DNA of 64,000 nt from an uncultured Clostridia bacterium (GTDB lineage: Bacteria; Bacillota; Clostridia; Christensenellales; CAG-314), in contig CALVLA010000003.1 in the NCBI GenBank assembly GCA_944336125.1, positions 1-64,000 of the forward strand. The letters run 5' to 3'. A model generated the notes under the pieces. It was given only the letters and a program-made list of their open reading frames with translations, was not told where the DNA came from and ran no database searches. Made by a program: the position numbers and the translations under genes. Below are positions 1-64,000 of this stretch, in pieces. The first letter of the stretch is position 1, and each line of letters begins with the position of its first letter.

Positions 1-894
1 GATTTCGAACCGATCATTCCCGAAGACGTGTGGTACGCTTGCAGAGATCTGCGGCTGGACAGGTCAACGACGGTGCCGGCCCTTGTAAAGAGCAAGCAGA
101 AGAGAATCGGCGTAACGCCGTCGACCGACGTGTGGACGAATAAACTGCGCTGTGCGTGCGGTTCTAAATTCAAACGTTATAAATGGCGGCAGGATAAGGA
201 CGGACAAAGGCATTTCGGTTACAGTTGCTATTCGCGTTTTAACAACGGCAGTGCGGAGAAGCGGCAGGAACTCGGGCTCGATACCGAGGGGTATTGCGAC
301 ATGCCTTCCGTGAACGAAACGAAACTCGACGTCATGGCGGCGGTGCTGTTCGACACCATTATGGAAGATAAAGAGGACGTGATCGAAGAGGCGGTAAAGA
401 CGCTGAATGAAACGCTCAGAGAGATCAGGACGGAGAGCAAGCGCGATTTTTCGTGATACCAAATGCGGATTGAAAAGGCGGAAAAGAAACTCGACACTCT
501 TCTTGCCATGCGGGCGGACGGGGAGATCAGCAAGGAAGAATACGTTCGGGTAAAGGCGAGATGCGATCAGGAGATCAAGGAACTGAAAAACGCCATGCTC
601 GCAAGCGCGCAGGATCACCCGAAGGAAGAGAGCTTTAATATGGATTACGTCCGCGACCTGCTCGGAAGGCTCACCTTAAACGAAAACGGAAAGGCGGACA
701 AAGACGTGCTGACGGAGTTCATCGATACCGTTACGGTAGAGAAGGACAATATCTTCCTGTGGGGCCTGTGGCTGAGGAATAAACCGACATATTTTAGGAT
801 GACGACGGAAGGGCGCGGAAAGAAAATGACGGCGCGTTGCGAAGAGGAAGAAACGTCCCCGAAAAGCAACTCTCCGCCCCCCGAAATGGGGTAA
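1..894 (+). pseudogene. large serine recombinase, C-terminal part, with in-frame stop
   Basis: The frame is open from the left edge, so the N-terminal catalytic domain lies outside the window. It reads the end of a recombinase domain (PEDVWYACRDLRL), then a zinc ribbon (CACG ... CYS ... C over about residues 50-100) and a coiled-coil tail, the C-terminal order of large serine integrases. The frame is broken by TGA at 454-456; the same frame continues with no shift to 894, and the sequence after the stop (EKAEKKLDTLLAMRADGEISKEEY) is typical of this family's tail. A CGA-to-TGA change would explain it. Base composition is visibly GC-richer than everything right of about 950. It is probably the end of an integrated element whose right boundary lies near 900-950. 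Whether the truncated protein is active cannot be told. Confidence 0.8.
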
Positions 895-964
895 AAACGG
901 CCGTTTGCTCTCCGCGGGCTGTAGCCGGGACAGGCTAACATCAAAAATCCTAGAAAATAAAATT

Positions 965-992
965 AAAAAGCGTCCGAAAGGACGCTTTTTTT
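965..992 (+). terminator. intrinsic terminator after recombinase remnant
   Basis: Perfect hairpin AAAGCGTCC-gaaa-GGACGCTTT followed by a T run. It insulates dgt from the foreign segment. Confidence 0.85.
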
Positions 993-996
993 CGTA

Positions 997-1025
997 TTGT
1001 CGTTTTTTTTGTTTTATGTTAAAAT
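997..1025 (+). promoter_or_regulatory. sigma-A promoter of dgt
   Basis: TTGTCG, 17 bp, TAAAAT. Predicted start about 1032, just ahead of the ribosome site of dgt. Confidence 0.6.
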
Positions 1026-1042
1026 TTTTTCGAGGGTTTGTT

Positions 1043-2053
1043 ATGTTTGAGCATCTTAAAGAAATTACTTACAAAAAAGAGGACGAGTTTCTTTCGCAAT
1101 ATGCCTGCTTTTCCAAAAATACAAAGGGCAGAGCAGTTTTTGAAGATCCGTGTCCTATGCGTACCGAGTTTCAGCGGGACCGCGACAGAATTATGCATTC
1201 CAAAGCTTTCCGTCGTCTTAAAAACAAAACGCAGGTTTTTCTCGCGCCCGAGGGTGACCATTACCGCACACGTATGACGCATACTCTTGACGTTATGCAG
1301 ATTGCAAGGAGCATAGCAAGAGTTTTGAGGCTCAACGAAGACCTCACCGAAGCAATTGCGCTGGGGCACGATTTGGGACATACTCCTTTCGGTCATGCGG
1401 GCGAACGCACTTTAAACAGACTTTCGGGCGGATGGTTTCATCACAACGAGCAGTCGGTGAGAGTTTGCGATATCATCGAAAAGGAAGGCAGGGGACTTAA
1501 CCTTACTTTTGAAGTTAAAGACGGTATTCTAAACCACCGAAGCAGCGGAAAACCTATGACTTTGGAAGGAAAAGTCGTAATGTTTGCCGACAAAATCGCC
1601 TACGTAAATCACGACATTGACGATGCGGTGCGAGCAAAACTTTTGAAAATAGAGGACTTGCCGCAGGACGACCTTAAAATTTTCGGCGAAACGGCAACAA
1701 AACGCATAAACAATGCAATCCTCGCGATTTACGAAAAAAGCAACGGAAAAAACTTTGTCGAAATGAGCGAGCCTGCTGCGACGGCAATGGCAAACCTCAG
1801 AAAATTTATGTTTCAAAACGTTTACAACGAAAAGGCGGGAAACACCGAAAACGAAAGGGCGGACAGACTGCTTGAAATTCTGTTTGACAAGTTTTTGAAC
1901 CACCCCGAAGAAATGCCTCCGTTTTTTGCGTCATTGCTTGACAGATACGACACAAAAGTGGTTGTGTGCGATTATCTCGCCAGCATGTCGGACACATACG
2001 CCATCAACCTTTTCAACGATTTGTTTGTGCCAAAACCGTGGGTAGTGCTTTAA
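1043..2053 (+). CDS. dgt: dGTPase-like HD-domain triphosphohydrolase
   Basis: Predicted 336-residue cytosolic enzyme that would hydrolyse dGTP (or other dNTPs) to the deoxynucleoside and triphosphate. The HD metal site is visible: H in RMTHTLDVMQIARS, HD in ALGHDLGHTPFGHAGE, and the later Asp in ADKIAYVNHDIDDA. Length and motif order fit the shorter Firmicutes Dgt-like proteins. The frame is open further upstream, but I chose ATG 1043 because GAGGG lies 6-11 bases before it and the promoter at 997-1025 would exclude earlier starts. It stands close to dnaG and rpoD but is separated from them by a convergent minus-strand gene and a terminator, so it is its own unit. Substrate preference cannot be read from sequence. 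Confidence 0.9.
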   Translation: MFEHLKEITYKKEDEFLSQYACFSKNTKGRAVFEDPCPMRTEFQRDRDRIMHSKAFRRLKNKTQVFLAPEGDHYRTRMTHTLDVMQIARSIARVLRLNEDLTEAIALGHDLGHTPFGHAGERTLNRLSGGWFHHNEQSVRVCDIIEKEGRGLNLTFEVKDGILNHRSSGKPMTLEGKVVMFADKIAYVNHDIDDAVRAKLLKIEDLPQDDLKIFGETATKRINNAILAIYEKSNGKNFVEMSEPAATAMANLRKFMFQNVYNEKAGNTENERADRLLEILFDKFLNHPEEMPPFFASLLDRYDTKVVVCDYLASMSDTYAINLFNDLFVPKPWVVL

Positions 2054-2082
2054 AAAACGCTTCCGAAAGGAAGCGTTTTTTT
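2053..2082. terminator. bidirectional terminator
   Basis: Stem AACGCTTCC-gaaa-GGAAGCGTT flanked by A and T runs, between convergent dgt and the membrane protein at 2087. Confidence 0.85.
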
Positions 2083-2086
2083 GTTG

Positions 2087-2764
2087 TTATTCTGTTTTTT
2101 CGTCAGGCGAATTTTTTCGTTTTCGATTGACGGTATCGACAATCAGCAACACGATTAACACAACGTCGACGTAATAAAGCATTTGCCCAAAAAACTTGCC
2201 CGGCACCGCATATTGACTAGGTTTGATGAGTTCCGCGTTTTTCACCAATTTGTATTCGACTTGCTTTTCTTCTATAATGTTTTCTCTGATAAACGAGGTT
2301 ACCATATAATTTACAATTGTGTCGGACTGTTCTTCCTGTGCGTATGATACGGAAACGAGAGACAGTGAAAGAGCACTAATTATTGCGATGCCGAGTATGA
2401 GGATTTTTCGTTTTGAACTTGCTTTTGTAGGCTTGGCATCTTTTATCCCTAGTTTTTTGCATTGCATTTTGTCAGCCAAATAGACTGCGATAAGAATACC
2501 GTCTATTAATGCAAAAAGTATGGAAACTATCATCCACAAAATAAAAACTCTGTGGGTTTCTTTTTGAGCTGATTGTATATGGTAAAAAAAATCACTTTGC
2601 TCTTTGGCAAGATAATATACGGAATGACTTTCGCAAGATTTTATCAAGGAATTGTTGAAGGCGTACTGAGCAAGCCACATGACAACCATAACCGCCGTAA
2701 TTACCGAAAAAATAGCTATGCACACTATCACGGCGTTTTTTGTTTTTTCGGAAAATACTTTCAT
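2087..2764 (-). CDS. four-pass membrane protein of unknown function
   Basis: 225 residues, not recognised. I see four hydrophobic spans: residues about 10-33 (VIVCIAIFSVITAVMVVMW), 72-95 (VFILWMIVSILFALIDGIL), 119-140 (ILILGIAIISALSLSLVSV) and 193-212 (LYYVDVVLIVLLIVDT). Two extramembrane stretches lie between them and the charged C-terminus probably faces the cytoplasm. The start has AAAGGTG seven bases upstream. It is a single gene converging on dgt and divergent from dnaG. Nothing nearby suggests a role; the neighbouring replication genes are conserved housekeeping and this gene is probably lineage-specific. Confidence 0.75.
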   Translation of the reverse strand: MKVFSEKTKNAVIVCIAIFSVITAVMVVMWLAQYAFNNSLIKSCESHSVYYLAKEQSDFFYHIQSAQKETHRVFILWMIVSILFALIDGILIAVYLADKMQCKKLGIKDAKPTKASSKRKILILGIAIISALSLSLVSVSYAQEEQSDTIVNYMVTSFIRENIIEEKQVEYKLVKNAELIKPSQYAVPGKFFGQMLYYVDVVLIVLLIVDTVNRKRKNSPDEKTE

Positions 2765-2843
2765 AATTACACCTTTTACTATTGCACTAAACTTGATTGT
2801 TTATTGACCGTTTTATAAAAATAAAAAATATTTCATTAAATAT

Positions 2844-2871
2844 ATTTTAACATTTACATTTTTTTGGTCAA
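2844..2871 (-). promoter_or_regulatory. possible promoter of membrane protein 2087-2764
   Basis: Minus strand TTGACC, 16 bp, TAAAAT. It would give a leader of about 75 bases. Confidence 0.4.
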
Positions 2872-2950
2872 TATGATTTGGAGAAAAATTAACAAATTAA
2901 AATTAAAAATAAAAAAGCAGATTTCAAAATTTTGTTGTATTTATATAGTG

Positions 2951-4747
2951 ATGGACAGAAATGACGTTTGGCTCAGGTTTATCGAGGAGCTGAAAAGCAG
3001 AAACGACATAGTTAACGTGGTGGGTTCATACGTTAACCTTGAGAGAAAAGGCAGCAGGTATTGGGCGTGCTGTCCTTTTCATCATGAAAAAACACCGTCT
3101 TTCTGCATTACTCCCGAAATGCAGCGTTATAAATGCTACGGTTGCGGTGCGAGCGGCGACGTCATTAACTTTGTCATGCAGCACGAAAGCGTTGAGTTTA
3201 TGGCTGCGGTGGAAATTCTTGCCAAGAGAGTCGGACTTGAAATTCCTAAAACCGTGGGCGACAAAGGCCTTGCCGACAGAAAAAAACGCAAGCAGACCAT
3301 GGCGGAAATATGCCTCGAAGCCGCAAGATTTTACCGCGAGACGCTTTTGTCGGAAAAAGGCGGACAAGCTTTGGCTTATCTCAAAAAGAGAGGCTTTTCG
3401 CAAAAGACGATAGCAAAGTTCGGCCTGGGACTTTCTCCCGACTGGAACAGCCTTAAAAACAGGCTGGCGGCAAAAGGATTTGACCTCGAAACAGCCTATG
3501 AATGCAGTGTTTTGGACAAGAAAAACGGCAGGTACTATGACTTTCTTGCCGAAAGGTTGATTGTCCCTATTATCAATTCGATGGGAGACGTAATTGCTTT
3601 CGGCGGCAGGTCGATGCAGAAAAACGTGGATTTTGCTAAATACAAAAACACTAAACAAACAGATTTGTTCGACAAAAGCAAAAACCTTTTTGCAATCAAC
3701 CTCATCAGCAAAAAGAAAAAGAAAGAGGGACTTGACAAAATTATCGTAGTCGAAGGGTATATGGACGCTATCGCCTTGCATCAGGCGGGGTTTGATTATG
3801 CGGTTGCAAGCATGGGCACGTCGCTTACCAAAGAGCAGGCAAAACTCATGAAGCGATACGTCGATAAGGTGTTCATATGTTACGACGGTGATTCGGCGGG
3901 GACAAAAGGCACTTTGCGAGGACTTGACATTTTGAAAGCCGAGGGGCTTGACGTAAGAGTCATGTCCATGCCTGACGGGGTTGACCCTGACGAACTTATT
4001 TTGAATTTCGGCGTCAAGGCTTTTGAAAAACTTATGGACGAGGCTCTGCCTCTCACAGACTACAAGCTTAAAATTTTAAAAAGCGGATTTGATTTTGTCC
4101 ACGGTTCAGAGGCTGACAAAAACGACGCCAAAAGAAAATACGCGTCGGCGGCGCTTAAAGTCATAAGGCAACTCAACAATCTTGTGGAAAGCGAAAGTTA
4201 TCTCATCAAACTTTCCAAAGAAACGGGATTCAGTCTCGACTGGCTTAAAAACGACTTATTAAACATCGACGAAAATCTGCCGCAAAAGCAGCTCAGGGAA
4301 ACTCCTCAAAATCAGTCCGTTCAGCTTGACCAAAGGAAAAAAGCATTGTATTACATACTTGCCTGCATGCTTGCCGGTGAGGAGTACGCAAAAATTGATT
4401 TTACTCCTGATGTGTCAGACGACGAGTTTTTGCAGAAAAGCTTTGATTATGTCATTCAATGCGAGGCTCAAAACAAAAAACCCGTTTCAAGCATTTTGTC
4501 CGATTTATTCGACGGCGGATTTGAGGACAACATAGATTATTTGGCTGACACCGTTTTTACCACAACAATCGAAAACAAAAAACAGTTTGACGATTGTGTC
4601 AAACTTGTTAAAAAATCGCAAATCGACGACGAAATTACTCGCTTAAACGCACTTTACGAAAAAGAGGCGGACAGCGGCGAGCGACAGTCCATTTCCGAAG
4701 AAATACAAAAACTTTTTGCAGAAAAAAAATCAATCGACAAGAGATAA
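2951..4747 (+). CDS. dnaG: DNA primase
   Basis: Synthesises RNA primers at the replication fork in association with the replicative helicase. The 598-residue product has the N-terminal CHC2 zinc site (ACCPFHHEKTPSFC ... YKCYGCGASGD, residues about 40-65), the catalytic core, and a TOPRIM fold with EGYMDAIAL near residue 269 and the acidic YDGDSAG after it. The C-terminal third is the poorly conserved helicase-binding part. Length is typical of the family. The frame stays open to 2864, but homology begins at MDRNDVWLRF, so I place the start at ATG 2951 (GTG 2948 just before is an alternative); the ribosome site is weak. It is followed after 12 bases by rpoD, the classic dnaG-rpoD operon of Gram-positives. 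Confidence 0.96.
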   Translation: MDRNDVWLRFIEELKSRNDIVNVVGSYVNLERKGSRYWACCPFHHEKTPSFCITPEMQRYKCYGCGASGDVINFVMQHESVEFMAAVEILAKRVGLEIPKTVGDKGLADRKKRKQTMAEICLEAARFYRETLLSEKGGQALAYLKKRGFSQKTIAKFGLGLSPDWNSLKNRLAAKGFDLETAYECSVLDKKNGRYYDFLAERLIVPIINSMGDVIAFGGRSMQKNVDFAKYKNTKQTDLFDKSKNLFAINLISKKKKKEGLDKIIVVEGYMDAIALHQAGFDYAVASMGTSLTKEQAKLMKRYVDKVFICYDGDSAGTKGTLRGLDILKAEGLDVRVMSMPDGVDPDELILNFGVKAFEKLMDEALPLTDYKLKILKSGFDFVHGSEADKNDAKRKYASAALKVIRQLNNLVESESYLIKLSKETGFSLDWLKNDLLNIDENLPQKQLRETPQNQSVQLDQRKKALYYILACMLAGEEYAKIDFTPDVSDDEFLQKSFDYVIQCEAQNKKPVSSILSDLFDGGFEDNIDYLADTVFTTTIENKKQFDDCVKLVKKSQIDDEITRLNALYEKEADSGERQSISEEIQKLFAEKKSIDKR

Positions 4748-4759
4748 AAGGGGGACTTT

Positions 4760-5833
4760 ATGGTTATCAATCAACAAAGCGTCGATACTTTGATGAACGA
4801 AATCAAACCTATCATCGACGAAAAAGGTTTTGTTACTTTTGACGAGCTTGAAAACAAAATTGACAAGCTTTTTAAAGACATTACTCCCGAGCAAAGCGCG
4901 GAACTGTTGAAACTTTTGGAAGACAACAATGTTTCAATTACCGAAATGCCGGGAACAAACGAAGACCTTGGCACAGACATTCTTTCTTCGGGGATCTCAG
5001 AAGCAAGCATCGACGACCCCGTAAAAATGTATCTTAAAGATATCGGTAAAGTTCCGCTTCTTTCCGCCGAGGAAGAAACTCAGCTTGCCAAAAGAATGCT
5101 CGAAGGGGACGAGGAAGCCAAACAGCAACTCAGTCAGGCTAACCTCAGGCTTGTAGTTTCAATCGCAAAAAGATACGTCGGCAGGGGTATGCTTTTCCTT
5201 GACCTCATTCAGGAAGGAAACCTCGGTCTTATGAAAGCCGTTGAAAAATTCGACTATACAAAAGGCTTTAAATTTTCCACATACGCTACGTGGTGGATAA
5301 GGCAAGCCATCACAAGGGCAATCGCAGACCAAGCGCGTACCATTCGTATACCTGTGCATATGTACGAAACTATAAACAAAATGACCCGCGTCCAGAGAAG
5401 TTTGCTTCAGCAGTTCGGCAGAGAGCCTACTCCTGAAGAAATCGCAAAGGAAATGGGCATTTCTGAGGACAAGGTAAGGGAAATTCAAAAAATCGCACAA
5501 GATCCTGTAAGCCTCGAAACTCCTATCGGTGAGGAAGAGGACAGCCATCTCGGAGACTTTATCGAGGACGACAATGCTTCCGCTCCTAGCGACGTTGCGG
5601 CTTCGACGATGCTTCGCGAACAGCTTATCAACATTCTTCACAAACTGACCCCTCGTGAGGAAAAAGTTTTGAGGCTGCGCTACGGTATCGACGACGGCAG
5701 ACCTAGGACTTTGGAAGAAGTAGGCCACGAGTTTAACGTAACACGTGAACGCATAAGGCAGATTGAGGCAAAAGCTCTCAAAAAGCTGCGTCATCCTTCA
5801 AAAAGCAAAAAACTCAAAGACTTTTTGTACTGA
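4760..5833 (+). CDS. rpoD: primary RNA polymerase sigma factor (sigma-70/SigA)
   Basis: The housekeeping sigma factor, 357 residues, which recognises -35 TTGACA and -10 TATAAT promoters like the many seen here. Visible parts are a short region 1.1-like N-terminus, region 1.2 ([22 protein letters not shown]), region 2 with [29 protein letters not shown] and the -10 recognition helix [15 protein letters not shown], region 3 ([13 protein letters not shown]) and region 4 with the helix-turn-helix [30 protein letters not shown]. The size is that of the short Gram-positive SigA, without the large spacer of proteobacterial RpoD. AAAGGGGG lies about five bases before the ATG. It is cotranscribed with dnaG and followed immediately by trmK. 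Confidence 0.97.
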
Positions 5834-5834
5834 G

Positions 5835-6506
5835 ATGTATTCGAAAAGAATTGAAAGCATTGCGGAAGTTGTTTCGCCATGCGATACTCTTGCGGACATA
5901 GGCTGCGACCACGGTTTCATAGGTTTTTGCGCACTTGAAAAAAACAAGACGAAAAAAGTTTTGTTTTCAGACATAAGCGCCCCCAGCCTTGAAAAAGCAA
6001 AAGCATACTGCCTGAAAAACGGTTGTTCGGAAAAATGTGAGTTTTTCGTGGGCAACGGTACCGAAAAAATAGCTTATGCGGACTGCGTGGTGATTGCAGG
6101 CATGGGGGGAAAGGAAATAATAGAAATCCTTGAAAACATGTCTTTCAAACCGTCACAGATTGTTTTGCAGCCCATGAAAAACCTGCCGGACGTAAGGAAG
6201 TACGTTGAGCAGCGTTATTTCGTGTCTTTTGACAAAATCGTGTTTGACAAAAAATTTTACAATATTATTTCCCTGACGCAGGGAAGCGACAATCTTTCCG
6301 ATGAGGAAATTTTGTTCGGAAAAAACAACCTTAAAGAAAAACACGCAGATTTTAAACTTTTTGTCGAAAAAGAAATTTCAAAAACCAAAAAAATTCTTTC
6401 TGGAAAAACAGACAACAAAGACAAAAAGCTTTATTTAATGCAATTGCAAAAAATTGCGGAGGTATTAAATTATGATGGAACAAATGCTCAAATATCAGGA
6501 GATTGA
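5835..6506 (+). CDS. trmK: tRNA (adenine-22-N1)-methyltransferase TrmK
   Basis: SAM-dependent enzyme that methylates A22 of tRNAs; 223 residues. The class I methyltransferase glycine-rich motif is LADIGCDHGFIGF near residue 20, and the TrmK signature CVVIAGMGGKEI plus the QPMKNLPDVRKYV block follow. Earlier in-frame sequence overlaps rpoD and reads nonsense, so I took ATG 5835, one base after the rpoD stop. The order rpoD-trmK is the same as in Bacillus (yqfN). The C-terminus is a charged coiled-coil-like helix, and its last 35 bases overlap the next gene. Confidence 0.92.
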   Translation: MYSKRIESIAEVVSPCDTLADIGCDHGFIGFCALEKNKTKKVLFSDISAPSLEKAKAYCLKNGCSEKCEFFVGNGTEKIAYADCVVIAGMGGKEIIEILENMSFKPSQIVLQPMKNLPDVRKYVEQRYFVSFDKIVFDKKFYNIISLTQGSDNLSDEEILFGKNNLKEKHADFKLFVEKEISKTKKILSGKTDNKDKKLYLMQLQKIAEVLNYDGTNAQISGD

Positions 6507-7179
6507 CGGTAAAATCAAAAAAATCGTCTATACTCTCAACCACTCCGACGAAAGCGTGAAAGGTAAAAAACTCGGTTTGTTTTTGAAAAAGGCCGAGGAA
6601 AACCTCAAAAAAATGGACAGACGTTCGGAAGAGCTTAATTCCGGTGTCAAAAAACTTAAAGAACTGTATGCACAAAGCATAAAGGATTTTGACGAATTGG
6701 AAGCAGGCGTTGAACACGCTATCGACAAAAACGAGCTTAACTATATTTCGAAAAAACTTGCCGACGTAAGCAAAAACATGGCTGCTATTGAAAAAGAAAT
6801 CAGCTCCGTACTCCGGGAAATCGACGAAATAGGCAAGTCATACGACGACCTTAAAAGAAAAGTTCCCGACGCGAGAACTCAATACAAGGAGTGCCGCAGC
6901 AAGTTTGAGGAAAAAAAGAAAGAGTGCGAACCTGAGGTTACCGCGTTAAAAGCTGAGCTCGCGCAGCTGGAAAAAGAAATTTCGGACAAAAATCCCAAGC
7001 TTATCGAAACTTATCAAAAACTCAGGGGGCAAAACATATTCCCTGTGCTTGTTCCGCTTGTGGGAGGAAACAAGTGCAGCGGTTGCCAGATGGAAGTGTC
7101 GATAGGGGCTACAAGCAAACTCGACGAAAAAGGCTTCGTTATCTGCGAAAACTGCCAAAGACTTATTTACAAAGCGTAA
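6472..7179 (+). CDS. coiled-coil protein with C4-type zinc ribbon
   Basis: 235 residues: about 170 residues of long coiled coil (heptad-like, rich in K and E), then a zinc ribbon with CSGCQMEVS ... CENCQRL at the C-terminus (two CxxC pairs about 20 residues apart). This is the architecture of the COG1579 family, thought to bind nucleic acid; its exact role is not settled. GGAGG lies about eight bases before ATG 6472 (ATG 6475 also possible), inside the end of trmK, so the two are translationally coupled. It is the last gene of the dnaG-rpoD-trmK operon. Confidence 0.85.
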   Translation: MMEQMLKYQEIDGKIKKIVYTLNHSDESVKGKKLGLFLKKAEENLKKMDRRSEELNSGVKKLKELYAQSIKDFDELEAGVEHAIDKNELNYISKKLADVSKNMAAIEKEISSVLREIDEIGKSYDDLKRKVPDARTQYKECRSKFEEKKKECEPEVTALKAELAQLEKEISDKNPKLIETYQKLRGQNIFPVLVPLVGGNKCSGCQMEVSIGATSKLDEKGFVICENCQRLIYKA

Positions 7180-7181
7180 TA

Positions 7182-7212
7182 AAAAAAACAACCCGTTCGG
7201 GTTGTTTTTATT
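7182..7212. terminator. bidirectional terminator
   Basis: Stem AACAACCC-gttc-GGGTTGTT with A and T runs on the two sides, between the rpoD operon and convergent asd. Confidence 0.85.
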
Positions 7213-7213
7213 T

Positions 7214-8215
7214 TTATTTAGACCAGTTTTCGATGAGCGCCTGCGCGATTTGCACCGCGTTGGTAGCCGCGCCTTTTCTGATGTTGTCGGAAACTACCCA
7301 CATGTTGATGCCGCTTTTTACCGAAAAGTCACGTCTTACTCTGCCGACGAAAACTTCGTCCTTGTTGTCGCAGAGGTAAGGCATAGGGTAAACGCAGTTT
7401 GCGGTGTCGTCCATAAGCACGAGGTTTTCGCCATTTGCCAAATCCTGTTTGAGTTGGTCAAGGTCGAAATCCTTTTCAAACTCGACGTTTATCGATTCGC
7501 TGTGGCAGTTAGGTACCGGAACCCTGACGGTAGTGGCTGTTACCGCAAGCGAAGGAGCGTGGAAAATTTTGCGGGTTTCGTTTATCATCTTTTCCTCTTC
7601 CTTGGTGTAGCCGCTTTCGGTGAACACGTCGATTTGCGGAATAAGGTTGTGGAAAATAGGGTGATTGAATTTTTGCGGAGCGATTCCCTTTGCTCCGTTT
7701 TCAAGGTCGGCGCTTCCTGCCATACCTGCGCCGCTTACCGCCTGATAAGTCGAATATACTATCCTTTTGACTTTGTATTTTTCAAACAGCGGTTTCAAAG
7801 CAACGATTGCCTGTATCGTCGAACAGTTGGGGTTTGCGATGATTCCTTTGTTTTTGAAGATGTCTTCTTTATTTGCTTCGGGTACCACAAGCGGTACGTC
7901 TTCAGCCATTCTCCACTGGCTAGAGTTGTCGATGACTACCGCGCCTGTTTCGGCAAATATCGGCGCGAAAGTTTTGCTTGTTCCGCCGCCTGCCGACATC
8001 AATACTATATCTACCTTGTTTGCTTTGATGTTTTCTTCGGTAAGCTCGATTATTTTATAATCCTTTCCGTCAAATCTGATGTCGCTTCCCGCGCTCTTCT
8101 TCGACGCAAACATCACTACTTTGTCGTAAGGGAGTTTCCTCTCTTCAAGTACGGTAATCATCTGTCTGCCTACTTTGCCCGTGCAGCCTACTACCGCAAT
8201 GTCGAATTTCTTCAT
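7214..8215 (-). CDS. asd: aspartate-semialdehyde dehydrogenase
   Basis: Reduces aspartyl-4-phosphate to aspartate semialdehyde with NADPH, the branch point to lysine, diaminopimelate, threonine and methionine. The 333-residue protein has the Rossmann motif VGCTGKVGRQM at the N-terminus, the active-site cysteine in ANPNCSTIQ (about residue 128), and the conserved PVPNCHSESINVEF block. Length is standard for Gram-positive Asd. ATGATG offers two starts; GGAGG is only two bases before the first and five before the second, so I chose the second. It is a monocistronic minus-strand gene with its own promoter at 8252-8279, divergent from a membrane-protein gene. Confidence 0.96.
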   Translation of the reverse strand: MKKFDIAVVGCTGKVGRQMITVLEERKLPYDKVVMFASKKSAGSDIRFDGKDYKIIELTEENIKANKVDIVLMSAGGGTSKTFAPIFAETGAVVIDNSSQWRMAEDVPLVVPEANKEDIFKNKGIIANPNCSTIQAIVALKPLFEKYKVKRIVYSTYQAVSGAGMAGSADLENGAKGIAPQKFNHPIFHNLIPQIDVFTESGYTKEEEKMINETRKIFHAPSLAVTATTVRVPVPNCHSESINVEFEKDFDLDQLKQDLANGENLVLMDDTANCVYPMPYLCDNKDEVFVGRVRRDFSVKSGINMWVVSDNIRKGAATNAVQIAQALIENWSK

Positions 8216-8251
8216 CATATCCTCCGTTTTTCTTTTTTATTATCGAAAATA

Positions 8252-8279
8252 TTATCACATTCTATCCGTTTAAGTCAAT
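8252..8279 (-). promoter_or_regulatory. promoter of asd
   Basis: Minus strand TTGACT, 16 bp, GATAAT, giving a leader of about 30 bases before asd. Confidence 0.6.
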
Positions 8280-8316
8280 TTAACATAATAAATTTTAATT
8301 TTTAATATCATTTCGT

Positions 8317-8345
8317 TTGAGTTATTTCGCGTTTTTTGTTAATAT
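8317..8345 (+). promoter_or_regulatory. promoter of membrane protein 8373-9254
   Basis: TTGAGT, 17 bp, TAATAT. The AGGTGG ribosome site follows about 20 bases later. Confidence 0.6.
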
Positions 8346-8372
8346 ATCCTTATCTCATTATATAGGTGGTTT

Positions 8373-9254
8373 ATGGCCTCTAACGTTAAAAACAACAAAA
8401 AGTTCGACGACTTCGTCATCTCGGGTGAAAGAAGTCAGCAAATTACCAAAATCGAACACGAGTCCGGCGGCTGGACTTTCTTTAAACATCTTTATTCGTC
8501 AGCAATGTTCAGGCTTTTGCTTCTCAACATTCTGATGATTTTGTTCCTCGCTCCGGCTGTCGTGGTTATCTTCCTTGCAAGCAGTCAGCTTACCGCGCTT
8601 TCGTCAAACTTGCCTTATTCAAGTACCTTTGGCCTCGGCATCATGCCTTGGTTCGGCATTGAGCCTTATTTGCAACAGAGCACTCTTGAAATTTCCACAA
8701 AAATGTATTTGTGGCTTTTCCTCGCTATTCCTGTTGCTACCATAGGTTTCAGCGGCGGATTTGCGGTAATCAGGGATTCGTACTGGACCGGTAAGCTCAG
8801 AATATTTAAGTCTTTCGGCAACGGTATCTGCCAGGGCGCTTTGCCGTTTTTGCCGTTTACCATTTTCTTCCCTGCGGCGCTTTTCGGACTGTTCCATATG
8901 AACAACGCTCTTGCTTCGTCGCCTGACTGGTTGGTTATCGTTATCAACGTGGTTGCGTGGATTGTCGTTTTTGTAGTCATGATGTTTGGCTTCCTGTTCC
9001 TTGCGGTCAGCCTTTTGTACAAACAGGGGGTTGCTAAAAACTTCGCGGATACATGCAAGCTGTTCGTGCGCTACTTCTTCGGCAACGTTATGACTTTCGT
9101 GTTTGTCATTCTTCCTGTCGTTTTGCTTTACGTCATCAATTCCAGCTTCGTTACCACTTTCGTGCTTACTCTCATGTTTATGTTCGGCATGATTTATATC
9201 GGACTTATCTGGATGATTCACGTTATGCGTATCTGTAAGCATCACGCTCGTTAA
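8373..9254 (+). CDS. polytopic membrane protein of unknown function
   Basis: 293 residues with a hydrophilic N-terminus of about 45 residues followed by about six membrane spans (for example LLLLNILMILFLAPAVVVIFLA, YLWLFLAIPVATIGFSGGFAV, WLVIVINVVAWIVVFVVMM and TTFVLTLMFMFGMIYIGLIWM). The layout, with a small-residue loop GFSGGFAVIRDSYWTGK before the third span, recalls YesL/DUF624-like proteins, but I cannot confirm that. It is followed after six bases by a methyltransferase and then hslO, so it heads a likely four-gene operon. Confidence 0.75.
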   Translation: MASNVKNNKKFDDFVISGERSQQITKIEHESGGWTFFKHLYSSAMFRLLLLNILMILFLAPAVVVIFLASSQLTALSSNLPYSSTFGLGIMPWFGIEPYLQQSTLEISTKMYLWLFLAIPVATIGFSGGFAVIRDSYWTGKLRIFKSFGNGICQGALPFLPFTIFFPAALFGLFHMNNALASSPDWLVIVINVVAWIVVFVVMMFGFLFLAVSLLYKQGVAKNFADTCKLFVRYFFGNVMTFVFVILPVVLLYVINSSFVTTFVLTLMFMFGMIYIGLIWMIHVMRICKHHAR

Positions 9255-9259
9255 TTTTT

Positions 9260-9979
9260 ATGAATTGTTACAACTTATTTGCAGATTTTTACAACAGATT
9301 TATGGATTGCGACTATGACAAATGGTCGCAATTTCTCGTTAATCACGGATGCGCCGGCAGCGGCGCAGACCTTGCGTGCGGCACGGGTAACATCACTTTC
9401 AGGCTCGCCGACGCAGGCTGCAACGTTACCGGTTTCGATATTTCCGAAAGCATGCTTGCCGTCGCGGAGAGTCTTAAAAAAAATCAAAAAAATCCCGTAT
9501 TCGTCAGGCAAAGCCTAACCGACTTCAACGCGTTCGGAAAGTATGATTTCGTAACCTGCGTGTGCGACGGAATAAATTATCTCAAAAGCACCTCGGAAGT
9601 TAAAAAAACTTTTCAAAACGTCTTTGCTTCTTTGAAAAAAGGAGGGGTTTTTATATTCGACGTTTCAAGCGAATACAAAATCAAAAACATACTTGCCGAC
9701 AACGTCTTTTTCGAGGACGACGATGACGTCACTTACTTTTGGAGAAACTCTCTGTCAAAAAACAAAGTTCAGATGGACTTGACCTTTTTCGTAAAAAAAG
9801 GGGAACTGTACGACAGATTTGACGAAACTCATTTTCAATACGCTTATTCCGAAGAAACTTTGAAAAACTTGCTTGGAGAAATCGGGTTTAAAAACATAAA
9901 AACCTTTGATTGCTACACTCAAAACAAACCCAAAAAAACTTCGGAAAGAGTTGTTTTTACCGCTAAAAAATCGGAGTGA
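9260..9979 (+). CDS. class I SAM-dependent methyltransferase
   Basis: 239 residues. It has the SAM-binding glycine-rich motif ADLACGTGNITFRLAD (about residue 36), the acidic end of strand 2 in GFDISESMLAVAE, and the motif IV region FVTCVCDGINYL. The C-terminal half (FDETHFQYAYSEETLKNLLGEIGF) is shared by small-molecule methyltransferases of the UbiE/YqeM type, so the substrate is unknown. It starts six bases after the membrane protein and ends four bases before hslO, so the three are read together. No ribosome site stands out before the ATG, which suggests translational coupling. Confidence 0.85.
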   Translation: MNCYNLFADFYNRFMDCDYDKWSQFLVNHGCAGSGADLACGTGNITFRLADAGCNVTGFDISESMLAVAESLKKNQKNPVFVRQSLTDFNAFGKYDFVTCVCDGINYLKSTSEVKKTFQNVFASLKKGGVFIFDVSSEYKIKNILADNVFFEDDDDVTYFWRNSLSKNKVQMDLTFFVKKGELYDRFDETHFQYAYSEETLKNLLGEIGFKNIKTFDCYTQNKPKKTSERVVFTAKKSE

Positions 9980-9982
9980 ATT

Positions 9983-10858
9983 ATGGCTGAAATTTTTAAA
10001 GGACTTGTTTGCAACGACGAAATCGCTTTGACCGTTATCAAAAGTACCGATATTGTCAACAAAGCTATCGGATACTTTGATTTGAGCCCCGTGGCAGCTG
10101 CGGCTCTCGGCAGAACTTTGTCGATATGCTCCATGATGGGTTACGAACTTAAAGGAGAAAAGGATTATCTCACCGCAGTTATCAACGGCGGCGGTGATAT
10201 AGGAATTATTACCGTTACAGCTTCGTCAAGCGGAAACGTAAAAGGGTACGTCACAAATCCCCATGTCGAAAGTCATATCAATTCATTCGGAAAACTTGAC
10301 GTGGCAAAAGCAGTTGGGGTCGACGGAAAACTTACCGTAATCAAAAACCTCGGACTTAAAGATCCTTATGTCGGAACCAGCGACCTTGTCAGCGGCGAGA
10401 TAGCCGAGGACTTTGCAAATTACTTTGCGACAAGCGAACAGACTCCTTGCGGAGTGGCACTCGGCGTAAAAATAGGCAAGGACGGCGATTGTTTGTCGGC
10501 AGGCGGCATTTTTGCATCGGTACTTCCTTTCGCTTCGGAAGAAAGTATATCCGCTTTCGAAAAAGTTTTTTCTTCCCTTTCAAACGTGTCCGCGCTTATG
10601 GACGGAAAATCCGCCGAGGCTTTTGCCCAGGAAACTTTTGCCTCACTGGGCCTCAGAAAAATCGATTCGGCTTCGTGCGGCTACGTATGCGACTGCTCAA
10701 AAGACAAAATCGACAAGGTTTTGATTTCTCTTTCAAAACAGGACGTAGATGAGCTTATCGCAGAAAGAGGCTGCGTCGAGGTTGTGTGCCAGTTCTGTAA
10801 CAAAAAATACGTATACGACAAACAACAGGCTTACGAGGTTTGCGGTTTTGAAAAATAA
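9983..10858 (+). CDS. hslO: redox-regulated chaperone Hsp33
   Basis: Holding chaperone that is switched on by oxidation, protecting unfolding proteins in the cytoplasm. The 291-residue product has the conserved N-terminal domain (AIGYFDLSPVAAAALGRTL, then the GDIGIITV and VKGYVTNPHVE blocks) and the C-terminal zinc switch of four cysteines, CDC and CQFC, about 33 residues apart. All four zinc ligands are present, so it should be redox-competent. The gene lies in a putative operon with a methyltransferase and a TPR protein whose start overlaps the end of hslO. Confidence 0.95.
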   Translation: MAEIFKGLVCNDEIALTVIKSTDIVNKAIGYFDLSPVAAAALGRTLSICSMMGYELKGEKDYLTAVINGGGDIGIITVTASSSGNVKGYVTNPHVESHINSFGKLDVAKAVGVDGKLTVIKNLGLKDPYVGTSDLVSGEIAEDFANYFATSEQTPCGVALGVKIGKDGDCLSAGGIFASVLPFASEESISAFEKVFSSLSNVSALMDGKSAEAFAQETFASLGLRKIDSASCGYVCDCSKDKIDKVLISLSKQDVDELIAERGCVEVVCQFCNKKYVYDKQQAYEVCGFEK

Positions 10859-12461
10859 AAAAATCGTCCCTTTCAAACAAAAATACAACTTTTACGTTGA
10901 CGGCGGGCTTAAAGCCGCTTCGGAAGGAAATTACTTCAAAGCATTGAAGTATCTTTTTGCCGCAAACGACAAAAAACCTTCCGACATTGCCGTTTTGACT
11001 CACATTGCCATCGTCTATCAAAAAATGGGACTTTACGAGGCTTCCAACTCGGTGCTTTTTAAAATTCTGTCGCTTGACAAAGTTAACGAATGTGCTTGTA
11101 TTCTTTTGGGACAAAATTACTCACTCATGGGCGACAGCTTGCACGAGCTGTATTATCTCAAAAACTTTTCGGAAATTTCGGAAGATTTTGATTTTTCCGA
11201 GCTTTTTGACGGCTCTTTTAACGTTCCGCATTTTGAGCAGGTTTATCCTTTGCCGAAGCACCTTTGCGAGGCACTGAAACAAAGGGGAGCAAAAATGCTC
11301 GCCGACGGAAGAATTAAAGAGGCTGCAGAGTGCTTCAACGAAATTCTCGATTCTCATCCCGACGACGCTTTTTCAAAAAATCATCTTTGCCAGATTTTGA
11401 TTATCAACGGAAAACTTGCGCAGGCGGTGGAGCTTGCAAAAGAAAATATACTGGCAAACAAAAAAGACGTTTTTGCATGGTGCAACCTTGCCATGGCACT
11501 TAACTTTTTGGGAAACACAAGTCAGATGAACGACGCCGTCGATCACATCGAAACGCTGGACGTTTATCGGGCGGAAGACCTGAAAAGGGTAATTAAAATT
11601 TTTTCTCTTTCTTCGCGTCACTGCGGCGCAATGAACGCGGCGGAAAAATATCTTAAAGAATTTCCTTACGACTCGGACTATCTTTCTTTTTGCGGGGCTG
11701 CGGCATACAACTGCGGAGAATTTGAAAAGGCAAAAGACTGCTTTTTGAAGATAGACGTTATTTTCCCCGAAACGCAGGTAATAAAATATCATTTGGAGCT
11801 TGTTCAGTCGGCTTTGGACGGAAACAAAGTGTGTGACTTGTTGCCTTACGATTTGAAAATGCCGGCGGAAGAAGAGGAAAAAACAAGGGACTATCTAAGA
11901 AGAACCGATTACTCGGACATTTGGACAAACAAGCAGAAGGAAAGATACGTAAGCTGGGCTTTCAACAATGAAGAAACCGAGCTTTCGCTTTTCATTTTGG
12001 ACGAACTTATTCAAACTGATAAATCCAAAGCCAAAAAAGTCATGAAAAACCTTTTGGTGCAGGATTACGGCTGGCAGATGAAAAGTATGGTTTTGGAAAA
12101 ATTTATCGAGTTTTTTCCGAAAGAAGAAATTTTCATTTGCAAAGACGGGTATTTTATGCCGTTGGAAATGCCAAAAAAGAAAATTCCTCAAAAAAATGCC
12201 TTGGCTTTTTGGAAAGTGTTTTGTGTTTTGTCGGTGCTTTTCGTAGAGGAGGAAAACTGGATTGACAAAATTGTGTTTGCTTCCTCAAGCCTTGAATGTC
12301 GCACGGATTTTTTGAAGGAAAACGGTTTTTCGGACAGGGAAATTGCCGCATTGATTTTGAGAGTGGCGAAACTTGCCGATTTCGGTGAGCCTCAGATTTG
12401 CGCATTGTTTAAAATAACTTATCAACGCCTTGCGGAAATTACGCAATACGTTTTCGATTAA
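10848..12461 (+). CDS. TPR-repeat protein
   Basis: 537 residues of helical repeats. Tetratricopeptide motifs are readable at about residues 12-80 (GGLKAASEGNYFKALKYLF, VLTHIAIVYQKMGLYEAS), 150-240 (GAKMLADGRIKEAAECFNEIL, AWCNLAMALNFLGN) and 270-310 (CGAAAYNCGEFEKAKDCF). The C-terminal third is helical without clear repeats. No signal peptide or membrane span, so probably a cytoplasmic scaffold. The likely start is TTG 10848, inside the last codons of hslO, with GAGG nine bases upstream; earlier in-frame codons are hslO shadow. Partner and role are unknown. Confidence 0.8.
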   Translation: MKNKKIVPFKQKYNFYVDGGLKAASEGNYFKALKYLFAANDKKPSDIAVLTHIAIVYQKMGLYEASNSVLFKILSLDKVNECACILLGQNYSLMGDSLHELYYLKNFSEISEDFDFSELFDGSFNVPHFEQVYPLPKHLCEALKQRGAKMLADGRIKEAAECFNEILDSHPDDAFSKNHLCQILIINGKLAQAVELAKENILANKKDVFAWCNLAMALNFLGNTSQMNDAVDHIETLDVYRAEDLKRVIKIFSLSSRHCGAMNAAEKYLKEFPYDSDYLSFCGAAAYNCGEFEKAKDCFLKIDVIFPETQVIKYHLELVQSALDGNKVCDLLPYDLKMPAEEEEKTRDYLRRTDYSDIWTNKQKERYVSWAFNNEETELSLFILDELIQTDKSKAKKVMKNLLVQDYGWQMKSMVLEKFIEFFPKEEIFICKDGYFMPLEMPKKKIPQKNALAFWKVFCVLSVLFVEEENWIDKIVFASSSLECRTDFLKENGFSDREIAALILRVAKLADFGEPQICALFKITYQRLAEITQYVFD

Positions 12462-12486
12462 AGACGCTTATGCGTCTTTTTTTTGT
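12461..12486 (+). terminator. terminator of hslO-TPR operon
   Basis: Stem AAAGACGC-ttat-GCGTCTTT followed by T8. Confidence 0.85.
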
Positions 12487-12507
12487 TTTTGTTAAATAAA
12501 ATTTCAT

Positions 12508-13469
12508 ATGCGTAAAGTCATTGTTTTTTCGGCGGTTGCCATTTGTTCTACCGTGGGGGCCGGGTTTGCTTCGGGCAGGGAACTTGCCGTGTTTTTCGGC
12601 AAGTCGTCAAGTCCGCTTTTGGCATCTGTCTTTTTGTTTTTTTTGTTTTTTTTTTGTTTTTTTGTTTTGCTTCCGCCACGCGTTTTTCGGCAAAAGTTGA
12701 GAAAAGCAAAGTTTTCGGCTTTGCGAAAACACTTTATCTTTCAAACTGTTTTTTCTCGTTGTGCATAATGACTGCCGGCGTTTCGGATTTGTTTCAAAAT
12801 CTCTCGCCTGAGTTTTGCCGTGTTTTTGTTTTGATTTTTTGTGTCTTAAACGGGGGCATAGTTTGCTTCGGGCTTGGCGGCATTAAAAAAACGGGTATTG
12901 TGTTGACGCCGCTGATAATTTTTGCCGTGGCTTTTGTGGCGGCTCGAAATGCCTCGTTTGAATTGTGTTTGCCAAACGGAAGCGAAATTTTTGACGCAAT
13001 GAGATACGTCGCTTACAACTCGCTGTTGCTGTTTTTTCCCGTGTTCAGTCTGGGAAAAGAAATGTCTGTCAGACAAAGGGGTTTTGCTTCGCTTTTGTCG
13101 GCACTGCTGCTTGCTGTTTTGGCGTTTTTCATTTTGTGCGCAGTGAAAGACGAAAAGATTTTTTCTCTTGCAATGCCGTTGTTGGCACTGGCGGAAAAGT
13201 CGGGGATTTTTGCTTTATTTGCGGCGGCTTTGCTTTGCGGGATGTTTTCTTCGGCGGTTTCGGTTGCGCTTCCCGTTGCCGACTTTGCCGAAAAAAAGGC
13301 GGGGGACAGAGTAATGGGTGTGTTTTGTCTTTCGGTATGCTCTTATGCGGTAAGTCTTGTCGGGTTTAAAAATCTCACCTCCTTTCTTTTACCTTTGTCG
13401 GCGTTGTTTTCATTTTTGCTTTTCATTTGTGTGTTGTTTTGCGTATTAAAAAAGCGCGTCGATTTTTGA
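12508..13469 (+). pseudogene. YkvI-like transporter, frameshifted in a poly-T tract
   Basis: The N-terminus MRKVIVFSAVAICSTVGAGFASGRELAVFFGK matches the start of YkvI-family (COG3949) membrane proteins. That frame closes at 12768. The rest of the protein, about 250 residues with some seven hydrophobic spans, continues in another frame from about 12660 to 13469 (FASATRFSAKVEKSKVFGF, then SLCIMTAGVSDLFQ). The switch falls in four consecutive T runs (T5, T8, T10, T7 at 12631-12663) and needs one extra T or a -1 slip. It could be a pseudogene, a slippage-expressed or phase-variable gene, or a homopolymer sequencing error. TAAAAT at 12497-12502 lies so close to the ATG that the mRNA would be leaderless, though no good -35 is visible. 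Confidence 0.75.
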
Positions 13470-13478
13470 CGCGCTTTT
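13450..13478. terminator. bidirectional terminator
   Basis: Stem AAAGCGCGTC-gattttt-GACGCGCTTT between the convergent YkvI-like gene and the ABC permease. Confidence 0.8.
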
Positions 13479-13479
13479 G

Positions 13480-14289
13480 TCAGTTTTGCCACCTGACCAA
13501 AAATTTTTCGAGAAGAGAAACCAAAAAATACATTCCGCCGGCAAGCACGCACAATACGATGGTGCATGTCATTACCAAATCCATTTTAAACACCTGTCCG
13601 CCGTAAACGATGAGGTACCCCAGTCCCGCTTTGGACGACAGGTATTCGCCCATTATGGAGCCTATCCATGCCATTCCTACGTTTATTTTGAGGCAGGACG
13701 CCAGCGTCGTCATGTTTGACGGAAAAACCAGTTTCAAAAATATCTGAGCTTTGTTTGCGTTCATTGTACGCATAAGCAGTATTTTTTCGGGGCTGGTCTG
13801 CAAAAATCCGCCCAGCATGGTTATTATCGTTACGATTACCGAAATAAGTACCGCCATTGTTACTATCGCTTTTTGACCCGTTCCCGCCCATACTATGATG
13901 AGAGGCCCCAGCGCGATTTTAGGCAGGCTGTTGAGCACTACTACATAAGGCTCGAATACTTCGCGTATCCATTTTGACCACCACATCAGTACGGCAATAA
14001 GCGTGCCTGCGACCGTTCCTATCAAAAAGCCAAGCACCGTTTCATACAACGATATCCATACGTGATGAAACAGCTGACCGTCATAATACAAATCGCAAAG
14101 CGTCGCCCAAACCCTCGAAGGACAGCTCATAAGAAAAGGGTCTATTACGTTTGTCGCGGCAAGCACTTCCCACAAAAGCATAAACACGCACAAAACGCCT
14201 ATCTGGGTGCCTGTTACCGCAAGCTTGCGAAGTTTTATCTTTTTTACGAATTGCCTGTGTTCCGCCGACAGATACTCATTTTTCGTCAT
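13480..14289 (-). CDS. ABC transporter permease (nitrate/taurine/thiamine-precursor type)
   Basis: 269-residue inner-membrane permease of the SsuC/TauC/ThiX group. About six spans are seen, beginning with IGVLCVFMLLWEVLA near residue 30. The cytoplasmic EAA loop that docks on the ATPase is present (RTMNANKAQIFLKLVFPSNMTT, about residue 180), as is the family's LPKIALGPLIIVWAGTGQKA stretch. The start overlaps the end of the ATPase gene by 14 bases. It works with the ATPase at 14276 and the split binding protein at 15171/20218. The substrate is not evident; no riboswitch was found upstream of the operon to name it. Confidence 0.92.
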   Translation of the reverse strand: MTKNEYLSAEHRQFVKKIKLRKLAVTGTQIGVLCVFMLLWEVLAATNVIDPFLMSCPSRVWATLCDLYYDGQLFHHVWISLYETVLGFLIGTVAGTLIAVLMWWSKWIREVFEPYVVVLNSLPKIALGPLIIVWAGTGQKAIVTMAVLISVIVTIITMLGGFLQTSPEKILLMRTMNANKAQIFLKLVFPSNMTTLASCLKINVGMAWIGSIMGEYLSSKAGLGYLIVYGGQVFKMDLVMTCTIVLCVLAGGMYFLVSLLEKFLVRWQN

Positions 14290-15043
14290 TTTTTACCTCC
14301 TTCCAAAGTGTTTCGAACTGTTTTGCAAATGTCGGCGCTTCCCTTCGCAAAAGGGGAGTTTTGACGTTTTGCAGGTTGGTTTCGTGAATACGCTTTAAAG
14401 TGGCCGGTCTTGACGTGAGTATCGCTATTCTGTCTGACATGGATATTGCTTCCGATATGTCGTGAGTAACAAGTACCGCAGTTTTTCCTTCGCTTTTTAT
14501 TATCGCGTGTACGTCGTCGCAAACCTGAAGCCGCGTCTGAAAGTCAAGCGCGGAAAACGGTTCGTCCAAAAGCAGTACGTCGGGGTTTAAGGCAAGCGTC
14601 CTAATGAGGGCAACGCGTTGTCGCATACCGCCCGACAGCTGGTTTGGATAGTGCTTTACGAAGTCTTTGAGTCCGTATTTTTCGATGAGTCTTTCGCAGT
14701 GGTCAAGGTTTTCACCCGTTAGCTTGTGCTGAATTTCGAGTCCCAAAGTTATGTTTTTGTAAATCGTACGCCACTCGAAAAGGTGATCCCTTTGCAACAT
14801 GTATCCTATTTCGGTTGTAGTTCCGTCAATTTCCTTGCCGTTTAGTGTTATTTTTCCTTCGGTCGGTTTGAGCGTTCCCGAAATCAGCGAAAGCAAAGTG
14901 GTTTTTCCGCAGCCGCTGGGCCCCAGTATCGACATGAATTCGCCTTTTTTTACTTCCAGACTGAGGTTTTTAATGGCTTGGGTCTGGCTTGTTTTTGTGT
15001 AGTATGTCATAGAGACATCCTGAAGTGCCAATATATTTGTCAT
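14276..15043 (-). CDS. ABC transporter ATP-binding protein (SsuB/TauB/ThiZ type)
   Basis: 255-residue ATPase with Walker A GPSGCGKTT (about residue 42), a Q-loop in YMLQRDHLFEW, signature LSGGMRQRVAL, Walker B DVLLLDEPFSALD and the H-loop VLVTHDISEA. The frame continues upstream, but I chose ATG 15043 because AGGAGA lies about seven bases before it. It drives the permease encoded immediately downstream. A terminator hairpin sits between it and the binding-protein fragment, so in the intact operon the ATPase and permease would be expressed at a lower level than the binding protein, a usual arrangement. Confidence 0.94.
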   Translation of the reverse strand: MTNILALQDVSMTYYTKTSQTQAIKNLSLEVKKGEFMSILGPSGCGKTTLLSLISGTLKPTEGKITLNGKEIDGTTTEIGYMLQRDHLFEWRTIYKNITLGLEIQHKLTGENLDHCERLIEKYGLKDFVKHYPNQLSGGMRQRVALIRTLALNPDVLLLDEPFSALDFQTRLQVCDDVHAIIKSEGKTAVLVTHDISEAISMSDRIAILTSRPATLKRIHETNLQNVKTPLLRREAPTFAKQFETLWKEVKNDEK

Positions 15044-15122
15044 TTTGTCTCCTTTTGCTGTTTTTTTGTCGTATATTTTATTATATTTTTCGGGGCGTTG
15101 TTGTGTGATTTGCGGTACGACA

Positions 15123-15153
15123 AAAAACAACGGCGTAAATGCCGTTGTTTTTA
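15123..15153. terminator. terminator-like hairpin between binding protein and ATPase
   Basis: Stem AAACAACGGC-gtaaat-GCCGTTGTTT with T runs on both strands. On the minus strand it follows the binding-protein stop at 15171 and precedes the ATPase, so it may attenuate readthrough. Confidence 0.75.
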
Positions 15154-15170
15154 TTGTTTTTTTATTTTTT

Positions 15171-15879
15171 TCAGCCGATTTTGTTTGCAAGCGTGTTGTT
15201 TACGATGTCGTTATAGCTTGCCGTTTGATCCAGTTCACCGGCGTTTTTCATGATTTCCTGCAAGCGGTTGAAGCTTTCCTGCTTCATTGCAGGATGCGAA
15301 ACCCATGTGTCTGCCTGCTTGTAGTTTTTGATTGCAGCGGCGATAAGGCTTTCTTCGGTGCCGGCAAAGGACGGCGCAAGCGCTTTTGCTACCGTGACCT
15401 CATCGTGCGTCATAATAAAATCGGTAGCTTTTTTGATGCATTTTAAAAACTTTTCCAGTTTGCCGCTGTTTTTTTCGATGTAACTTTTTTTAGCCATAAA
15501 AGCGGTGTAAGGTATTTCGCCGCTTGCCTGACCTATAGACGAAACGATGTAGCCTTTTCCTTGTTTGACAAGCTGGCTTGCCACCGGCTCGAACAGCGAA
15601 ACGTAATCTCCCGTGCCGTTGATAAAGGTAGGGGCCAAAAGGTCAAACTGAACGTCATAGTTCATTGTTATGTTTTGTTTGTCAAAGTAACCTTTTTGGT
15701 TGAGAATATATTGCAGCGTCATCGCAGGTACGCCGCCGCGTCTTCCCATGAGAATTTCTTTGCCTTCGAGGTTGTCGTAGTTGAAATCGGGTTCGTCGGT
15801 TCTTCCTACTAAAAAGGAACCGTCACGTTTGGTGAGCTGGCCGAATATCTGAACGAAGTCGCTTTTGCCTTCGAGGTAG
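15171..15879 (-). pseudogene. ABC substrate-binding protein, C-terminal part, separated by insertion
   Basis: About 236 codons of an NMT1/THI5-like periplasmic-type binding protein, starting in mid-domain at VYLEGKSDFVQIFGQL and running through VGRTDEPDFNYDNLEGKEIL, GGVPAMTLQYIL and SLFEPVASQLVKQGKG to the natural C-terminus. It has no ribosome site or signal sequence of its own; upstream codons (to 15929) come from the element end. Its missing N-terminal third is at 19944-20218. The phase matches: both pieces meet the 6-bp repeat at the same codon position. As it stands the uptake system lacks a binding protein, unless the element excises. Confidence 0.9.
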
Positions 15880-15885
15880 ACGTAT
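15880..15885 (+). repeat. left attachment core of element
   Basis: ACGTAT, shared exactly with 19944-19949. The next outside bases differ from the other end. The crossover dinucleotide is probably within these six bases. Confidence 0.75.
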
Positions 15886-15906
15886 GACGACACTACTTTT
15901 TTGCAC

Positions 15907-17184
15907 CTAAAAATTCCAAAAAATTTCAATTTTTCCGTCGGTAACTTGAATTTTGTTTATCAAAAGGTTTAAAATTTTACGCATCTTGTTTTTAGGTAAT
16001 TTTTCGATGTTTTTAAGCAAAAAGCCCGACGGTCTGTCTTTTTCTTCAACAGGTGCTTTTTTTAAAAGTTTGACTTTTTTTTCATAAACGAATTTTTCGA
16101 TTTTTCCTTCAAGATACAAATCAAGCAGTTTTTCGATTTTTTCGTCGTTTGTGTGCTCCTCGTGTTTTTCACAAACAACGAAATTTATTTTTTTTACCGC
16201 GGAAATTATTTCGCGCTCGATTATTTCCGCCGGAACGACTTTGTTTGAGCAGTTGTCTTTTCCTTGGTAAAGTCTTTTTTTACATATATACGTTCTGTCG
16301 TGTTTTCCGTTGCGTATACGCAGTTTGCCGACGTAAAAACTTCCGCATTTGCCGCATGTTATTTTTCCGCAAAGCAGATAGGGGGTGTTGTCGCGGACTT
16401 TTTTCTTTCCGCTTTTCGTCAAAAGTCTTTGCGCCGCAAAATATGTTTCGCGGCTTATCAGCGGCGGAAAATTTTTTCCCTCGTATACCTTTCCTTTCCA
16501 AACAAACATTCCGCAGTACATCATTCTTTTTATTACGTCCCTGCATGCCGATGGACTGTTGAACTTGTCGGGGTGTCTGGATTTTGCGTAAATTTGCAAC
16601 TGCCTGAAAGAACTCCCTTCAAGGTAAAGCTCAAAAAGCTTTTTTACCGTTTCGGCCTCTTTTTCGTCAACGTGAAAACTTTTTGTCTTAAAGTCCGCGC
16701 GGTAACCGAAAGGGGCTTTTCCCGTACATATAAAACTTCCGCTTTTTATGCGCTGTTCCTTCCCGAGTTTTGACCTTTCGATTATCGTTTCTCTTTCAAG
16801 TTCGGAAAAAGTGGCGGACATTTTTAGCGCGGCACGACCGAAAGGAGAGGACAAGTCAAGGTTTTCGGTAAGCGAATAAAGGGATACCGAGTGCTTTTCG
16901 AAAATTTCGACAAGGTCGATTACGTCGCGCACGCGTCTTGAAAGTCTGTCAAGTTTGTATATCAAAACACAATCTACTTTTTCGGCGCTTATATCCCTCA
17001 AAAGCCGCTTCAGCTCGGGCCTGTTCGTAGATGCGGCGGACTGACCTTCGTCTCGGTAAACACCGCTTATTTCGTAGTGCATATAATTTGCGTATGAAGT
17101 AAGCTTTTGCAGCTGCGCGTCCAGACTGTAACCTTCTGTCGCCTGCTCCTGCGTAGATACCCTTATGTACAATGCCGCTTTCAT
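15907..17184 (-). CDS. serine site-specific recombinase (integrase of the element)
   Basis: 425 residues. The resolvase catalytic domain has the nucleophile serine in YIRVSTQEQ (residue 10), the arginine region in LDRLSRRVRDV and the long E helix (FSELERETIIERSKLGKEQRIKSG). A recombinase domain follows (GKAPFGYRAD ... REIISAVKK), with a zinc ribbon CGKITCGKCGSFYVGK ... CKKRL ... C at about residues 270-315 and a basic helical tail. It is shorter than the usual 450-550 residues. No Shine-Dalgarno site precedes ATG 17184; only ATAAAATATAACC is seen. Its stop is 22 bases from the left repeat. It reads in the same direction as the downstream ABC genes. Confidence 0.93.
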   Translation of the reverse strand: MKAALYIRVSTQEQATEGYSLDAQLQKLTSYANYMHYEISGVYRDEGQSAASTNRPELKRLLRDISAEKVDCVLIYKLDRLSRRVRDVIDLVEIFEKHSVSLYSLTENLDLSSPFGRAALKMSATFSELERETIIERSKLGKEQRIKSGSFICTGKAPFGYRADFKTKSFHVDEKEAETVKKLFELYLEGSSFRQLQIYAKSRHPDKFNSPSACRDVIKRMMYCGMFVWKGKVYEGKNFPPLISRETYFAAQRLLTKSGKKKVRDNTPYLLCGKITCGKCGSFYVGKLRIRNGKHDRTYICKKRLYQGKDNCSNKVVPAEIIEREIISAVKKINFVVCEKHEEHTNDEKIEKLLDLYLEGKIEKFVYEKKVKLLKKAPVEEKDRPSGFLLKNIEKLPKNKMRKILNLLINKIQVTDGKIEIFWNF

Positions 17185-17236
17185 GGTTATATTTTATGCG
17201 GGTGGCTTTTTTGCGCATACCTGCATATCTTTTGGT

Positions 17237-17392
17237 ATGAGAAAAATTTTGCGTGACGATTTTGAGTTTGTAAACGTCTTTTTGAGCATTCAAAACAAAA
17301 CAGACGTTTTTCAATGCGACGACATCAACTTGTACGAACAGATACTCCCGTTAATCGAATTGTCCGAAATTGTTTGTTTTTTGGCACACTAA
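17237..17392 (+). CDS. possible small ORF in the element (51 aa)
   Basis: In the 305-base gap between the divergent recombinase and cargo genes the only frame worth noting is this one: MRKILRDDFEFVNVFLSIQ to the stop at 17392, acidic, helical, without a ribosome site. It matches nothing I know. A small directionality factor would be expected somewhere in such an element, and this is one candidate; equally it may be a chance frame. Confidence 0.25.
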   Translation: MRKILRDDFEFVNVFLSIQNKTDVFQCDDINLYEQILPLIELSEIVCFLAH

Positions 17393-17440
17393 TGCTTTTT
17401 TGACTAAGTTGTTTGCTAAAATTATTTCGTCAGCTTCATC

Positions 17441-17468
17441 GGAACGGACAAGCCGTTCCTGTTTTTTT
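17441..17468 (+). terminator. terminator-like hairpin ahead of the cargo operon
   Basis: GGAACGG-acaag-CCGTTCC followed by TGTTTTTTT, ending 22 bases before the first cargo start codon. It sits in the leader, so it could attenuate cargo expression or end transcription coming from upstream. Confidence 0.7.
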
Positions 17469-17489
17469 AATACTTTTACGGAGGAGTTT

Positions 17490-18398
17490 ATGTCTGATAT
17501 AAACGTGCCTTTGTCTGAAATTAAGGACGTCGTATTTCAAAAATCCGAAAACGAAGTCATTTATCCCATGGCGGTTAATTTTGCCAACGTGGCAAAATGG
17601 GCAAAGGCTTTTACGCTCACCGTTCCTGCTTTGCCTTACGGCGTAAAATCATGCAAAATAGAAAGATATTCGGTTTTTAGCAGCGAAAGCACGGTTGGCG
17701 ATTTGCTTGTTTTGGGCGATGAGCCGCAGACAGCAACCGTTTATTACACCGATTGCATAAGAGCTAAAGCTGAACCTTTGCACGGATTTGAAAAACCTTC
17801 CACAGCGCTTGGCGGAAACGTTGTGTTGGGCGACAAGGAACTTGTCGTCAGACCGGGGTCAAGCAATTATCTTATTCCGCCTTCAAAAACCGAGCTGCCG
17901 CTCACAGTATATTCGTCCGCAAATTTCTCATGCAATTACATTTACGAACAAACTATTACATGCAGCTGGGAAGAGTGCGACGGCTGTTACTGCACAAACG
18001 GCTTGGCTTGCGGCGAAAGTTACACAAACTATCTCGATTTGCCGTCAGGTCTTAAATACGCTACAGCGCTTAAAGTCAACTTGTCGGGCGGCAGCCTCGT
18101 GGGATTTAACAATTACGATGACTGCGGCTGCGACGGCTGTTACTGCTCCGACGGATCGGCTTGCCACGATATTTTTACCGGCGAGGTTTCCGCTTCCATT
18201 TTGCCGCAGGAAATTATCTACATCGTAGGCGACCCGGCTGTGCCTCTCGCTTATGAGGGCGACGTCAAAACTCCGCCTACGCTGAGAGCCGAAGTGTCGG
18301 AAGAAAACGTTACGTTTTTCCTTGAGGGCGAGGCGGCAGGAACGTACAACAAGTCAAAATCCGCCGTCATTTCAAAAATCGAGTATCTTAACTTTTGA
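17490..18398 (+). CDS. element cargo: protein with two CDGCYC cysteine motifs
   Basis: 302 residues, family not recognised. There is no signal peptide or membrane span; the sequence is beta-rich (many alternating V/T/Y strands). Two near-identical cysteine knots stand out, 51 residues apart: CDGCYCTNGLAC (C163, C166, C168, C174) and CDGCYCSDGSAC (C214, C217, C219, C225), each with one more cysteine just before (C158, C212). The paired clusters suggest metal or cluster binding or disulfide knots. GGAGG precedes the ATG by four bases. It is the first gene of a tight cargo operon; the next start is eight bases beyond its stop. Function cannot be named from sequence. Confidence 0.8.
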   Translation: MSDINVPLSEIKDVVFQKSENEVIYPMAVNFANVAKWAKAFTLTVPALPYGVKSCKIERYSVFSSESTVGDLLVLGDEPQTATVYYTDCIRAKAEPLHGFEKPSTALGGNVVLGDKELVVRPGSSNYLIPPSKTELPLTVYSSANFSCNYIYEQTITCSWEECDGCYCTNGLACGESYTNYLDLPSGLKYATALKVNLSGGSLVGFNNYDDCGCDGCYCSDGSACHDIFTGEVSASILPQEIIYIVGDPAVPLAYEGDVKTPPTLRAEVSEENVTFFLEGEAAGTYNKSKSAVISKIEYLNF

Positions 18399-18406
18399 GG
18401 TGTATT

Positions 18407-19123
18407 ATGATTGAAAAACTTTCTGTAGCCCCTGAGGTTTTTGTTTACAAAAATCCAGAGGGCAAAAATAAGTCTTTCGCTAATTTTATTGTCCGACACT
18501 GCCTTGCCAAAAACTTGCTTATGCAAAACAAGCTTTGCGTAAGATGTTCGCCTTTGCTGGCGTTGTCTTTGGCGGAAGCCTGCAAGTCGGCAGGCGTGAA
18601 GTTTTACGCCGTAACAGGGGCCAGTGACGCCATTAAAGTCAGCTTGCTTTCTCTCGGCGCGCAGGTTTATGAAATGAAAAACGGTTGGCAGGCTATGATA
18701 AACAAGGCGGTTGCAGAAGGAGCATATTACTTCGACCAGTTCGGTGACGTCGCCGTAGTGGAATACTATGCTTCCGAAGCAAAAAAGGCCGAAAGCGAGC
18801 TTGGTTTCAGACCTGATTATTTTGTGGATTTCGCAGGCAGCGGGGCAACTCTCGCAGGTTTTGCACTTTCACTCATAGGCACAAAATGCGTTTTCGGAAA
18901 AATGTGCAACGATTTGAAAGACTTTGACAAAAAAACTCACTTGAAAAAAGTCGAAAGTCTTGTGGACGTTGTAAAGGTTGAAAAAACCGACGTTTACGCT
19001 TTGCAGGAACTTTATTCAAAGTCGGCTGAAATAGGCAAGGCAAATATAGGTTCCTTTGTTTCGCTTAAAACGGCGCAGCTTCTTTCGCAAAAAGGCAGGG
19101 TGTTGATATATTGGGAAAACTGA
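18407..19123 (+). CDS. element cargo: diverged PLP fold-type II (cysteine-synthase-like) protein A
   Basis: 238 residues. The spacing of motifs follows cysteine/threonine synthases: a lysine in the N-terminal KNKSFANF segment (K22) where family members have the Schiff-base lysine, a helix AEACKSAGVKFYAVTG, the SLGAQVYEM strand that corresponds to GAEV in the family, FDQFGD, and a phosphate-cradle-like loop AGSGATLAGFAL (about 144-151) in place of GTGGTxxG. The asparagine loop (TSGNTG) of the family is missing; the position reads RCSPLLALSL. So it may be a degenerate or substrate-altered enzyme. GAGG lies just before ATG 18407. It overlaps the next gene in TGATG, suggesting coupled synthesis of a pair. 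Confidence 0.65.
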   Translation: MIEKLSVAPEVFVYKNPEGKNKSFANFIVRHCLAKNLLMQNKLCVRCSPLLALSLAEACKSAGVKFYAVTGASDAIKVSLLSLGAQVYEMKNGWQAMINKAVAEGAYYFDQFGDVAVVEYYASEAKKAESELGFRPDYFVDFAGSGATLAGFALSLIGTKCVFGKMCNDLKDFDKKTHLKKVESLVDVVKVEKTDVYALQELYSKSAEIGKANIGSFVSLKTAQLLSQKGRVLIYWEN

Positions 19124-19896
19124 TGTTCAAAGAACTTTGCGATTTGCGCAAATATTACGGCGCAGAGGGGAATTTGTTCGTTTTTAGGCAGGAAGGAGGA
19201 AAAAAACGCCATTTGGCTGAGTTTCTGTTTGACAATGCGTTAAAAAAAGGCGAGCTTAAAAAAGGTATGCCGGTGGCGGAAATTACTGCCGGAAATTTTG
19301 GGCTTGCACTTGCAAAACTTTGCGCGAAAAACAAAAGCAGGCTTTATCTTGTGCCTATAGGAAAACTTGACTCAAAGACATTGAAACGCTTGAAAAAATT
19401 CGACGTTGTTTTGGTGGAAGCGGTACCTAAAGAAGGCGAAAAGTACTGGCAGGCACTTTACCGCACTCTCGACGAAACTATAGAAAGTCAAAAGGCTTTC
19501 AGTTTTAAGCAGTTTGAAAACAGAGAGCAAATAGATTACTACCTAAATTTGTTTGAGCTGTTTCCGGACATAACGGTTGACTGCTGTTTCGACAAAATGG
19601 GGTGCGGCGCTACTCTGGCGGCACTGCACAAAAAATATCCTAAGGCGGAAATGTTTTTTGCCACTACAAATGCAATTAACGTCGATAAAGAAAGATACAT
19701 GCTTTTCGACGACGGATTTTTTCCGCAGCAAATTTTTCCTTGCGACAAAAAAGAGTACTTTGAAAATTTCGAAAAAGTGCTTGACGTATTGGAAAACATA
19801 AAAAACGCGCCTTATGCAAAACTGTCATTGTTTTGCGCTTTGCAATATCTGAAGGCAAACAAGGGAAAAAACGCTTTTGTATTTATAGGCGACTGA
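19123..19896 (+). CDS. element cargo: diverged PLP fold-type II protein B
   Basis: 257 residues, paralogous in layout to the preceding gene. Readable blocks are GGKKRHLAEFLFDNALKKGELKKG (K27 or K28 at the place of the catalytic lysine, and the helix that follows), AEITAGNFGLALAKLCA (55-67) matching the asparagine loop ETTSGNTGIALA, KQFENREQIDYY (about 129-140) matching QFxNPxN, and KMGCGATLAALH (about 158-169) for the glycine-rich phosphate loop. It keeps more of the active site than protein A. ATG 19123 overlaps the previous stop; an in-frame TTG at 19111 is an alternative. A perfect terminator follows. A heterodimer with protein A is an inference from coupling and shared fold. Confidence 0.65.
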   Translation: MFKELCDLRKYYGAEGNLFVFRQEGGKKRHLAEFLFDNALKKGELKKGMPVAEITAGNFGLALAKLCAKNKSRLYLVPIGKLDSKTLKRLKKFDVVLVEAVPKEGEKYWQALYRTLDETIESQKAFSFKQFENREQIDYYLNLFELFPDITVDCCFDKMGCGATLAALHKKYPKAEMFFATTNAINVDKERYMLFDDGFFPQQIFPCDKKEYFENFEKVLDVLENIKNAPYAKLSLFCALQYLKANKGKNAFVFIGD

Positions 19897-19923
19897 ACAG
19901 AGGGGAAACCCTCTGTTTTTTTT
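19897..19923 (+). terminator. terminator of cargo operon
   Basis: Perfect stem ACAGAGGG-gaaa-CCCTCTGT and T8, right after the last cargo stop and inside the element. Confidence 0.9.
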
Positions 19924-19943
19924 GCGTGCTTTTTGTCTGCTCT

Positions 19944-19949
19944 ACGTAT
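19944..19949 (+). repeat. right attachment core of element
   Basis: ACGTAT, the partner of 15880-15885. On the minus strand it falls on the I-Y-V codons of the binding-protein N-terminus. Confidence 0.75.
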
Positions 19950-20218
19950 ATCGCCGTTTCCGGACCCATGAGACCGATGTCGGCGTCTCCCGAAAGCACC
20001 GCGGTCATGCTTTTGTCGCTGCCGCCGCCGTTTGTAAGCTCGATTTTAAGGTTTTCCTCCTCAAAGTAACCGAGATTTTGCGCAGCGTACAGCGGAGCGT
20101 AAAATATCGAGTGGGTTACTTCGTTAATTCTTATTACGTTGTCGTCGACGTTTCCGCACGCCGCGAGAGGAAATACCGTCATGACCAACGCCATTAAGAG
20201 TATTAAAAGTTTTTTCAT
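19944..20218 (-). pseudogene. ABC substrate-binding lipoprotein, N-terminal part
   Basis: Begins with a lipoprotein signal (MKKLLILLMALVMTVFPLAACG, lipobox LAAC, anchoring cysteine 21) and continues with the NMT1/THI5-like fold: VIRINEVTHSIFYAPLYAAQNLGYFEEENL, GGGSDKSMTAVLSGDADIGLMGPETAIYV. At codon 91 it runs into the element and reads 20 foreign codons to a stop at 19883. AAGGAGG lies five bases before the ATG. Together with 15171-15879 it would encode a protein of about 327 residues, the family's normal size. As found, the product would be a membrane-tethered stub. The upstream 94 bases hold a possible promoter and no recognisable riboswitch. Confidence 0.9.
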
Positions 20219-20236
20219 ATTGCCTCCTTGTTTTTT

Positions 20237-20266
20237 ATTTTATTCTGCGGCGGACTTTTGTGTTAA
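20237..20266 (-). promoter_or_regulatory. possible promoter of the ABC operon
   Basis: Minus strand TTAACA, 18 bp, TAAAAT, about 20 bases before the binding-protein ATG. Confidence 0.4.
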
Positions 20267-20277
20267 GCTCAAAACAC

Positions 20278-20306
20278 TTGCTTTATTTTTGCCTTTTTGC
20301 TATAAT
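20278..20306 (+). promoter_or_regulatory. promoter of valS T-box leader
   Basis: TTGCTT, 17 bp, TATAAT; predicted transcript start about 20312. Confidence 0.65.
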
Positions 20307-20311
20307 CCCTT

Positions 20312-20525
20312 AAAACGTTGATGCGAAAGGAGTAACATTTCGTCTGCTTTTCAGAGAGCCGTCGTGGGTGAAAGTACGGTATGGGGCGGGTGTGAAGGTC
20401 GTTCGCGGAGTGCTTTTGCCGGGTTGCGCCGTTATACGCTTTGAGTGCGGATTTATCCGAATTTAGGTGGTACCACGGGACTGCGAAGTTTCGCCCTATC
20501 AGGCGGCTTTGCGGTTTTTTTATTT
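20312..20525 (+). ncRNA. T-box riboswitch of valS
   Basis: The T-box sequence AGGTGGTACCACGG is at 20465-20478. Upstream, stem I features are visible: an AGAGA bulge segment (20352-20358) and the apical GGGTGAAAG at about 20367. On the 3' side, GAAGGTCG contains GTC at 20398-20400, a valine codon in the position expected for the specifier. A GC-rich element with T7 follows at about 20482-20525 as the terminator alternative. Uncharged tRNA-Val should therefore promote valS transcription. The specifier assignment is by position, supported by the downstream gene. Confidence 0.93.
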
Positions 20526-20543
20526 TTTACGGAGATGTTTTTT

Positions 20544-23177
20544 ATGGAATTGGCAAAAACTTACGAACCGAAATCTTTTGAAAAAGACTTGTATTCATGG
20601 TGGGAAAGAGAAGGATTTTTTACCCCGGAAGTAGACAGCAAAAAAACTCCTTTCACTATCGTTATCCCTCCTCCTAACATTACGGGACAACTGCATATGG
20701 GGCATGCTCTCGACGAATCCATTCAGGACTGCATCATTCGTTTTAAACGTATGCAGGGGTTCAGCACGCTTTGGCTTCCCGGAACAGACCACGCGTCAAT
20801 TGCTACCGAAGTTAAAATCGTCGAGCAGCTGGCAAAAGAAGGCATCGACAAATACGACCTCGGCCGCGAAAAGTTTTTGGAAAGGGCGTGGGACTGGAAA
20901 AACCGTTACGGCGGAAGAATAGTCGAGCAGCTTAAATGTCTCGGTTCTTCCTGTGACTGGTCACGCGAAGCTTTTACCATGGACGAAAGATGTTCGCGCG
21001 CGGTCAAACACGTTTTCGTAAAACTTTACAACGAAGGACTCATATATCAGGGGAACAGAATCATCAACTGGTGTCCTGACTGTCAGACGGCACTGTCCGA
21101 CGCCGAAGTCGAATACGAAGAGCAGGCGTCGCACTTCTGGCATTTCAGGTACTTTACTCCTGACGGAAAAACAGAAGTTATCTTTGCTACCACCCGTCCT
21201 GAAACTATGCTGGGCGATACCGCAATCGCTGTTAACCCTGACGACGACAGATACCGCGACCTTGTCGGAAAAACTGTCGTAGTTCCGTTTGTCAACAGGG
21301 AAATTCCTGTAATTGCAGACGAATATGTTGAAAAAGACTTCGGAACAGGCGTGGTTAAAATTACTCCTGCCCATGACCCTAACGACTTCGAGGTTGGTTT
21401 GAGACATAATCTGCCTGTTATCAGGGTTATGAACGACGACGGCACCATGAACTCTCTCGCAGGCGAAATGTTTGCGGGACTTGACAGATACGAGTGCCGC
21501 AAAAAAATCGTCGAGGAAATGGAAAAACTCGGTCAGCTTGTAAAAATCGAGGATTACACCCACAACGTAGGCGCTTGCTATCGCTGTCACACTACGGTAG
21601 AGCCTATCGTCAGCAAGCAGTGGTTCGTTAAAATGAAACCTCTTGCCGAAAGAGCTATCGAGGTGGTTAAAAACGGCGAAATCAAATTTGTGCCTAAACG
21701 CTTCGAAAAAATTTACTTCAACTGGATGGAAAACATCAAAGACTGGTGTATTTCGCGTCAGCTTTGGTGGGGACACAGAATTCCTGTCTGGTACTGTCAA
21801 GACTGCGGCGAGGTAATTTGCAGCGAGGACGAACCGCATACCTGTCCTAAATGCTCGAGCAAAAACCTCAAACAGGACGAGGACGTTCTCGATACGTGGT
21901 TCTCGTCTGCTTTGTGGCCGTTTTCAACTTTGGGCTTCCCTGAGGAAACGGAAGATTACAAATACTTCTTCCCGACAAACGTCCTCGTAACAGGCTACGA
22001 CATCATTTTCTTCTGGGTTGCAAGGATGATTTTCTCCTCGCTTCACCACACCGGTAAAATTCCGTTCAAGGAAGTGCTTATTCACGGTATCGTTCGCGAC
22101 GCGCAGGGCAGAAAAATGAGCAAATCCCTCGGCAACGGTATCGATCCGCTTGAATTTATCGACAAATACGGCGCCGACACTTTGCGTTTTTCGCTGCTGA
22201 ACGGCGTTTCCTCCGGCGGTGACATTCGTTTCAGTGCCGATAAGGTAGAGGGCAACCGCAACTTCATGAACAAAATCTGGAATGCTTCGCGTTTCGTGCT
22301 CATGAACACTCAGGAAAAAAATCTCGTCGATATATTCTCGTCGAAACTTTCCGTTGCGGACAAGTGGATACTTAAAAAACTCAACGACGTAACTAAGGAA
22401 GTTACCGCAAACCTCGAAAGCTACGAGCTTGGCGTTGCGGCAAACAAACTTTACGACTTTGTTTGGAGCGAGTTCTGCGACTGGTACATCGAGTTTTCGA
22501 AACCTGTCCTTTACGGTATCGACGAAAACGCAAGAAATGTGAACATCAGCGTTTTGAACTTCGTACTTGACAAAATTTTGAAATTGCTTCATCCTTTCGC
22601 GCCGTTTATTACCGAGGCTATTTATCAAAATATGCCGGGACACGAAAAGACAATTATGCTGTCGGCGTTCCCTGTTTATGACAGCCGTCTCGATTTTGAG
22701 GACGACGCTGAAACCCTCGACATGATTAAGGAAATCGTCAAGTCTGTCAGAAACGCAAGAGCCGAAAGAAACGTGGCTCCTTCAAAACGTCTGCACCTTT
22801 TCATAAGACCTAGCGGCAGAGAAGAAGAAATCAAAGGGGCTTCGATCTATATCGAAAAACTTGCGGGCGCCGAAAAAATCGAATTTGTTTCGGCAGACAG
22901 AACATTTGAAAAAACGGTGGCTTTGGTTTCTGCGGGCGGCGAAGTGTTTATTCCGCTGGGTGACCTCGTCGACAAACAGAAAGAACTCGAAAGACTCAAC
23001 AAGGAACTTGACGAAGTCAATTCCGAAATCGCAAGGGCAAACGGCAAACTCTCAAACAAGGGCTTTGTCGAAAAGGCTCCGGCAAAACTCATCGAGCAGG
23101 AAAAAGAAAAACTCGAAAAGTTTAACGGCATGCTTTTGAAACTGCGTGAAAGAATTGCCGAGCTTGAAAAAATTTAA
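20544..23177 (+). CDS. valS: valyl-tRNA synthetase
   Basis: Charges tRNA-Val; 877 residues, standard for the class I enzyme. Motifs: the HIGH equivalent HMGH in [12 protein letters not shown] (about residue 50), the editing domain with [13 protein letters not shown], zinc-binding cysteines NWCPDCQ and WYCQDCGEV ... CPKCSS, and KMSKS in [14 protein letters not shown] (about residue 523). The C-terminus has the anticodon-binding bundle and a valine-specific coiled coil ([27 protein letters not shown]). Two ATGs are near; I chose 20544, ten bases after GGAG, over 20535, which overlaps it. Controlled by the T-box leader. Confidence 0.97.
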
Positions 23178-23184
23178 TTTACCG

Positions 23185-23213
23185 TTGTCAAACATCTGTT
23201 TTGCGGTTATAAT
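23185..23213 (+). promoter_or_regulatory. promoter of DegV gene
   Basis: TTGTCA, 17 bp, TATAAT. Confidence 0.7.
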
Positions 23214-23263
23214 GTATCTGTGAAATTCCTATTTGTGTGTAAGCAGTGTTATTAGGAGGATAT

Positions 23264-24127
23264 ATGAGAACGTTTTTTATCGATACCGATTCGGAACTGC
23301 CTTTTGAGCATGTTAAGGATTTGGGTCTGCAGCTTATAAAAATGCCTTATATTCTTGACGGCGAGGAACGTTTTGACGACGCCGGAGAGAATACCGACTA
23401 CAAGGCATTTTTCGACAAACTCCGCGAGGGCAAAACAAGTACTACTGCGGCATTGAACACTCAGGATTACCTCGAAATCTTCGAGCCTTTCTTTAAACGC
23501 GGCGACGAGATGTTTTACCTCACATTTTCCCATCAGATGAGCGCTACTTTTACATTTATGGAAGTTGCTCTTAAAGAACTTAAAGAAAAATATCCTGACG
23601 CTTCGTTCAGGTCTTTTGACTCAAAAAGTATCTCGATGGGCTGCGGAATTCAATGCTATTATGCAGGAAAAATGTTCAAGGAAGGAAAATCCTTTGATGA
23701 AATTATCGCTTTTCTTGAAGAATTTTCACCAAAAGTCGCAACATACTTTGCTGTTGACGACCTTGACCACCTTAAACGCGGCGGCAGGCTTTCGGGCGTA
23801 GCGGCATTTGCGGGAAAACTCATAGGCATCAAACCTATTTTGAACATTACCGACGAGGGTAAAATCGTAAAATACTCCACGGTCAAAGGCAGCAAAAAGG
23901 TAATCAGCTTTTTTGTTGACCGCATGAAGGAAATCGCTTCGGATCTTGATAAATATGACGTGTTTATTCTTCAGGGCGATTGTCCTGAGCAGGGTGAGGC
24001 TCTTAAAAACGCTGTTTTGGAAGCTTTCCCTCAGACAAAGGTTCACGTACAAATGGTAGGTCCTGTCATCGGTTCGCACTGCGGACCGGGAACTCTCGGC
24101 GTAATATTCCACGCGAACATGAGATAA
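23264..24127 (+). CDS. DegV family fatty-acid-binding protein
   Basis: 287 residues. DegV proteins bind a fatty acid and, as FakB, present it to the kinase FakA for phosphorylation and entry into phospholipid. Blocks seen are the N-terminal IDTDSELPFEHVKDLGL, TSTTAALNTQDYLEIF with the conserved TST, LTFSHQMSATF, DSKSISMGCGIQ, and the C-terminal VGPVIGSHCGPGTLGVIF. The first in-frame codons from 23246 are upstream of AGGAGG; ATG 23264 follows it closely. No FakA gene is in the window. Single-gene unit with its own promoter and terminator. Confidence 0.88.
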   Translation: MRTFFIDTDSELPFEHVKDLGLQLIKMPYILDGEERFDDAGENTDYKAFFDKLREGKTSTTAALNTQDYLEIFEPFFKRGDEMFYLTFSHQMSATFTFMEVALKELKEKYPDASFRSFDSKSISMGCGIQCYYAGKMFKEGKSFDEIIAFLEEFSPKVATYFAVDDLDHLKRGGRLSGVAAFAGKLIGIKPILNITDEGKIVKYSTVKGSKKVISFFVDRMKEIASDLDKYDVFILQGDCPEQGEALKNAVLEAFPQTKVHVQMVGPVIGSHCGPGTLGVIFHANMR

Positions 24128-24130
24128 TTT

Positions 24131-24158
24131 AACGGTCGGGTATCCCGACCGTTTTTTT
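24131..24158 (+). terminator. terminator of DegV gene
   Basis: AACGGTCGGG-tat-CCCGACCGTT and T7. Confidence 0.9.
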
Positions 24159-24161
24159 GTA

Positions 24162-24190
24162 TTGACTTTGCTTTTGCTGTGTGCAATAAT
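24162..24190 (+). promoter_or_regulatory. promoter of DUF1294-RluA unit
   Basis: TTGACT, 17 bp, AATAAT. The -10 ends ten bases before ATG 24201, leaving almost no leader. Confidence 0.65.
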
Positions 24191-24200
24191 CAATTTGTAT

Positions 24201-24491
24201 ATGATAGTATTGAGTGCAGGTCAAACAATTTTATTTGTATGGCTTATCGCCGCAAACGCATACGGACTTTATCTTATGGTGCACGATAAAGAAAACGCAA
24301 TCAAACGCGAGTGGAGAGTTAAGGAATCGCGTCTGTTTTTGGTTGCTCTGCTTTTCGGTGCCTTCGGGATTTGGCTGGGAATGTACGGTATGCGTCACAA
24401 AACCAAAAAGTTTTTCTTTTATGCGGGCATTCCTATGCTTGTTTGGGAAAATATTTTGGTTTCGGCGATTTTACTCATTTACGTATTATGA
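24201..24491 (+). CDS. DUF1294 small membrane protein
   Basis: 96 residues with three hydrophobic spans (ILFVWLIAANAYGLYLMV, LFLVALLFGAFGIWLGMYGM, ILVSAILLIYVL) and the family's R-x-K-E-S-R-L-F pattern (WRVKESRLFLVALLFG) and GMYGMRHKTKKFFF loop. Function of DUF1294 is unknown. There is no Shine-Dalgarno before the ATG and the -10 box ends ten bases upstream, so the message is probably leaderless or nearly so. It overlaps the pseudouridine synthase gene by four bases (ATGA). Confidence 0.8.
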   Translation: MIVLSAGQTILFVWLIAANAYGLYLMVHDKENAIKREWRVKESRLFLVALLFGAFGIWLGMYGMRHKTKKFFFYAGIPMLVWENILVSAILLIYVL

Positions 24492-25354
24492 AGTATTTTT
24501 TTACCGTCGGCGAGTTTGATGGCGCTCTTGCCGAATTTTTACTTTCTCAGGGCGTTTCTTCAAGGATTTTGACTTCGCTCAGGAAAAAACCCGGATTAAT
24601 GCTTGTCAACGGAAAAGTCGCTTTTTCCGACTGCCGTGTAAAAACAGGCGACGAAGTAACAATTAATATAATTGACAAAACTGCGGATCATGAGCCGTAT
24701 CTCGACCAACAGGTGGATTTTTTGTTTGAAGACGAGCATTTGTGCGTAATCGACAAGCCGTATGGACTTGCTTCGATAGAAACGCGTCTTTATTATTCAA
24801 AAAGTTTGCCAAACGTGCTTGCCGCAAAATGGGGAAGGGAGTTTTCCTATCATCCTTTAAACCGCCTTGACAAAGACACCTCCGGGCTAATGATTGTCGC
24901 AAAAAACTCATTTGCTCACAGCAAGCTTGACGCTTTGTTGCAAAAGGGTGGCGTAAAAAAAAGTTACCTCGCATTGGTTCGGGGTATTTTGCCGGAGAAA
25001 GGTGTTTTTGACTTTCCTATAGGCGAAAAAAGAGGAGAGCTTAAACGCTTTGTTTCAGTCGACGGAAAAACTGCGGTTACTTCCTTTGTCAGGGTAAAAA
25101 AATTTAAAGCGGCATCTCTTGCCGAGGTTTCGCTTTTGTCGGGACGCACTCATCAGATAAGGCTGCATTTTTCACATGCCGGCTTTCCGCTTTTGGGCGA
25201 CTCTCTTTACGGGGGCGATACTTCGCTTATTTCAAGACAGGCTCTGCATTCGGCAAAACTTTCATTCGTTCATCCTTTTACGCAAAAGCTCATGACATTT
25301 GAAAGCAAGCTGCCGGACGACATTGATTTTGCGATAAAACGATTGGAGGTTTAA
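24488..25354 (+). CDS. RluA-family RNA pseudouridine synthase
   Basis: 288 residues. An N-terminal S4-like segment (GALAEFLLSQGVSSRILTSLRKKPGLMLVNGKV) is followed by the catalytic domain with HPLNRLDKDTSGLMIVAKN; the Asp of RLD is the nucleophile. The later motifs AEVSLLSGRTHQIRLHFSHAGFPLLGDSLYG are the RluA C-terminal signature. It isomerises uridine in ribosomal or transfer RNA; which position is not readable. It starts inside the DUF1294 stop (ATGA) and is followed one base later by csoR. Confidence 0.92.
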   Translation: MKYFFTVGEFDGALAEFLLSQGVSSRILTSLRKKPGLMLVNGKVAFSDCRVKTGDEVTINIIDKTADHEPYLDQQVDFLFEDEHLCVIDKPYGLASIETRLYYSKSLPNVLAAKWGREFSYHPLNRLDKDTSGLMIVAKNSFAHSKLDALLQKGGVKKSYLALVRGILPEKGVFDFPIGEKRGELKRFVSVDGKTAVTSFVRVKKFKAASLAEVSLLSGRTHQIRLHFSHAGFPLLGDSLYGGDTSLISRQALHSAKLSFVHPFTQKLMTFESKLPDDIDFAIKRLEV

Positions 25355-25355
25355 T

Positions 25356-25625
25356 ATGAAACACAGGGACATCGAGGACATAAAACAAATCAGCAACAGA
25401 CTTGCCACAATCGAAGGACACATCAGAGGCGTTAAGCAAATGGTCGCAGAAGGTAAAAACTGCGAGGAAATTTTGCTGCAGCTTTACGCCATAAACTGCT
25501 CACTGAAAAAACTCTCAAAACACATACTAAACGAACACCTTAACTCATGCGTCAAGGAAAGCATCGAAAGAGGAGACACCGAGGTGCTTGAAAAATTTTC
25601 AGATATTCTCGAAAAATATATCTGA
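25356..25625 (+). CDS. csoR: CsoR/RcnR-family metal-sensing repressor
   Basis: 89-residue all-helical DUF156 protein. Metal-site residues are recognisable: Cys in GKNCEEILLQLYAI (about 37), His in SKHILNEHLNSCV (about 58-62) and Cys in the same segment (about 66), the Cys-His-Cys pattern of copper-type CsoR. RLATIEGHIRGVKQMV is the family's first helix. It starts one base after the pseudouridine synthase stop, with GAGG upstream. The operator-like GC inverted repeat just before the metal ATPase (25719-25747) is its likely target, so it probably represses that pump until Cu(I) or a similar ion binds. Confidence 0.88.
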   Translation: MKHRDIEDIKQISNRLATIEGHIRGVKQMVAEGKNCEEILLQLYAINCSLKKLSKHILNEHLNSCVKESIERGDTEVLEKFSDILEKYI

Positions 25626-25640
25626 TTTTTTAAGTATTAA

Positions 25641-25668
25641 AAAAACCGCTTAGGCGGTTTTATTTTTT
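25641..25668 (+). terminator. terminator after csoR
   Basis: AAACCGC-ttag-GCGGTTT with a following T run. Confidence 0.8.
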
Positions 25669-25680
25669 TGTCGCAAACTG

Positions 25681-25709
25681 TTGACATATTCATTTTCCGG
25701 TAGTAGTAT
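25681..25709 (+). promoter_or_regulatory. promoter of metal ATPase
   Basis: TTGACA, 17 bp, TAGTAT. Confidence 0.6.
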
Positions 25710-25718
25710 ATAAACAGT

Positions 25719-25747
25719 AATACCCCCTCTGCACGGGGGTGGGGGTA
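25719..25747 (+). promoter_or_regulatory. CsoR-like operator
   Basis: AATACCCCC-tctgcac-GGGGGT with a second GGGGGTA half site, over the expected transcription start. CsoR operators are TACCC/GGGTA-type GC inverted repeats, and a csoR gene lies just upstream. Confidence 0.65.
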
Positions 25748-25759
25748 AGGAGGTTTGTT

Positions 25760-27739
25760 ATGGCTTGCTCATGTTGTTCGAGCGAACACAAAGGCAACGG
25801 ATTTTTTGCTTCCACGAAGTGGGAGATTACAAAACTTTGCATTACTGCGGTATTGCTTGTTTTGTCGTATTTTTGGCACAATATCGTAGGCGACTCAATA
25901 GGCATGTATTTTGATCCTTCTTGGATTGCTATTATACTTTGCGGCATACCTATCATGAAAAGCGCATGGCACGGACTTGTTCACCACAGAAAAATTCAGG
26001 CAAGTCTGCTTATTACTGTGGCAATCGTGTCGTCAGTGGCTTTGGAAATCGTGGCATGGTGCGGCATAAGCCTTGAATCGGGGCATATGGAGCATTATCT
26101 TTTTGCGGCGGGTGAAATCGCGTTTTTGATGGGACTTGGCGGTTTTATCGAAGATTTGACGGTAAAAAAGACCAGAAAAGGTATCGAAAGGCTTGTGGAT
26201 TTGTCGCCGCGTACGGCAGTCGTTAAGCTGTTCGGCGAGCTGCTCGTACTGGAAGTTTCGCAAATTCAACCCGGTGACATCGTAGTCGTAAAACCTAACG
26301 ACATGATTCCTGTCGACGGCGTAGTCGTTTCGGGTGAAACTGCGGTTGATCAGGCTTCCATAACGGGCGAATCGGTGCCTTGCGACAAAAAGGAAGGGGA
26401 TACCGTGTTTGCCGGTACTTGGAACAAATCGGGTGCAATCGAGGTAAAGGTTACCAAACGCAGCGACGAAACTACCGTGGCAAAACTTATCAGCCTTGTC
26501 GAAGAAGCGGAAGGCAAAAAAGCACCTATCGCAAGACTTGCCGACAGATGGGCATCCTTTATCGTTCCTTCGGCTATTGCTCTCGCCTTTATCGTATTTT
26601 TTGCTACGAAGCTTTTTGCCGAAATCAGCTGGCTTGAAGCCGCTATAAGGGGCGTTACAATTCTCGTGGTATTTTGTCCTTGTTCGCTGGCTCTCGCTAC
26701 TCCTACGGCGATTGCCGCGGGGCTCGGGGCTTTGTCGTACAGAGGCATTATGGTAAAAAGCGGCAAGGCTATCGAGGAACTGGCGAAGGTTGACACCGTT
26801 TGTTTTGACAAAACAGGTACGCTCACCACGGGACAAATAAAAGTCAACGAGTTTTTCTGCGACGGCATTGACGAAAAAGAATTTCTCGCTCTTGCGGGAG
26901 GCACGGAAAACTCCTCCGAGCATCCTATCGCAAAAGCCGTTGTGGATTTTGCAAAGGAAAACGGAAACATTAAGGAAGCTCAAAAAGTAAATTCAATAGT
27001 AGGTCTCGGCGTCGAGGCTGAAATAGACGGTCAAAAAGTGCTTATCGCGCGTTGGCAGCATTTTGAAAAGGAAAAGGGCGTTGTTGCCGAAAAAGCTTCG
27101 GCTATGCTTGAAAAAGGACTTACCGTCATGGGCGTTTCGGTTGACGGAAAAGTCGTAGGCTGCATTTCGGTAAGCGACACGATAAGACAAGACAGCAAGC
27201 AGGCGGTCGAGGCGATAAACGAAAATTACGACACCGTTATGCTCACGGGGGACAACAAAAACGCGGCTTTGAGAATGGCAGACTTGTCAGGAGTAAAAGA
27301 AGTCAAGTACGAACTGCTGCCTGACCAGAAAGTTGAAAGCATAAGGGAAAAACAGCAGGGCGGCAAAAAGGTTTGCATGATAGGCGACGGCGTAAACGAC
27401 GCTCCGTCTCTCGCTACGGCAGATTGCAGCATTGCTATGGGTGCCTTCGGAAGCGACCTTGCAATCGAAACTGCGGACATTGCTCTCATGAACAACGAAG
27501 TCGCAAGGCTCCCGGGTCTGATGAAGTTCAGCAAAAAGATTTTGCGTACAATCAAAGGAAACATTATCCTTGCCATGACAATCAACGTAATTGCCGTAAT
27601 ACTCAGCGCGGTTGCCGTGCTTGATCCTGTTACCGGCGCGTTGGTTCACAACTGTACGTCGTTGTTTGTCGTAGGAAATTCGGCATTGCTGTTTACCGAC
27701 AAGGACAAAACTTTCAAAAACATAAAGGGCATAAAATAA
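25760..27739 (+). CDS. heavy-metal P1B-type ATPase
   Basis: 659-residue membrane pump. It carries the P-type motifs TGES actuator loop (SITGESVPC), CPC in the transport span (VVFCPCSLALATPT, about 306-308), phosphorylation site DKTGTLT (about 351), SEHP loop and GDGVNDAP hinge. CPC indicates Cu, Ag, Zn, Cd or Pb. There is no full HMA domain; the N-terminus is only a short cysteine cluster, MACSCCSSEHKGNG. The start ATG 25760 follows AAGGAGG. The direction is likely export, under control of the adjacent CsoR. Copper is favoured by CsoR's residues but Zn/Cd cannot be excluded. Confidence 0.93.
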   Translation: MACSCCSSEHKGNGFFASTKWEITKLCITAVLLVLSYFWHNIVGDSIGMYFDPSWIAIILCGIPIMKSAWHGLVHHRKIQASLLITVAIVSSVALEIVAWCGISLESGHMEHYLFAAGEIAFLMGLGGFIEDLTVKKTRKGIERLVDLSPRTAVVKLFGELLVLEVSQIQPGDIVVVKPNDMIPVDGVVVSGETAVDQASITGESVPCDKKEGDTVFAGTWNKSGAIEVKVTKRSDETTVAKLISLVEEAEGKKAPIARLADRWASFIVPSAIALAFIVFFATKLFAEISWLEAAIRGVTILVVFCPCSLALATPTAIAAGLGALSYRGIMVKSGKAIEELAKVDTVCFDKTGTLTTGQIKVNEFFCDGIDEKEFLALAGGTENSSEHPIAKAVVDFAKENGNIKEAQKVNSIVGLGVEAEIDGQKVLIARWQHFEKEKGVVAEKASAMLEKGLTVMGVSVDGKVVGCISVSDTIRQDSKQAVEAINENYDTVMLTGDNKNAALRMADLSGVKEVKYELLPDQKVESIREKQQGGKKVCMIGDGVNDAPSLATADCSIAMGAFGSDLAIETADIALMNNEVARLPGLMKFSKKILRTIKGNIILAMTINVIAVILSAVAVLDPVTGALVHNCTSLFVVGNSALLFTDKDKTFKNIKGIK

Positions 27740-27768
27740 TGCGTTTTTAAAATCAGACAAAAACACCT

Positions 27769-27797
27769 CGTCAATTAACGTTGCGGGGTGTTTTTGT
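27769..27797 (+). terminator. terminator of metal ATPase
   Basis: AAAACACCTCG ... CGGGGTGTTTT imperfect stem with T run. The rest of the gap to 27881 shows no gene. Confidence 0.7.
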
Positions 27798-27880
27798 TTG
27801 GCAAACGAGCGAAAAAGATTTGTTAAGGTTAAAAAGAACTTAAATATTGGCAATCAAAAAATTTGTTTTAGGACACAAAC

Positions 27881-27910
27881 AAAGGGCGGACAAAATTGTC
27901 CGTCCTTTTT
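27881..27910 (-). terminator. terminator of serS-membrane protein unit
   Basis: GGGCGGACAA-aa-TTGTCCGTCC with A/T runs, just past the stop of 27910-28224 on the minus strand. Confidence 0.8.
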
Positions 27911-28224
27911 CATTTGATCCTTTTTCCGTTTTCGTCGTACTTTTCGTTGTGGCGTTCCATGGCTTTTTTTATGCTGCGAACGATACAGAAAAGCGTAAGC
28001 AGGCAAAAGCCGATGTGGTAAATCAGAAATCCGTCGCTTCCTTTGACCATTATGTCGCTGCCTGAAAGAATAAGCCCCAAGCCTGCCGCGGCATATATCA
28101 GCGGAAAAAGCAACCCGATTTTTACCAAAAAGGTGAGGATGTTAACCACCGCCAGAATTACGACTTTAAATATGGTTTTTATTATTTTGAAAATAAAACC
28201 GAAAATCGAAAACAGGCAACCCAT
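27910..28224 (-). CDS. small membrane protein after serS
   Basis: 104 residues, function unknown. Hydrophobic spans at about residues 5-40 (possibly one long or two), 43-55 and 68-85, then a basic tail (IKKAMERHNEKYDENGKRIK). The N-terminal 40 residues form an unusually long run with lysines spaced through it (FIFKIIKTIFKVVILAVVN), amphipathic in pattern. Its ATG overlaps the serS stop (TAATG), so it is translated from the serS message. No family recognised. Confidence 0.7.
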   Translation of the reverse strand: MGCLFSIFGFIFKIIKTIFKVVILAVVNILTFLVKIGLLFPLIYAAAGLGLILSGSDIMVKGSDGFLIYHIGFCLLTLFCIVRSIKKAMERHNEKYDENGKRIK

Positions 28225-29492
28225 TATTTGATTACGTCTACGTACATGTATTTCCTCAATGCCTCAGGAACTGTTACGCTTCCGTCTGCGTTTTGGAAGT
28301 TTTCGATGATTGCGGCAACTGTTCTGCCTACTGCAAGTCCGCTTCCGTTGAGGGTGTGTACGAATTTAGGCTTGCTGCCTTTTCCGTCCTTAAACCTGAT
28401 GTTGGCTCTTCTTGCCTGGTAATCCTCAAAGTTGGAGCAGGAAGAAATTTCGACGTACTTATTGTAGCTTGGCATCCATACTTCGATGTCGTATGTCTTT
28501 GCGGAGCTGAAGCCTACGTCGCCTGTCGACAACATGGATACCTGATAAGGAAGTCCGAGTTTTTGCAGAATTTTTTCTGCGTCGTTGGTGAGTTTTTCAA
28601 GCTCTTCGTAGCTGTTTTCAGGATTTGCGAATTTTACCAGCTCGACTTTGTTAAACTGGTGCTGTCTGATAAGACCTCTTGTGTCACGGCCCGCGCTGCC
28701 TGCTTCGGCACGGAAGCATGCGGTGTAGGAGCAGTATTTGATAGGGAGATCGGCTGCGTCGAGCACTTCGTCGCGGTGGAGGTTTGTTACCGGAACTTCG
28801 GCGGTAGGTACAAGGAAGTAATCGGTGTTTTTGACGGCAAATGCGTCTTCCTCAAATTTAGGAAGCTGGCCTGTGCCCGTCATGCTTGCGCGGTTTACCA
28901 TGTAAGGAGGGTAAATTTCGAAATAACCGTTGTCGAAAATGTGGGTGTCAAGCATGAAGGAAATAACAGCTCTTTCAAGTCTTGCGCCCAAGCCTCTGTA
29001 TACGGTAAATCTTGTTCCTGTGATTTTACCCGATCTAGGCCAGTCAAAAATTTTGAGCGCTTCGCCGAGTTCCCAGTGAGGTTTCGGCTCGAAATCGAAT
29101 TTCGTAGGCTCGCCGTGTTTCCTGACTACGACGTTTGCCGAATCGTCTTTTCCCACAGGAAGGGATTTGTGCGGTATATTTGGGATTGACAGTATGGTGG
29201 AGCGCAATTCCTGCTCTACTTCGGAAAGGCGGCTGTCAAGCAATTTGATTTCTTCTCCGAGTTTTTGCATCTCTGCAATGATTGACGACGCGTCTTCTTT
29301 CGCTCTCTTCATCTGAGCGATTTTTTCGCTGTCGGCGTTCCTCTTGGCTTTCAGTACCTCGACTTCGCCCAGTATCGCGCGTCTTTTGAGTTCAAGGTCA
29401 ACGGCTTTATCAACGGGATATTTGCCGCCGCGGTGACTCAGTTGTTCTTTGACAAATTCTTTGTTTTCTACAACAAATTTAATGTCTAACAT
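28224..29492 (-). CDS. serS: seryl-tRNA synthetase
   Basis: Charges tRNA-Ser (and supplies Ser-tRNA-Sec where selenoproteins exist). 422 residues: an N-terminal two-helix coiled-coil arm (about 30-105), then the class II core with motif 2 in [27 protein letters not shown] and motif 3 in [21 protein letters not shown] chose ATG 29492 ([13 protein letters not shown]) because GAGG is eight bases before it; the in-frame GTG 29501 overlaps that ribosome site. Promoter at 29526-29554; no T-box is seen in the short leader. Confidence 0.96.
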
Positions 29493-29525
29493 TCTATTCA
29501 CCTCGTATGTTTGATACTATGTATA

Positions 29526-29554
29526 ATATTACCACATTTTTCACAAGGCAACAA
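29526..29554 (-). promoter_or_regulatory. promoter of serS
   Basis: Minus strand TTGTTG, 17 bp, TAATAT. Confidence 0.55.
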
Positions 29555-29595
29555 CATTAAACTGCTATTTTTATTTAAAAATAATGGCAACCGAC

Positions 29596-29623
29596 TTTAC
29601 AAAAACGGCTATTATGGTAAAAT
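29596..29623 (+). promoter_or_regulatory. promoter of cysS
   Basis: TTTACA, 16 bp, TAAAAT, ahead of the GAGGT ribosome site at 29631. Confidence 0.55.
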
Positions 29624-29638
29624 GTTACCGAGGTATTT

Positions 29639-31027
29639 ATGGAAATCAAACTTTACAACACACTTTCGCGTTCAAAAGAAGTTTTTAAACCTATAAAGGA
29701 AGGTAAGGTCGGCGTTTATTCATGCGGACCTACCGTTTACAACTACGCGCACATAGGTAATTTGCGTACTTACGTTTTTACAGACATTCTTAAAAGAATT
29801 TTTACTTTCAACGGCTACAAGGTAAAAAGCGTAATGAACATCACAGACGTCGGCCATCTTCTTTCGGATGCCGACGACGGCGATGACAAGATGGTAAAAG
29901 CGGCGGCGGAACAAAACAAAACTCCCGAGCAAATCGCAGAGTTTTACACCGCAGCTTTCTTCAAAGACTGCCAAAGGCTCAATATTTTGCGTCCCGACGT
30001 TACTCCTAAGGCTACCGAGCATATTCAGGAAATGCTTAAAGTAGTCCGTGACCTTGTCGCAAAAGGATACGCTTACGAAACGGATGACGGCATTTATTTT
30101 GACATTTCGAAGTTTCCTGATTACGGCAAGCTTTCGAGGGCAAACCTTGAGGAACAGCTTGCGGGCGCTAGGGTAAACGTAAACCTCGGCAAGCGTCATC
30201 CGGCTGACTTTGCTATCTGGAAAAAAGCAGAACCCAACCACATAATGCAGTGGCCTAGCGAATGGGGTATGGGTTATCCCGGCTGGCACATAGAATGCAC
30301 CGCAATGAGTACTAAGTATCTGGGTGAGTATTTTGATATTCACACAGGCGGTATCGACCACGTTCCTATTCACCACGAAAACGAAATCGCGCAGGTTGAG
30401 GCATGGCTGGGACACAAGGCGGTAAACTACTGGATGCACAGCGAGTTTATGCTTGTCGACGGCGGCAAAATGTCAAAGCGCCTCAAAAACACCTACACCG
30501 TGGACGATTTGATTGAAAAGGGATTTTCGCCTATGGAGTTCAGGTACCTGTGCCTTAACGTTCAATATCGACAGAAACTTAATTTCACCTGGGAGTCGAT
30601 GGAAAGCGCGAAAACGTCTTTCAAAAGGCTTACGTCCCATTTGTTAAGTCACAAGCAAAGTCAAAACAGAACAGACAAAAAAGTCATCGATGAAATAATG
30701 AAGGAATTCCACGAGGCAATCAACGACGACTTAAACGTTCCTATGGCAATGGGTGTGCTTTGGAAAATGGTAAAACTGCCTTCAAGCAAAGACATTTACG
30801 AAGCCGCGCTTGTTATGGACAGGGTGTTCGGATTGGATTTTGACAAAATTTCCGAAGAAAGCCAAAAAGTCGAAGTTCCGGACTTTGTGGAAAAACTTGC
30901 ACAACAAAGGTTTGAAGCAAGAAAACAAAAAAACTGGGCGGAATCAGACAGGCTTCGCGGAGAAATCGAAAACGCGGGGTTTGCCGTAAAGGACAAAGCC
31001 GACGGCTATGAACTGGTAAAAAAATGA
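29639..31027 (+). CDS. cysS: cysteinyl-tRNA synthetase
   Basis: 462-residue class I synthetase. The zinc cysteine is in VYSCGPTVYN (about 28), the HIGH equivalent is HIGN (about 38), a second zinc block is GWHIECTAMS, the HTGGIDHVPIHHENEIAQ motif is complete, and KMSKRLKNT is near residue 277. Length is normal. It reads alone, divergent from serS, from its own promoter, and ends at a terminator. It is not preceded by a T-box. Confidence 0.97.
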   Translation: MEIKLYNTLSRSKEVFKPIKEGKVGVYSCGPTVYNYAHIGNLRTYVFTDILKRIFTFNGYKVKSVMNITDVGHLLSDADDGDDKMVKAAAEQNKTPEQIAEFYTAAFFKDCQRLNILRPDVTPKATEHIQEMLKVVRDLVAKGYAYETDDGIYFDISKFPDYGKLSRANLEEQLAGARVNVNLGKRHPADFAIWKKAEPNHIMQWPSEWGMGYPGWHIECTAMSTKYLGEYFDIHTGGIDHVPIHHENEIAQVEAWLGHKAVNYWMHSEFMLVDGGKMSKRLKNTYTVDDLIEKGFSPMEFRYLCLNVQYRQKLNFTWESMESAKTSFKRLTSHLLSHKQSQNRTDKKVIDEIMKEFHEAINDDLNVPMAMGVLWKMVKLPSSKDIYEAALVMDRVFGLDFDKISEESQKVEVPDFVEKLAQQRFEARKQKNWAESDRLRGEIENAGFAVKDKADGYELVKK

Positions 31028-31052
31028 GAGGGTTTTAAACCCTCTTTTTTTT
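31027..31052 (+). terminator. terminator of cysS
   Basis: GAGGG-ttttaaa-CCCTC with T8. Confidence 0.8.
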
Positions 31053-31081
31053 GCATATTTTTTGTTTTTAAAAAATAAAAT
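31051..31081 (+). promoter_or_regulatory. possible promoter of yabP-yabQ-divIC
   Basis: TTGCAT, 19 bp, TAAAAT. It places the transcript start near 31088 and so favours GTG 31109 as the yabP start. Confidence 0.4.
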
Positions 31082-31108
31082 GTGAAAAGATATGTCGGGG
31101 GTACTGAC

Positions 31109-31372
31109 GTGGAAAACTTAAAACATATTTTAACTTTGGAAAACAGAAAAAAACTTGCCGTTACCGGCGTTAAAGGCGTTGACAGCATGTCGGACAGGGA
31201 AATAGAAATTGTTTTGGACAGTGCGAGAATTACCGTAAAAGGCAGGGGACTTGTGGTCAGCAGGCTTAATTCGGAGGACGGAAACCTTACCGTAAACGGC
31301 GACGATATTTTTTCCGTGTACTACGGTGACGCTGTAAAATCCAAAACATCATTCGCCAAAATTTTCAAATGA
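31109..31372 (+). CDS. yabP: sporulation protein YabP
   Basis: 87 residues, with the family core LKHILTLENRKKLAVTGVKGVDSMSDREIEIVLDSARITVKGRGLVVSRLNSEDGNLTVNGDD. YabP is made in the mother cell and is needed for normal spore morphology; biochemical role unknown. In-frame GTG 31082 would add nine residues, but it lies at the expected -10 box; GTG 31109, eight bases after GGGGGT, is preferred. It overlaps yabQ by four bases, the same order as in Bacillus and Clostridium. Confidence 0.88.
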   Translation: MENLKHILTLENRKKLAVTGVKGVDSMSDREIEIVLDSARITVKGRGLVVSRLNSEDGNLTVNGDDIFSVYYGDAVKSKTSFAKIFK

Positions 31373-31719
31373 ACTTCGATACCGCTTTTCAGACGCAGAT
31401 TTTTTTCATCTGTGTGTTTTTGGGCGCTTGCGTGGGACTTTTGTTTTCATTGAACAAAAATTTGCCTTTAAAAAACAAGTGGGTTGCTACGGCCTCCGAC
31501 GTGATTTTTTCTGCGGCGGCTTTTGCCGTTGTCTGGTTCGGGCTGCTTAACCTTTGCTTCGGCGTTATGCGTTGGTACTGCTTTGCGGGCATATTACTTG
31601 GATTTTTTGCTTTTAAACGCTGTGTCGGGGAGGTAATTGACATTTGCTTTGCTAAATTGTATAATACTCTCACCCTATTAAAAGCAAAAAGGTCTCAAAA
31701 TGAAAATATCCAAAAGTGA
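31369..31719 (+). CDS. yabQ: spore cortex biosynthesis protein YabQ
   Basis: 116 residues, three to four membrane spans (IFFICVFLGACVGLLFSL, DVIFSAAAFAVVWFGLLNL, WYCFAGILLGFFAF). The YabQ pattern of a small membrane protein following YabP, with a conserved aromatic stretch VMRWYCFAGILLGF, is clear. In Bacillus YabQ sits in the forespore membranes and is required for cortex formation. ATG 31369 overlaps the yabP stop; the 3' end overlaps divIC by 20 bases. Confidence 0.85.
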   Translation: MNFDTAFQTQIFFICVFLGACVGLLFSLNKNLPLKNKWVATASDVIFSAAAFAVVWFGLLNLCFGVMRWYCFAGILLGFFAFKRCVGEVIDICFAKLYNTLTLLKAKRSQNENIQK

Positions 31720-31978
31720 AAGAAACGTAAAGTTTTTGACTATACTCGCTGTCATTGTGCTGTTTGTTTTGGTGCTTACACTCGTCACAATGCTGGTTCA
31801 AAAAGGTCAACTGGAAAGACGCCGTACCGAACTTCAGGCACAAATAGAATATTACCGTCAACTTAAAGTAGACAAAGAGGACGAGCTGGCGCTTCGTCAG
31901 ACTTACGAATGGCTTGAGCAGCAAGCTCGCGAACTGGGAATGATTTCTCAGGACGAAACACTTTTTCAGGTCGGCTGA
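31700..31978 (+). CDS. divIC: septum formation initiator (DivIC/FtsB-like)
   Basis: 92 residues with the bitopic DivIC architecture: short basic N-terminus, one span (FLTILAVIVLFVLVLTLVTMLV, about 11-32), then a coiled coil (ERRRTELQAQIEYYRQLKVDKEDELALR) and the terminal YEWLEQQARELGMI segment conserved in the family. It acts with FtsL and DivIB in the division septum. AAAGG lies before ATG 31700. Position after yabQ is as in Bacillus. Confidence 0.88.
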   Translation: MKISKSERNVKFLTILAVIVLFVLVLTLVTMLVQKGQLERRRTELQAQIEYYRQLKVDKEDELALRQTYEWLEQQARELGMISQDETLFQVG

Positions 31979-31980
31979 TT

Positions 31981-32151
31981 ATGGACAAGTACAAACTTAT
32001 GCGTCTTTCCGAACAGTTGGAAGAGGACGCAATTAAATTCGACGAGGCGGACGAACTGTTTCCGCCTGAGTTTTCCGACGCCGAAGAGTTTAAAAGAAAG
32101 TACAAAGAGTTTTACACCGACGTCAAAATTTCCATTAAAGAAGATTGGTGA
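31981..32151 (+). CDS. small acidic protein downstream of divIC
   Basis: 56 residues, MDKYKLMRLSEQLEEDAIKF onward, ending FYTDVKISIKEDW. Very acidic N-terminal half, no cysteines, no membrane span. It starts two bases after the divIC stop, in the same operon, and uses host-like codons. No family recognised. It is kept because of the tight spacing and clean frame. Confidence 0.6.
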   Translation: MDKYKLMRLSEQLEEDAIKFDEADELFPPEFSDAEEFKRKYKEFYTDVKISIKEDW

Positions 32152-32180
32152 AAAATTTTTAACTTTTTTCATTAAATTGT

Positions 32181-32209
32181 TTGACATCCTCCTTGCGTTG
32201 TGCTATTTT
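32181..32209 (+). promoter_or_regulatory. promoter of T-box leader (transporter)
   Basis: TTGACA, 17 bp, TATTTT; transcript start about 32216. Confidence 0.55.
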
Positions 32210-32215
32210 TTGTGG

Positions 32216-32500
32216 CATAAAAATTAAAGATTCCACAAACACAAAGATGAGGAACAGTAATTTTTTCGTTTTGGCACAGAGAGCTGCCGGCAGGTGTAAG
32301 GCAGTGCAAAACGTCTTTATGAACTCGCCTCGGAGTGCTTCGGCAGAATTTAAGTAGGTCGGAGCGGATGTCAACCGTTACAGTGACAGGATATAAGGTT
32401 TTTACCCGTATCCGGAGTGCGCCTTTTCGGCGAACAAGAGTGGTACCGCGGAAGTTACGGCTTTCGTCTCTTTTTTGAGACGAAAGCTTTTTTATTTTTC
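32216..32500 (+). ncRNA. T-box riboswitch, probable leucine specificity
   Basis: The T-box TGGTACCGCGG is at 32441-32451. Stem I parts: CAGAGAG at 32277-32283 and the apical AGGTGTAAGGC at about 32292. TGAACTCGC holds CTC (leucine) at 32324-32326 in the specifier position. A strong terminator, CTTTCGTCTC-tttttt-GAGACGAAAG with T7, spans 32461-32492. Readthrough should rise when tRNA-Leu is uncharged. Confidence 0.92.
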
Positions 32501-32534
32501 TTTTTTGCGTATTGTGGTTTCGGAGGAGCTTATT

Positions 32535-33710
32535 ATGGAGGACAACAAATTTAACAATTCCGACAAATCGACGGAATACGTCAAAAAAACAGGCATGCTT
32601 GGCGTTTTTGCGGTAGCCTGCGTTTTGTTCGGTTCGCATGCGGGCGGCGGCTTCGCTACCGGCAATCAGGCAACACAAAACTATGTGGTGCACGGTTGGG
32701 TAGGTGTTATCATGGCGGTTGTTGCCATGGCGCTTTTGACTTTGACTATACGCGAATGTATGATAATGTACAACTCGCGCGGACTTAAAAGCTACAAAGA
32801 GCTGTTTCAGACTCTTTACCATCCGCTGGACAAGCTGGAAATAGTTTTTGAAATTTATTTTTACATCATGGTTATCTGCGCGGTGGGCGCGGTAATTTCA
32901 GGCGCCGCTACTTTGTTTGCCGAACTGGGAATCATGAGTTACGTAGTGGCGGTATTCGTAGTCGGTATAATTTTGCTTGCCTTGACTATTTTCGGTGCAA
33001 ACCTCGTTTCGCAGGTTTCTACTATAATGTCGGTGGCTATTCTCGTTTGCTCGGCAATAATTTTCATCATGGGTATCAACGCCCGCGCCGACGTTATCTC
33101 AAACATCTTTTCGGAAGCTCAAATGCCTAACGGATTTTTCCTGCCGCTGCTCGACGCTTTCAAATATGCCGGCTTTCAGGCGGTGGTAATTCCTACAATG
33201 ATTAAATGCGGACAGCCCCTCAAAACAAAAAGCAACGCATCAAAATCAATGGCGATTTCCTTTTTCCTCAACACTTTCGCTCTTTGTCTTTCATGCGTGA
33301 TGCTTCTCGGCTGGTATGCCGAGTTTTCCGCAGCGGGAAAAACAGACATTCCGTCCCTTTACATCTGCCAGCAATTGGGGGCACCGTCTCTTTACTGGTT
33401 TTACAACATAGCGCTGTTTTTGTGCTTCATTTCAACCGGCGTTACTACCGTATTCGGCTTCGTTTCCCGTTTCGAACACATCAAACCGCTTCAAAAAATT
33501 CAAAAACCTATCATTCGCAGAATAATCGTTTCCGCATGCATTATGTTCCTTTCCATGGCGGTTTCAATGGTAGGTCTCAGCAACATCATCAAATTCGGTT
33601 ACGGCTACTGCGGTTACCTCGGCATACTCATCATTATTTTGCCTTTCCTTACCGTCGGTGTTTACAAAAACCGCAAGTATCTTAAGGAACATCCTGAATT
33701 TAAAAAATAA
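32535..33710 (+). CDS. YkvI-family (COG3949) membrane transporter under T-box control
   Basis: 391 residues with about ten spans. The first span contains VLFGSHAGGGFATGNQATQNYVVHGW, which is the unwound-helix type of sequence of the APC superfamily and close to the YkvI group (compare GAGFASGRE of the gene at 12508). GGAGG precedes ATG 32535. Known: genes after T-boxes are nearly always amino acid synthetases, biosynthesis or uptake genes. Inferred: an amino acid transporter, leucine or another branched-chain residue by the specifier. It is downstream of sporulation genes but separately promoted. Confidence 0.85.
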   Translation: MEDNKFNNSDKSTEYVKKTGMLGVFAVACVLFGSHAGGGFATGNQATQNYVVHGWVGVIMAVVAMALLTLTIRECMIMYNSRGLKSYKELFQTLYHPLDKLEIVFEIYFYIMVICAVGAVISGAATLFAELGIMSYVVAVFVVGIILLALTIFGANLVSQVSTIMSVAILVCSAIIFIMGINARADVISNIFSEAQMPNGFFLPLLDAFKYAGFQAVVIPTMIKCGQPLKTKSNASKSMAISFFLNTFALCLSCVMLLGWYAEFSAAGKTDIPSLYICQQLGAPSLYWFYNIALFLCFISTGVTTVFGFVSRFEHIKPLQKIQKPIIRRIIVSACIMFLSMAVSMVGLSNIIKFGYGYCGYLGILIIILPFLTVGVYKNRKYLKEHPEFKK

Positions 33711-33747
33711 CTTTTTGATAATTAAAACCTGATTCGTCCTTTTTTCC

Positions 33748-33776
33748 GTAATATACGACATTTTCCGACATATAAT
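33748..33776 (+). promoter_or_regulatory. possible sigma-E-type promoter of spoIIID
   Basis: GTAATATA, 13 bp, CATATAAT. The CATA-type -10 and ATAT-type -35 resemble mother-cell sigma-E sites, fitting spoIIID; spacing is one base shorter than usual. Confidence 0.4.
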
Positions 33777-33798
33777 TTAGTACATGTCGGGGGTTGTG

Positions 33799-34053
33799 AT
33801 GAAGGATTATATTTATCAACGGGTTTTGGAATGCGCCGGCTTCATCGTTCAGAACAACGCGACCATTCGCGCCGCGGCTAAAAAATTCTGCGTTTCGAAA
33901 TCCACCGTACATAAGGACGTATCGGAAAGACTTTTCGACGTGGACAGACTTTTGTTTGACAAGGTTAAGATTGTGCTTGACAAAAACATGTCCGAAAGAC
34001 ACATCAGAGGCGGTATCGCCACAAAAAACAAATTTAAAAAGCAAGCGCGTTGA
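33799..34053 (+). CDS. spoIIID: sporulation transcriptional regulator SpoIIID
   Basis: 84 residues. MKDYIYQRVLECAGFIV starts the family alignment; the helix-turn-helix is ATIRAAAKKFCVSKSTVHKDVSERL and the C-terminal DKNMSERHIRGGIATKNKFKK matches the SpoIIID basic tail. It is the mother-cell DNA-binding protein that works between sigma-E and sigma-K. Upstream ATG 33784 is in frame, but ATG 33799 has GGGGG five bases before it and matches the family N-terminus. Strong evidence that the organism makes endospores. Confidence 0.94.
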   Translation: MKDYIYQRVLECAGFIVQNNATIRAAAKKFCVSKSTVHKDVSERLFDVDRLLFDKVKIVLDKNMSERHIRGGIATKNKFKKQAR

Positions 34054-34073
34054 TGCGCTTGCCTTTATTTTTT
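34037..34073. terminator. bidirectional terminator
   Basis: GCAAGCGC-gttgat-GCGCTTGC with A/T flanks between convergent spoIIID and the TtcA-like gene. It includes the spoIIID stop. Confidence 0.75.
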
Positions 34074-34826
34074 GTCTTTGTTTTTTTCGCTATGATATCT
34101 TTCCGTCGCTTTGTCCCAAAGATTGTATCTTTCAGGATGGGAAATAGCTCCCAACATCCTGTCTTTTACGAAAGGTATGTCCTTTTGAATTGTTTTTATC
34201 AAATCCTTCACGTACTCGCGTTTGGTGTGCTTGTCGGCAGGGCACGGGTTGAACACTACCGGCAAATCCTTTGCGTAAGCCGCTATGTCGTTTTCGCTGA
34301 GGTAAATCATAGGGCGTATCATCGATACCTTTGTCCTGTCCATATATGACACTGGAGCGAAAGTGGAAATCCTTCCCTCGTAAAACAAACTCAACAAAAA
34401 GGTTTCCGTCATGTCTTCCGCGTGGTGTCCCAACGCAAGTTTGTTGAATCCTATTTCGTTTAACTTGGTGTTTAAGGCGCCGCGCCTCATTTTGGAGCAT
34501 AAGCTGCAAGGGCTTGCCTCTTTCCTTGCCTCAAACAAAATTTCGCCTATATCCGTCCTTACGACGTAATAGGGGACTTGTATGCTTTCGCAATATTCTT
34601 TTACCGGCAAAAAAGCGTCGCGGTCTTTTACGAAGCCCATATCAATGGTTATCGCCGCAAGTTCGAATTTATTGGGCGAAAAACGCTGAAAGGCTTTCAT
34701 AAGCGCCAAAAGCGTCAGGCTGTCCTTTCCGCCTGATACTCCTACGACGATTTTGTCGCCGTCTTCTATCATTTTGTAGTCTTCTATCGCCTTTCTGAAA
34801 GGCCCGAGCAACTGTTGAGTTTTCAT
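34065..34826 (-). CDS. TtcA-like PP-loop tRNA-thiolation family protein
   Basis: 253 residues. PP-loop SGGKDSLTLL (about 31-40), then the cysteine pair CSLCSKMRRG (about 108-117) that holds the iron-sulfur cluster in TtcA, LGHHAEDMTETFLLSL, and a third cysteine in FNPCPADKHTKRE. TtcA makes 2-thiocytidine at position 32 of tRNA, with ATP and an iron-sulfur cluster. The family in Firmicutes is broad, so the exact tRNA site is uncertain. Single minus-strand gene converging on spoIIID. Confidence 0.88.
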   Translation of the reverse strand: MKTQQLLGPFRKAIEDYKMIEDGDKIVVGVSGGKDSLTLLALMKAFQRFSPNKFELAAITIDMGFVKDRDAFLPVKEYCESIQVPYYVVRTDIGEILFEARKEASPCSLCSKMRRGALNTKLNEIGFNKLALGHHAEDMTETFLLSLFYEGRISTFAPVSYMDRTKVSMIRPMIYLSENDIAAYAKDLPVVFNPCPADKHTKREYVKDLIKTIQKDIPFVKDRMLGAISHPERYNLWDKATERYHSEKNKDKK

Positions 34827-34912
34827 TTTTTTATTCTACCATATTTCCTAAAAAAATTTTTATTTTTTTGCTTAAATTCGCTTTACTTTTTTCTTGACTT
34901 AATATATTATAA

Positions 34913-34927
34913 TGATAATCATTATCA
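34913..34927 (+). promoter_or_regulatory. Fur box upstream of fur/perR
   Basis: TGATAATCATTATCA, a perfect 7-1-7 Fur-type palindrome, overlapping TATAAT at 34908-34913 and ending 14 bases before the start codon. It suggests autoregulation. Confidence 0.8.
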
Positions 34928-34941
34928 ATAAGGATTGAGTT

Positions 34942-35322
34942 ATGTTTCAAAGATATTCCAGACAGAGAGAGGTCGTTTACGGCATTCTTTCCGCAACAGA
35001 CACTCATCCGACTGCCGAATGGATTTATTTTGAGGCCAAAAAGGTTTTGCCCAACATAAGTCTCGCCACGGTTTACCGCAATTTGCGTGAACTTGTTGCG
35101 GCGGATATGGCTAAAGTGGTTTTGACAAAGGACGCAAAAGAGCATTTCGATGCCGACGTGTCGCAGCACTGCCACTTTGTCTGCGAAAGTTGCGGAAAAG
35201 TTTTTGACGTAAAAACTAAATTCGACCAAAGCGCGCAAGGCGTTGAGGAAGAGGGGTTCGTCGTAGAAAAATGCGACGTGGTCTTTTTCGGCAAATGTAA
35301 TAATTGTTCTGAAATTCATTAA
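34942..35322 (+). CDS. Fur-family metalloregulator (PerR/Fur)
   Basis: 126 residues. The winged helix has HPTAEWIYFEAKKVLPNISLATVYRNLREL; the dimer domain has HFDADVSQHCHFVCESCGKVFDV and CNNCSEIH, two CxxC pairs forming the structural zinc site. It heads an oxidative-stress group (rubredoxin-like protein, rubrerythrin), which is the usual PerR context, while the operator just upstream has the Fur-type TGATAAT half sites, so iron and peroxide sensing cannot be separated here. The peroxide-sensing His/Asp set of PerR is not certain by eye. Confidence 0.9.
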   Translation: MFQRYSRQREVVYGILSATDTHPTAEWIYFEAKKVLPNISLATVYRNLRELVAADMAKVVLTKDAKEHFDADVSQHCHFVCESCGKVFDVKTKFDQSAQGVEEEGFVVEKCDVVFFGKCNNCSEIH

Positions 35323-35337
35323 GGAGGAACTGCTGTT

Positions 35338-35451
35338 ATGGCAAAATGGATTTGTAAAGTGTGCGGTTATGTCCACGAAGGGGACGAAGCACCTGACGTA
35401 TGCCCGATTTGTTTCGCAGGCAAGGAAGAGTTTGAAAAAATCGAAGACTAA
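35338..35451 (+). CDS. rubredoxin-like small protein
   Basis: 37 residues: [20 protein letters not shown] then [17 protein letters not shown]. Two CxxC pairs form a one-iron rubredoxin site; the knuckle sequence is nearly the same as the N-terminal domain of the rubrerythrin encoded next. AAGGAGG lies eight bases before the ATG. It is shorter than a classical rubredoxin (about 52 residues). It probably passes electrons to rubrerythrin or related reductases. Located 15 bases after the fur-family gene. Confidence 0.88.
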
Positions 35452-35519
35452 TTTTAAAATCCAAAATTGATTTTTTCGGTTTTTAATTTTTGATTGTTTG
35501 TTATTAAAGGAGATTTATT

Positions 35520-36062
35520 ATGAAAAAGTTTGTATGTTCGGTTTGCGGTTACGTTCACGAAGGAGATTCTGCTCCTGATTTTTGCCCACAGTGCAAAGCA
35601 CCTGCTTCCAAATTTAAAGAGCAGGCAGGCGACCTTTCATGGGCTGCTGAACACGTTGTAGGCGTTGCTCAAGGCGCAAGCGAAGAAATTCTCGAAGGTT
35701 TGAGAATGAACTTCAACGGCGAATGCACAGAAGTAGGTATGTACCTCGCTATGGCTCGCGTTGCTCACAGAGAAGGGTATCCTGAAATCGGTCTTTACTG
35801 GGAAAAAGCTGCTTGGGAAGAAGCAGAACACGCTGCAAAATTTGCTGAACTTTTGGGCGAAGTCGTTACTGACTCCACAAAGAAAAACCTCGAAATGAGA
35901 ATTGCCGCAGAAAACGGCGCAACAAAAGGCAAAGTAGATTTGGCTAAACTCGCTAAAGAACAAAATCACGACGCTATTCACGACACCGTTCATGAAATGG
36001 CTCGCGACGAAGCTCGTCACGGCAAAGCGTTTGAAGGTCTTTACAACAGATATTTCAAATAA
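35520..36062 (+). CDS. rubrerythrin (rubredoxin domain first)
   Basis: 180 residues. The rubredoxin domain is at the N-terminus ([20 protein letters not shown], about 6-25) and the four-helix diiron domain follows, with the ligand motifs [22 protein letters not shown] and [12 protein letters not shown]. This reversed order defines reverse rubrerythrins, NADH-linked peroxidases of anaerobic clostridia. Its codon use is more biased (GCT, GAA) than the neighbours, suggesting high expression. AAGGAG lies eight bases before the ATG. Cotranscription with the two genes before it is likely. Confidence 0.94.
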
Positions 36063-36089
36063 TTAGATAAGTTTCTTTTTCATTATATA

Positions 36090-36122
36090 AAAAGGGAGGC
36101 AAACCGCCTCTCTTTATTTTTG
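36090..36122 (+). terminator. terminator of rubrerythrin
   Basis: GAGGC-aaacc-GCCTC with flanking A and T runs. Confidence 0.75.
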
Positions 36123-36136
36123 CGTTTTTTCCTTTG

Positions 36137-36165
36137 TTGAAAAAACGTTTGCGTTGTGATATAAT
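36137..36165 (+). promoter_or_regulatory. promoter of hydrolase-aroQ operon
   Basis: TTGAAA, 17 bp, TATAAT. Confidence 0.65.
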
Positions 36166-36219
36166 GCAAAGGTAGAAAACGGCTTTCATAAAATGTAATT
36201 GCTTGAAAGGAGAAACATT

Positions 36220-37515
36220 ATGGCCGAGAAAAAAAGAAAAAGCAAAGAGCAGCAACGTAAAGATATGGCAAAACTTGCCGCGGGAGCTGCCGCCGCGGGA
36301 TTTGCGGCAAACCGCATAGCAAAAAAGGCAGGCGGGCGCAGTAAAAAAAGCAAGCGCAGGGCTTTGATAGTAGGCATTTTGGTATTTATTATTATTGCGG
36401 CTTCGGGCGCGATGTACTATTACGACGTGCCGCCGCTTAACGGGGATTATTTTAACGGACAGTTTAAAAGCTGGTACATGTCTCCCGATTCCTTCGTGCA
36501 AAGCGACGGAAATTTGCAGATAAGGTATCTTGACGTGGGTCAGGGCGACAGCATTCTCATTCAGTTGCCTGACGGCAAAAACATGCTTATCGACAGCGGA
36601 AAGAACAATAGCGAAACTGAAGACAAAATAATAAAATCCATTACCGACCTTGGTATTGACACAATAGACTACGGCATTTTGACTCATACCGACAGCGACC
36701 ACTCGGGCGGTTTCGACAAGGTTGTCGCAAGCGACGAAATCACCTTCAAAACCTTTTACATACCGCTCATCAAGTCGAAACTTGCCAATGACAAAGTAGA
36801 AGAATGGTATGCCCAAGCCGACTATTTGCCGAAAGACGAGGAGCCTGCGGGTTTTGAAATTCAGTCTGTGGAAACTCAGGTTTATGCCGATTTCATGCAG
36901 GCGGTGCTTGACGAAGGAAGCGAAGTTTTGTTTTCCTACGAAGGCATGCAGATAAAGGGCGACGGTTACGTATTTGATTTTTACAACCCTACTTACAACG
37001 AATACAAAAAGATTTCTACCGCCAAGCAGAAAAACAACGTTTCGCCTATCATGATTTTGAGATTTAACGACAAAAAAATCATGTTTACCGGTGACTGCGA
37101 CGACGCGGAAAGCAATTTTATCGAAACTGCGGCAAAAGGTGACGGCGCTTTGTATGACGTAGACGTTTTGAAGGTTGCGCACCACGGCGGCAGAGAGTCC
37201 ACAAGCCAAAACTTTTTGAACGTGGCAAAACCCGAATATTCCGTCATCAGCGTAGGTGACAACAATTACGGTCATCCTACCGACGAAGTTATTTCAAGAC
37301 TCAATTCGGTCAACAGCAAAATTTTCACTACCCAGGACAAAGGTGACATCATCCTTACTTTGAGCGGAAACAAAATGGGCTGGGCGTTTGAAAAAACAGA
37401 CAGCAGCTACGGATCGGCGTCTGATTACGATGCAGAGGAAGTGTCTGTCGCTTCGCTTATGCAACGTATAGTACCTACCTACAATACGTCTATTTTTGCG
37501 GGAGGTGTCGCATGA
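36220..37515 (+). CDS. membrane-anchored ComEC-like metallo-beta-lactamase-fold protein
   Basis: 431 residues. A very basic N-terminus of about 48 residues is followed by one span (ALIVGILVFIIIAASGAMYYY), then an extracellular-side hydrolase domain: LDVGQGDSILIQLPDGKNMLIDSG, the metal motif THTDSDHSGG, MFTGDCDDAESN and VAHHGGRESTS, with GHPTDE near the end. This is the domain found at the C-terminus of ComEC and in free-standing competence-type hydrolases; it may cut nucleic acid or nucleotides. AAGGAG precedes ATG 36220. It overlaps aroQ by four bases. Confidence 0.87.
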   Translation: MAEKKRKSKEQQRKDMAKLAAGAAAAGFAANRIAKKAGGRSKKSKRRALIVGILVFIIIAASGAMYYYDVPPLNGDYFNGQFKSWYMSPDSFVQSDGNLQIRYLDVGQGDSILIQLPDGKNMLIDSGKNNSETEDKIIKSITDLGIDTIDYGILTHTDSDHSGGFDKVVASDEITFKTFYIPLIKSKLANDKVEEWYAQADYLPKDEEPAGFEIQSVETQVYADFMQAVLDEGSEVLFSYEGMQIKGDGYVFDFYNPTYNEYKKISTAKQKNNVSPIMILRFNDKKIMFTGDCDDAESNFIETAAKGDGALYDVDVLKVAHHGGRESTSQNFLNVAKPEYSVISVGDNNYGHPTDEVISRLNSVNSKIFTTQDKGDIILTLSGNKMGWAFEKTDSSYGSASDYDAEEVSVASLMQRIVPTYNTSIFAGGVA

Positions 37516-37934
37516 AAATACTCGTTATGAACGGACCTAACCTGCACATGCTTGGCAAAAGGAAAGAGCAGCATTACGGCACCATGACGCTTGAGCAGCT
37601 TAACAACGCTGTGAGCCAATACGCAAAAAACAAAGGCGTTGAAACGGAGTTTTTTCAATCAAACTGCGAAGGAAGGCTTATCGACAAAATTACACAGAAT
37701 ACCTGCGACGCGATAGTTCTTAATGCGGGTGCGTATACCCATTATTCTTACGCTATAGCAGACGCTATCGAGTGCTGCGGAAAGCCTGTCATCGAAGTGC
37801 ATTTGTCCGACGTGGAAAACCGTGAGGATTTTCGCAAAATTAGCGTGCTTACTCCTGTGTGCAAGGCAAAATTTTTCGGAAAAAAGGAAAAAAGTTATTT
37901 CGAGGCGATTGACTTTTTGGTTGAGAACAAATGA
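37512..37934 (+). CDS. aroQ: 3-dehydroquinate dehydratase, type II
   Basis: 140 residues. It catalyses the third step of the shikimate pathway. Type II motifs are intact: MNGPNLHMLGKR with the active tyrosine in QHYGTMTLEQL, FQSNCEGRLIDKI, LNAGAYTHYSYAIADAI (the catalytic Asn/His region) and EVHLSDVENREDFRKIS. It is translationally coupled on both sides by ATGA overlaps, with the hydrolase before it and a shikimate-kinase-like gene after it. No other shikimate genes are in the window. Confidence 0.95.
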   Translation: MKILVMNGPNLHMLGKRKEQHYGTMTLEQLNNAVSQYAKNKGVETEFFQSNCEGRLIDKITQNTCDAIVLNAGAYTHYSYAIADAIECCGKPVIEVHLSDVENREDFRKISVLTPVCKAKFFGKKEKSYFEAIDFLVENK

Positions 37935-38437
37935 ACCTCGCTATTATAGGTATGGCGGGTAATCTTAAGTCCGCCGTCGCGGCTCTTGTTGCATCACAAA
38001 AAAAACTCATGCGACTCGACTGCGACGAATATATCGAATACAATTTTTCCATGCCGATAGAACAGTTTGTCAAAAAAACAAACGTCACTTACTTCAAAAA
38101 GCAGGTGTCAAAAACCGTTGACGAGCTTTTTGATTTTGAAAATGCCGTGTTCGTTTCGTCTGACATTTCGCTTTTGTCAAACGACGATCTCAAAAAACTT
38201 TCGCAAAACTGCTTTGTCGTGTGTCTTTCGGCAACCGACGCGACCGTGCTTTCAAAATATTCAAAAATTAAGCCGATGAGTCCGCTTTTAAATGAGGAAA
38301 AAGTCAAAAAACTCAATCAGGCGTGCAGAACGAGATATCCCAAATTTTCAAATTTTGTTTTGAACGTGTCAAAAGGCAGCGCAAAACAATATGCAGACAA
38401 AATTGTCGAAGCTTTCGACAACAGAGACCGCTTTTGA
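37931..38437 (+). CDS. degenerate shikimate-kinase-like protein
   Basis: 168 residues aligning along the length of shikimate kinase: IIGMAGNLKSAVAALVASQKKLMRLDCDEYIEYNFSMPIEQFVKK corresponds to GMxGxGKSTxG, the D-x-D-x-x-I-E shikimate site and the G-x-S-I-x-E-x-F helix. In the P-loop the glycine before lysine is leucine (GNLKSA for GSGKST) and the Arg-Glu pair (FRxxE) reads YFKKQ. The lid arginines are not obvious. So ATP binding may be weakened or changed. The ATGA overlap with aroQ keeps it in the pathway context. It could be a diverged kinase or a pseudoenzyme. Confidence 0.7.
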   Translation: MNLAIIGMAGNLKSAVAALVASQKKLMRLDCDEYIEYNFSMPIEQFVKKTNVTYFKKQVSKTVDELFDFENAVFVSSDISLLSNDDLKKLSQNCFVVCLSATDATVLSKYSKIKPMSPLLNEEKVKKLNQACRTRYPKFSNFVLNVSKGSAKQYADKIVEAFDNRDRF

Positions 38438-38451
38438 AGCGGTCTTTTTTT
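38424..38451 (+). terminator. terminator of aroQ operon
   Basis: AGACCGCTT-ttg-AAGCGGTCT and T6. It abuts the next promoter. Confidence 0.9.
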
Positions 38452-38478
38452 GACTTTATCTTTTTTATCTGTTAAAAT
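38450..38478 (+). promoter_or_regulatory. promoter of MFS symporter
   Basis: TTGACT, 17 bp, TAAAAT. The -10 ends six bases before ATG 38485, so the transcript should begin at the start codon. Confidence 0.7.
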
Positions 38479-38484
38479 CTTTTT

Positions 38485-39912
38485 ATGGCAAAAAAACTCA
38501 GAGGAAAAACAAAATTGGCGTTTGCCGTCGGCGATATTTACGGCGGCGGCTCATTTAACATAGTCAATTTTCTATATCCGACTTATGCCGCAATTACTTT
38601 GGGACTGGGAGCGTCGTTGGCGGGAATTATCGTGATGATTTCAAAAATCTGGGACGCTTTTACCGATCCTGTTATGGGTTACATAAGCGACAGAACTTCA
38701 AGTCCGCTGGGGAAAAGACGCATTTATATACTTGCGGCAACTCCTTTTGTGGTGATTAGTCTTTTGCTTTTGTTTTTTCCGTGGAACATGCAAAGTACCG
38801 CCGCTCGTTTTGCGTTGGCGCTTTTATGTTACATGTTTTTTTCAACCGTTCAGACGGTTGTGATGATACCTTACTACTCGCTGTCAAGTGAAATTTCATC
38901 CGATTATACCGAAAGAGCTAAGGCAAACACTTTGAGATTGGCTTTTTCGGTCTTTTCGTCAATAATTTGCGTGGCTGTGCCAAACCTTATCGTAAATGCC
39001 GTTGGTCAGCCTTACGGCTACGTGGTAATGTCCGCAGTGTTCGGTTTGTTTTTTGCGGTTCCGCTTTTGTTTACTTCGCTTTTTGCAAAGGAACAGGTTG
39101 TGTCGCCTAAATGCACCGGAAAGTTTTCGCTTAAAGAATTTTTGCGCCCGATGAAGTCGCCTTCTTTCAGAAAATATATGACGATGCACGTTTGCTGTAG
39201 CGCGACTATGGCTGTGATGAGCGGTTTGTTTTTCTTTTACGTCATGTACGTGGTAAAATCCGGCAAAACGCTGGCGGCAGGCGGCGTCGGCGACGGACTG
39301 GGAACTTTTGCCGCCGGAGCAATGTTTTTGGTTCAAATCATAGCCCTGCCGTTTTATTTTTTCGTCATTAAAAAAGCAGAAAAACGCATTTGTTACCGTG
39401 TGGGCGCAATCATCTGGATTGTTACGGCGGTTTGTCTCATATTTGTTCCGTCAGACTTGCCTGACGAGATGAACTGGCTTGTTTACCTTTTTGCTGCGAT
39501 TATGGGATTCGGAATTTCCGGCGTCGTGCTTTCGCCGCACACGATGGTCGGCGACGTAAACGACGCTTTTGAGCTTCAATTCGGCTTTAGAGCCGAAGGC
39601 GCGGTTTCGGGACTGCTTAATTTCGTAAACAAAGTCGCTCAGGCGCTGTGTGCAGGTATAGCTCTCAACGTCCTTGAAATTTTCGGCGGATTTACCAATC
39701 CCGATCCCGGTCAGCTTGTGGCTTCGCAGCCTCAGTCCGCACAGACAATGCTGACAATGATTATGGCGTTTGCGCCGCTCATTTTGCTTATGGCGGGAAT
39801 AATTTGCTCGTTCAGCTATCGAATAACAAAACAAAAACAAAAGGAGATGGCAAGCCTCAACGCTTCAAATCCGACGGACGAACAAAGGCTTGACTTTTTG
39901 AAAACTCTCTGA
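38485..39912 (+). CDS. GPH/MelB-type sugar:cation symporter (MFS)
   Basis: 475 residues with about twelve spans. The first cytoplasmic loop has the family motif KIWDAFTDPVMGYISDRTSSPLGKRRIYIL (aspartates of the cation site and the Arg-Arg end), and AFAVGDIYGGGSFNIVNFLYPTY is the typical first helix. Likely imports a glycoside or other polyol with Na or H ions; no catabolic gene is nearby to name it. No ribosome site is present and the promoter ends six bases before the ATG, so it is expected to be leaderless. The acyltransferase gene starts at its last base. Confidence 0.87.
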   Translation: MAKKLRGKTKLAFAVGDIYGGGSFNIVNFLYPTYAAITLGLGASLAGIIVMISKIWDAFTDPVMGYISDRTSSPLGKRRIYILAATPFVVISLLLLFFPWNMQSTAARFALALLCYMFFSTVQTVVMIPYYSLSSEISSDYTERAKANTLRLAFSVFSSIICVAVPNLIVNAVGQPYGYVVMSAVFGLFFAVPLLFTSLFAKEQVVSPKCTGKFSLKEFLRPMKSPSFRKYMTMHVCCSATMAVMSGLFFFYVMYVVKSGKTLAAGGVGDGLGTFAAGAMFLVQIIALPFYFFVIKKAEKRICYRVGAIIWIVTAVCLIFVPSDLPDEMNWLVYLFAAIMGFGISGVVLSPHTMVGDVNDAFELQFGFRAEGAVSGLLNFVNKVAQALCAGIALNVLEIFGGFTNPDPGQLVASQPQSAQTMLTMIMAFAPLILLMAGIICSFSYRITKQKQKEMASLNASNPTDEQRLDFLKTL

Positions 39913-41069
39913 TGGAATACGGCAATGCAAGCGGTTTGGTTTGGAAACTGGCTTCGCTTTTAAACACAAGGAAAAACGGCAAATACAAAATAGAAGTAGT
40001 CAAAAACGGAGTTGAAATCGAGGCTCCGTGTATTGTGCTGGCAAATCACGGCAGCATAATGGATTACCGCGTTTCGGCATACGTGCTTAAAAAACACCGC
40101 CCCTGCCACGTGGCTGCAGCCAATCAGTTTGCCGGCAAAAAAACTTTGATGAAAAAACTTGGCTGTGTGCCTACAGTTCAGTTTGTGCCTGACGTAAAAC
40201 TTGTTTCGGTACTTAAAAATTTGCTTAATTCAGGAAAGGTAATAGTCATTTTTCCCGAGTCAGCCGTTTCCTTTGACGGTACTACCCGTGAAATAGACAA
40301 AAACATAGCCAAATTCGTAAAAGTTGCGAAAGTTCCTGTGTATTCCTTGCTAATTAAAGGCGGATACGCCGCGAAACCGCGTTATGACGAAGTATTTCGC
40401 AAAAACTGCCTTATCGAAGCTGAGCTGAACCTTATTTTGTCGAAAGAACAGGCGATAAACTCCGACACTCAAAAAATTCATGAAAAAATAACTTCCGCTT
40501 TAAGTTTTGACGTCTGGAAATGGATGGACGAAAAAGGTTTGAAGGTAAAAGGTAAGTCGTTGGCTTGCGGCGTCGAAAACCTTTTGACCTACTGTGACGC
40601 CTGCGGAAGCGAGAATGTTTTTTCACGTGGAGAAAAACTCATTTGTCCAGACTGTGGGCGTGAGCTTGTTTTTAACCCAAACGGAAAAATTTTCGATAAC
40701 GACGGAAAGAAAACCAATTTGCATCTTCTTTTTGAAAATCAAAGAAAAATTGTTTCCGAAAAGCTTAAAGACAAAAGTTTCAAAGTCGAGTGCGATGCCG
40801 AAGCCTTTATGCTTGACGGGCTTGACGGATTTAAAAAAACAGCAAGCGGAGTTTTTCGCCACACTTATGACTTTGCCGAGTTTTTGATTGACGGAAAGCC
40901 GAAATTTATTTTCAAAAACGGCGTAAGGCGAAGCGTGCCAGTAGGAAACGATTTTATTGAGTTTGGCGACACCGAAAAGTGCGTGAGGTTTTACCTTAAG
41001 CAGAAAAAAGCCGCAATGCGCTGCGCTTTGGCAGTTGAAGAAAGTTTTAAATTAAAAAACCGCGATTGA
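39912..41069 (+). CDS. PlsC-like acyltransferase with zinc ribbon tail
   Basis: 385 residues. The N-terminal 200 residues are a glycerolipid acyltransferase domain: the NHGSIMD box (NHx4D, about 45-51) and FPESAVSFDG (about 114-123) in place of the usual FPEGTRS. A zinc ribbon follows, YCDACGSENVFSRGEKLICPDCGREL (about 225-250), and then about 130 residues of unknown fold, mixed beta. The added ribbon and tail are unlike ordinary PlsC. It may act on a surface polymer or lipid precursor. The start overlaps the symporter stop by one base (TGATG). Confidence 0.75.
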   Translation: MEYGNASGLVWKLASLLNTRKNGKYKIEVVKNGVEIEAPCIVLANHGSIMDYRVSAYVLKKHRPCHVAAANQFAGKKTLMKKLGCVPTVQFVPDVKLVSVLKNLLNSGKVIVIFPESAVSFDGTTREIDKNIAKFVKVAKVPVYSLLIKGGYAAKPRYDEVFRKNCLIEAELNLILSKEQAINSDTQKIHEKITSALSFDVWKWMDEKGLKVKGKSLACGVENLLTYCDACGSENVFSRGEKLICPDCGRELVFNPNGKIFDNDGKKTNLHLLFENQRKIVSEKLKDKSFKVECDAEAFMLDGLDGFKKTASGVFRHTYDFAEFLIDGKPKFIFKNGVRRSVPVGNDFIEFGDTEKCVRFYLKQKKAAMRCALAVEESFKLKNRD

Positions 41070-41082
41070 CGCGGTTTTTATT
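41056..41082 (+). terminator. terminator of symporter-acyltransferase unit
   Basis: AAACCGCG-attga-CGCGGTTT with T run, including the acyltransferase stop. Confidence 0.8.
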
Positions 41083-41095
41083 TTTTGTTTGTTTA

Positions 41096-41128
41096 AAAAT
41101 TGAATATAGTAGCAAAATTGAATATAGT
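41096..41128 (+). repeat. 15-bp tandem direct repeat
   Basis: AAAATTGAATATAGT at 41096-41110 and again at 41114-41128, 18 bp apart. The rest of the 41082-41272 gap holds no gene that I can support. Confidence 0.7.
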
Positions 41129-41271
41129 CTAAAAAGTTTGTCGATATTTGAAATTTGCACAAATGCGAAAGTTTGCATATGATTTTTGACAAAACAATCG
41201 GTTTTTTATCAAAAAAAGTGTCGTTGTTTGATAAGTCGCGGTGTTTTGACAAAATTCGAAAAAGGACAACA

Positions 41272-41301
41272 AAAAAAGCGGTGAATTTTCACCGCTTTTT
41301 G
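41272..41301 (-). terminator. terminator of nifJ
   Basis: AGCGGTG-aaaatt-CACCGCT with A/T runs on both sides. Confidence 0.8.
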
Positions 41302-41311
41302 TTTGTTGAGA

Positions 41312-44300
41312 TTAGTCTCTGTTAGCAAGTTCTTTGTAGCCAGCCAAACGAGCTTTTGCGTCAGCTTCGTTTTTAGCGTAGAGTTCTTCCGCAATTTCAG
41401 GTTTAACTTTCATGAGTGAAGCGTAACGAGTTTCTTTACGGATGAAGTCTTGATAGCTGCCTGTAGGATCTTTGCTGTCGAGGATGAACGGATTCTTTCC
41501 TGCTTCAGCGAGTGTAGGGTTGAATCTGTAGAGGTTCCAGTAACCGCATTCAACTGCTTTCTTGATTTCTTCTTGCGATTTGGTCATGTTGATACCGTGG
41601 TTGATGCAAGGAGCGTAAGCAATGATGAGGGAAGGACCGTGGTAAGCTTCAGCTTCGGACAAAGCTTTGAGCAACTGGTTAGGATTTGCACCCATACCTA
41701 CTTGTGCTACGTAAACGTAACCGTAGCTCATAGCCATCATGCCGAGGTCTTTCTTCTTAATGCGTTTACCGCCGGCTGCGAATTTAGCAACAGCGCCTGC
41801 AGGGCTCGATTTGGAAGCTTGTCCGCCTGTGTTGGAGTAAACTTCGGTATCAAGTACGAGAACGTTAACGTCTTCGCCGGAAGCGAGTACGTGGTCAAGT
41901 CCGCCGTAGCCGATATCGTATGCCCAACCGTCGCCGCCGAAGATCCAGACGGATTTCTTAACGAGCTGGTCTTTTTGTGCTCTGATTTCAGCGAAAGGAG
42001 CTTTGTCGCTTGCCTGTGCTTCTGCTTCGTCGAGAGCTGCGAGAACTTTTGCGGAAGCTGCTTTGGAAGCTTCGCCGTTGTCGTAGTTATCCAACCATTC
42101 TTTTGCAGCGGCTGCGAACGCGTCGGTAGTGCCGTTTGCAAGGATTTGGTTGATCATTTCTTTGACTTTGAGTCTTCTTTGAGTTACTGCGAGGTTGAAG
42201 CCGTAACCGAATTCGGCGTTGTCTTCAAACAAGCTGTTTGCCCATGCAGGACCGTGACCTTCGTCGTTTACGGTGTAAGGGCAAGTAGGAGCGGAGCCGC
42301 CGTAAATGGAGCTGCAGCCTGTTGCGTTTGCGATCATCATTCTGTCGCCGAAGAGCTGAGTGATGAGTTTAACGTAAGGAGTTTCGCCGCAGCCTGCGCA
42401 AGCGCCTGAGAACTCGAAGAGAGGTTTGGAGAACTGGCTGCCTTTAACGGTGTTTTTGTTGAGAGGCGAAGCCACTTCTTTGAGGGATTTGCTTACCGCA
42501 TAGTCAGCTTCCTGTTTGTGGAGAACTTCTGCGGCAGGTTTCATAACGATAGCCTTTTCTTTAGCAGGGCAAACGTTTGCACAAACGCCGCAACCGCTGC
42601 AATCGAGAGGGCTGACTTGCATGTGGAATTTAGCTCCAGGTACGCCGATAGCTGCTTTTGTAGCGAAATCTGCAGGAGTTTCAGCTTTTTCGTCAATGAG
42701 CTGTGGTCTGATAACCGCGTGAGGGCAAGCCAAAGCACATTGGTTACACTGAATACATTTTTCAGCATCCCATTCAGGAAGTTGAACTGCTACGCCGCGT
42801 TTTTCGTACTGAGTAGTACCTGTAGGAACTTTACCTGTAGGGTCAAATGCCGATACAGGGAGGCTGTCGCCTTTCTGTTCCATGATAGGGCGGATGAAGC
42901 TTTCATAGTATTCGTTGTCGCTTACTTCTTGAATTGCTGCGCCTGTTGTAGCAGTTTCCCAAGATTTAGGGTATCTGATTCTCTGCAAACCAGGAATAGC
43001 GTTTTCGATAGCGGCAAAGTTTGCGTTAACTACTGCTTCGCCTTTTTTGCCGTAAGATTTTACGACAGCTTTTTTCATGTATTGTTCAGCGTCAGCGTAA
43101 GGAATGATGTCGGCAAGTTTGAAGAATGCTGCCTGCATAACCATGTTGGTGGATTTTGCAGCGCCGGCTTTCTTAGCGATTGCCAAACCGTCGATGTTGT
43201 AGAATTTAAGTTTTTTCTTAGCGATTTGCTGTTTTACGTATGCAGGAAGTTCTTCTTCCATTTGTTTTGCGGTCCAGCTGCTGTTGAGGAGGAATGTGCC
43301 GCCTTTCTTAGCTGCCGAAAGCATATCGTAACGTGTAACGTAGCTTGGGTTATGGCATGCGATGAATTCAGCCTGATCGATGAGGTAGCTCGACTGGATA
43401 GGGCTAGGACCGAATCTCAAGTGAGATACTGTAAGACCGCCGGACTTTTTGGAGTCGTATGCGAAGTAACCTTGTGCGTAAAGATCGGTGTTGTCGCCGA
43501 TGATTTTGATGCTGTTTTTGTTTGCGCCGACTGTACCGTCGCTGCCGAGACCGTAGAAGAGGCAACGAGTAGTGCCTTTAGGCGAAACGTCGATTTGTTT
43601 AGTAACAGCAAGCGAAGTTTCGGTTACGTCGTCGTTGATACCTACGGTGAAGTGATTTTTGCTGTTTTTAGCAGCGAGGTTGTCGTATACTGCCAAAACC
43701 ATGCTAGGAGTGAACTCTTTGGAACCGAGACCGTATCTGCCGCCGATAACCTTTTTCTTCATACCGGATTCTTCCAAAGCTGCAACTACGTCAAGATAAA
43801 GAGGTTCGCCGAGGCAGCCAGGTTCTTTGGTTCTGTCGAGAACGCAGATGTTTTTGACGGTTGAAGGAAGAGCTTCCACAAAGTGTTTAACAGAGAAAGG
43901 ACGATAGAGGTGAACTTTTACCAAACCGACTTTCTTGTTTTTAGTCAAGAGATAGTTGATAGTTTCTTCGACAACTTCTGCGCCGCTACCCATCATGATG
44001 ATGACGTCTTTAGCGTCAGGAGCGCCGACATAGTCAAACAAATGATAATGTCTGCCTGTTGCTTCGCCGACTTTCTGCATGTATTTTTCGACGATTTCAG
44101 GAACAGCCTGATAATATTTGTTTGCTGCTTCCCTGTTCTGGAAGTAGATATCAGGGTTTTGAGCAGTGCCGTACTGAACAGGGTGTTCAGGGTTCAAAGC
44201 GCGTGCTCTGAATTCTTCTACGTATTTTTTGTCGAGAAGCTGATCCATTACTTCGTAAGGGATTTCTTCGATTTTGTTGATTTCGTGGCTGGTGCGGAAA

Positions 44301-44815
44301 CCGTCGAAGAAGTGAAGGAATGGTACTTTAGCTTCCAAAGTGGAAAGGTGAGCTACCAAAGCGAGATCCATAACTTCCTGTACGGAGTTGCTTGCGAGCA
44401 TTGCAAAACCTGTCTGTCTGCACGCCATAACGTCTTGGTGATCGCCGAAGATGGAAAGTGCGTGAGCCGCCAAAGCCCTTGCCGAAACGTGGAATACGCA
44501 AGGAAGGAGTTCGCCGGAGATTTTGTACATGTTAGGGATCATGAGAAGCAAGCCTTGGCTGGCAGTGAAGGTAGTAGTCAATGCGCCTGCTGCGAGTGAG
44601 CCGTGAACAGCGCCTGCAGCGCCTGCTTCGGATTGAAGCTCAGCCATTCTGATAGGCTGTCCGAAAAGGTTTTTCCTGCCGACCGCAGCCCATTCATCCG
44701 CTGTTTCACCCATTGGGGTGGACGGAGTGATAGGGTATACGGCGGAGACGTCACTGAACGCATAAGCTACGTGAGCCGCCGCGGTGTTGCCGTCAATGGT
44801 CTTTTTGATTGCCAT
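41312..44815 (-). CDS. nifJ: pyruvate:ferredoxin (flavodoxin) oxidoreductase
   Basis: 1167 residues, the full single-chain enzyme that turns pyruvate and CoA into acetyl-CoA, CO2 and reduced ferredoxin. Domain I starts KKTIDGNTAAAHVAYAFSDVSAVYPITPSTPMGETAD; two 4Fe-4S sites are CIQCNQCALACPHAVIRP (about 690-707) and CSGCGVCANVCPAKEKAIV (about 730-750); the thiamine pyrophosphate domain has CAGCGETPY ... GDGWAYDIGYGGLDHVLASGEDVN and VYSNTGGQASKSSP. GGAGG precedes the ATG. Strongly biased codons suggest high expression, as expected for the central enzyme of an anaerobe. It has a near-consensus promoter and a leader with a hairpin. Confidence 0.97.
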   Translation of the reverse strand: MAIKKTIDGNTAAAHVAYAFSDVSAVYPITPSTPMGETADEWAAVGRKNLFGQPIRMAELQSEAGAAGAVHGSLAAGALTTTFTASQGLLLMIPNMYKISGELLPCVFHVSARALAAHALSIFGDHQDVMACRQTGFAMLASNSVQEVMDLALVAHLSTLEAKVPFLHFFDGFRTSHEINKIEEIPYEVMDQLLDKKYVEEFRARALNPEHPVQYGTAQNPDIYFQNREAANKYYQAVPEIVEKYMQKVGEATGRHYHLFDYVGAPDAKDVIIMMGSGAEVVEETINYLLTKNKKVGLVKVHLYRPFSVKHFVEALPSTVKNICVLDRTKEPGCLGEPLYLDVVAALEESGMKKKVIGGRYGLGSKEFTPSMVLAVYDNLAAKNSKNHFTVGINDDVTETSLAVTKQIDVSPKGTTRCLFYGLGSDGTVGANKNSIKIIGDNTDLYAQGYFAYDSKKSGGLTVSHLRFGPSPIQSSYLIDQAEFIACHNPSYVTRYDMLSAAKKGGTFLLNSSWTAKQMEEELPAYVKQQIAKKKLKFYNIDGLAIAKKAGAAKSTNMVMQAAFFKLADIIPYADAEQYMKKAVVKSYGKKGEAVVNANFAAIENAIPGLQRIRYPKSWETATTGAAIQEVSDNEYYESFIRPIMEQKGDSLPVSAFDPTGKVPTGTTQYEKRGVAVQLPEWDAEKCIQCNQCALACPHAVIRPQLIDEKAETPADFATKAAIGVPGAKFHMQVSPLDCSGCGVCANVCPAKEKAIVMKPAAEVLHKQEADYAVSKSLKEVASPLNKNTVKGSQFSKPLFEFSGACAGCGETPYVKLITQLFGDRMMIANATGCSSIYGGSAPTCPYTVNDEGHGPAWANSLFEDNAEFGYGFNLAVTQRRLKVKEMINQILANGTTDAFAAAAKEWLDNYDNGEASKAASAKVLAALDEAEAQASDKAPFAEIRAQKDQLVKKSVWIFGGDGWAYDIGYGGLDHVLASGEDVNVLVLDTEVYSNTGGQASKSSPAGAVAKFAAGGKRIKKKDLGMMAMSYGYVYVAQVGMGANPNQLLKALSEAEAYHGPSLIIAYAPCINHGINMTKSQEEIKKAVECGYWNLYRFNPTLAEAGKNPFILDSKDPTGSYQDFIRKETRYASLMKVKPEIAEELYAKNEADAKARLAGYKELANRD

Positions 44816-44860
44816 ATAGAGTTCCTCCTAAAAATTATATACAAAAAAAATTTGCCAACG

Positions 44861-44877
44861 TGCAAACTGCACGTATA
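44861..44877 (-). promoter_or_regulatory. hairpin in nifJ leader
   Basis: Perfect inverted repeat ACGTGCA-AAC-TGCACGT in the 5' leader, about 45 bases before the nifJ start. It has no T run, so it is not a terminator; it may stabilise the mRNA or bind a regulator. Confidence 0.5.
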
Positions 44878-44889
44878 TTTACGCCTACA

Positions 44890-44918
44890 ATTATAGTTTT
44901 TTTTAACGTTAAAGTCAA
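44890..44918 (-). promoter_or_regulatory. promoter of nifJ
   Basis: Minus strand TTGACT, 17 bp, TATAAT, near consensus. The spacer holds the palindrome TTTAACGTTAAA, a possible operator. Confidence 0.75.
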
Positions 44919-45107
44919 TGATTTAATAAAAAACCTATCAAATTTTAATAAAAAACACTATTTTTTGCTCAAAAAATGTAAGTTTTGACTAACAAAAGGG
45001 CGTTTTTCGCGGGGTTTTGCAAAAAATGTCGACAATGGCGAAAAAGGGGGAATTTTGTTTTTATTATATATAATAAAGAGAAATTCGGCTTAAAACAAAA
45101 CAAATTG

Positions 45108-45136
45108 TTGTTTAATTTTGCCGATGTTGTTATAAT
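45108..45136 (+). promoter_or_regulatory. promoter of ecfA1-ecfA2-ecfT-truA
   Basis: TTGTTT, 17 bp, TATAAT; the -10 ends seven bases before ATG 45144. The gap 44919-45107 otherwise shows only AT-rich sequence. Confidence 0.7.
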
Positions 45137-45143
45137 ACTTTTT

Positions 45144-46067
45144 ATGATGGAAAAATCTGTGGAAATTATCAAAGTTACCGACGCTTCGTACGAATACGCG
45201 GAAATTAGCGGCGACGAGCAGCAGGAAAACAAAGATAAAAAGGAAAAACAACCTGCCGAAAACGACGTTGCGGCAAAAGCCGTCAACGGTTTGCAAAACA
45301 TCAACCTTTCGGTAAAAGAGGGCGAGTTTGTCGCAATCGTGGGACATAACGGCAGCGGCAAAAGTACGCTTGCAAAACTTCTCAACGGACTTTTGGTTCC
45401 CGACGAGGGAAAGGTGGAGGTTTTTGGTTTTGACACTTCAAACTCGAAAGACGTTTTTGAAGTCAGAAAAAGGGTGGGGATGATTTTTCAAAATCCCGAC
45501 AACCAGATGATAGCAAGTATCGTCGAGGACGACGTCGCGTTCGGCCCCGAAAACATCGGCGTGCCGCAGCCTGAAATCGTCGAAAGGGTAAACTGGGCGC
45601 TTTCTGCCGTAAAAATGCAGGATTTTGCCAAAAAAACGCCTACGAAAATGTCTGGCGGACAAAAACAGAGAGTTGCCATTGCGGGGGTTTTGGCGTTAAA
45701 GCCAAAAGTCATCGTGTTTGACGAATCCACTGCAATGCTTGACCCGCAAGGACGCCGCGAAGTCCTTGAAACGGCAAAAAGGCTCAACAGAGAAGAAAAC
45801 ATCACGATTATACTCATTACGCACTTTATGGACGAAGTGCTTGACGCCGACAGAGTCATCGCGCTCGACGGCGGAAAAATAGTTATGGAGGGAACTCCGA
45901 AGGAAGTTTTTGCCGACGAAAAGAAAATCAGGTCAATAGGCCTTGAGCTTCCTATCGTCTGCGATTTGGCGCACAGTCTTTTCAAACACGGGTTTGATTT
46001 GGACGTAAACGTTTTTGACGTTGAAAAACTGGGGGATGAAATATGTCAATCGTTGTCGAAAATCTGA
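45144..46067 (+). CDS. ecfA1: ECF transporter ATPase A1
   Basis: 307 residues. Motifs: Walker A GHNGSGKSTLAKLLNGL, Q-loop FQNPDNQMIASIVEDDVAFGPEN (the EcfA QNPDNQ form), signature MSGGQKQRVAIAG and Walker B VIVFDESTAMLDPQGR, where the usual DEPT is DEST. An extra charged segment of about 20 residues (GDEQQENKDKKEKQ, residues about 27-48) is inserted between the first two strands. The promoter ends seven bases before the ATG and no ribosome site is present, so the operon is probably leaderless. It powers S components such as the QueT-like one at 51446. Confidence 0.94.
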   Translation: MMEKSVEIIKVTDASYEYAEISGDEQQENKDKKEKQPAENDVAAKAVNGLQNINLSVKEGEFVAIVGHNGSGKSTLAKLLNGLLVPDEGKVEVFGFDTSNSKDVFEVRKRVGMIFQNPDNQMIASIVEDDVAFGPENIGVPQPEIVERVNWALSAVKMQDFAKKTPTKMSGGQKQRVAIAGVLALKPKVIVFDESTAMLDPQGRREVLETAKRLNREENITIILITHFMDEVLDADRVIALDGGKIVMEGTPKEVFADEKKIRSIGLELPIVCDLAHSLFKHGFDLDVNVFDVEKLGDEICQSLSKI

Positions 46068-46906
46068 ATTACGTCTACAATCCCAAAACGGCGTTTGAAA
46101 AACACGCCCTCATTGATGTCAATCTCACCGTGGACGAAGGGGAATTTTTGGCTATTATCGGTCACACCGGAAGCGGAAAAAGCACCTTTGTTCAGCATCT
46201 CAACGGCCTCATAAAACTTCAAAGCGGAAAAATCGTGGTTGACGGCATAGATCTCACACAAAAAAAGGTTGACTACAAACTTTTGAGGGCAACCGTCGGT
46301 ATGGTATTTCAGTATCCGGAATATCAGCTGTTTGCCGACACCGTTTACAACGACGTTGCTTTCGGACCTAAAAATTTGAAACTTTCATCACAAGAGATAG
46401 ACGAAAGAGTTCGCGAGGCATTGAACCTTGTGGGACTTAATTTCGATTATGTTTCGCAAAAATCGCCTTTTGAACTGTCGGGAGGCGAAAAACGCCGCGT
46501 CGCGATAGCCGGCGTAATAGCTATGCGCCCGAAAATACTCGTTTTGGACGAGCCTACCGCAGGACTCGACCCGTCGGGAAAAAACGAAATTTTAAACCTT
46601 GTGACAAAACTCAGGGAAACTACCGTTCACACCGTTGTCATGATTAACCACGATATGGACGAGGTTGCCCGTTACGCTACCAAAGTGGCGGTTTTTGACA
46701 AGGGCAGCGTAAAGTTTGTCACTACTCCGCAAAAACTCTATTTAAAAAGAGACGAGCTTGTCCAAATGGGACTTGACATACCTACACTTGCCAAGCTCAA
46801 ACTTTACCTTTCATCAAAAGGTATCGAAGTGGGCGAGGACTGCCTTACTTCGGAAAAAATGACGCGTGAGCTGGAAAAGCTGGCGAAAGGAGGCGAAAAT
46901 GTTTAG
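46043..46906 (+). CDS. ecfA2: ECF transporter ATPase A2
   Basis: 287 residues, partner of EcfA1. Walker A GHTGSGKSTFVQHLNGL, Q-loop FQYPEYQLFADTVYNDVAFGPKN, signature LSGGEKRRVAIAG, Walker B ILVLDEPTAGLDPSGK and H-loop VVMINHDMDEVARYA are all intact. The C-terminal extension (TLAKLKLYLSSKGIEV) is the EcfA dimerisation region. It overlaps ecfA1 by 25 bases and ecfT by eight, with GGGGGATG-type ribosome sequence at its start, so the A1:A2:T module is made from one message. Confidence 0.95.
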   Translation: MSIVVENLNYVYNPKTAFEKHALIDVNLTVDEGEFLAIIGHTGSGKSTFVQHLNGLIKLQSGKIVVDGIDLTQKKVDYKLLRATVGMVFQYPEYQLFADTVYNDVAFGPKNLKLSSQEIDERVREALNLVGLNFDYVSQKSPFELSGGEKRRVAIAGVIAMRPKILVLDEPTAGLDPSGKNEILNLVTKLRETTVHTVVMINHDMDEVARYATKVAVFDKGSVKFVTTPQKLYLKRDELVQMGLDIPTLAKLKLYLSSKGIEVGEDCLTSEKMTRELEKLAKGGENV

Positions 46907-47738
46907 AGACGTCGCTTTCGGACAGTATTATCCTGCCGAGTCATTTATTCACAAAATGGACGCGAGAATAAAAATTGTTTTGTCGGTTCTTTATCTCGCG
47001 GGTATATTTTTTATTCAAAGCTTTTTCGGCTTCGGCATTATTCTCGTTTTGCTTGGCATAATGATTGCCGCGTCGAAAGTGCCTTTCGGCATGGTTTTGA
47101 GGTCAATAAAACCGATTTTGTTTTTGCTTGTGTTCACCATGATACTCAACGTGTTTTTCGTGAGCGGAGGCACCGTCATTGTGGAGTGGTGGATTATCAA
47201 AATAACTTCGGAGGGTGTTCTCTTCGCGGTGCGAATGGCCTTAAGGTTGCTGTTCCTCGTCATGGGAGCTTCGCTTTTGACACTGACTACGACGCCTGTT
47301 GACCTTACCCACGCAATCGAAAAACTGCTCAAACCGCTTAACGTAATTCACTTTCCTGTCCACGAACTTGCTCTTATCATGAGTATCGCACTTCGTTTTA
47401 TCCCTTCGCTTATGGAGGAAACTGACCGTATCATCAGGGCGCAGACGGCAAGGGGAGCCGATTTCGAAAGCGGAAACATCATCAAAAGGGCAAAGGCATT
47501 CGTGCCTATTCTCATTCCGCTTCTCATTGGCGCATTCAAAAGAGCCGACGAGCTTGCCACCGCTATGGATGCGCGTTGTTACAGAGGAGCAAAAGGCCGC
47601 ACCAAAATGAAAATTTTAAAAACAGGCTGGCGCGACTGGGTGGGAAGTTTTGTCATCGTTTTGTTTTTCGGCGTTGTGATTACGCTCAATATTTTGCAGC
47701 CTCAGCTTGTTGAGCTTGTACCTTGGATGTTCGTATGA
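46899..47738 (+). CDS. ecfT: ECF transporter transmembrane protein T
   Basis: 279 residues, the membrane scaffold joining the two ATPases to exchangeable vitamin-binding S proteins. FGQYYPAESFIHKMDARIKIVLSVLYLAGIF is the EcfT N-terminus, followed by four to five spans, and the coupling helices carry the two Ala-Arg-Gly-type motifs (RAQTARGADF and DARCYRGAKGRTKM). AAGGAGG precedes ATG 46899. Overlaps truA by four bases. Confidence 0.95.
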   Translation: MFRDVAFGQYYPAESFIHKMDARIKIVLSVLYLAGIFFIQSFFGFGIILVLLGIMIAASKVPFGMVLRSIKPILFLLVFTMILNVFFVSGGTVIVEWWIIKITSEGVLFAVRMALRLLFLVMGASLLTLTTTPVDLTHAIEKLLKPLNVIHFPVHELALIMSIALRFIPSLMEETDRIIRAQTARGADFESGNIIKRAKAFVPILIPLLIGAFKRADELATAMDARCYRGAKGRTKMKILKTGWRDWVGSFVIVLFFGVVITLNILQPQLVELVPWMFV

Positions 47739-48490
47739 GAAGGCTTGTTTTAGTTATCGAATACATGGGTACCGCTTACAGCGGCTGGCAGTCCCAAAAA
47801 CACAAAAATACCGTTTGCGACGTTTTGACAGAGGCAATCGAAAAAATAGTTGGGGAAAAAATTACCCTTTTCGCAAGCGGACGTACCGATCTCGGAGTTC
47901 ACGCTTTGAGGCAGTACGCTCATTTTGACACAAACAGCGACATTTTGCCATTTAAACTTTGCCTCGGGGTAAACACAAAACTTCCGTATGACATTGCTGT
48001 AAAGGAATGTTACGAGGTGGACGACACCTTCGACGCACGAAAAAGCGCGGTGTCAAAAACTTACCTTTACAAAATTTATATTTCGCCTACCCACAGTCCG
48101 TTGAGAAAGTTTACTCACGCGCAGCTTTACTTTCCGCTAAACATCGACAAAATGAAACAAGCCGCGGCGTATCTCGTTGGCGAACACGACTTTACCGCTT
48201 TTATGGCAACCGGCGGTCAGACAAAAACTGCGGTCAGGACTATTTTTGACGTAAAAATTTCATCGATAGGCGACGAAATTCACTTTGAGGTTACGGGAAA
48301 CGGCTTCCTTTACAACATGGTGCGAATTATCGTGGGAACCCTCGTCAAAGTGGGGCAAGGCAAAATTCCGCCCCAACAGGTAAAGCAAATGCTCGAACTC
48401 AAAAAAAGGTCACTTGGCGGCAAAACAATGCCTCCCGAAGGACTTTATCTTTTGAAAGTCAGGTATCCCGAAAAATATCTCGTCAAATGA
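47735..48490 (+). CDS. truA: tRNA pseudouridine(38-40) synthase
   Basis: 251 residues. It modifies uridines 38-40 in the anticodon arm. The N-terminal VIEYMGTAYSGWQSQKH, the catalytic aspartate in ASGRTDLGVHALRQYAHF (about 53), the LYKIYIS strand and the C-terminal GNGFLYNMVRIIVGTLVKVGQGK are family signatures. The gene order ecfA-ecfA-ecfT-truA, then rplM-rpsI, is the standard ribosomal-cluster order of Firmicutes. The start overlaps ecfT in ATGA. Confidence 0.96.
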   Translation: MRRLVLVIEYMGTAYSGWQSQKHKNTVCDVLTEAIEKIVGEKITLFASGRTDLGVHALRQYAHFDTNSDILPFKLCLGVNTKLPYDIAVKECYEVDDTFDARKSAVSKTYLYKIYISPTHSPLRKFTHAQLYFPLNIDKMKQAAAYLVGEHDFTAFMATGGQTKTAVRTIFDVKISSIGDEIHFEVTGNGFLYNMVRIIVGTLVKVGQGKIPPQQVKQMLELKKRSLGGKTMPPEGLYLLKVRYPEKYLVK

Positions 48491-48494
48491 TTTT

Positions 48495-48521
48495 TTAAGG
48501 CGTTTTTTACGCCTTTTTTTG
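48495..48521 (+). terminator. terminator of ecf-truA operon
   Basis: AAGGCG-tttttta-CGCCTT and T7. Confidence 0.75.
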
Positions 48522-48542
48522 TTTATTTTTGGTGCTTTTTCC

Positions 48543-48571
48543 TTGACAGACACTTGATTTTGTTGTAATAT
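48543..48571 (+). promoter_or_regulatory. promoter of rplM-rpsI
   Basis: TTGACA, 17 bp, TAATAT. Confidence 0.75.
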
Positions 48572-48577
48572 ATTTCA

Positions 48578-48680
48578 GCTGTGGAAATTTGCGGTATTAG
48601 CCCTGCCGCCTGAGGCACTTTCCCCACAAGGTGCATATTTCCGTCCGTGAAACAGCATTTTCAATTTTGGAGGAAAAAAG
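48578..48680 (+). ncRNA. L13-type ribosomal protein leader
   Basis: About 100 bases between the promoter and rplM, with a structured core: GTGGAAAT ... GCCCTGCCGCCTGAGGCACTTTCCCCAC ... GTGCATATTTCC, offering long-range pairing of GGAAAT with ATTTCC and a local GCC/GGC helix. Position and pairing resemble the L13 leader motif of Firmicutes, an autoregulatory site for L13. The family match is from memory and needs a covariance search. Confidence 0.55.
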
Positions 48681-49109
48681 ATGAAAACTTTTATGGCTAA
48701 ACCTTCGACTGTCGAAAGAAAATGGTACGTCGTCGACGCTACCGATATGACTCTCGGTCGTCTCGCAAGCCAGGTGGCTGCCGTTTTGAGAGGCAAAAAC
48801 AAAGCTATTTTTACCCCTCACGTCGACACAGGTGACCATGTTATCGTTATAAATTGCGACAAGGTAGTTCTTACCGGTAAAAAACTTGAACAAAAAGTTT
48901 ACCGCACTCACACTCACCACGTCGGTCTTAAAGAAACTAAGTACAAAGACATTATGGCAAACAAACCTGATTTCGCCGTTTACCGCGCCGTTAAAGGTAT
49001 GCTCCCTAAAAACAGCCTCGGCTCGGCTATGCTCAAAAAACTCAGAGTTTACAAGGGCAGCGAACATCCGCACCAGGCTCAAAATCCTGAAGTGCTCAAA
49101 TTGGTTTGA
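48681..49109 (+). CDS. rplM: 50S ribosomal protein L13
   Basis: 142 residues, with [65 protein letters not shown] and the C-terminal [19 protein letters not shown] typical of L13. GGAGG lies about seven bases before the ATG. An early-assembly protein of the large subunit and, in some bacteria, repressor of its own operon; the leader just upstream fits that. rpsI follows after 12 bases. Confidence 0.97.
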
Positions 49110-49121
49110 TGAGGTGAAATT

Positions 49122-49532
49122 ATGGCAAAAGTAGCTAAAAGTAAAAAAATTCAATTTTGGGGCACAGGCCGCAGAAAAAAATCTATCGCCAGAGTAAGAT
49201 TGTTGCCTGCAGGTAGCGGTAACATCACTATCAACAAAAGAGATATCGACAACTACTTCGGTCTCGATACTCTCAAATACATCGTCAGACAGCCTTTGGC
49301 TCTCACAAACACTCTCGATAAATACGACGTTGTCGTAAACGTTATCGGCGGTGGTTTCACAGGCCAGGCTGGCGCTATCAGACACGGTATCTCCCGCGCT
49401 TTGGTTGTCGCAGGCGAAAACAAAGACCTTCTTAAAAAAGCGGGCTTCCTTACCCGTGACCCTCGTATGAAGGAAAGAAAAAAATACGGTCTCAAAAAAG
49501 CTCGCCGCGCTCCTCAATTCAGCAAGAGGTAA
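49122..49532 (+). CDS. rpsI: 30S ribosomal protein S9
   Basis: 136 residues. [22 protein letters not shown] is the S9 start and the C-terminus [27 protein letters not shown] has the conserved RAPQFSKR tail that reaches the P-site tRNA. It is preceded by a GAGG ribosome site and is cotranscribed with rplM. A clear terminator follows at 49552-49582. Confidence 0.97.
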
Positions 49533-49551
49533 CAATCCTTTTATCAAAAAT

Positions 49552-49582
49552 TTGCAACCGCTTTTGCGGTTGCTTTTTTTTT
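49552..49582 (+). terminator. terminator of rplM-rpsI
   Basis: GCAACCGC-tttt-GCGGTTGC and T9. Confidence 0.9.
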
Positions 49583-49598
49583 CACAATTGGGTATAAT
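49570..49598 (+). promoter_or_regulatory. promoter of trxB
   Basis: TTGCTT, 17 bp, TATAAT; the -35 lies in the preceding terminator stem. Confidence 0.6.
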
Positions 49599-49642
49599 AA
49601 AAAAAATTCATAATCTTTCGCATTATGCGAAAAAGGAGTGTT

Positions 49643-50536
49643 ATGAAAATCGCAATTATCGGCGGCGGTCCTGCCGGACTTACCGCGGCTATTTACGCAT
49701 TACGCAACAATTTTGAAGTGGTTCTTTTCGAAAAGGGCGGTATAGGCGGTCAGGCCGCAATTACCAACGAGGTCGAAAATTACCCTGCTTTCAAAAATAT
49801 TTCGGGGTTCGAACTCACAAACAAAATGTACGAGCAGGCTGAAAGCCTCGGTCTCAAAACCAAATATGAGGAAATCGTTTCGGTAAAACCTGAAGACGGC
49901 ATGTTTTTGGTTAAAACAGAGGACGACGCATACATTTTCGACGGCGTAATACTTGCCATGGGCGCAAGCGCAAAGGCACTCGGCATCGAAAACGAATTTG
50001 TGGGCAGAGGCGTAAGCTACTGCGCTACCTGCGACGGAAACTTTTTCAAAGAAAAAACGGTGGCGGTAGTAGGCGGCGGAAACACAGCGGTGGACGACGC
50101 TTTGTATCTTTCGAACATTGCAAAAAAGGTTTATCTTATTCACAGGCGTGAAGGTTTCAGAGCTGCTCACATGGCGGTCGAAAGAGTAAAACGTCAGCCT
50201 AACGTCGAGTTTGTGACAAACGCCGTGCCGGTACGTCTTGAAGGGGGCGACGTGCTTGAAAAAGTCATCGTCAAAACTTGCGACGGCGAGCGTGAAATCA
50301 AAACCGACGCGTTGTTTGTCGCGGTAGGTCAAAAACCAAACAGCGACTGCGTAAAAGGACTTGTCGATATAGACGAAAACGGTTATATTCTTACAAACGG
50401 AAACCTCGAGACATGCGTAAAAGGACTTTACGCTGCGGGTGACGTAAGACAAAAAACACTCAGACAGATAGTTACCGCAACAGGCGACGGAGCCGTTGCC
50501 GCAACTAACCTCATCATGCAGCTTTTGAACAAATAA
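49643..50536 (+). CDS. trxB: thioredoxin reductase-like flavoprotein
   Basis: 297 residues. FAD-binding IIGGGPAGLTAAIYALR at the N-terminus, redox-active CATC in VSYCATCDGNFF (about 130-133), the NADPH motif VVGGGNTAVDDALYL, HRREGFRAAHMA for the nucleotide phosphate, and the C-terminal FAD motif GLYAAGDVRQKTLRQIVTATGDG. Size and motifs are those of low-molecular-weight thioredoxin reductase; some clostridial relatives use ferredoxin instead of NADPH, but HRRxxxRA favours NADPH. AAGGAG precedes ATG 49643. Confidence 0.93.
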   Translation: MKIAIIGGGPAGLTAAIYALRNNFEVVLFEKGGIGGQAAITNEVENYPAFKNISGFELTNKMYEQAESLGLKTKYEEIVSVKPEDGMFLVKTEDDAYIFDGVILAMGASAKALGIENEFVGRGVSYCATCDGNFFKEKTVAVVGGGNTAVDDALYLSNIAKKVYLIHRREGFRAAHMAVERVKRQPNVEFVTNAVPVRLEGGDVLEKVIVKTCDGEREIKTDALFVAVGQKPNSDCVKGLVDIDENGYILTNGNLETCVKGLYAAGDVRQKTLRQIVTATGDGAVAATNLIMQLLNK

Positions 50537-50544
50537 GGGTGGAA

Positions 50545-51432
50545 ATGGAAGAAAAAGATTTGAAAAACCAACCTCAACCCGACGAAAGTCAAACTGAAAA
50601 AGTTGAGCTTAACGTCGAGGACAACGGCGGAGAAACGGCGGATTTTGCCGGAGTCCAAGAGGTTGAGGCAAAAGAGGAAAACAAGGACAATCCCGACGAG
50701 ATTGCAAGGGAACTTTCCGACGAAATTTCGGAAGAGGAAAGGCTAAAAGCGGAAGAAGCTCAAAAACAGGCCGACGAAAGATACCACGGTATGTTTGGTG
50801 ACAGAAGAGTAAAAAAGCCAAACAAAATGATTATGCGTGCCGTAATTGCCGTGTTTATCATTGTGGCTATAATAGTCACTATCACAAAGATACCTACTTT
50901 TTACGGCTGTACACTTCCTTCGTCTCCGTCATCGCTTGAGGCACTTAAGGATAGTGCTACCGAGCAGGCTTTTAAGGACGCTGACATAGGCGACGAAGTC
51001 ATGCTTGTATGGTACGAAAAAACGCTTTCCGGCGAAAACGATTTCAACACTTTCCCTGACGGCACTCAAATGAAACAAGATGTTTTTGTCGACGTAGGGG
51101 AATACGGTGAAAAAGACAAATTTCAAGTCAACCTCGTTGTCGGTGTTAAGGAATCGAGCAAAAAAATAATTGACGCACATTACATCACAATAGTCATGTA
51201 CGACTTCGGTTCTTACGAAAAATGTCAGTCATTTGGCGAGCAGAGGGCAGATGAACTCGGAGGACAGCACGAATCCAAAACAGCGCTGTTTTACTATCTC
51301 GGCAAAGCTCAGGCTGAAAAAGACGGATTGTTTTACGACGCATGGTACAACGGAAATCTTTACGTTGAAATTTTTTCCGACAGCAAGGATCTTGCCGACG
51401 AAATGCACAAAATCATAAACAACGTTGCATAA
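50545..51432 (+). CDS. single-pass membrane protein with acidic cytoplasmic region
   Basis: 295 residues, unknown family. The first 85 residues are very acidic and low-complexity (many E, D, Q, N); a basic patch RRVKKPNKM precedes one span (AVIAVFIIVAIIVTITKI, about 97-117); the remaining 180 residues are extracytoplasmic, with mixed alpha-beta sequence (FQVNLVVGVKESSKKIIDAHYITIVMYDF). The layout recalls the anti-sigma or cell-envelope sensor type, but nothing specific is recognised. ATG 50545 is preferred over GTG 50539, which overlaps the AAGGGTGG ribosome site. It follows trxB by eight bases. Confidence 0.7.
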   Translation: MEEKDLKNQPQPDESQTEKVELNVEDNGGETADFAGVQEVEAKEENKDNPDEIARELSDEISEEERLKAEEAQKQADERYHGMFGDRRVKKPNKMIMRAVIAVFIIVAIIVTITKIPTFYGCTLPSSPSSLEALKDSATEQAFKDADIGDEVMLVWYEKTLSGENDFNTFPDGTQMKQDVFVDVGEYGEKDKFQVNLVVGVKESSKKIIDAHYITIVMYDFGSYEKCQSFGEQRADELGGQHESKTALFYYLGKAQAEKDGLFYDAWYNGNLYVEIFSDSKDLADEMHKIINNVA

Positions 51433-51433
51433 A

Positions 51434-51467
51434 AAAAAGACGGTTTCAAACCGTCTTTTCTTTTTTG
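51434..51467. terminator. bidirectional terminator
   Basis: AAAAGACGGTTT-c-AAACCGTCTTTT between convergent 50545-51432 and the QueT-like gene. Confidence 0.85.
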
Positions 51468-51955
51468 ATTTTTTCGTTTTGAGGTATTGCGACATATCTC
51501 ATTACGTACTTTTTAAATACATAATAAAGCGGAATACCAATGCCGAAAATTACCACGCCCTGCGTCAAAAGCATGCTTGCCATATTTGCCCAGTAGGCGA
51601 CGGGGGACGCTATCATCCAAATGAGAGGCATAAATATCGCATTTAAAATCACAGGTGGCAATGCCGCGAGGAAAGGATTTTTCAGTTTTGAAGTGATAAG
51701 CCCCGCCACTAGTGTCACAAGCGCGCCAAGCAATATGTCGGCTATTCCGAATGCGGACACAAGGTTGCTGATTCCGCAGCCTATCGCAAGTCCCCAAACA
51801 CAGTAAGGCATGAGAGCAGGCAAAATGGTGAGAGCTTCGGCCGGACGAAACTGCATTCCGCTTGAGGTGGTAATTACTCCGAAGGGCATTGTGAGCACTA
51901 CGTAAAGTGATGCTACCACCGCGTTTATCGCAATGATTTTTGTGTAGTTTTTCAT
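51446..51955 (-). CDS. queT: QueT-type ECF S component (queuosine precursor uptake)
   Basis: 169 residues with about five to six spans; MKNYTKIIAINAVVASLYVVLTMPFGVITTSSGMQFRPAEALTILPALMP is the QueT N-terminus, with the FRPAEAL motif. It should bind preQ1 or a related queuosine precursor and couple to the EcfA1-A2-T module encoded at 45144-47738. A preQ1-I aptamer lies in the leader, which supports the substrate. I used ATG 51955; an in-frame TTG 51973 lies in the hairpin. No good ribosome site lies directly before ATG 51955. Confidence 0.88.
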   Translation of the reverse strand: MKNYTKIIAINAVVASLYVVLTMPFGVITTSSGMQFRPAEALTILPALMPYCVWGLAIGCGISNLVSAFGIADILLGALVTLVAGLITSKLKNPFLAALPPVILNAIFMPLIWMIASPVAYWANMASMLLTQGVVIFGIGIPLYYVFKKYVMRYVAIPQNEKIKKEKTV

Positions 51956-51960
51956 AAGCA

Positions 51961-51991
51961 ATAAAAAACGCAAAGTAGACCTATACTTTGC
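51961..51991 (-). terminator. terminator hairpin in preQ1-controlled leader
   Basis: Minus strand GCAAAGTA-taggtc-TACTTTGC then GTTTTTTAT, between the aptamer and queT. It probably acts as the expression platform. Confidence 0.65.
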
Positions 51992-51993
51992 TT

Positions 51994-52036
51994 CCTCCTA
52001 GTTTTTTTTATCGATGGGTGGTCTAGTACCATCTAT
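51994..52036 (-). ncRNA. preQ1-I riboswitch
   Basis: Minus strand: stem GATGG / CCATC, loop TACTAGACCA, then GATAAAAAAAACTAGGAGG. This follows the preQ1-I layout (P1, C-rich loop, A-rich tail ending ACTA that pairs back as a pseudoknot). The tail runs into AGGAGG, so ribosome access might also be controlled. Confidence 0.88.
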
Positions 52037-52078
52037 GAAAGCCAGGTTATTATCGCATATCGTCGGTTTTTTTGCAAC

Positions 52079-52106
52079 AAAAAAAGGCGTTTTTTACGCC
52101 TTTTTT
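52079..52106 (-). terminator. terminator of DUF378 gene
   Basis: AAAAGGCG-taaaaaa-CGCCTTTT containing the DUF378 stop codon. Confidence 0.75.
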
Positions 52107-52327
52107 GTTTGAACCTTGCCGTCTTTGTCTTTGAGTCCCATGAAAATGGCCGCAAGTATAAGCCAAATGCCCGCTATACCTACCGCGCCGTACACGATTT
52201 TTGTGACCATGGTGGACGCACCGAAAAGATATTCGACCAAATTGAATGAGAAAAATCCGATCATAAACCAGTTCAACGCGCCTACGACTACCAAAATCAA
52301 GGCAAGTATCGTAATTACGTTTTTCAT
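52094..52327 (-). CDS. DUF378 small membrane protein
   Basis: 77 residues, two spans (VITILALILVVVGALNWFMIGFF and IVYGAVGIAGIWLILAAIFM). The GALNWFMIGFFSFNLVEYLFG stretch is the DUF378 signature. Role unknown. GGAGGTAGAG precedes the ATG by about five bases. A single gene between the queT leader and 52374. Confidence 0.88.
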   Translation of the reverse strand: MKNVITILALILVVVGALNWFMIGFFSFNLVEYLFGASTMVTKIVYGAVGIAGIWLILAAIFMGLKDKDGKVQTKKA

Positions 52328-52373
52328 CTCTACCTCCTGATTTTAGCTTTTGCCGTTTTTTACTTTTTATGCG

Positions 52374-52625
52374 TCAGTATTTTTCCACTATCCAAAAATC
52401 AAAGTCGACCTTTTCAACAAAATCGTCCTTTTTGAATTTTACGCTGTTGAAATCAAAAAAGTACTGCGCGCTTGTTCGTGTAATTACGGGCGTAGGTATA
52501 CCCATCTTTTCAGCCAAGTCCATGAATGCTTTGGTTATTCCCGAAAAAGTGTTGAGGTTTTCCGCTTCCACTTGTCCTGTGGTTTTTATCTTCTCTTTCT
52601 TCATCGTCTTTCCGTATACCTTCAT
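52374..52625 (-). CDS. small conserved-looking hypothetical protein
   Basis: 83 residues, MKVYGKTMKKEKIKTTGQVE at the start and FDFWIVEKY at the end. Soluble, basic N-terminus, mixed alpha-beta; the middle (FSGITKAFMDLAEKMGIPTPVITRTSAQYFFDFNSVKF) reads like a small folded domain. I do not recognise the family. ATG 52625 is chosen with GGAGG 12 bases upstream, a long spacing. It is divergent from rex. Confidence 0.65.
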   Translation of the reverse strand: MKVYGKTMKKEKIKTTGQVEAENLNTFSGITKAFMDLAEKMGIPTPVITRTSAQYFFDFNSVKFKKDDFVEKVDFDFWIVEKY

Positions 52626-52656
52626 TTCAGCACTTTTCCTCCGCAAAAATCATTAC

Positions 52657-52685
52657 TTTACAAATTTTTTTATTTGTGGTATATT
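52657..52685 (+). promoter_or_regulatory. promoter of rex
   Basis: TTTACA, 17 bp, TATATT. Confidence 0.55.
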
Positions 52686-52715
52686 TTAATTAAATTTTTA
52701 GGAATGGTCAATAAT

Positions 52716-53339
52716 ATGGAAAAACAAAAAATTTCATCGGCGGTCATCAACAGGTTGCCCGCTTATCTGAGACTTTTTACGGAGCTGGAGGAAAGAGGTG
52801 TCGCTCACGTGTCTTCTAATGAAATTTCTGATCTGATGGGTACTACCGCGTCCCAAGTCAGACAGGATTTTTCCAACTTCGGCGGCTTCGGCAGGCAAGG
52901 CTACGGCTATGACGTCAAATTTTTGTGTCAGCAGATGCAACAAATTTTGGGTCTTGACAAAACTTACAACATGATTATCGTAGGCGGCGGCAAAATAGGT
53001 CAGGCGTTAGCTAACTATCAGGGTTACGACGCTTTGGGCTTTTTCATCAAAGCCGTTTTCGACAAGGAAGTTTGGCACGTACGCGTTCCTAGCCACATCG
53101 ACGTTTTCCCGACAGAGGATATGAAGGACTTCGTCGCAAAAAACAAAATCGACATCGCCGTTCTTTGCACTCCTAAAGACGTCGCTCTCGAAACGGCTAA
53201 ACAAATTGCCGACGCGGGCATCAAAGCTATCTGGAACTTCGCTTCGCAGGAAATCAAAATAGACGGCGTTTTGGTGGAAAACGTTCACCTTAACGAAAGT
53301 CTGTTTTTGCTCACCTACAAAATGCAAAATCAGGATTGA
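52716..53339 (+). CDS. rex: redox-sensing transcriptional repressor Rex
   Basis: 207 residues. The N-terminal winged helix (VINRLPAYLRLFTELEERGVAHVSSNEISDLMGTTASQVRQDFSNFGGFGRQGYGYDV) and the Rossmann domain with VGGGKIGQALANY are those of Rex, which leaves DNA when NADH rises and so controls fermentative genes. The RQDFSNFG segment is intact. ATG 52716 is preferred; ATG 52704 is in frame but sits on the AGGA ribosome site. It is followed three bases later by the DUF362 gene. No clear Rex palindrome was found in this window. Confidence 0.95.
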   Translation: MEKQKISSAVINRLPAYLRLFTELEERGVAHVSSNEISDLMGTTASQVRQDFSNFGGFGRQGYGYDVKFLCQQMQQILGLDKTYNMIIVGGGKIGQALANYQGYDALGFFIKAVFDKEVWHVRVPSHIDVFPTEDMKDFVAKNKIDIAVLCTPKDVALETAKQIADAGIKAIWNFASQEIKIDGVLVENVHLNESLFLLTYKMQNQD

Positions 53340-53342
53340 CGC

Positions 53343-54518
53343 ATGAACGTTGCTTTGGTTGACTGTCTTTCTTACGACTTGGATAGCGTTTCGGCTTCCG
53401 TAGATTTGCTTTTCGAAAAGCTGGGAGGCATCGACAAGTTCGTTAAAAAAGGGCAGAAAGTATTGCTCAAGGCAAACATGGTCAGGCAAATGTCGCCGGA
53501 CAAGGCGGCTACCACTCATCCTGCCATTCTTGCGGCAATCGCAAAAAAAATAATTTCCGAAACAGGCGCCGAGGTTGTCATTGGTGACAGCCCCGGCGGA
53601 CTTTATACTTCCCAGCACATGTCAAGCGTTTACCGCATCTGTGGCATAAACGAGGCATGCGAGTTGTCGGGTGCGAAAACAAACAACGATTTCGGGTATC
53701 ACGAAGTTATCGTCGACGGCAAAGTCATCAAAAAAATGGAGTGTATCGACGCTTTTCTCGACGCCGACGTCGTAATTAACGTATGCAAGTTCAAAACGCA
53801 CTCGCTCACCGGTTTCAGCGGCTGTGTCAAAAATCTGTTCGGTTTAATCCCCGGACTGTTGAAGGTTGAAATGCATACCCGTTTTTCAGACCTCAATCCT
53901 TTCTGCGACGCTTTGCTTGACATAGAGGGGTTTGCAAAAAACAAAATTTGTCTGCACGTTATGGACGCTGTGGTCGGCATGCACAAAAACGGCCCGACGG
54001 CAGGGGATCCTATTGCAATAAACAAGCTGATAGCAGGGGAAAATCCGCATTACGTCGACATAGTGGCGCAGCATATGTTTTGCGATCCTCATGAAATGCC
54101 TGTCGTAATGAAGGAAATAGAAAGGGGACTGGTGTCCGAAACTTTCGATGAAATTGACTGCGGCTGTCCGCTTGAGCAAATCGAAAAAATCAGCGGATTT
54201 ATTCCTGTGGAATCTGTCGGAAGCATGTCGCTTTACCGCTATCCTAAATTTGTGAGGAAGTTTATCAAAAACATTTCCTCGCAAAAGGTAAAAATCAAAA
54301 AGGACATGTGCAAAGGTTGCGGAAAATGCGCGGTGCATTGTCCTAACAAGGCCATTACCATTGAAAACAAAAAGGCTCATATCAAACAAAGCCAGTGCAT
54401 AAGGTGTTACTGCTGTCAGGAGCTTTGTCCTTTCCTTGCGGTGGGTCTTACAAAACCTTTCGGTTACCGCCTTTTCAGAAGGCTTTCGGGCAGGTCCCGA
54501 CGCAATAAAAATAATTGA
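53343..54518 (+). CDS. DUF362 iron-sulfur protein with two 4Fe-4S motifs
   Basis: 391 residues. The N-terminal 290 residues are the DUF362 domain (KANMVRQMSPDKAATTHPAIL, VVIGDSPGG, VCKFKTHSLTGFSGCVKNLFG, GDPIAINKLIAG). The C-terminal part has a ferredoxin pair, CKGCGKCAVHCPNKAI and CIRCYCCQELCPFLAV (the first after residue 320). Such proteins are common in clostridia; a redox function is likely but the substrate is unknown. It lies in one operon with rex, suggesting a link to redox state. Confidence 0.88.
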   Translation: MNVALVDCLSYDLDSVSASVDLLFEKLGGIDKFVKKGQKVLLKANMVRQMSPDKAATTHPAILAAIAKKIISETGAEVVIGDSPGGLYTSQHMSSVYRICGINEACELSGAKTNNDFGYHEVIVDGKVIKKMECIDAFLDADVVINVCKFKTHSLTGFSGCVKNLFGLIPGLLKVEMHTRFSDLNPFCDALLDIEGFAKNKICLHVMDAVVGMHKNGPTAGDPIAINKLIAGENPHYVDIVAQHMFCDPHEMPVVMKEIERGLVSETFDEIDCGCPLEQIEKISGFIPVESVGSMSLYRYPKFVRKFIKNISSQKVKIKKDMCKGCGKCAVHCPNKAITIENKKAHIKQSQCIRCYCCQELCPFLAVGLTKPFGYRLFRRLSGRSRRNKNN

Positions 54519-54543
54519 CTTTTCACTTTTTTTGATGTAATAT
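54515..54543 (+). promoter_or_regulatory. promoter of greA-lysS
   Basis: TTGACT, 17 bp, TAATAT; the leader of about 50 bases contains a short CCGTTGGAAACAACGGG hairpin. Confidence 0.65.
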
Positions 54544-54601
54544 TTCAACAATACATCCGTTGGAAACAACGGGTGGTTTTTGTTGCTTAATGGAGGATAT
54601 C

Positions 54602-55069
54602 ATGTCAGAAGTTATTTTGACGAAACAAGGGTACAAGGAGTTGGAAGATAAACTTAATCTTCTCAAAACCGTCAAAAGACAGGAAATTTCTCAAATTATC
54701 GCCGAAGCAAGGGCTCAGGGCGACCTTTCCGAAAATGCGGAGTATGATGCCGCAAAAGACGAACAAGCCCGCATCGAAGGCGAGATTGTCGAAATTGAAG
54801 CTAAATTGCGCAATGCAAAAATTATCGAAAAATCAGGCGACGACACTACTATTTCCTTGGGCAGCGAGGTAAAAATTCTTAACCTTAAAAACAACAAAGA
54901 AATGGTTTACCGTATTGTGGGTACTACCGAAAGCGATCCTTTCAATAACAAAATCAGCAACGAGTCACCTGTAGGAAAAGCTCTCCTTGGAAAAAGACTC
55001 GGCGACGTCGTGGACGTAGTTAGCCCTAACGGAACAATTCAATTTAAAATTCTGGAAATCAATTCCTGA
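54602..55069 (+). CDS. greA: transcription elongation factor GreA
   Basis: 155 residues. It enters the RNA polymerase secondary channel and stimulates cleavage of backtracked RNA. The N-terminal coiled coil has [18 protein letters not shown] and the acidic tip [23 protein letters not shown]; the C-terminal FKBP-like domain ends with [35 protein letters not shown] precedes ATG 54602. It is followed by lysS after 14 bases, the common greA-lysS pairing in Firmicutes. Confidence 0.97.
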
Positions 55070-55083
55070 TTCGGAGAATACAA

Positions 55084-57036
55084 ATGAGCGAACAACCTCA
55101 AAACAAAATCGTTGAAGAAAATCAGGACGACTTTACCGAAGTGGTAAGGGTTCGTCGCGAAAAACTGCAAAACTTAATCGAAAACGGAAAAAATCCTTAT
55201 GAAATCGTCAGGTTTGACAAGGACAGCGATTCCAAATCAATCATAGAGTCCTTTGACGAAAATCAAGTCAAAAAAGTCAAACTCGCAGGCAGAATTATTT
55301 CACGCAGAATTATGGGCAAGGCAAGCTTTTGCCATATTCTCGACGGTGAAGGCACCATTCAGATTTACGTAAGGAAAGACATGATTGGCGACGAGCCTTA
55401 TGCCGAATTTAAAGCATGGGATATCGGCGATATCGTAGGCGTAGAAGGTGAAGTTTTCCGCACTCATATGGGAGAAATTTCCGTAAAAGCAGAAAAAATC
55501 ACTTTGCTTTCCAAATCGCTTTTGCCTCTTCCTGAAAAATTTCACGGTCTTAAAGACAACGATTTGAGATACCGTCAGAGATACGTCGACCTCATCGCGA
55601 ATCCTGAAGTAAAACGTACTTTTGTTTTGAGAAGCAAAATCATCAAATGCGTCAGAGAGTTTTTGGACAACCGCGGTTTTATCGAGGTTGAAACGCCTGT
55701 GCTTAATACTATCGCAGGCGGCGCTACAGCAAGACCTTTCATAACTCACCACAATACTCTCAACATCGATATGTACATGCGTATCGCGCCTGAACTTTAC
55801 CTCAAACGTTTGATTGTCGGCGGTTTTGAAAAAGTTTACGAAATCGGCAGACTTTTCAGAAACGAGGGTATGGACGTAAGGCACAATCCTGAGTTTACTA
55901 CTGTTGAGCTTTATCAGGCTTACGTGGATTTTCACGAAATGATGGACATCTCCCAGCAGATGTTCTGCTACATCGCGGATACAGTTTTGGGTACGAGAAA
56001 ACTCACTTACGGCGACGTGGAAGTGGACCTCGACAACTGGTCAAGGCTCACTATGCTTGAAGCCGTAAAACAATATACCGGTGTGGACTTTACAAACATG
56101 AACGACGAGGAGGCTGTCCAAGCGGCAGAAAAACTCGGCGCTCCTTGCGAGAAAAACAAAGAGACATGGGGCTACGCTCTTTACGAGGTGTTTGACAGAC
56201 TCGTCGAAGAACATCTCGTTCAGCCGACTTTCATTTATGACTATCCTGTAGAAGTTTCGCCGCTCGCTAAAAAATCCGTCAAAGACCCTCGCCTTACCGA
56301 AAGGTTTGAGTTCTTTATTACCGCAAGGGAAATGGGCAACGCTTTCAGCGAACTTAACGACCCTATCGACCAAAAAGAAAGGTTTATGGCTCAGGTAAAA
56401 CAGCGTGAAACAGGCGACGACGAAGCTCAGATGATGGATGAGGATTTTGTTACCGCTTTGGAATACGGTATGCCTCCTACAGGCGGTTTGGGCATCGGTA
56501 TCGACAGAATGGTTATGCTGTTCACTAACCAGTCGTCAATCAGGGACGTACTTCTTTTCCCTACAATGAAGCCAATCAAAAACTCAAACGCGGCAAACAG
56601 CGTTAAACCTAAGGCAGAAGAAAGCGTTGTGGACGAAGTTGCAGCAGAACCTGAAAAAATAGATTTTTCAAAAGTGGAAATTGAGCCGCTGTTTAAGGAT
56701 TTCGTGGATTTTGAAACTTTCAGCAAATCCGACTTCAGGGCTGTCAAGGTAAAAGCCTGCGAAGCAGTGCCAAAAAGCAAAAAGCTTTTGAAATTTTTGC
56801 TTGACGACGGAACAGGTGTAGACAGAGTTATCTTGAGCGGTATTCACGAGTATTACCAACCTGAAGAACTTGTCGGAAAAACTTGTATCGCAATCACCAA
56901 CTTGCCTCCGCGTCCTATGATGGGCATCGAATCGTGCGGTATGTTGATTTCGGCAGTACACAGCGAGCAAGGCAAGGAAAAACTTCATCTTTTGATGGTG
57001 GACGACCATATTCCTGCAGGAGCAAAGCTTTACTAA
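55084..57036 (+). CDS. lysS: lysyl-tRNA synthetase fused to a C-terminal tRNA-binding domain
   Basis: 650 residues, about 150 more than the usual class II LysRS. The body has the anticodon-binding OB fold ([17 protein letters not shown]), motif 2 ([26 protein letters not shown]) and motif 3 ([14 protein letters not shown]). A linker rich in A/E/V (505-530) joins a second module, [29 protein letters not shown] ... [39 protein letters not shown], which is the EMAPII/Trbp111-like tRNA-binding domain normally attached to methionyl-tRNA synthetase. The fusion should raise tRNA affinity. There is no frameshift or stop between the parts. Confidence 0.93.
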
Positions 57037-57090
57037 GGAGTTTGTCGTACTTTTGAAAAAAAGTTTTCATTAAAATTAAATTGTTTTATC

Positions 57091-57124
57091 AACGGGTGGT
57101 CATTTAAGACCGCCCGTTTTTAAT
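57091..57124 (+). terminator. terminator of greA-lysS
   Basis: ACGGGTGGTC-atttaa-GACCGCCCGT (one G-T pair) with T run. Confidence 0.8.
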
Positions 57125-57153
57125 TTGTTGACAATTCTCAGTTTGTGTCCTGT

Positions 57154-57182
57154 TGTTTTGCCGAAAAATCGAGTATTATAAA
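57154..57182 (+). promoter_or_regulatory. promoter of XRE regulator
   Basis: TTGTTT, 17 bp, TATAAA. Confidence 0.5.
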
Positions 57183-57202
57183 TACATAAAAGGAGTGCTT
57201 TT

Positions 57203-57685
57203 ATGAACCAAAAAGAAATAGGAAAATTTATATCGGACAGAAGAAAGGAAATGGGTTTGACGCAGGCGCAATTGGCAGAAAAACTCGGCGTAAGCGATAA
57301 ATCGGTGTCCAGATGGGAAAACGGAAAAACTATGCCGGACTTGTCTTTATATGAGCCGTTGTGCAAAATACTTCACGTCGGAATTTCGGAATTACTGTAT
57401 GCAAAAAAAATGACTGATTGTGAAAAATCGTCACAAGGTGAAAAATCGGCAATGAGTATTTTCAAAACAAAATCACGTCTTCAAACTTTCGGTATATTTA
57501 CGGAAATTCTTATTGTGGTAGGTATAATTATTACAGTTACACTTACAAAGTTTTTGGCACACACAACAACGCAGATGATTGTTACGTTATTATGCGGTTG
57601 CTTTGTTTGGTGTTTCGGTTTGGTTTTAAGAGTTAAAATCAGAAAAGCCGTTTGCGAAATCGAAAAAGATGAAAATTTTCATTAA
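57203..57685 (+). CDS. XRE-family regulator with membrane-spanning tail
   Basis: 160 residues. The helix-turn-helix is MGLTQAQLAEKLGVSDKSVSRWENGKTMPDLSLYEPLCKIL (about 16-57). After a charged linker come two spans (FGIFTEILIVVGIIITVTL and MIVTLLCGCFVWCFGLVLRV). Membrane-tethered XRE proteins of this kind occur widely in Firmicutes, and some sense the envelope; the target is unknown. AAGGAG precedes the ATG by eight bases. Codon use (ATA, TTA) is more AT-rich than in the neighbours, a mild sign of a different origin. Confidence 0.8.
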   Translation: MNQKEIGKFISDRRKEMGLTQAQLAEKLGVSDKSVSRWENGKTMPDLSLYEPLCKILHVGISELLYAKKMTDCEKSSQGEKSAMSIFKTKSRLQTFGIFTEILIVVGIIITVTLTKFLAHTTTQMIVTLLCGCFVWCFGLVLRVKIRKAVCEIEKDENFH

Positions 57686-57722
57686 AAAACTTATTTGTTT
57701 TAGTAAGCCGGTGTCGAGTATT

Positions 57723-57824
57723 ATTGTAGGCTAATTAAATAAAATCCAATTATTGCCCGAGACAAGGCGGCTTCATCCGCGACCGAAGATTGTAGGCTAA
57801 TTAAATAAAATCCAATTATTGCCC
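57723..57824 (+). repeat. 36-bp direct repeat pair with 30-bp spacer (CRISPR-like)
   Basis: The same 36 bases, starting ATTGTAGGCTAATTAAAT and ending CCAATTATTGCCC, occur at 57723-57758 and 57789-57824 without mismatch; the bases outside differ. The spacer between them is 30 bp and clearly more GC-rich than its surroundings. 36/30 is the spacing of many type II CRISPR arrays, and ATTGTAG is a familiar end of such repeats. No cas gene is in the window, and the second copy's end also forms part of a terminator hairpin, so a chance duplication is possible. Confidence 0.55.
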
Positions 57825-57845
57825 CTCAAAAGGGGCAATTTTTTT
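57816..57845 (+). terminator. terminator-like hairpin overlapping second repeat
   Basis: ATTGCCCCT-caaa-AGGGGCAAT and T7. The first repeat copy lacks the complementary arm. Confidence 0.75.
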
Positions 57846-57874
57846 GAGTTTTGATTTCAATCTTTTTATTGTTG

Positions 57875-57903
57875 TTGTTATTTCGGCAAAAAAATGTTAA
57901 AAT
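57875..57903 (+). promoter_or_regulatory. promoter of decarboxylase-tmk-holB operon
   Basis: TTGTTA, 17 bp, TAAAAT; the -10 ends six bases before ATG 57910. Confidence 0.6.
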
Positions 57904-57909
57904 TCACTT

Positions 57910-59205
57910 ATGAAGCCCATTTTGGATATGTTGAAAAACTACATTTTTTCAAACTCCGCCCGCTTTCATATGCCGGGACACAAGGGAGTTTCCTCGGAAA
58001 AACTGTTTGAAAGCGTTTTTCCCTGCGACATAACCGAATTGGACTTTTCGGACAACCTTTTGCACCCCGACGGCGTGATACAACAGTCGCAAAGTTACTG
58101 CGCTTCGCTTTGGAATGCGGAAAATTGCTTTTTCGTGACATGCGGGGCGACGGCGGGCGTTTTATCGCTGGTTTTTGCCGCCGAAGGAGCAGTGCTTGCC
58201 GAAAGGGCGAGCCATGTGAGTCTTTTCAACGGGCTGTCGCTTTCAGGCAAAAAAACTTATCTTTTAAACAATACTTTAAAAGACGGTGTGTTTTTGCCTG
58301 TTTCCGCAAATGACGTGGAGTTTGCTCTGGAAAAAAATCCTGACATAAAAACCGTTTTTCTCACTTCGCCAAATTATTACGGAAAATGTTGCGATTTGAA
58401 AAAAATTGCAGACGTATGCAAAAACAGAGGGGCAAAACTTTTTGTCGATTCGGCGCACGGAGCGCACTTTGCTTTTTCAAGTTTGCTGCCTGAGTGTGCG
58501 GCGGTCTATGCAGACGCTTGCGTTGTTTCAGCTCACAAAACGATGCCAGCGCTTACACAGGCGGCGGCGGTTTTGTGCAAGGCCGAAGCCGCGGAAAAAA
58601 TAAAGAATTTTTTAAATATTTTCAATTCGTCAAGTCCGTCATACCCGATTATGGCTTCTATAGAATACGCATGTGGAGAGTTTGAAAAAATAAAACTAAA
58701 CGGAGCCGACAAAAAACTTTTTGATTTGATTGAAAAGCTCAAAAAATCGGCAGGTCATGTGACTTTTGAAAACAACGACGATTTCACGCGTATAGTAGCA
58801 AAGGTGGGTGACGGTGAAAAAGCTTTTGAGTTTTTGAAAAGCAAAGGAATTTTTTGCGAGTTTTTCGACATGAACAGGGTGGTTGCCATTGTTTCACTTG
58901 CCGAAAAAGAGGGGAACATCAAAAGGCTGTTTGAAGCGTTTGCCCAAATGCCGTGTTTTGAAACAAAGCGCGGGGCAGACATTGTTTTTGAAAAAGTGAC
59001 ACAGGCGGATTTTTCGGACAAAGGAAAAAGCGTTTACCTTCCTTTAAACGAGGCGGAGGGCAAAATATGCGCAGAGTCGGCGGGGCTTTATCCTCCCTGC
59101 GTGCCGCTTTTCGTAAAAGGCGAAAAAATACATGATGCCGAAAAGCTGTTTTGTCAAAAAGATACTTTCGGTTTAAAAGACGGAAAAATCAAGGTGTGGT
59201 TATGA
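57910..59205 (+). CDS. Orn/Lys/Arg decarboxylase-family PLP enzyme
   Basis: 431 residues, the short YaaO-like form. ARFHMPGHKG is the family N-terminus; VTCGATAGVLSLVFA and HVSLFNGL bind the cofactor, FVDSAHGAHFAF holds the aspartate for the pyridine nitrogen, and VVSAHKTMPALTQAA has the Schiff-base lysine (about 207). Known members decarboxylate arginine, lysine or ornithine in polyamine synthesis; the substrate is not readable. The promoter ends six bases before the ATG and there is no ribosome site, so it is probably leaderless. It heads the same operon order as Bacillus yaaO-tmk. Confidence 0.88.
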   Translation: MKPILDMLKNYIFSNSARFHMPGHKGVSSEKLFESVFPCDITELDFSDNLLHPDGVIQQSQSYCASLWNAENCFFVTCGATAGVLSLVFAAEGAVLAERASHVSLFNGLSLSGKKTYLLNNTLKDGVFLPVSANDVEFALEKNPDIKTVFLTSPNYYGKCCDLKKIADVCKNRGAKLFVDSAHGAHFAFSSLLPECAAVYADACVVSAHKTMPALTQAAAVLCKAEAAEKIKNFLNIFNSSSPSYPIMASIEYACGEFEKIKLNGADKKLFDLIEKLKKSAGHVTFENNDDFTRIVAKVGDGEKAFEFLKSKGIFCEFFDMNRVVAIVSLAEKEGNIKRLFEAFAQMPCFETKRGADIVFEKVTQADFSDKGKSVYLPLNEAEGKICAESAGLYPPCVPLFVKGEKIHDAEKLFCQKDTFGLKDGKIKVWL

Positions 59206-59822
59206 AAAATTTTATTACCATAGAGGGAACTGAAGGAGTGGGCAAATCCACTCAGGTGAGGTTTTTGCAGGAATACTGCAAAAAAAACGGTATTGACGCG
59301 GTGTTTACCCGTGAACCGGGCGGCAGCAAGGTTGCGGAAAAAATAAGAGAAATTATACTCGACAAGAACAACGGCGAAATGAGCGACGTTTGCGAGGCTT
59401 TTTTGTACGCTGCGGCAAGGGCTCAGCATCTTAAAGACATCGTTATACCTGCTTTGAACGAGGGCAAAATAGTTTTTTGCGACAGATACATCGATTCGTC
59501 ATACGCTTATCAGGGAGTGGGGCGCGGACTCGGACTTGATTTTGTCAAAAAGCTTAACGACCTCGCGATAGGCGACTACATGCCGCAGTACACGGTATTT
59601 CTCGACTTACCGCCAGAACAGGCGTTTAAAAGAAAAGGGGGCGCTGACGAAAACGACAGGCTTGAAATGTCGGGAAATGAATTTTTCCAAAAAGTTTATG
59701 ACGGATACAAGCAAACTATCCAAAATGACAAAAGCCGTTTTATCGTAGTCAGCCCTACGGGAACTAAATTCGAAACACACGACAAAATTGTCGCGGCTCT
59801 CAAAGAAAAGGGAATTTTTTGA
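59202..59822 (+). CDS. tmk: thymidylate kinase
   Basis: 206 residues. It phosphorylates dTMP to dTDP. P-loop IEGTEGVGKSTQ (about 7-18), the DR(Y/H) motif CDRYIDSSYAYQG, FTREPGGSKVAEKIRE, and the lid region PPEQAFKRKGGADENDRLE are seen. ATG 59202 overlaps the decarboxylase stop (ATGA); earlier in-frame codons belong to that gene's shadow. holB begins at its last base. Confidence 0.96.
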   Translation: MKNFITIEGTEGVGKSTQVRFLQEYCKKNGIDAVFTREPGGSKVAEKIREIILDKNNGEMSDVCEAFLYAAARAQHLKDIVIPALNEGKIVFCDRYIDSSYAYQGVGRGLGLDFVKKLNDLAIGDYMPQYTVFLDLPPEQAFKRKGGADENDRLEMSGNEFFQKVYDGYKQTIQNDKSRFIVVSPTGTKFETHDKIVAALKEKGIF

Positions 59823-60799
59823 TGGAACAGTTAACAAAGCTTATTTGCGATACCGAGGCATTTAAAAGCCTTAAAAAACAATTTGAACAAAACGCGTTTT
59901 CGCACGCTTACCTTGTGAGCGGGCAAGACCCTCTTTTGCTCAAAAAGTTTTTGGTTTTTGCCACGGCGCTTGCGCTTTGTCCCAAAGGAGGCTGTTTCAA
60001 ATGCATAACATGCAACAAGGTTTTTTCCGAAAATCACGTTGACGTAAAAAAATATCCGTCGGAAAAAGGCAAATATTTTGTAACAGACATAAACGAAATT
60101 ATCGACGACTGCTACGTCAAGCCTTTTGAGGGGGAACGAAAAGTTTACATCTTAAACGACTTTGATACCATGTCGGTTGTGCTTCAAAACAAACTGCTCA
60201 AAACTTTGGAAGAACCGCCGGAAAACACTGTGTTTTTCCTTGGCGCGTTTAACACGAGCGCGGTTTTGCCTACCGTAAAGTCAAGGTGCCAGAAAATTCA
60301 TTTGGATTGCGTTGATTTCGAAAAAGTGATAAGTTACCTTGTCGGTGAGGGTATAAACGAAGCAAATGCGGAAATCGCCGCTTCCTTCTGCGACGGAATG
60401 CCTTTGACGGCGGAAAGTTATGCCCGTGACAAGACGTTTTTCCTTTTGTTCGACAAGGTTGTCGAGTGCGTAAAAAACCTCGATTCGTCGAGAGACTCGT
60501 TAAGGACGGTTTCGCAGCTTCTTTCGTTAAGCAATGACTTTAAAATAGTTTTGAAAGTTATGGAAACACTTTTTGTGCAAACTCTCAAAGCCTATTCCGA
60601 CGAGGACTTGTTGTTGCTTAAACACAAAAAAAATGATATACTGACCATTAAGCAAAAATTTTCACAACGCGCCGTGTACAACATTTTGCCGCTTCTCGAC
60701 AAGGCGAAAATCAGCCTTGAAAACAACTGTAATCAGACGGTTGTGGCGGACAAACTGGTGCTAGGCATTTTGGAGGTAAGATATTCATGCCCAAAATAG
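59822..60799 (+). CDS. holB: DNA polymerase III delta-prime subunit
   Basis: 325 residues, part of the clamp loader. The N-terminal AAA+ fold starts with NAFSHAYLVSGQDPLLLKKF, in which the P-loop GKT is missing, as in other delta-prime subunits that do not hydrolyse ATP. The zinc module is CPKGGCFKCITCNKV, and the sensor region is KLLKTLEEPPENTVFFLGAFNTSAVLPTVKSRCQKIHL with the SRC motif. Coupled to tmk (TGATG) and overlapping ricT by 13 bases, the usual Firmicutes order. Confidence 0.94.
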   Translation: MEQLTKLICDTEAFKSLKKQFEQNAFSHAYLVSGQDPLLLKKFLVFATALALCPKGGCFKCITCNKVFSENHVDVKKYPSEKGKYFVTDINEIIDDCYVKPFEGERKVYILNDFDTMSVVLQNKLLKTLEEPPENTVFFLGAFNTSAVLPTVKSRCQKIHLDCVDFEKVISYLVGEGINEANAEIAASFCDGMPLTAESYARDKTFFLLFDKVVECVKNLDSSRDSLRTVSQLLSLSNDFKIVLKVMETLFVQTLKAYSDEDLLLLKHKKNDILTIKQKFSQRAVYNILPLLDKAKISLENNCNQTVVADKLVLGILEVRYSCPK

Positions 60800-61653
60800 T
60801 AGGCGTAAGATTTAAAGATATAGGCAAAATTTATTATTTCTCACCAAACGACATAGATTTTGAGGAAGGGGACGGCGTTATAGTTGAAACTGTGCGCGGT
60901 GTTGAATACGGTTTTGTGGCTTTGCCGCCGCGCGAGGTGTCGGAGGAGGACGTTGTTTCGCCTCTTAAACCCGTAGTGCGAAAAGCTACCGAAGCCGACA
61001 AAAAAACCGCGGAACGCAACCTTGCCAAAAAGCCCGACGCAATGAGGGTTGCCAAGGAAAAAATCGAAAAGCACAAGCTTAACATGAAGCTTATCGACTG
61101 TGAGTTTACCTTTGACAGCAGCAAAGTTATTTTTTACTTTACTTCCGAAACAAGGGTGGATTTTCGCGAACTGGTCAAAGACCTTGCTTCCTATTTCAGA
61201 ATACGTATCGAACTCAGGCAGGTGGGAATAAGAGACGAGGCCAAGCTTTTGGGAGGACTGGGACCTTGCGGCAGACCTTGCTGCTGTTCGAGCTGTATGG
61301 GCGATTTTGCGAGAGTGTCCATCAAAATGGCTAAAACACAGGGGCTTTCACTCAATCCTACCAAAATAAGCGGACTTTGCGGAAGACTTATGTGCTGTCT
61401 GCAATACGAAAACGACTACTACTCCGAAGTGTTTAAGCTTATGCCTAAAATTAACTCCGAAGTAACAACTCCTGACGGGAAGGCTACCGTTGTTTCAAAC
61501 GATATGCTCAAAAAAGTCGTTACCGTACGCTTTAATCTCGCGGACGGCAACGTCGAACTTAAAAATTACAACCTCGATCAAATTAAGGCAAAGCAAACTC
61601 TCGAAGTTTCGGACGACGACAATTCCGACGAGATAAAAGAACTGCTTGATTGA
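60787..61653 (+). CDS. ricT: PSP1-domain protein RicT (YaaT)
   Basis: 288 residues. In Bacillus RicT works with RicA and RicF, carries iron-sulfur clusters and influences RNase Y, competence and sporulation. The cysteine-rich signature GGLGPCGRPCCCSSCMGDF and GLCGRLMCCLQYE (about 155-210) is intact. The PSP1 core KVIFYFTSETRVDFRELVKDLASYFRIRIELRQVGIRDEAK precedes it. GGAGG lies upstream of ATG 60787, inside holB. Last gene of the operon. Confidence 0.94.
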   Translation: MPKIVGVRFKDIGKIYYFSPNDIDFEEGDGVIVETVRGVEYGFVALPPREVSEEDVVSPLKPVVRKATEADKKTAERNLAKKPDAMRVAKEKIEKHKLNMKLIDCEFTFDSSKVIFYFTSETRVDFRELVKDLASYFRIRIELRQVGIRDEAKLLGGLGPCGRPCCCSSCMGDFARVSIKMAKTQGLSLNPTKISGLCGRLMCCLQYENDYYSEVFKLMPKINSEVTTPDGKATVVSNDMLKKVVTVRFNLADGNVELKNYNLDQIKAKQTLEVSDDDNSDEIKELLD

Positions 61654-61662
61654 GAAAAGTAC

Positions 61663-61691
61663 TTAACAAACGATTTTTTTTGTGATATAAT
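61663..61691 (+). promoter_or_regulatory. promoter of ferredoxin
   Basis: TTAACA, 17 bp, TATAAT. Confidence 0.7.
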
Positions 61692-61704
61692 TCACTTAAA
61701 TTAG

Positions 61705-61893
<189 letters not shown>

Positions 61894-61934
61894 CACAAAC
61901 TTTTTTCGGGGACATGTTCCCCAGACAATATCAA

Positions 61935-61964
61935 GCGACCGGCTTTTGCCGGTCTCTTTTTTTT
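61935..61964 (+). terminator. terminator of ferredoxin
   Basis: GACCGGC-tttt-GCCGGTC with T8. A second small palindrome GGGGACATGTTCCCC lies just before, at 61908-61922. Confidence 0.85.
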
Positions 61965-62093
61965 GCAAAAAAACAAACTCAAAAAAACTTTTTCAAAAAA
62001 ATTTTGCTCATTTTCAACAAATTCCTTTTTGCCGCTGTATATCAAGTGTAACAAAAATACGGGCTATGACCCTTGACATAAAGGATAATTGAC

Positions 62094-62822
62094 ATGAAAA
62101 AAACATTGCGATTTTGTTTGATTTCCTGCGCGGCGGTATTTTCGCTTTTCGCATTGACCGCTTGCTCGGGAACGACTCTTGAGAGCATTTCCATAACAAC
62201 AAACCCCAACAAAACCGAATATGTCGTCGGCGAAAGCTTTGACGCCGAAGGCATGGTAGTTACCGCAAGTTATTCCGACGGTACTGTTGAAGTCATTGAC
62301 GATTACACCGTGGACAAAACAGGGCCTCTCGAGGCAGAAGATACTTCGATTACCGTTTCATACCAAGGCAAAATAGCCGAAGTGAAAATAGTAGTTAAAG
62401 AAAGTGAAAACGATTTGCATTCGGCTTACGACATCATAGTGGGCGAGTTTGACGAAATTAAGGCGGGCGTTGACAACGTAATAGGAATTACCCTTAAATC
62501 CACCGACGTAAAAGGTCTCGGTTATGACAACGTTCTCGTGTTTTTCGAAGTTAACTCAAAACCTGAAAACGCAAACGTAACGCTAACCGCTACCGACAGC
62601 AACGACAACGTAGTCGATTTGATTGAAACAGGTTTTTGGGGACCTTCGGGCGGATTTGAATTGCCTAACGCTTACAACGAAACTACCGACGTAACGGCAA
62701 ACTTCTCAACGGAAGGAACTTACACTTTTATGATTAAAGTTTGCACTGTTGACAGCGGAAACAACATCCTCAGCACAGTCTGCGCGGAAACAATCACGGT
62801 AAACGTTTCTGCCGCTGCTTAA
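62094..62822 (+). CDS. lipoprotein with bacterial Ig-like (Big_3) domain
   Basis: 242 residues. Signal MKKTLRFCLISCAAVFSLFALTAC with lipobox LTAC (lipid cysteine 24). Residues about 30-102 (ISITTNPNKTEYVVGESFDAEGMVVTASYSDGTVEVIDDYTV ... VSYQGKIAEVKIVV) form a Big_3-type Ig fold common in surface proteins of Firmicutes. The rest (110-242) is a second beta-rich domain of unknown family. It is probably an outer-face lipoprotein. The gap 61965-62093 before it shows no other gene. Confidence 0.82.
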   Translation: MKKTLRFCLISCAAVFSLFALTACSGTTLESISITTNPNKTEYVVGESFDAEGMVVTASYSDGTVEVIDDYTVDKTGPLEAEDTSITVSYQGKIAEVKIVVKESENDLHSAYDIIVGEFDEIKAGVDNVIGITLKSTDVKGLGYDNVLVFFEVNSKPENANVTLTATDSNDNVVDLIETGFWGPSGGFELPNAYNETTDVTANFSTEGTYTFMIKVCTVDSGNNILSTVCAETITVNVSAAA

Positions 62823-62840
62823 CATATATTCCTCATAAAA

Positions 62841-62873
62841 AACAAAAGCGCGTAAATGCGCTTTTGTTTTTTG
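62841..62873 (+). terminator. terminator of lipoprotein 62094-62822
   Basis: AAAAGCGC-gtaaat-GCGCTTTT with T run. Confidence 0.85.
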
Positions 62874-62931
62874 TTTTGTAATTTTTTTATTTGTCCTTTC
62901 ATAAAATTTAAAAAAACGAGAGGACAAAATC

Positions 62932-63609
62932 ATGCAAAACAGAAAAATCAACATTTTTTTAATTTTGGCTTTGTGCGTAACTTTGGTTTTGGGGCTTGTG
63001 GGCTGTCAAAACGTAAACAGGGCATTGGAAGAAAGCGTCAGCGAAATTCATGAGACGGTGCTTAACGGAAGCGACGATGACTTTTTTGTGGAAGCGATCG
63101 GAGGAAAGATGGAGGCGGAATACGCTCTTGACGGAGTAAAAAATCCTTCGCGAGAGTTTGTCTCGATAAGGGTGCGCGAAACGGGTGACGAAAACGTCGA
63201 CACTCTTTCGGCGGTATTTACTCTTGAAAACAACGACTATGACCTTTCGCTCAAACGTTCGCCTGTGGACAGCAGCGTGTGGACGGTTTACATCGAAAGT
63301 TCTCTTCCCGTTGAAACGCTTGACCTGACTCTTGTGTACGGTGAAGACAGCAGAAACTTTCAGCTTAAAAAAGTAGTGGCAGGGGAGGTAAAACCTCTCG
63401 ACATACTTAAAACCAACTTCGAAAACGAGCTTATGCAGTGTTACGAAAACGGAAAATTCAACTGCGAAATTTCCGTACGCCTTGTAAGATCGCCTAAAAA
63501 GCAGGACGAAAAATACTTTTGGCACGTAGTCGTTTACAAACCCGACAAAACCTTTTTCGGCCTTATGATTGACGCTTCTACCGGGGAAGTTCTTTCCAAA
63601 AAAAGCTGA
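62932..63609 (+). CDS. lipoprotein of unknown function
   Basis: 225 residues. Signal peptide MQNRKINIFLILALCVTLVLGLVGC with lipobox LVGC (cysteine 25). The mature part is acidic and beta-rich. The last 60 residues (DEKYFWHVVVYKPDKTFFGLMIDASTGEVLSKKS) have the shape of a PepSY-like repeat, ending in IDASTGEV. AGAGGA lies before the ATG. Family otherwise unrecognised. Single gene. Confidence 0.75.
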   Translation: MQNRKINIFLILALCVTLVLGLVGCQNVNRALEESVSEIHETVLNGSDDDFFVEAIGGKMEAEYALDGVKNPSREFVSIRVRETGDENVDTLSAVFTLENNDYDLSLKRSPVDSSVWTVYIESSLPVETLDLTLVYGEDSRNFQLKKVVAGEVKPLDILKTNFENELMQCYENGKFNCEISVRLVRSPKKQDEKYFWHVVVYKPDKTFFGLMIDASTGEVLSKKS

Positions 63610-63625
63610 AAATTTTGTTTTTTTG

Positions 63626-63654
63626 TTGTCAAAATCGGGTATCGCGTTTATAAT
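63626..63654 (+). promoter_or_regulatory. promoter of gene at window end
   Basis: TTGTCA, 17 bp, TATAAT, with the -10 ending 11 bases before ATG 63666. Confidence 0.7.
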
Positions 63655-63665
63655 AAAATATAACT

Positions 63666-64000
63666 ATGCGTATATCCGATAACAACAAAACCAGCTCAAC
63701 TTCATCATTGATTTTAAAAACCGCGGGCAAAACCTCATTGGTTTTGGTGGTGTTGCTTGTGTTGGTTTGCGCGCTTTTTTTGTTGCTTGCGCCTATGAGG
63801 GCAAGCGACTTTTTCTATTCTATGGGAATGAAAAAAACGGCGACTTCACTTGCTTACAACGCCGCATCCTCTTCAAACGAATTTGACGACTGGTGGGACG
63901 TGCTTGTCAAAGGAGTCAGCGCAAATTGTTACGACAAAGCTTATGAGGCGGCGGACAGACTTGAAAAAAACGAGGATTATTCCTCGCTTATTTCAAAAAA
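63666..64000 (+). CDS. membrane-anchored protein, 5' part only
   Basis: Open to the window edge; 111 codons are visible: MRISDNNKTSSTSSLILKTA, then a hydrophobic span (LVLVVLLVLVCALFLLLAPM) and a periplasmic or extracellular region with helical repeats (SLAYNAASSSNEFDDWWDVLVKGVSANCYDKAYEAADRLEKNEDY) that look TPR-like. The span may be an uncleaved anchor. There is no ribosome site and the -10 box ends 11 bases before the ATG, so the message has almost no leader. Family not recognised. Confidence 0.7.
   Translation, partial: MRISDNNKTSSTSSLILKTAGKTSLVLVVLLVLVCALFLLLAPMRASDFFYSMGMKKTATSLAYNAASSSNEFDDWWDVLVKGVSANCYDKAYEAADRLEKNEDYSSLISK

What the first reader, a model, noticed from the sequence alone, without database searches (positions are those of the whole stretch)
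57723..57845. 36-30-36 bp perfect repeat pair resembling a minimal CRISPR array
Two identical 36-bp repeats enclose a GC-rich 30-bp unique segment. These are the exact dimensions of many type II arrays, and the ATTGTAG end is familiar from type II-C repeats. There are no cas genes nearby, so it could be an orphan or relic, or an array in miniature. The second repeat end doubles as a terminator arm.
Basis: partly seen in the sequence, partly recalled or inferred. Interest (0 to 1): 0.55.

Follow-up and report, generated by a model that had tools for sequence, protein, structure and literature searches.

The report
CRISPR spacer inserted in wrong place
A bacterium's own CRISPR memory-writing enzyme appears to have pasted a 30-letter piece of the cell's own DNA into the wrong spot, just past an ordinary gene, creating a one-spacer CRISPR look-alike far from its real CRISPR array.

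Summary
The 36-30-36 repeat is real and perfect (57723-57824), but it is probably not a relic of a lost CRISPR system. The same genome carries a type II-A locus on another contig: cas9, cas1, cas2, a csn2 frame and a 23-repeat array of 36-bp repeats and (20 of 22) 30-bp spacers. That repeat is unrelated in sequence to the finding's. Read on the minus strand, the outer edge of R2 is CCCTTTTGAG|G; the genuine leader ends CCCGTTTGAG|G. Nine of ten bases match, as at only 34 of 895,638 sampled positions, both sites included. The spacer matches a gene of the same genome over its 30 bp (27/30, 22 contiguous). Best reading: off-target spacer integration by the resident Cas1-Cas2 into a leader-like terminator hairpin, duplicating 36 bp of native sequence around a 30-bp self-derived spacer ('neo-CRISPR'). 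The process is known (Nivala 2018, recalled). The paper listings I saw showed no natural type II-A example outside an array. It is probably inert as immunity, since no specific pairing of the new repeat with the predicted tracrRNA was found. The PAM and an empty-site allele could not be tested.

The parts
57723..57758 (-). R1: leader-distal copy of the duplicated 36-bp target (neo-repeat)
   Evidence: identical to R2; no further copy found in the genome
57759..57788 (-). 30-bp spacer; on the minus strand it reads 5'->3' from the leader-like side
   Evidence: 27/30 to the coding strand of a gene at G000:C9:14073-14102 (+), the last 22 nt contiguous; hit ends within 1 nt of the spacer edges
57789..57824 (-). 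R2: leader-proximal copy of the 36-bp target; its leader side carries one arm of the terminator
57825..57834 (-). leader-anchoring-like sequence CCCTTTTGAG directly abutting R2 (which begins with G)
   Evidence: 9/10 to the last 10 bp of the genuine leader, CCCGTTTGAG; 34 of 895,638 sampled positions match as well, this site and the genuine one included
57818..57839 (+). intrinsic-terminator-like hairpin behind the upstream gene, the insertion target (T run follows)
   Evidence: fold
57203..57685 (+). HTH_3 (Cro/C1-type) regulator gene; the insertion lies between its stop codon and the terminator
   Evidence: ORF; Pfam
57910..59205 (+). Orn/Lys/Arg decarboxylase family gene downstream (neighbour, not part of the mechanism)
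   Evidence: ORF; Pfam

Best explanation
This is an ectopic (off-target) spacer integration by the cell's own type II-A Cas1-Cas2 integrase. The minus strand of the terminator behind an HTH gene happens to read ...CCCTTTTGAG|G, a near copy of the end of the real CRISPR leader, ...CCCGTTTGAG|G. Inferred steps: Cas1-Cas2 carrying a 30-bp prespacer from the cell's own chromosome (or a close allele of it) attacked at that G. Its built-in ruler placed the second attack 36 bp away on the other strand. Gap filling then duplicated the 36 bp, leaving leader-like site | R2 | spacer | R1. Shown: the geometry, its identity to that of the resident array, the leader mimic at the correct edge, and the close match of the spacer to an own gene with matching boundaries. 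The product probably does nothing as immunity: no specific pairing of the new repeat with the predicted tracrRNA was found, and no sigma-70-like promoter was seen on the minus strand nearby. Such inertness would also explain why a self-matching spacer is tolerated.
For: (1) Resident cas9, cas1, cas2 and a csn2 frame with a 23-repeat array: identical 36-bp repeats, 20 of 22 spacers 30 bp and 2 of 22 29 bp. (2) 9/10 match to the last 10 leader bases plus G at +1, on the edge expected for a leader; at least 9/10 occurs at 34 of 895,638 positions of the own-genome sample (genuine leader and this site included), so about 8e-5 for either of two edges. The other edge matches 3/10. (3) TTTGAG|G ends the leader of 5 of 7 relatives' arrays read next to a cas9 homologue; one has TGTGAG and one does not fit. 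(4) The spacer matches an own-genome gene 27/30; the whole-genome search gave E 3e-5. The next best place in the 450-kb sample has 10 mismatches, and the best of 60 shuffles had 7. (5) In that sample only this site and the real array show 36+30 geometry. (6) For S. thermophilus type II-A, PMC6895254 (passages; section 23) reports that 10 bp of leader direct the first attack, that off-target sites mimic the leader-repeat junction with G preferred, and that a ruler sets the repeat length. (7) Weak: joined without the 66-bp unit, the stretch after the stop codon folds as one hairpin plus the terminator; the same hairpin can also form with the unit present.
Against: The spacer is not identical to its apparent source (3 differences near one end), so the donor was another allele or one copy has changed. 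[quoted passage not shown] its last 8 bp match only 4/8, a score that 12.6% of window positions equal or exceed. Repeat positions 2-5 also differ from the real repeat. csn2 carries an in-frame stop in this assembly, so adaptation may be impaired today. The PAM is unknown: 8 scans of viral contigs, 6 of them with array spacers, gave no protospacer. No empty-site allele was found. One of the seven relatives' arrays lacks the leader motif. No second event was seen in about 36% of this genome or in 359,850 bases of four relatives, so it rests on one event.
Confidence: 0.88

Rival explanations
1. A degenerate, orphan or relic CRISPR array of another CRISPR type (for example II-C), left after loss of its cas genes.
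For: 36-30-36 geometry.
Against: The spacer matches the host chromosome. The leader-like edge matches the resident II-A leader. No further copy of the repeat was found with up to 3 mismatches in a 25-base core or by DNA search. The repeat includes an arm of a gene's terminator. No match in 60 relatives.
Confidence: 0.05
2. A repair accident (template switching or filler DNA at a break) that copied 30 bp of another gene and duplicated 36 bp, with no CRISPR enzyme involved.
For: A templated insertion flanked by a target duplication could arise this way in principle (inference; not tested).
Against: It predicts no special lengths and no special flank. Observed are exactly the resident array's 36 and 30 and a 9/10 leader match at the outer edge.
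Confidence: 0.04
3. A trans-acting antisense RNA: the transcript of the HTH gene carries, behind its stop codon, a segment complementary to the C9 gene's mRNA and regulates it.
For: The plus-strand spacer RNA is complementary to the C9 gene's mRNA about 70 nt inside its reading frame; predicted duplex -54.3 kcal/mol.
Against: It does not explain the 36+30 geometry, the flanking repeats or the leader match. The site is not at the ribosome-binding site, and the stretch is not found in the 60 relatives searched. Transcription of either partner is untested. It could still be a by-product of the integration.
Confidence: 0.03

Closest known systems
Non-canonical spacer integration / neo-CRISPR loci (Nivala, Shipman, Church 2018; recalled: the paper is not held; its reference and short descriptions seen in passages of PMC9456107 and PMC11788318)
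   Same: Cas1-Cas2 inserts a spacer at a chromosomal site resembling the native CRISPR locus and duplicates the target as a new 'repeat'.
   Different: There, as I recall: type I-E in E. coli and putative natural cases in Yersinia pestis and Sulfolobus islandicus. Here: a natural type II-A case with a self-matching spacer, the leader-anchoring motif lying in a terminator hairpin.
Ectopic spacer acquisition in type II-A arrays of Streptococcus thermophilus, suggested also for S. pyogenes (PMC7999890; abstract, and Discussion)
   Same: Type II-A integrase apparently misled by sequences like the leader-anchoring sequence, in several cases with its terminal bases (AG or GAG).
   Different: Those events lie inside existing CRISPR arrays; this one is outside any array and made a new repeat. 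The paper also reports ectopic sites without the full GAG.
Off-target integrations of S. thermophilus Cas1-Cas2 in vitro (PMC6895254; passages; section 23)
   Same: Off-target sites mimic the leader-repeat junction; G preferred at the attack site; ruler-set repeat length.
   Different: In vitro, plasmid backbone, which the authors say likely represent half-site events; here a completed two-sided product in a natural genome.

Membership tests
Off-target (ectopic) spacer integration by type II-A Cas1-Cas2 | Adaptation genes in the same genome | tested here: met
   cas9, cas1 (TIGR03639, type II) and cas2 as open frames of 1375, 294 and 107 aa; csn2 recognisable but with an in-frame stop
Off-target (ectopic) spacer integration by type II-A Cas1-Cas2 | Target duplication and insert lengths equal to the resident array's repeat and spacer | tested here: met
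   36 and 30; array repeat 36, with 20 of 22 spacers 30 bp and 2 of 22 29 bp
Off-target (ectopic) spacer integration by type II-A Cas1-Cas2 | Leader-like sequence and G at the outer edge of one repeat | tested here: met
   CCCTTTTGAG|G vs CCCGTTTGAG|G, 9/10
Off-target (ectopic) spacer integration by type II-A Cas1-Cas2 | Repeat-like sequence (G on the other strand) at the leader-distal edge | tested here: inconclusive
   last 8 bp match the real repeat 4/8, which 12.6% of window positions equal or exceed; terminal base T instead of C
Off-target (ectopic) spacer integration by type II-A Cas1-Cas2 | Insert taken from identifiable donor DNA with matching ends | tested here: met
   own-genome gene, 27/30, ends coincide to within 1 nt; 3 differences remain
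Off-target (ectopic) spacer integration by type II-A Cas1-Cas2 | Donor flanked by the PAM of the resident Cas9 | tested here: inconclusive
   3' flank begins AAAACTC; the PAM could not be derived
Off-target (ectopic) spacer integration by type II-A Cas1-Cas2 | Empty site with one copy of the repeat in sister strains | tested here: inconclusive
Functional type II CRISPR array | Repeat complementary to a tracrRNA | tested here: not met
   Longest exact complement to the predicted tracrRNA strand: real repeat 12 nt (0 of 500 shuffles reach it); ectopic repeat 9 nt on the minus strand (23 of 500 reach it) and 8 nt on the plus strand (93 of 500). Duplex energy is a weaker test: real -20.5 (shuffled mean -13.5, minimum -20.6), ectopic minus -16.0 (mean -13.2, minimum -22.3). 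The tracrRNA itself is predicted.
Functional type II CRISPR array | More than one spacer, or a repeat shared with another array | tested here: not met
   one spacer; no other copy found
Dispersed intergenic repeat (REP/MITE type) | Many copies in the genome | tested here: not met
   two copies only, 66 bp apart

The most novel reading that the evidence does not exclude
The misplaced spacer has become a regulator. Written by CRISPR adaptation enzymes behind a regulator gene, it gives that transcript a 22-nt perfect antisense match to another gene of the same genome, so that spacer integration outside arrays would be a way of making new trans-acting antisense RNAs without Cas9.
Probability: 0.05. 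Interest if true: 0.9.

Novelty: new member of a known kind. Interest (0 to 1): 0.6.

Why it matters
If right, it is a clean natural footprint of CRISPR enzymes writing into the wrong part of a genome, in a type II-A system. It supports the idea that new CRISPR arrays can be born by off-target integration. It gives a simple search rule for more: a leader-end mimic followed by a target duplication of the resident repeat length. It also suggests why such events survive: without a usable repeat, even a self-matching spacer should be harmless.

Tried and rejected
PAM of the resident Cas9: 8 scans of the viral contigs, 2 with parts of the ectopic spacer and 6 with parts of 6 of the 22 array spacers, gave no match. 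The closest solved Cas9 by sequence (9jwk) was not followed to a PAM. 145 spacers from seven relatives' arrays, last 24 nt with up to 3 mismatches, against 1,015,808 held bases (matches in those array stretches themselves left out) gave no match. Whether relatives keep the site: in the three genus mates the best matches of the neighbouring gene are 48-52% identical, so I did not expect the noncoding site to align and did not try beyond.

A better spacer donor elsewhere: four exact 21-mer hits in GC-rich proteobacteria have 7-8 mismatches over the 30 bp, so I take them as chance. Plasmids gave one weak hit, 92% over 25 bp at E 0.9. Phage records gave none. None of the 22 genuine spacers matches the held 36% of the genome with fewer than 5 mismatches; the two best, 5 and 6, are AT-rich spacers.

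Another near-tandem repeat in the same genome, three terminators of period 73-74 at L026 from 3184, looked like a second event but lacks the 36+30 geometry. A 32-bp pair of period 69 at L034 4293 has a 37-bp gap and belongs to a run of several such repeats. In 359,850 bases from four relatives with cas9 no 36+30 site was seen. In PMC12216489 a search for this subject found only a reference.

Full report
Observation. The window holds two identical 36-bp copies, R1 57723-57758 and R2 57789-57824, around a 30-bp segment, 57759-57788. They lie behind the stop codon of an HTH_3 gene (57203-57685), before an Orn/Lys/Arg decarboxylase gene (57910-59205). The end of R2 forms one arm of an intrinsic-terminator-like hairpin, 57818-57839. 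No other copy of the repeat was found in the 1.24-Mb, 20-contig, 94.6%-complete genome (search with 351 bases; 25-base pattern with up to 3 mismatches). The stretch has no match in 60 relatives, and an exact 30-base part of it is not found in the collection of genome contigs (that collection may leave out very near records).

The resident CRISPR system. A search for Cas1 found one match in the genome, on contig C4. That locus (L005) encodes Cas9 (1375 aa, TIGR01865 at 762 bits; REC and PAM-interacting domains), type II Cas1 (TIGR03639), Cas2 and a Csn2-like frame, so I class it as type II-A. csn2 carries an in-frame stop in this assembly. The array has 23 identical 36-bp repeats and 22 spacers, 20 of 30 bp and 2 of 29 bp. 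Beside cas9, L005 14553-14579 (+) reads like an anti-repeat (position); it shares 12 contiguous complementary bases with the genuine repeat, which 0 of 500 shuffles reach. The array repeat and the finding's repeat agree at 14 of 36 positions.

The leader mimic. In crRNA orientation the genuine leader ends ...GACCCGTTTGAG and the first repeat starts with G. On the minus strand of the window the sequence abutting R2 is ...GCCCCTTTTGAG, and R2 starts with G. The last ten bases agree at 9 positions; the opposite edge of the unit agrees at 3. In 450,459 bases of this genome, both strands, 34 of 895,638 positions match as well, 9 of them with G next; the 34 include the genuine leader and this site. 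Of 61 genomes searched with Cas9, 14 have a match, the own genome included. I read the neighbouring stretch in 8 of the 13 relatives: seven show arrays, of which five have leaders ending TTTGAG, one TGTGAG, and one (G039) does not fit; the eighth stretch shows no array. The commonest array period is 66 in all seven, and the repeat reads as 36 bp in the four where my script resolved its full length. So a 66-bp unit and TTTGAG|G look like common properties of this integrase group.

The spacer. It matches G000:C9:14073-14102 at 27 of 30 positions with 22 contiguous at the 3' end. The match ends at the spacer edges to within one base: the neighbouring T is shared. The site lies about 70 nt inside a 504-codon reading frame without Pfam match, in an S/A/E-rich segment. 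From the sequence alone I take the two genes before it for a signal peptidase and a secreted protein; the second gave no Pfam match and the first was not tested. In 37 genomes searched, the frame has only partial matches outside its own place, at best E 6e-21. The three differences change one codon silently and one not (my reading), which fits a donor allele. Four outside hits to a 21-base part have 7-8 mismatches over the full 30 and are taken as chance. No viral-contig match to two parts of the spacer, no phage match, one weak plasmid match.

Interpretation. In S. thermophilus, type II-A Cas1-Cas2 attacks first at a leader-repeat junction read in about 10 bp of leader plus the first repeat bases; off-target sites mimic that junction, and a ruler sets the distance to the second attack (PMC6895254; passages, section 23). 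Ectopic acquisition at leader-anchoring-like sequences is described inside II-A arrays (PMC7999890; abstract, Discussion). Integration outside arrays is the subject of Nivala et al. 2018, which is not held: what I say of it is recalled, and its citation and short descriptions were seen in passages of PMC9456107 and PMC11788318. The finding fits this process step by step: leader mimic, G at the attack site, 36-bp duplication, 30-bp insert, self-matching donor. With the 66-bp unit taken out, the stretch behind the stop codon folds into one hairpin plus the terminator; this is weak support, since that hairpin can also form with the unit present.

Limits. The leader-distal edge is a weaker mimic: the last 8 bases match 4 of 8, which 12.6% of window positions equal or exceed, and the terminal base is T rather than C. 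The PAM could not be tested. There is no empty-site allele. The own genome was scanned for similar events over about 36% only, and 359,850 bases of four relatives gave none. Whether adaptation is still active is unclear because of the csn2 stop.

Function. The neo-repeat shows no specific pairing with the predicted tracrRNA: its longest exact complement is 9 nt on the minus strand (reached by 23 of 500 shuffles) and 8 nt on the plus strand (93 of 500). By duplex energy it gives -16.0 (shuffled mean -13.2, minimum -22.3) on the minus strand and -11.4 (mean -11.6, minimum -18.8) on the plus strand; the genuine repeat's -20.5 is itself reached by the best of its 200 shuffles, so energy is the weaker test. 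No sigma-70-like promoter was found on the minus strand in 57000-58000. I therefore expect no guide RNA and no immunity. On the plus strand the spacer would be part of the HTH transcript and antisense to the C9 gene, predicted duplex -54.3 kcal/mol; expression is untested. [quoted passage not shown] That is the boldest open reading and I give it 5%.

Novelty. The kind is known; this is a natural type II-A member of it. Six searches of the paper library listed no natural type II-A integration outside an array. The listings were capped (3 to 25 titles shown of 3 to 325 papers), the library holds open-licence papers only, and I read no more than the passages and sections named here.

Noticed in passing
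L005 8473-9178 (G000:C4, minus strand): csn2 of the resident type II-A locus has one in-frame stop codon in this assembly; adaptation may be impaired, or it is an assembly error.
   Followed up: partly
L026 from 3184 (G000:C4 about 23.1 kb): Three near-identical terminator hairpins in tandem, period 73-74, behind what looks to me like an SRP RNA gene (not tested); the first two units carry CCTCAAACAT, the complement of the TTTGAGG motif.
   Followed up: partly
L060 2011-2655 (relative G020): The distal end of a type II-A array holds degenerate repeats and a gap of about 300 bases without a recognisable repeat.
   Followed up: no
window 32235-32474 (+): T-box leader (RF00230), the only Rfam match of the window at gathering threshold.
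   Followed up: no
L058 about 561 (relative G039): Type II-A array whose outer edge does not end in the TTTGAG motif seen in five of seven relatives' arrays.
   Followed up: no
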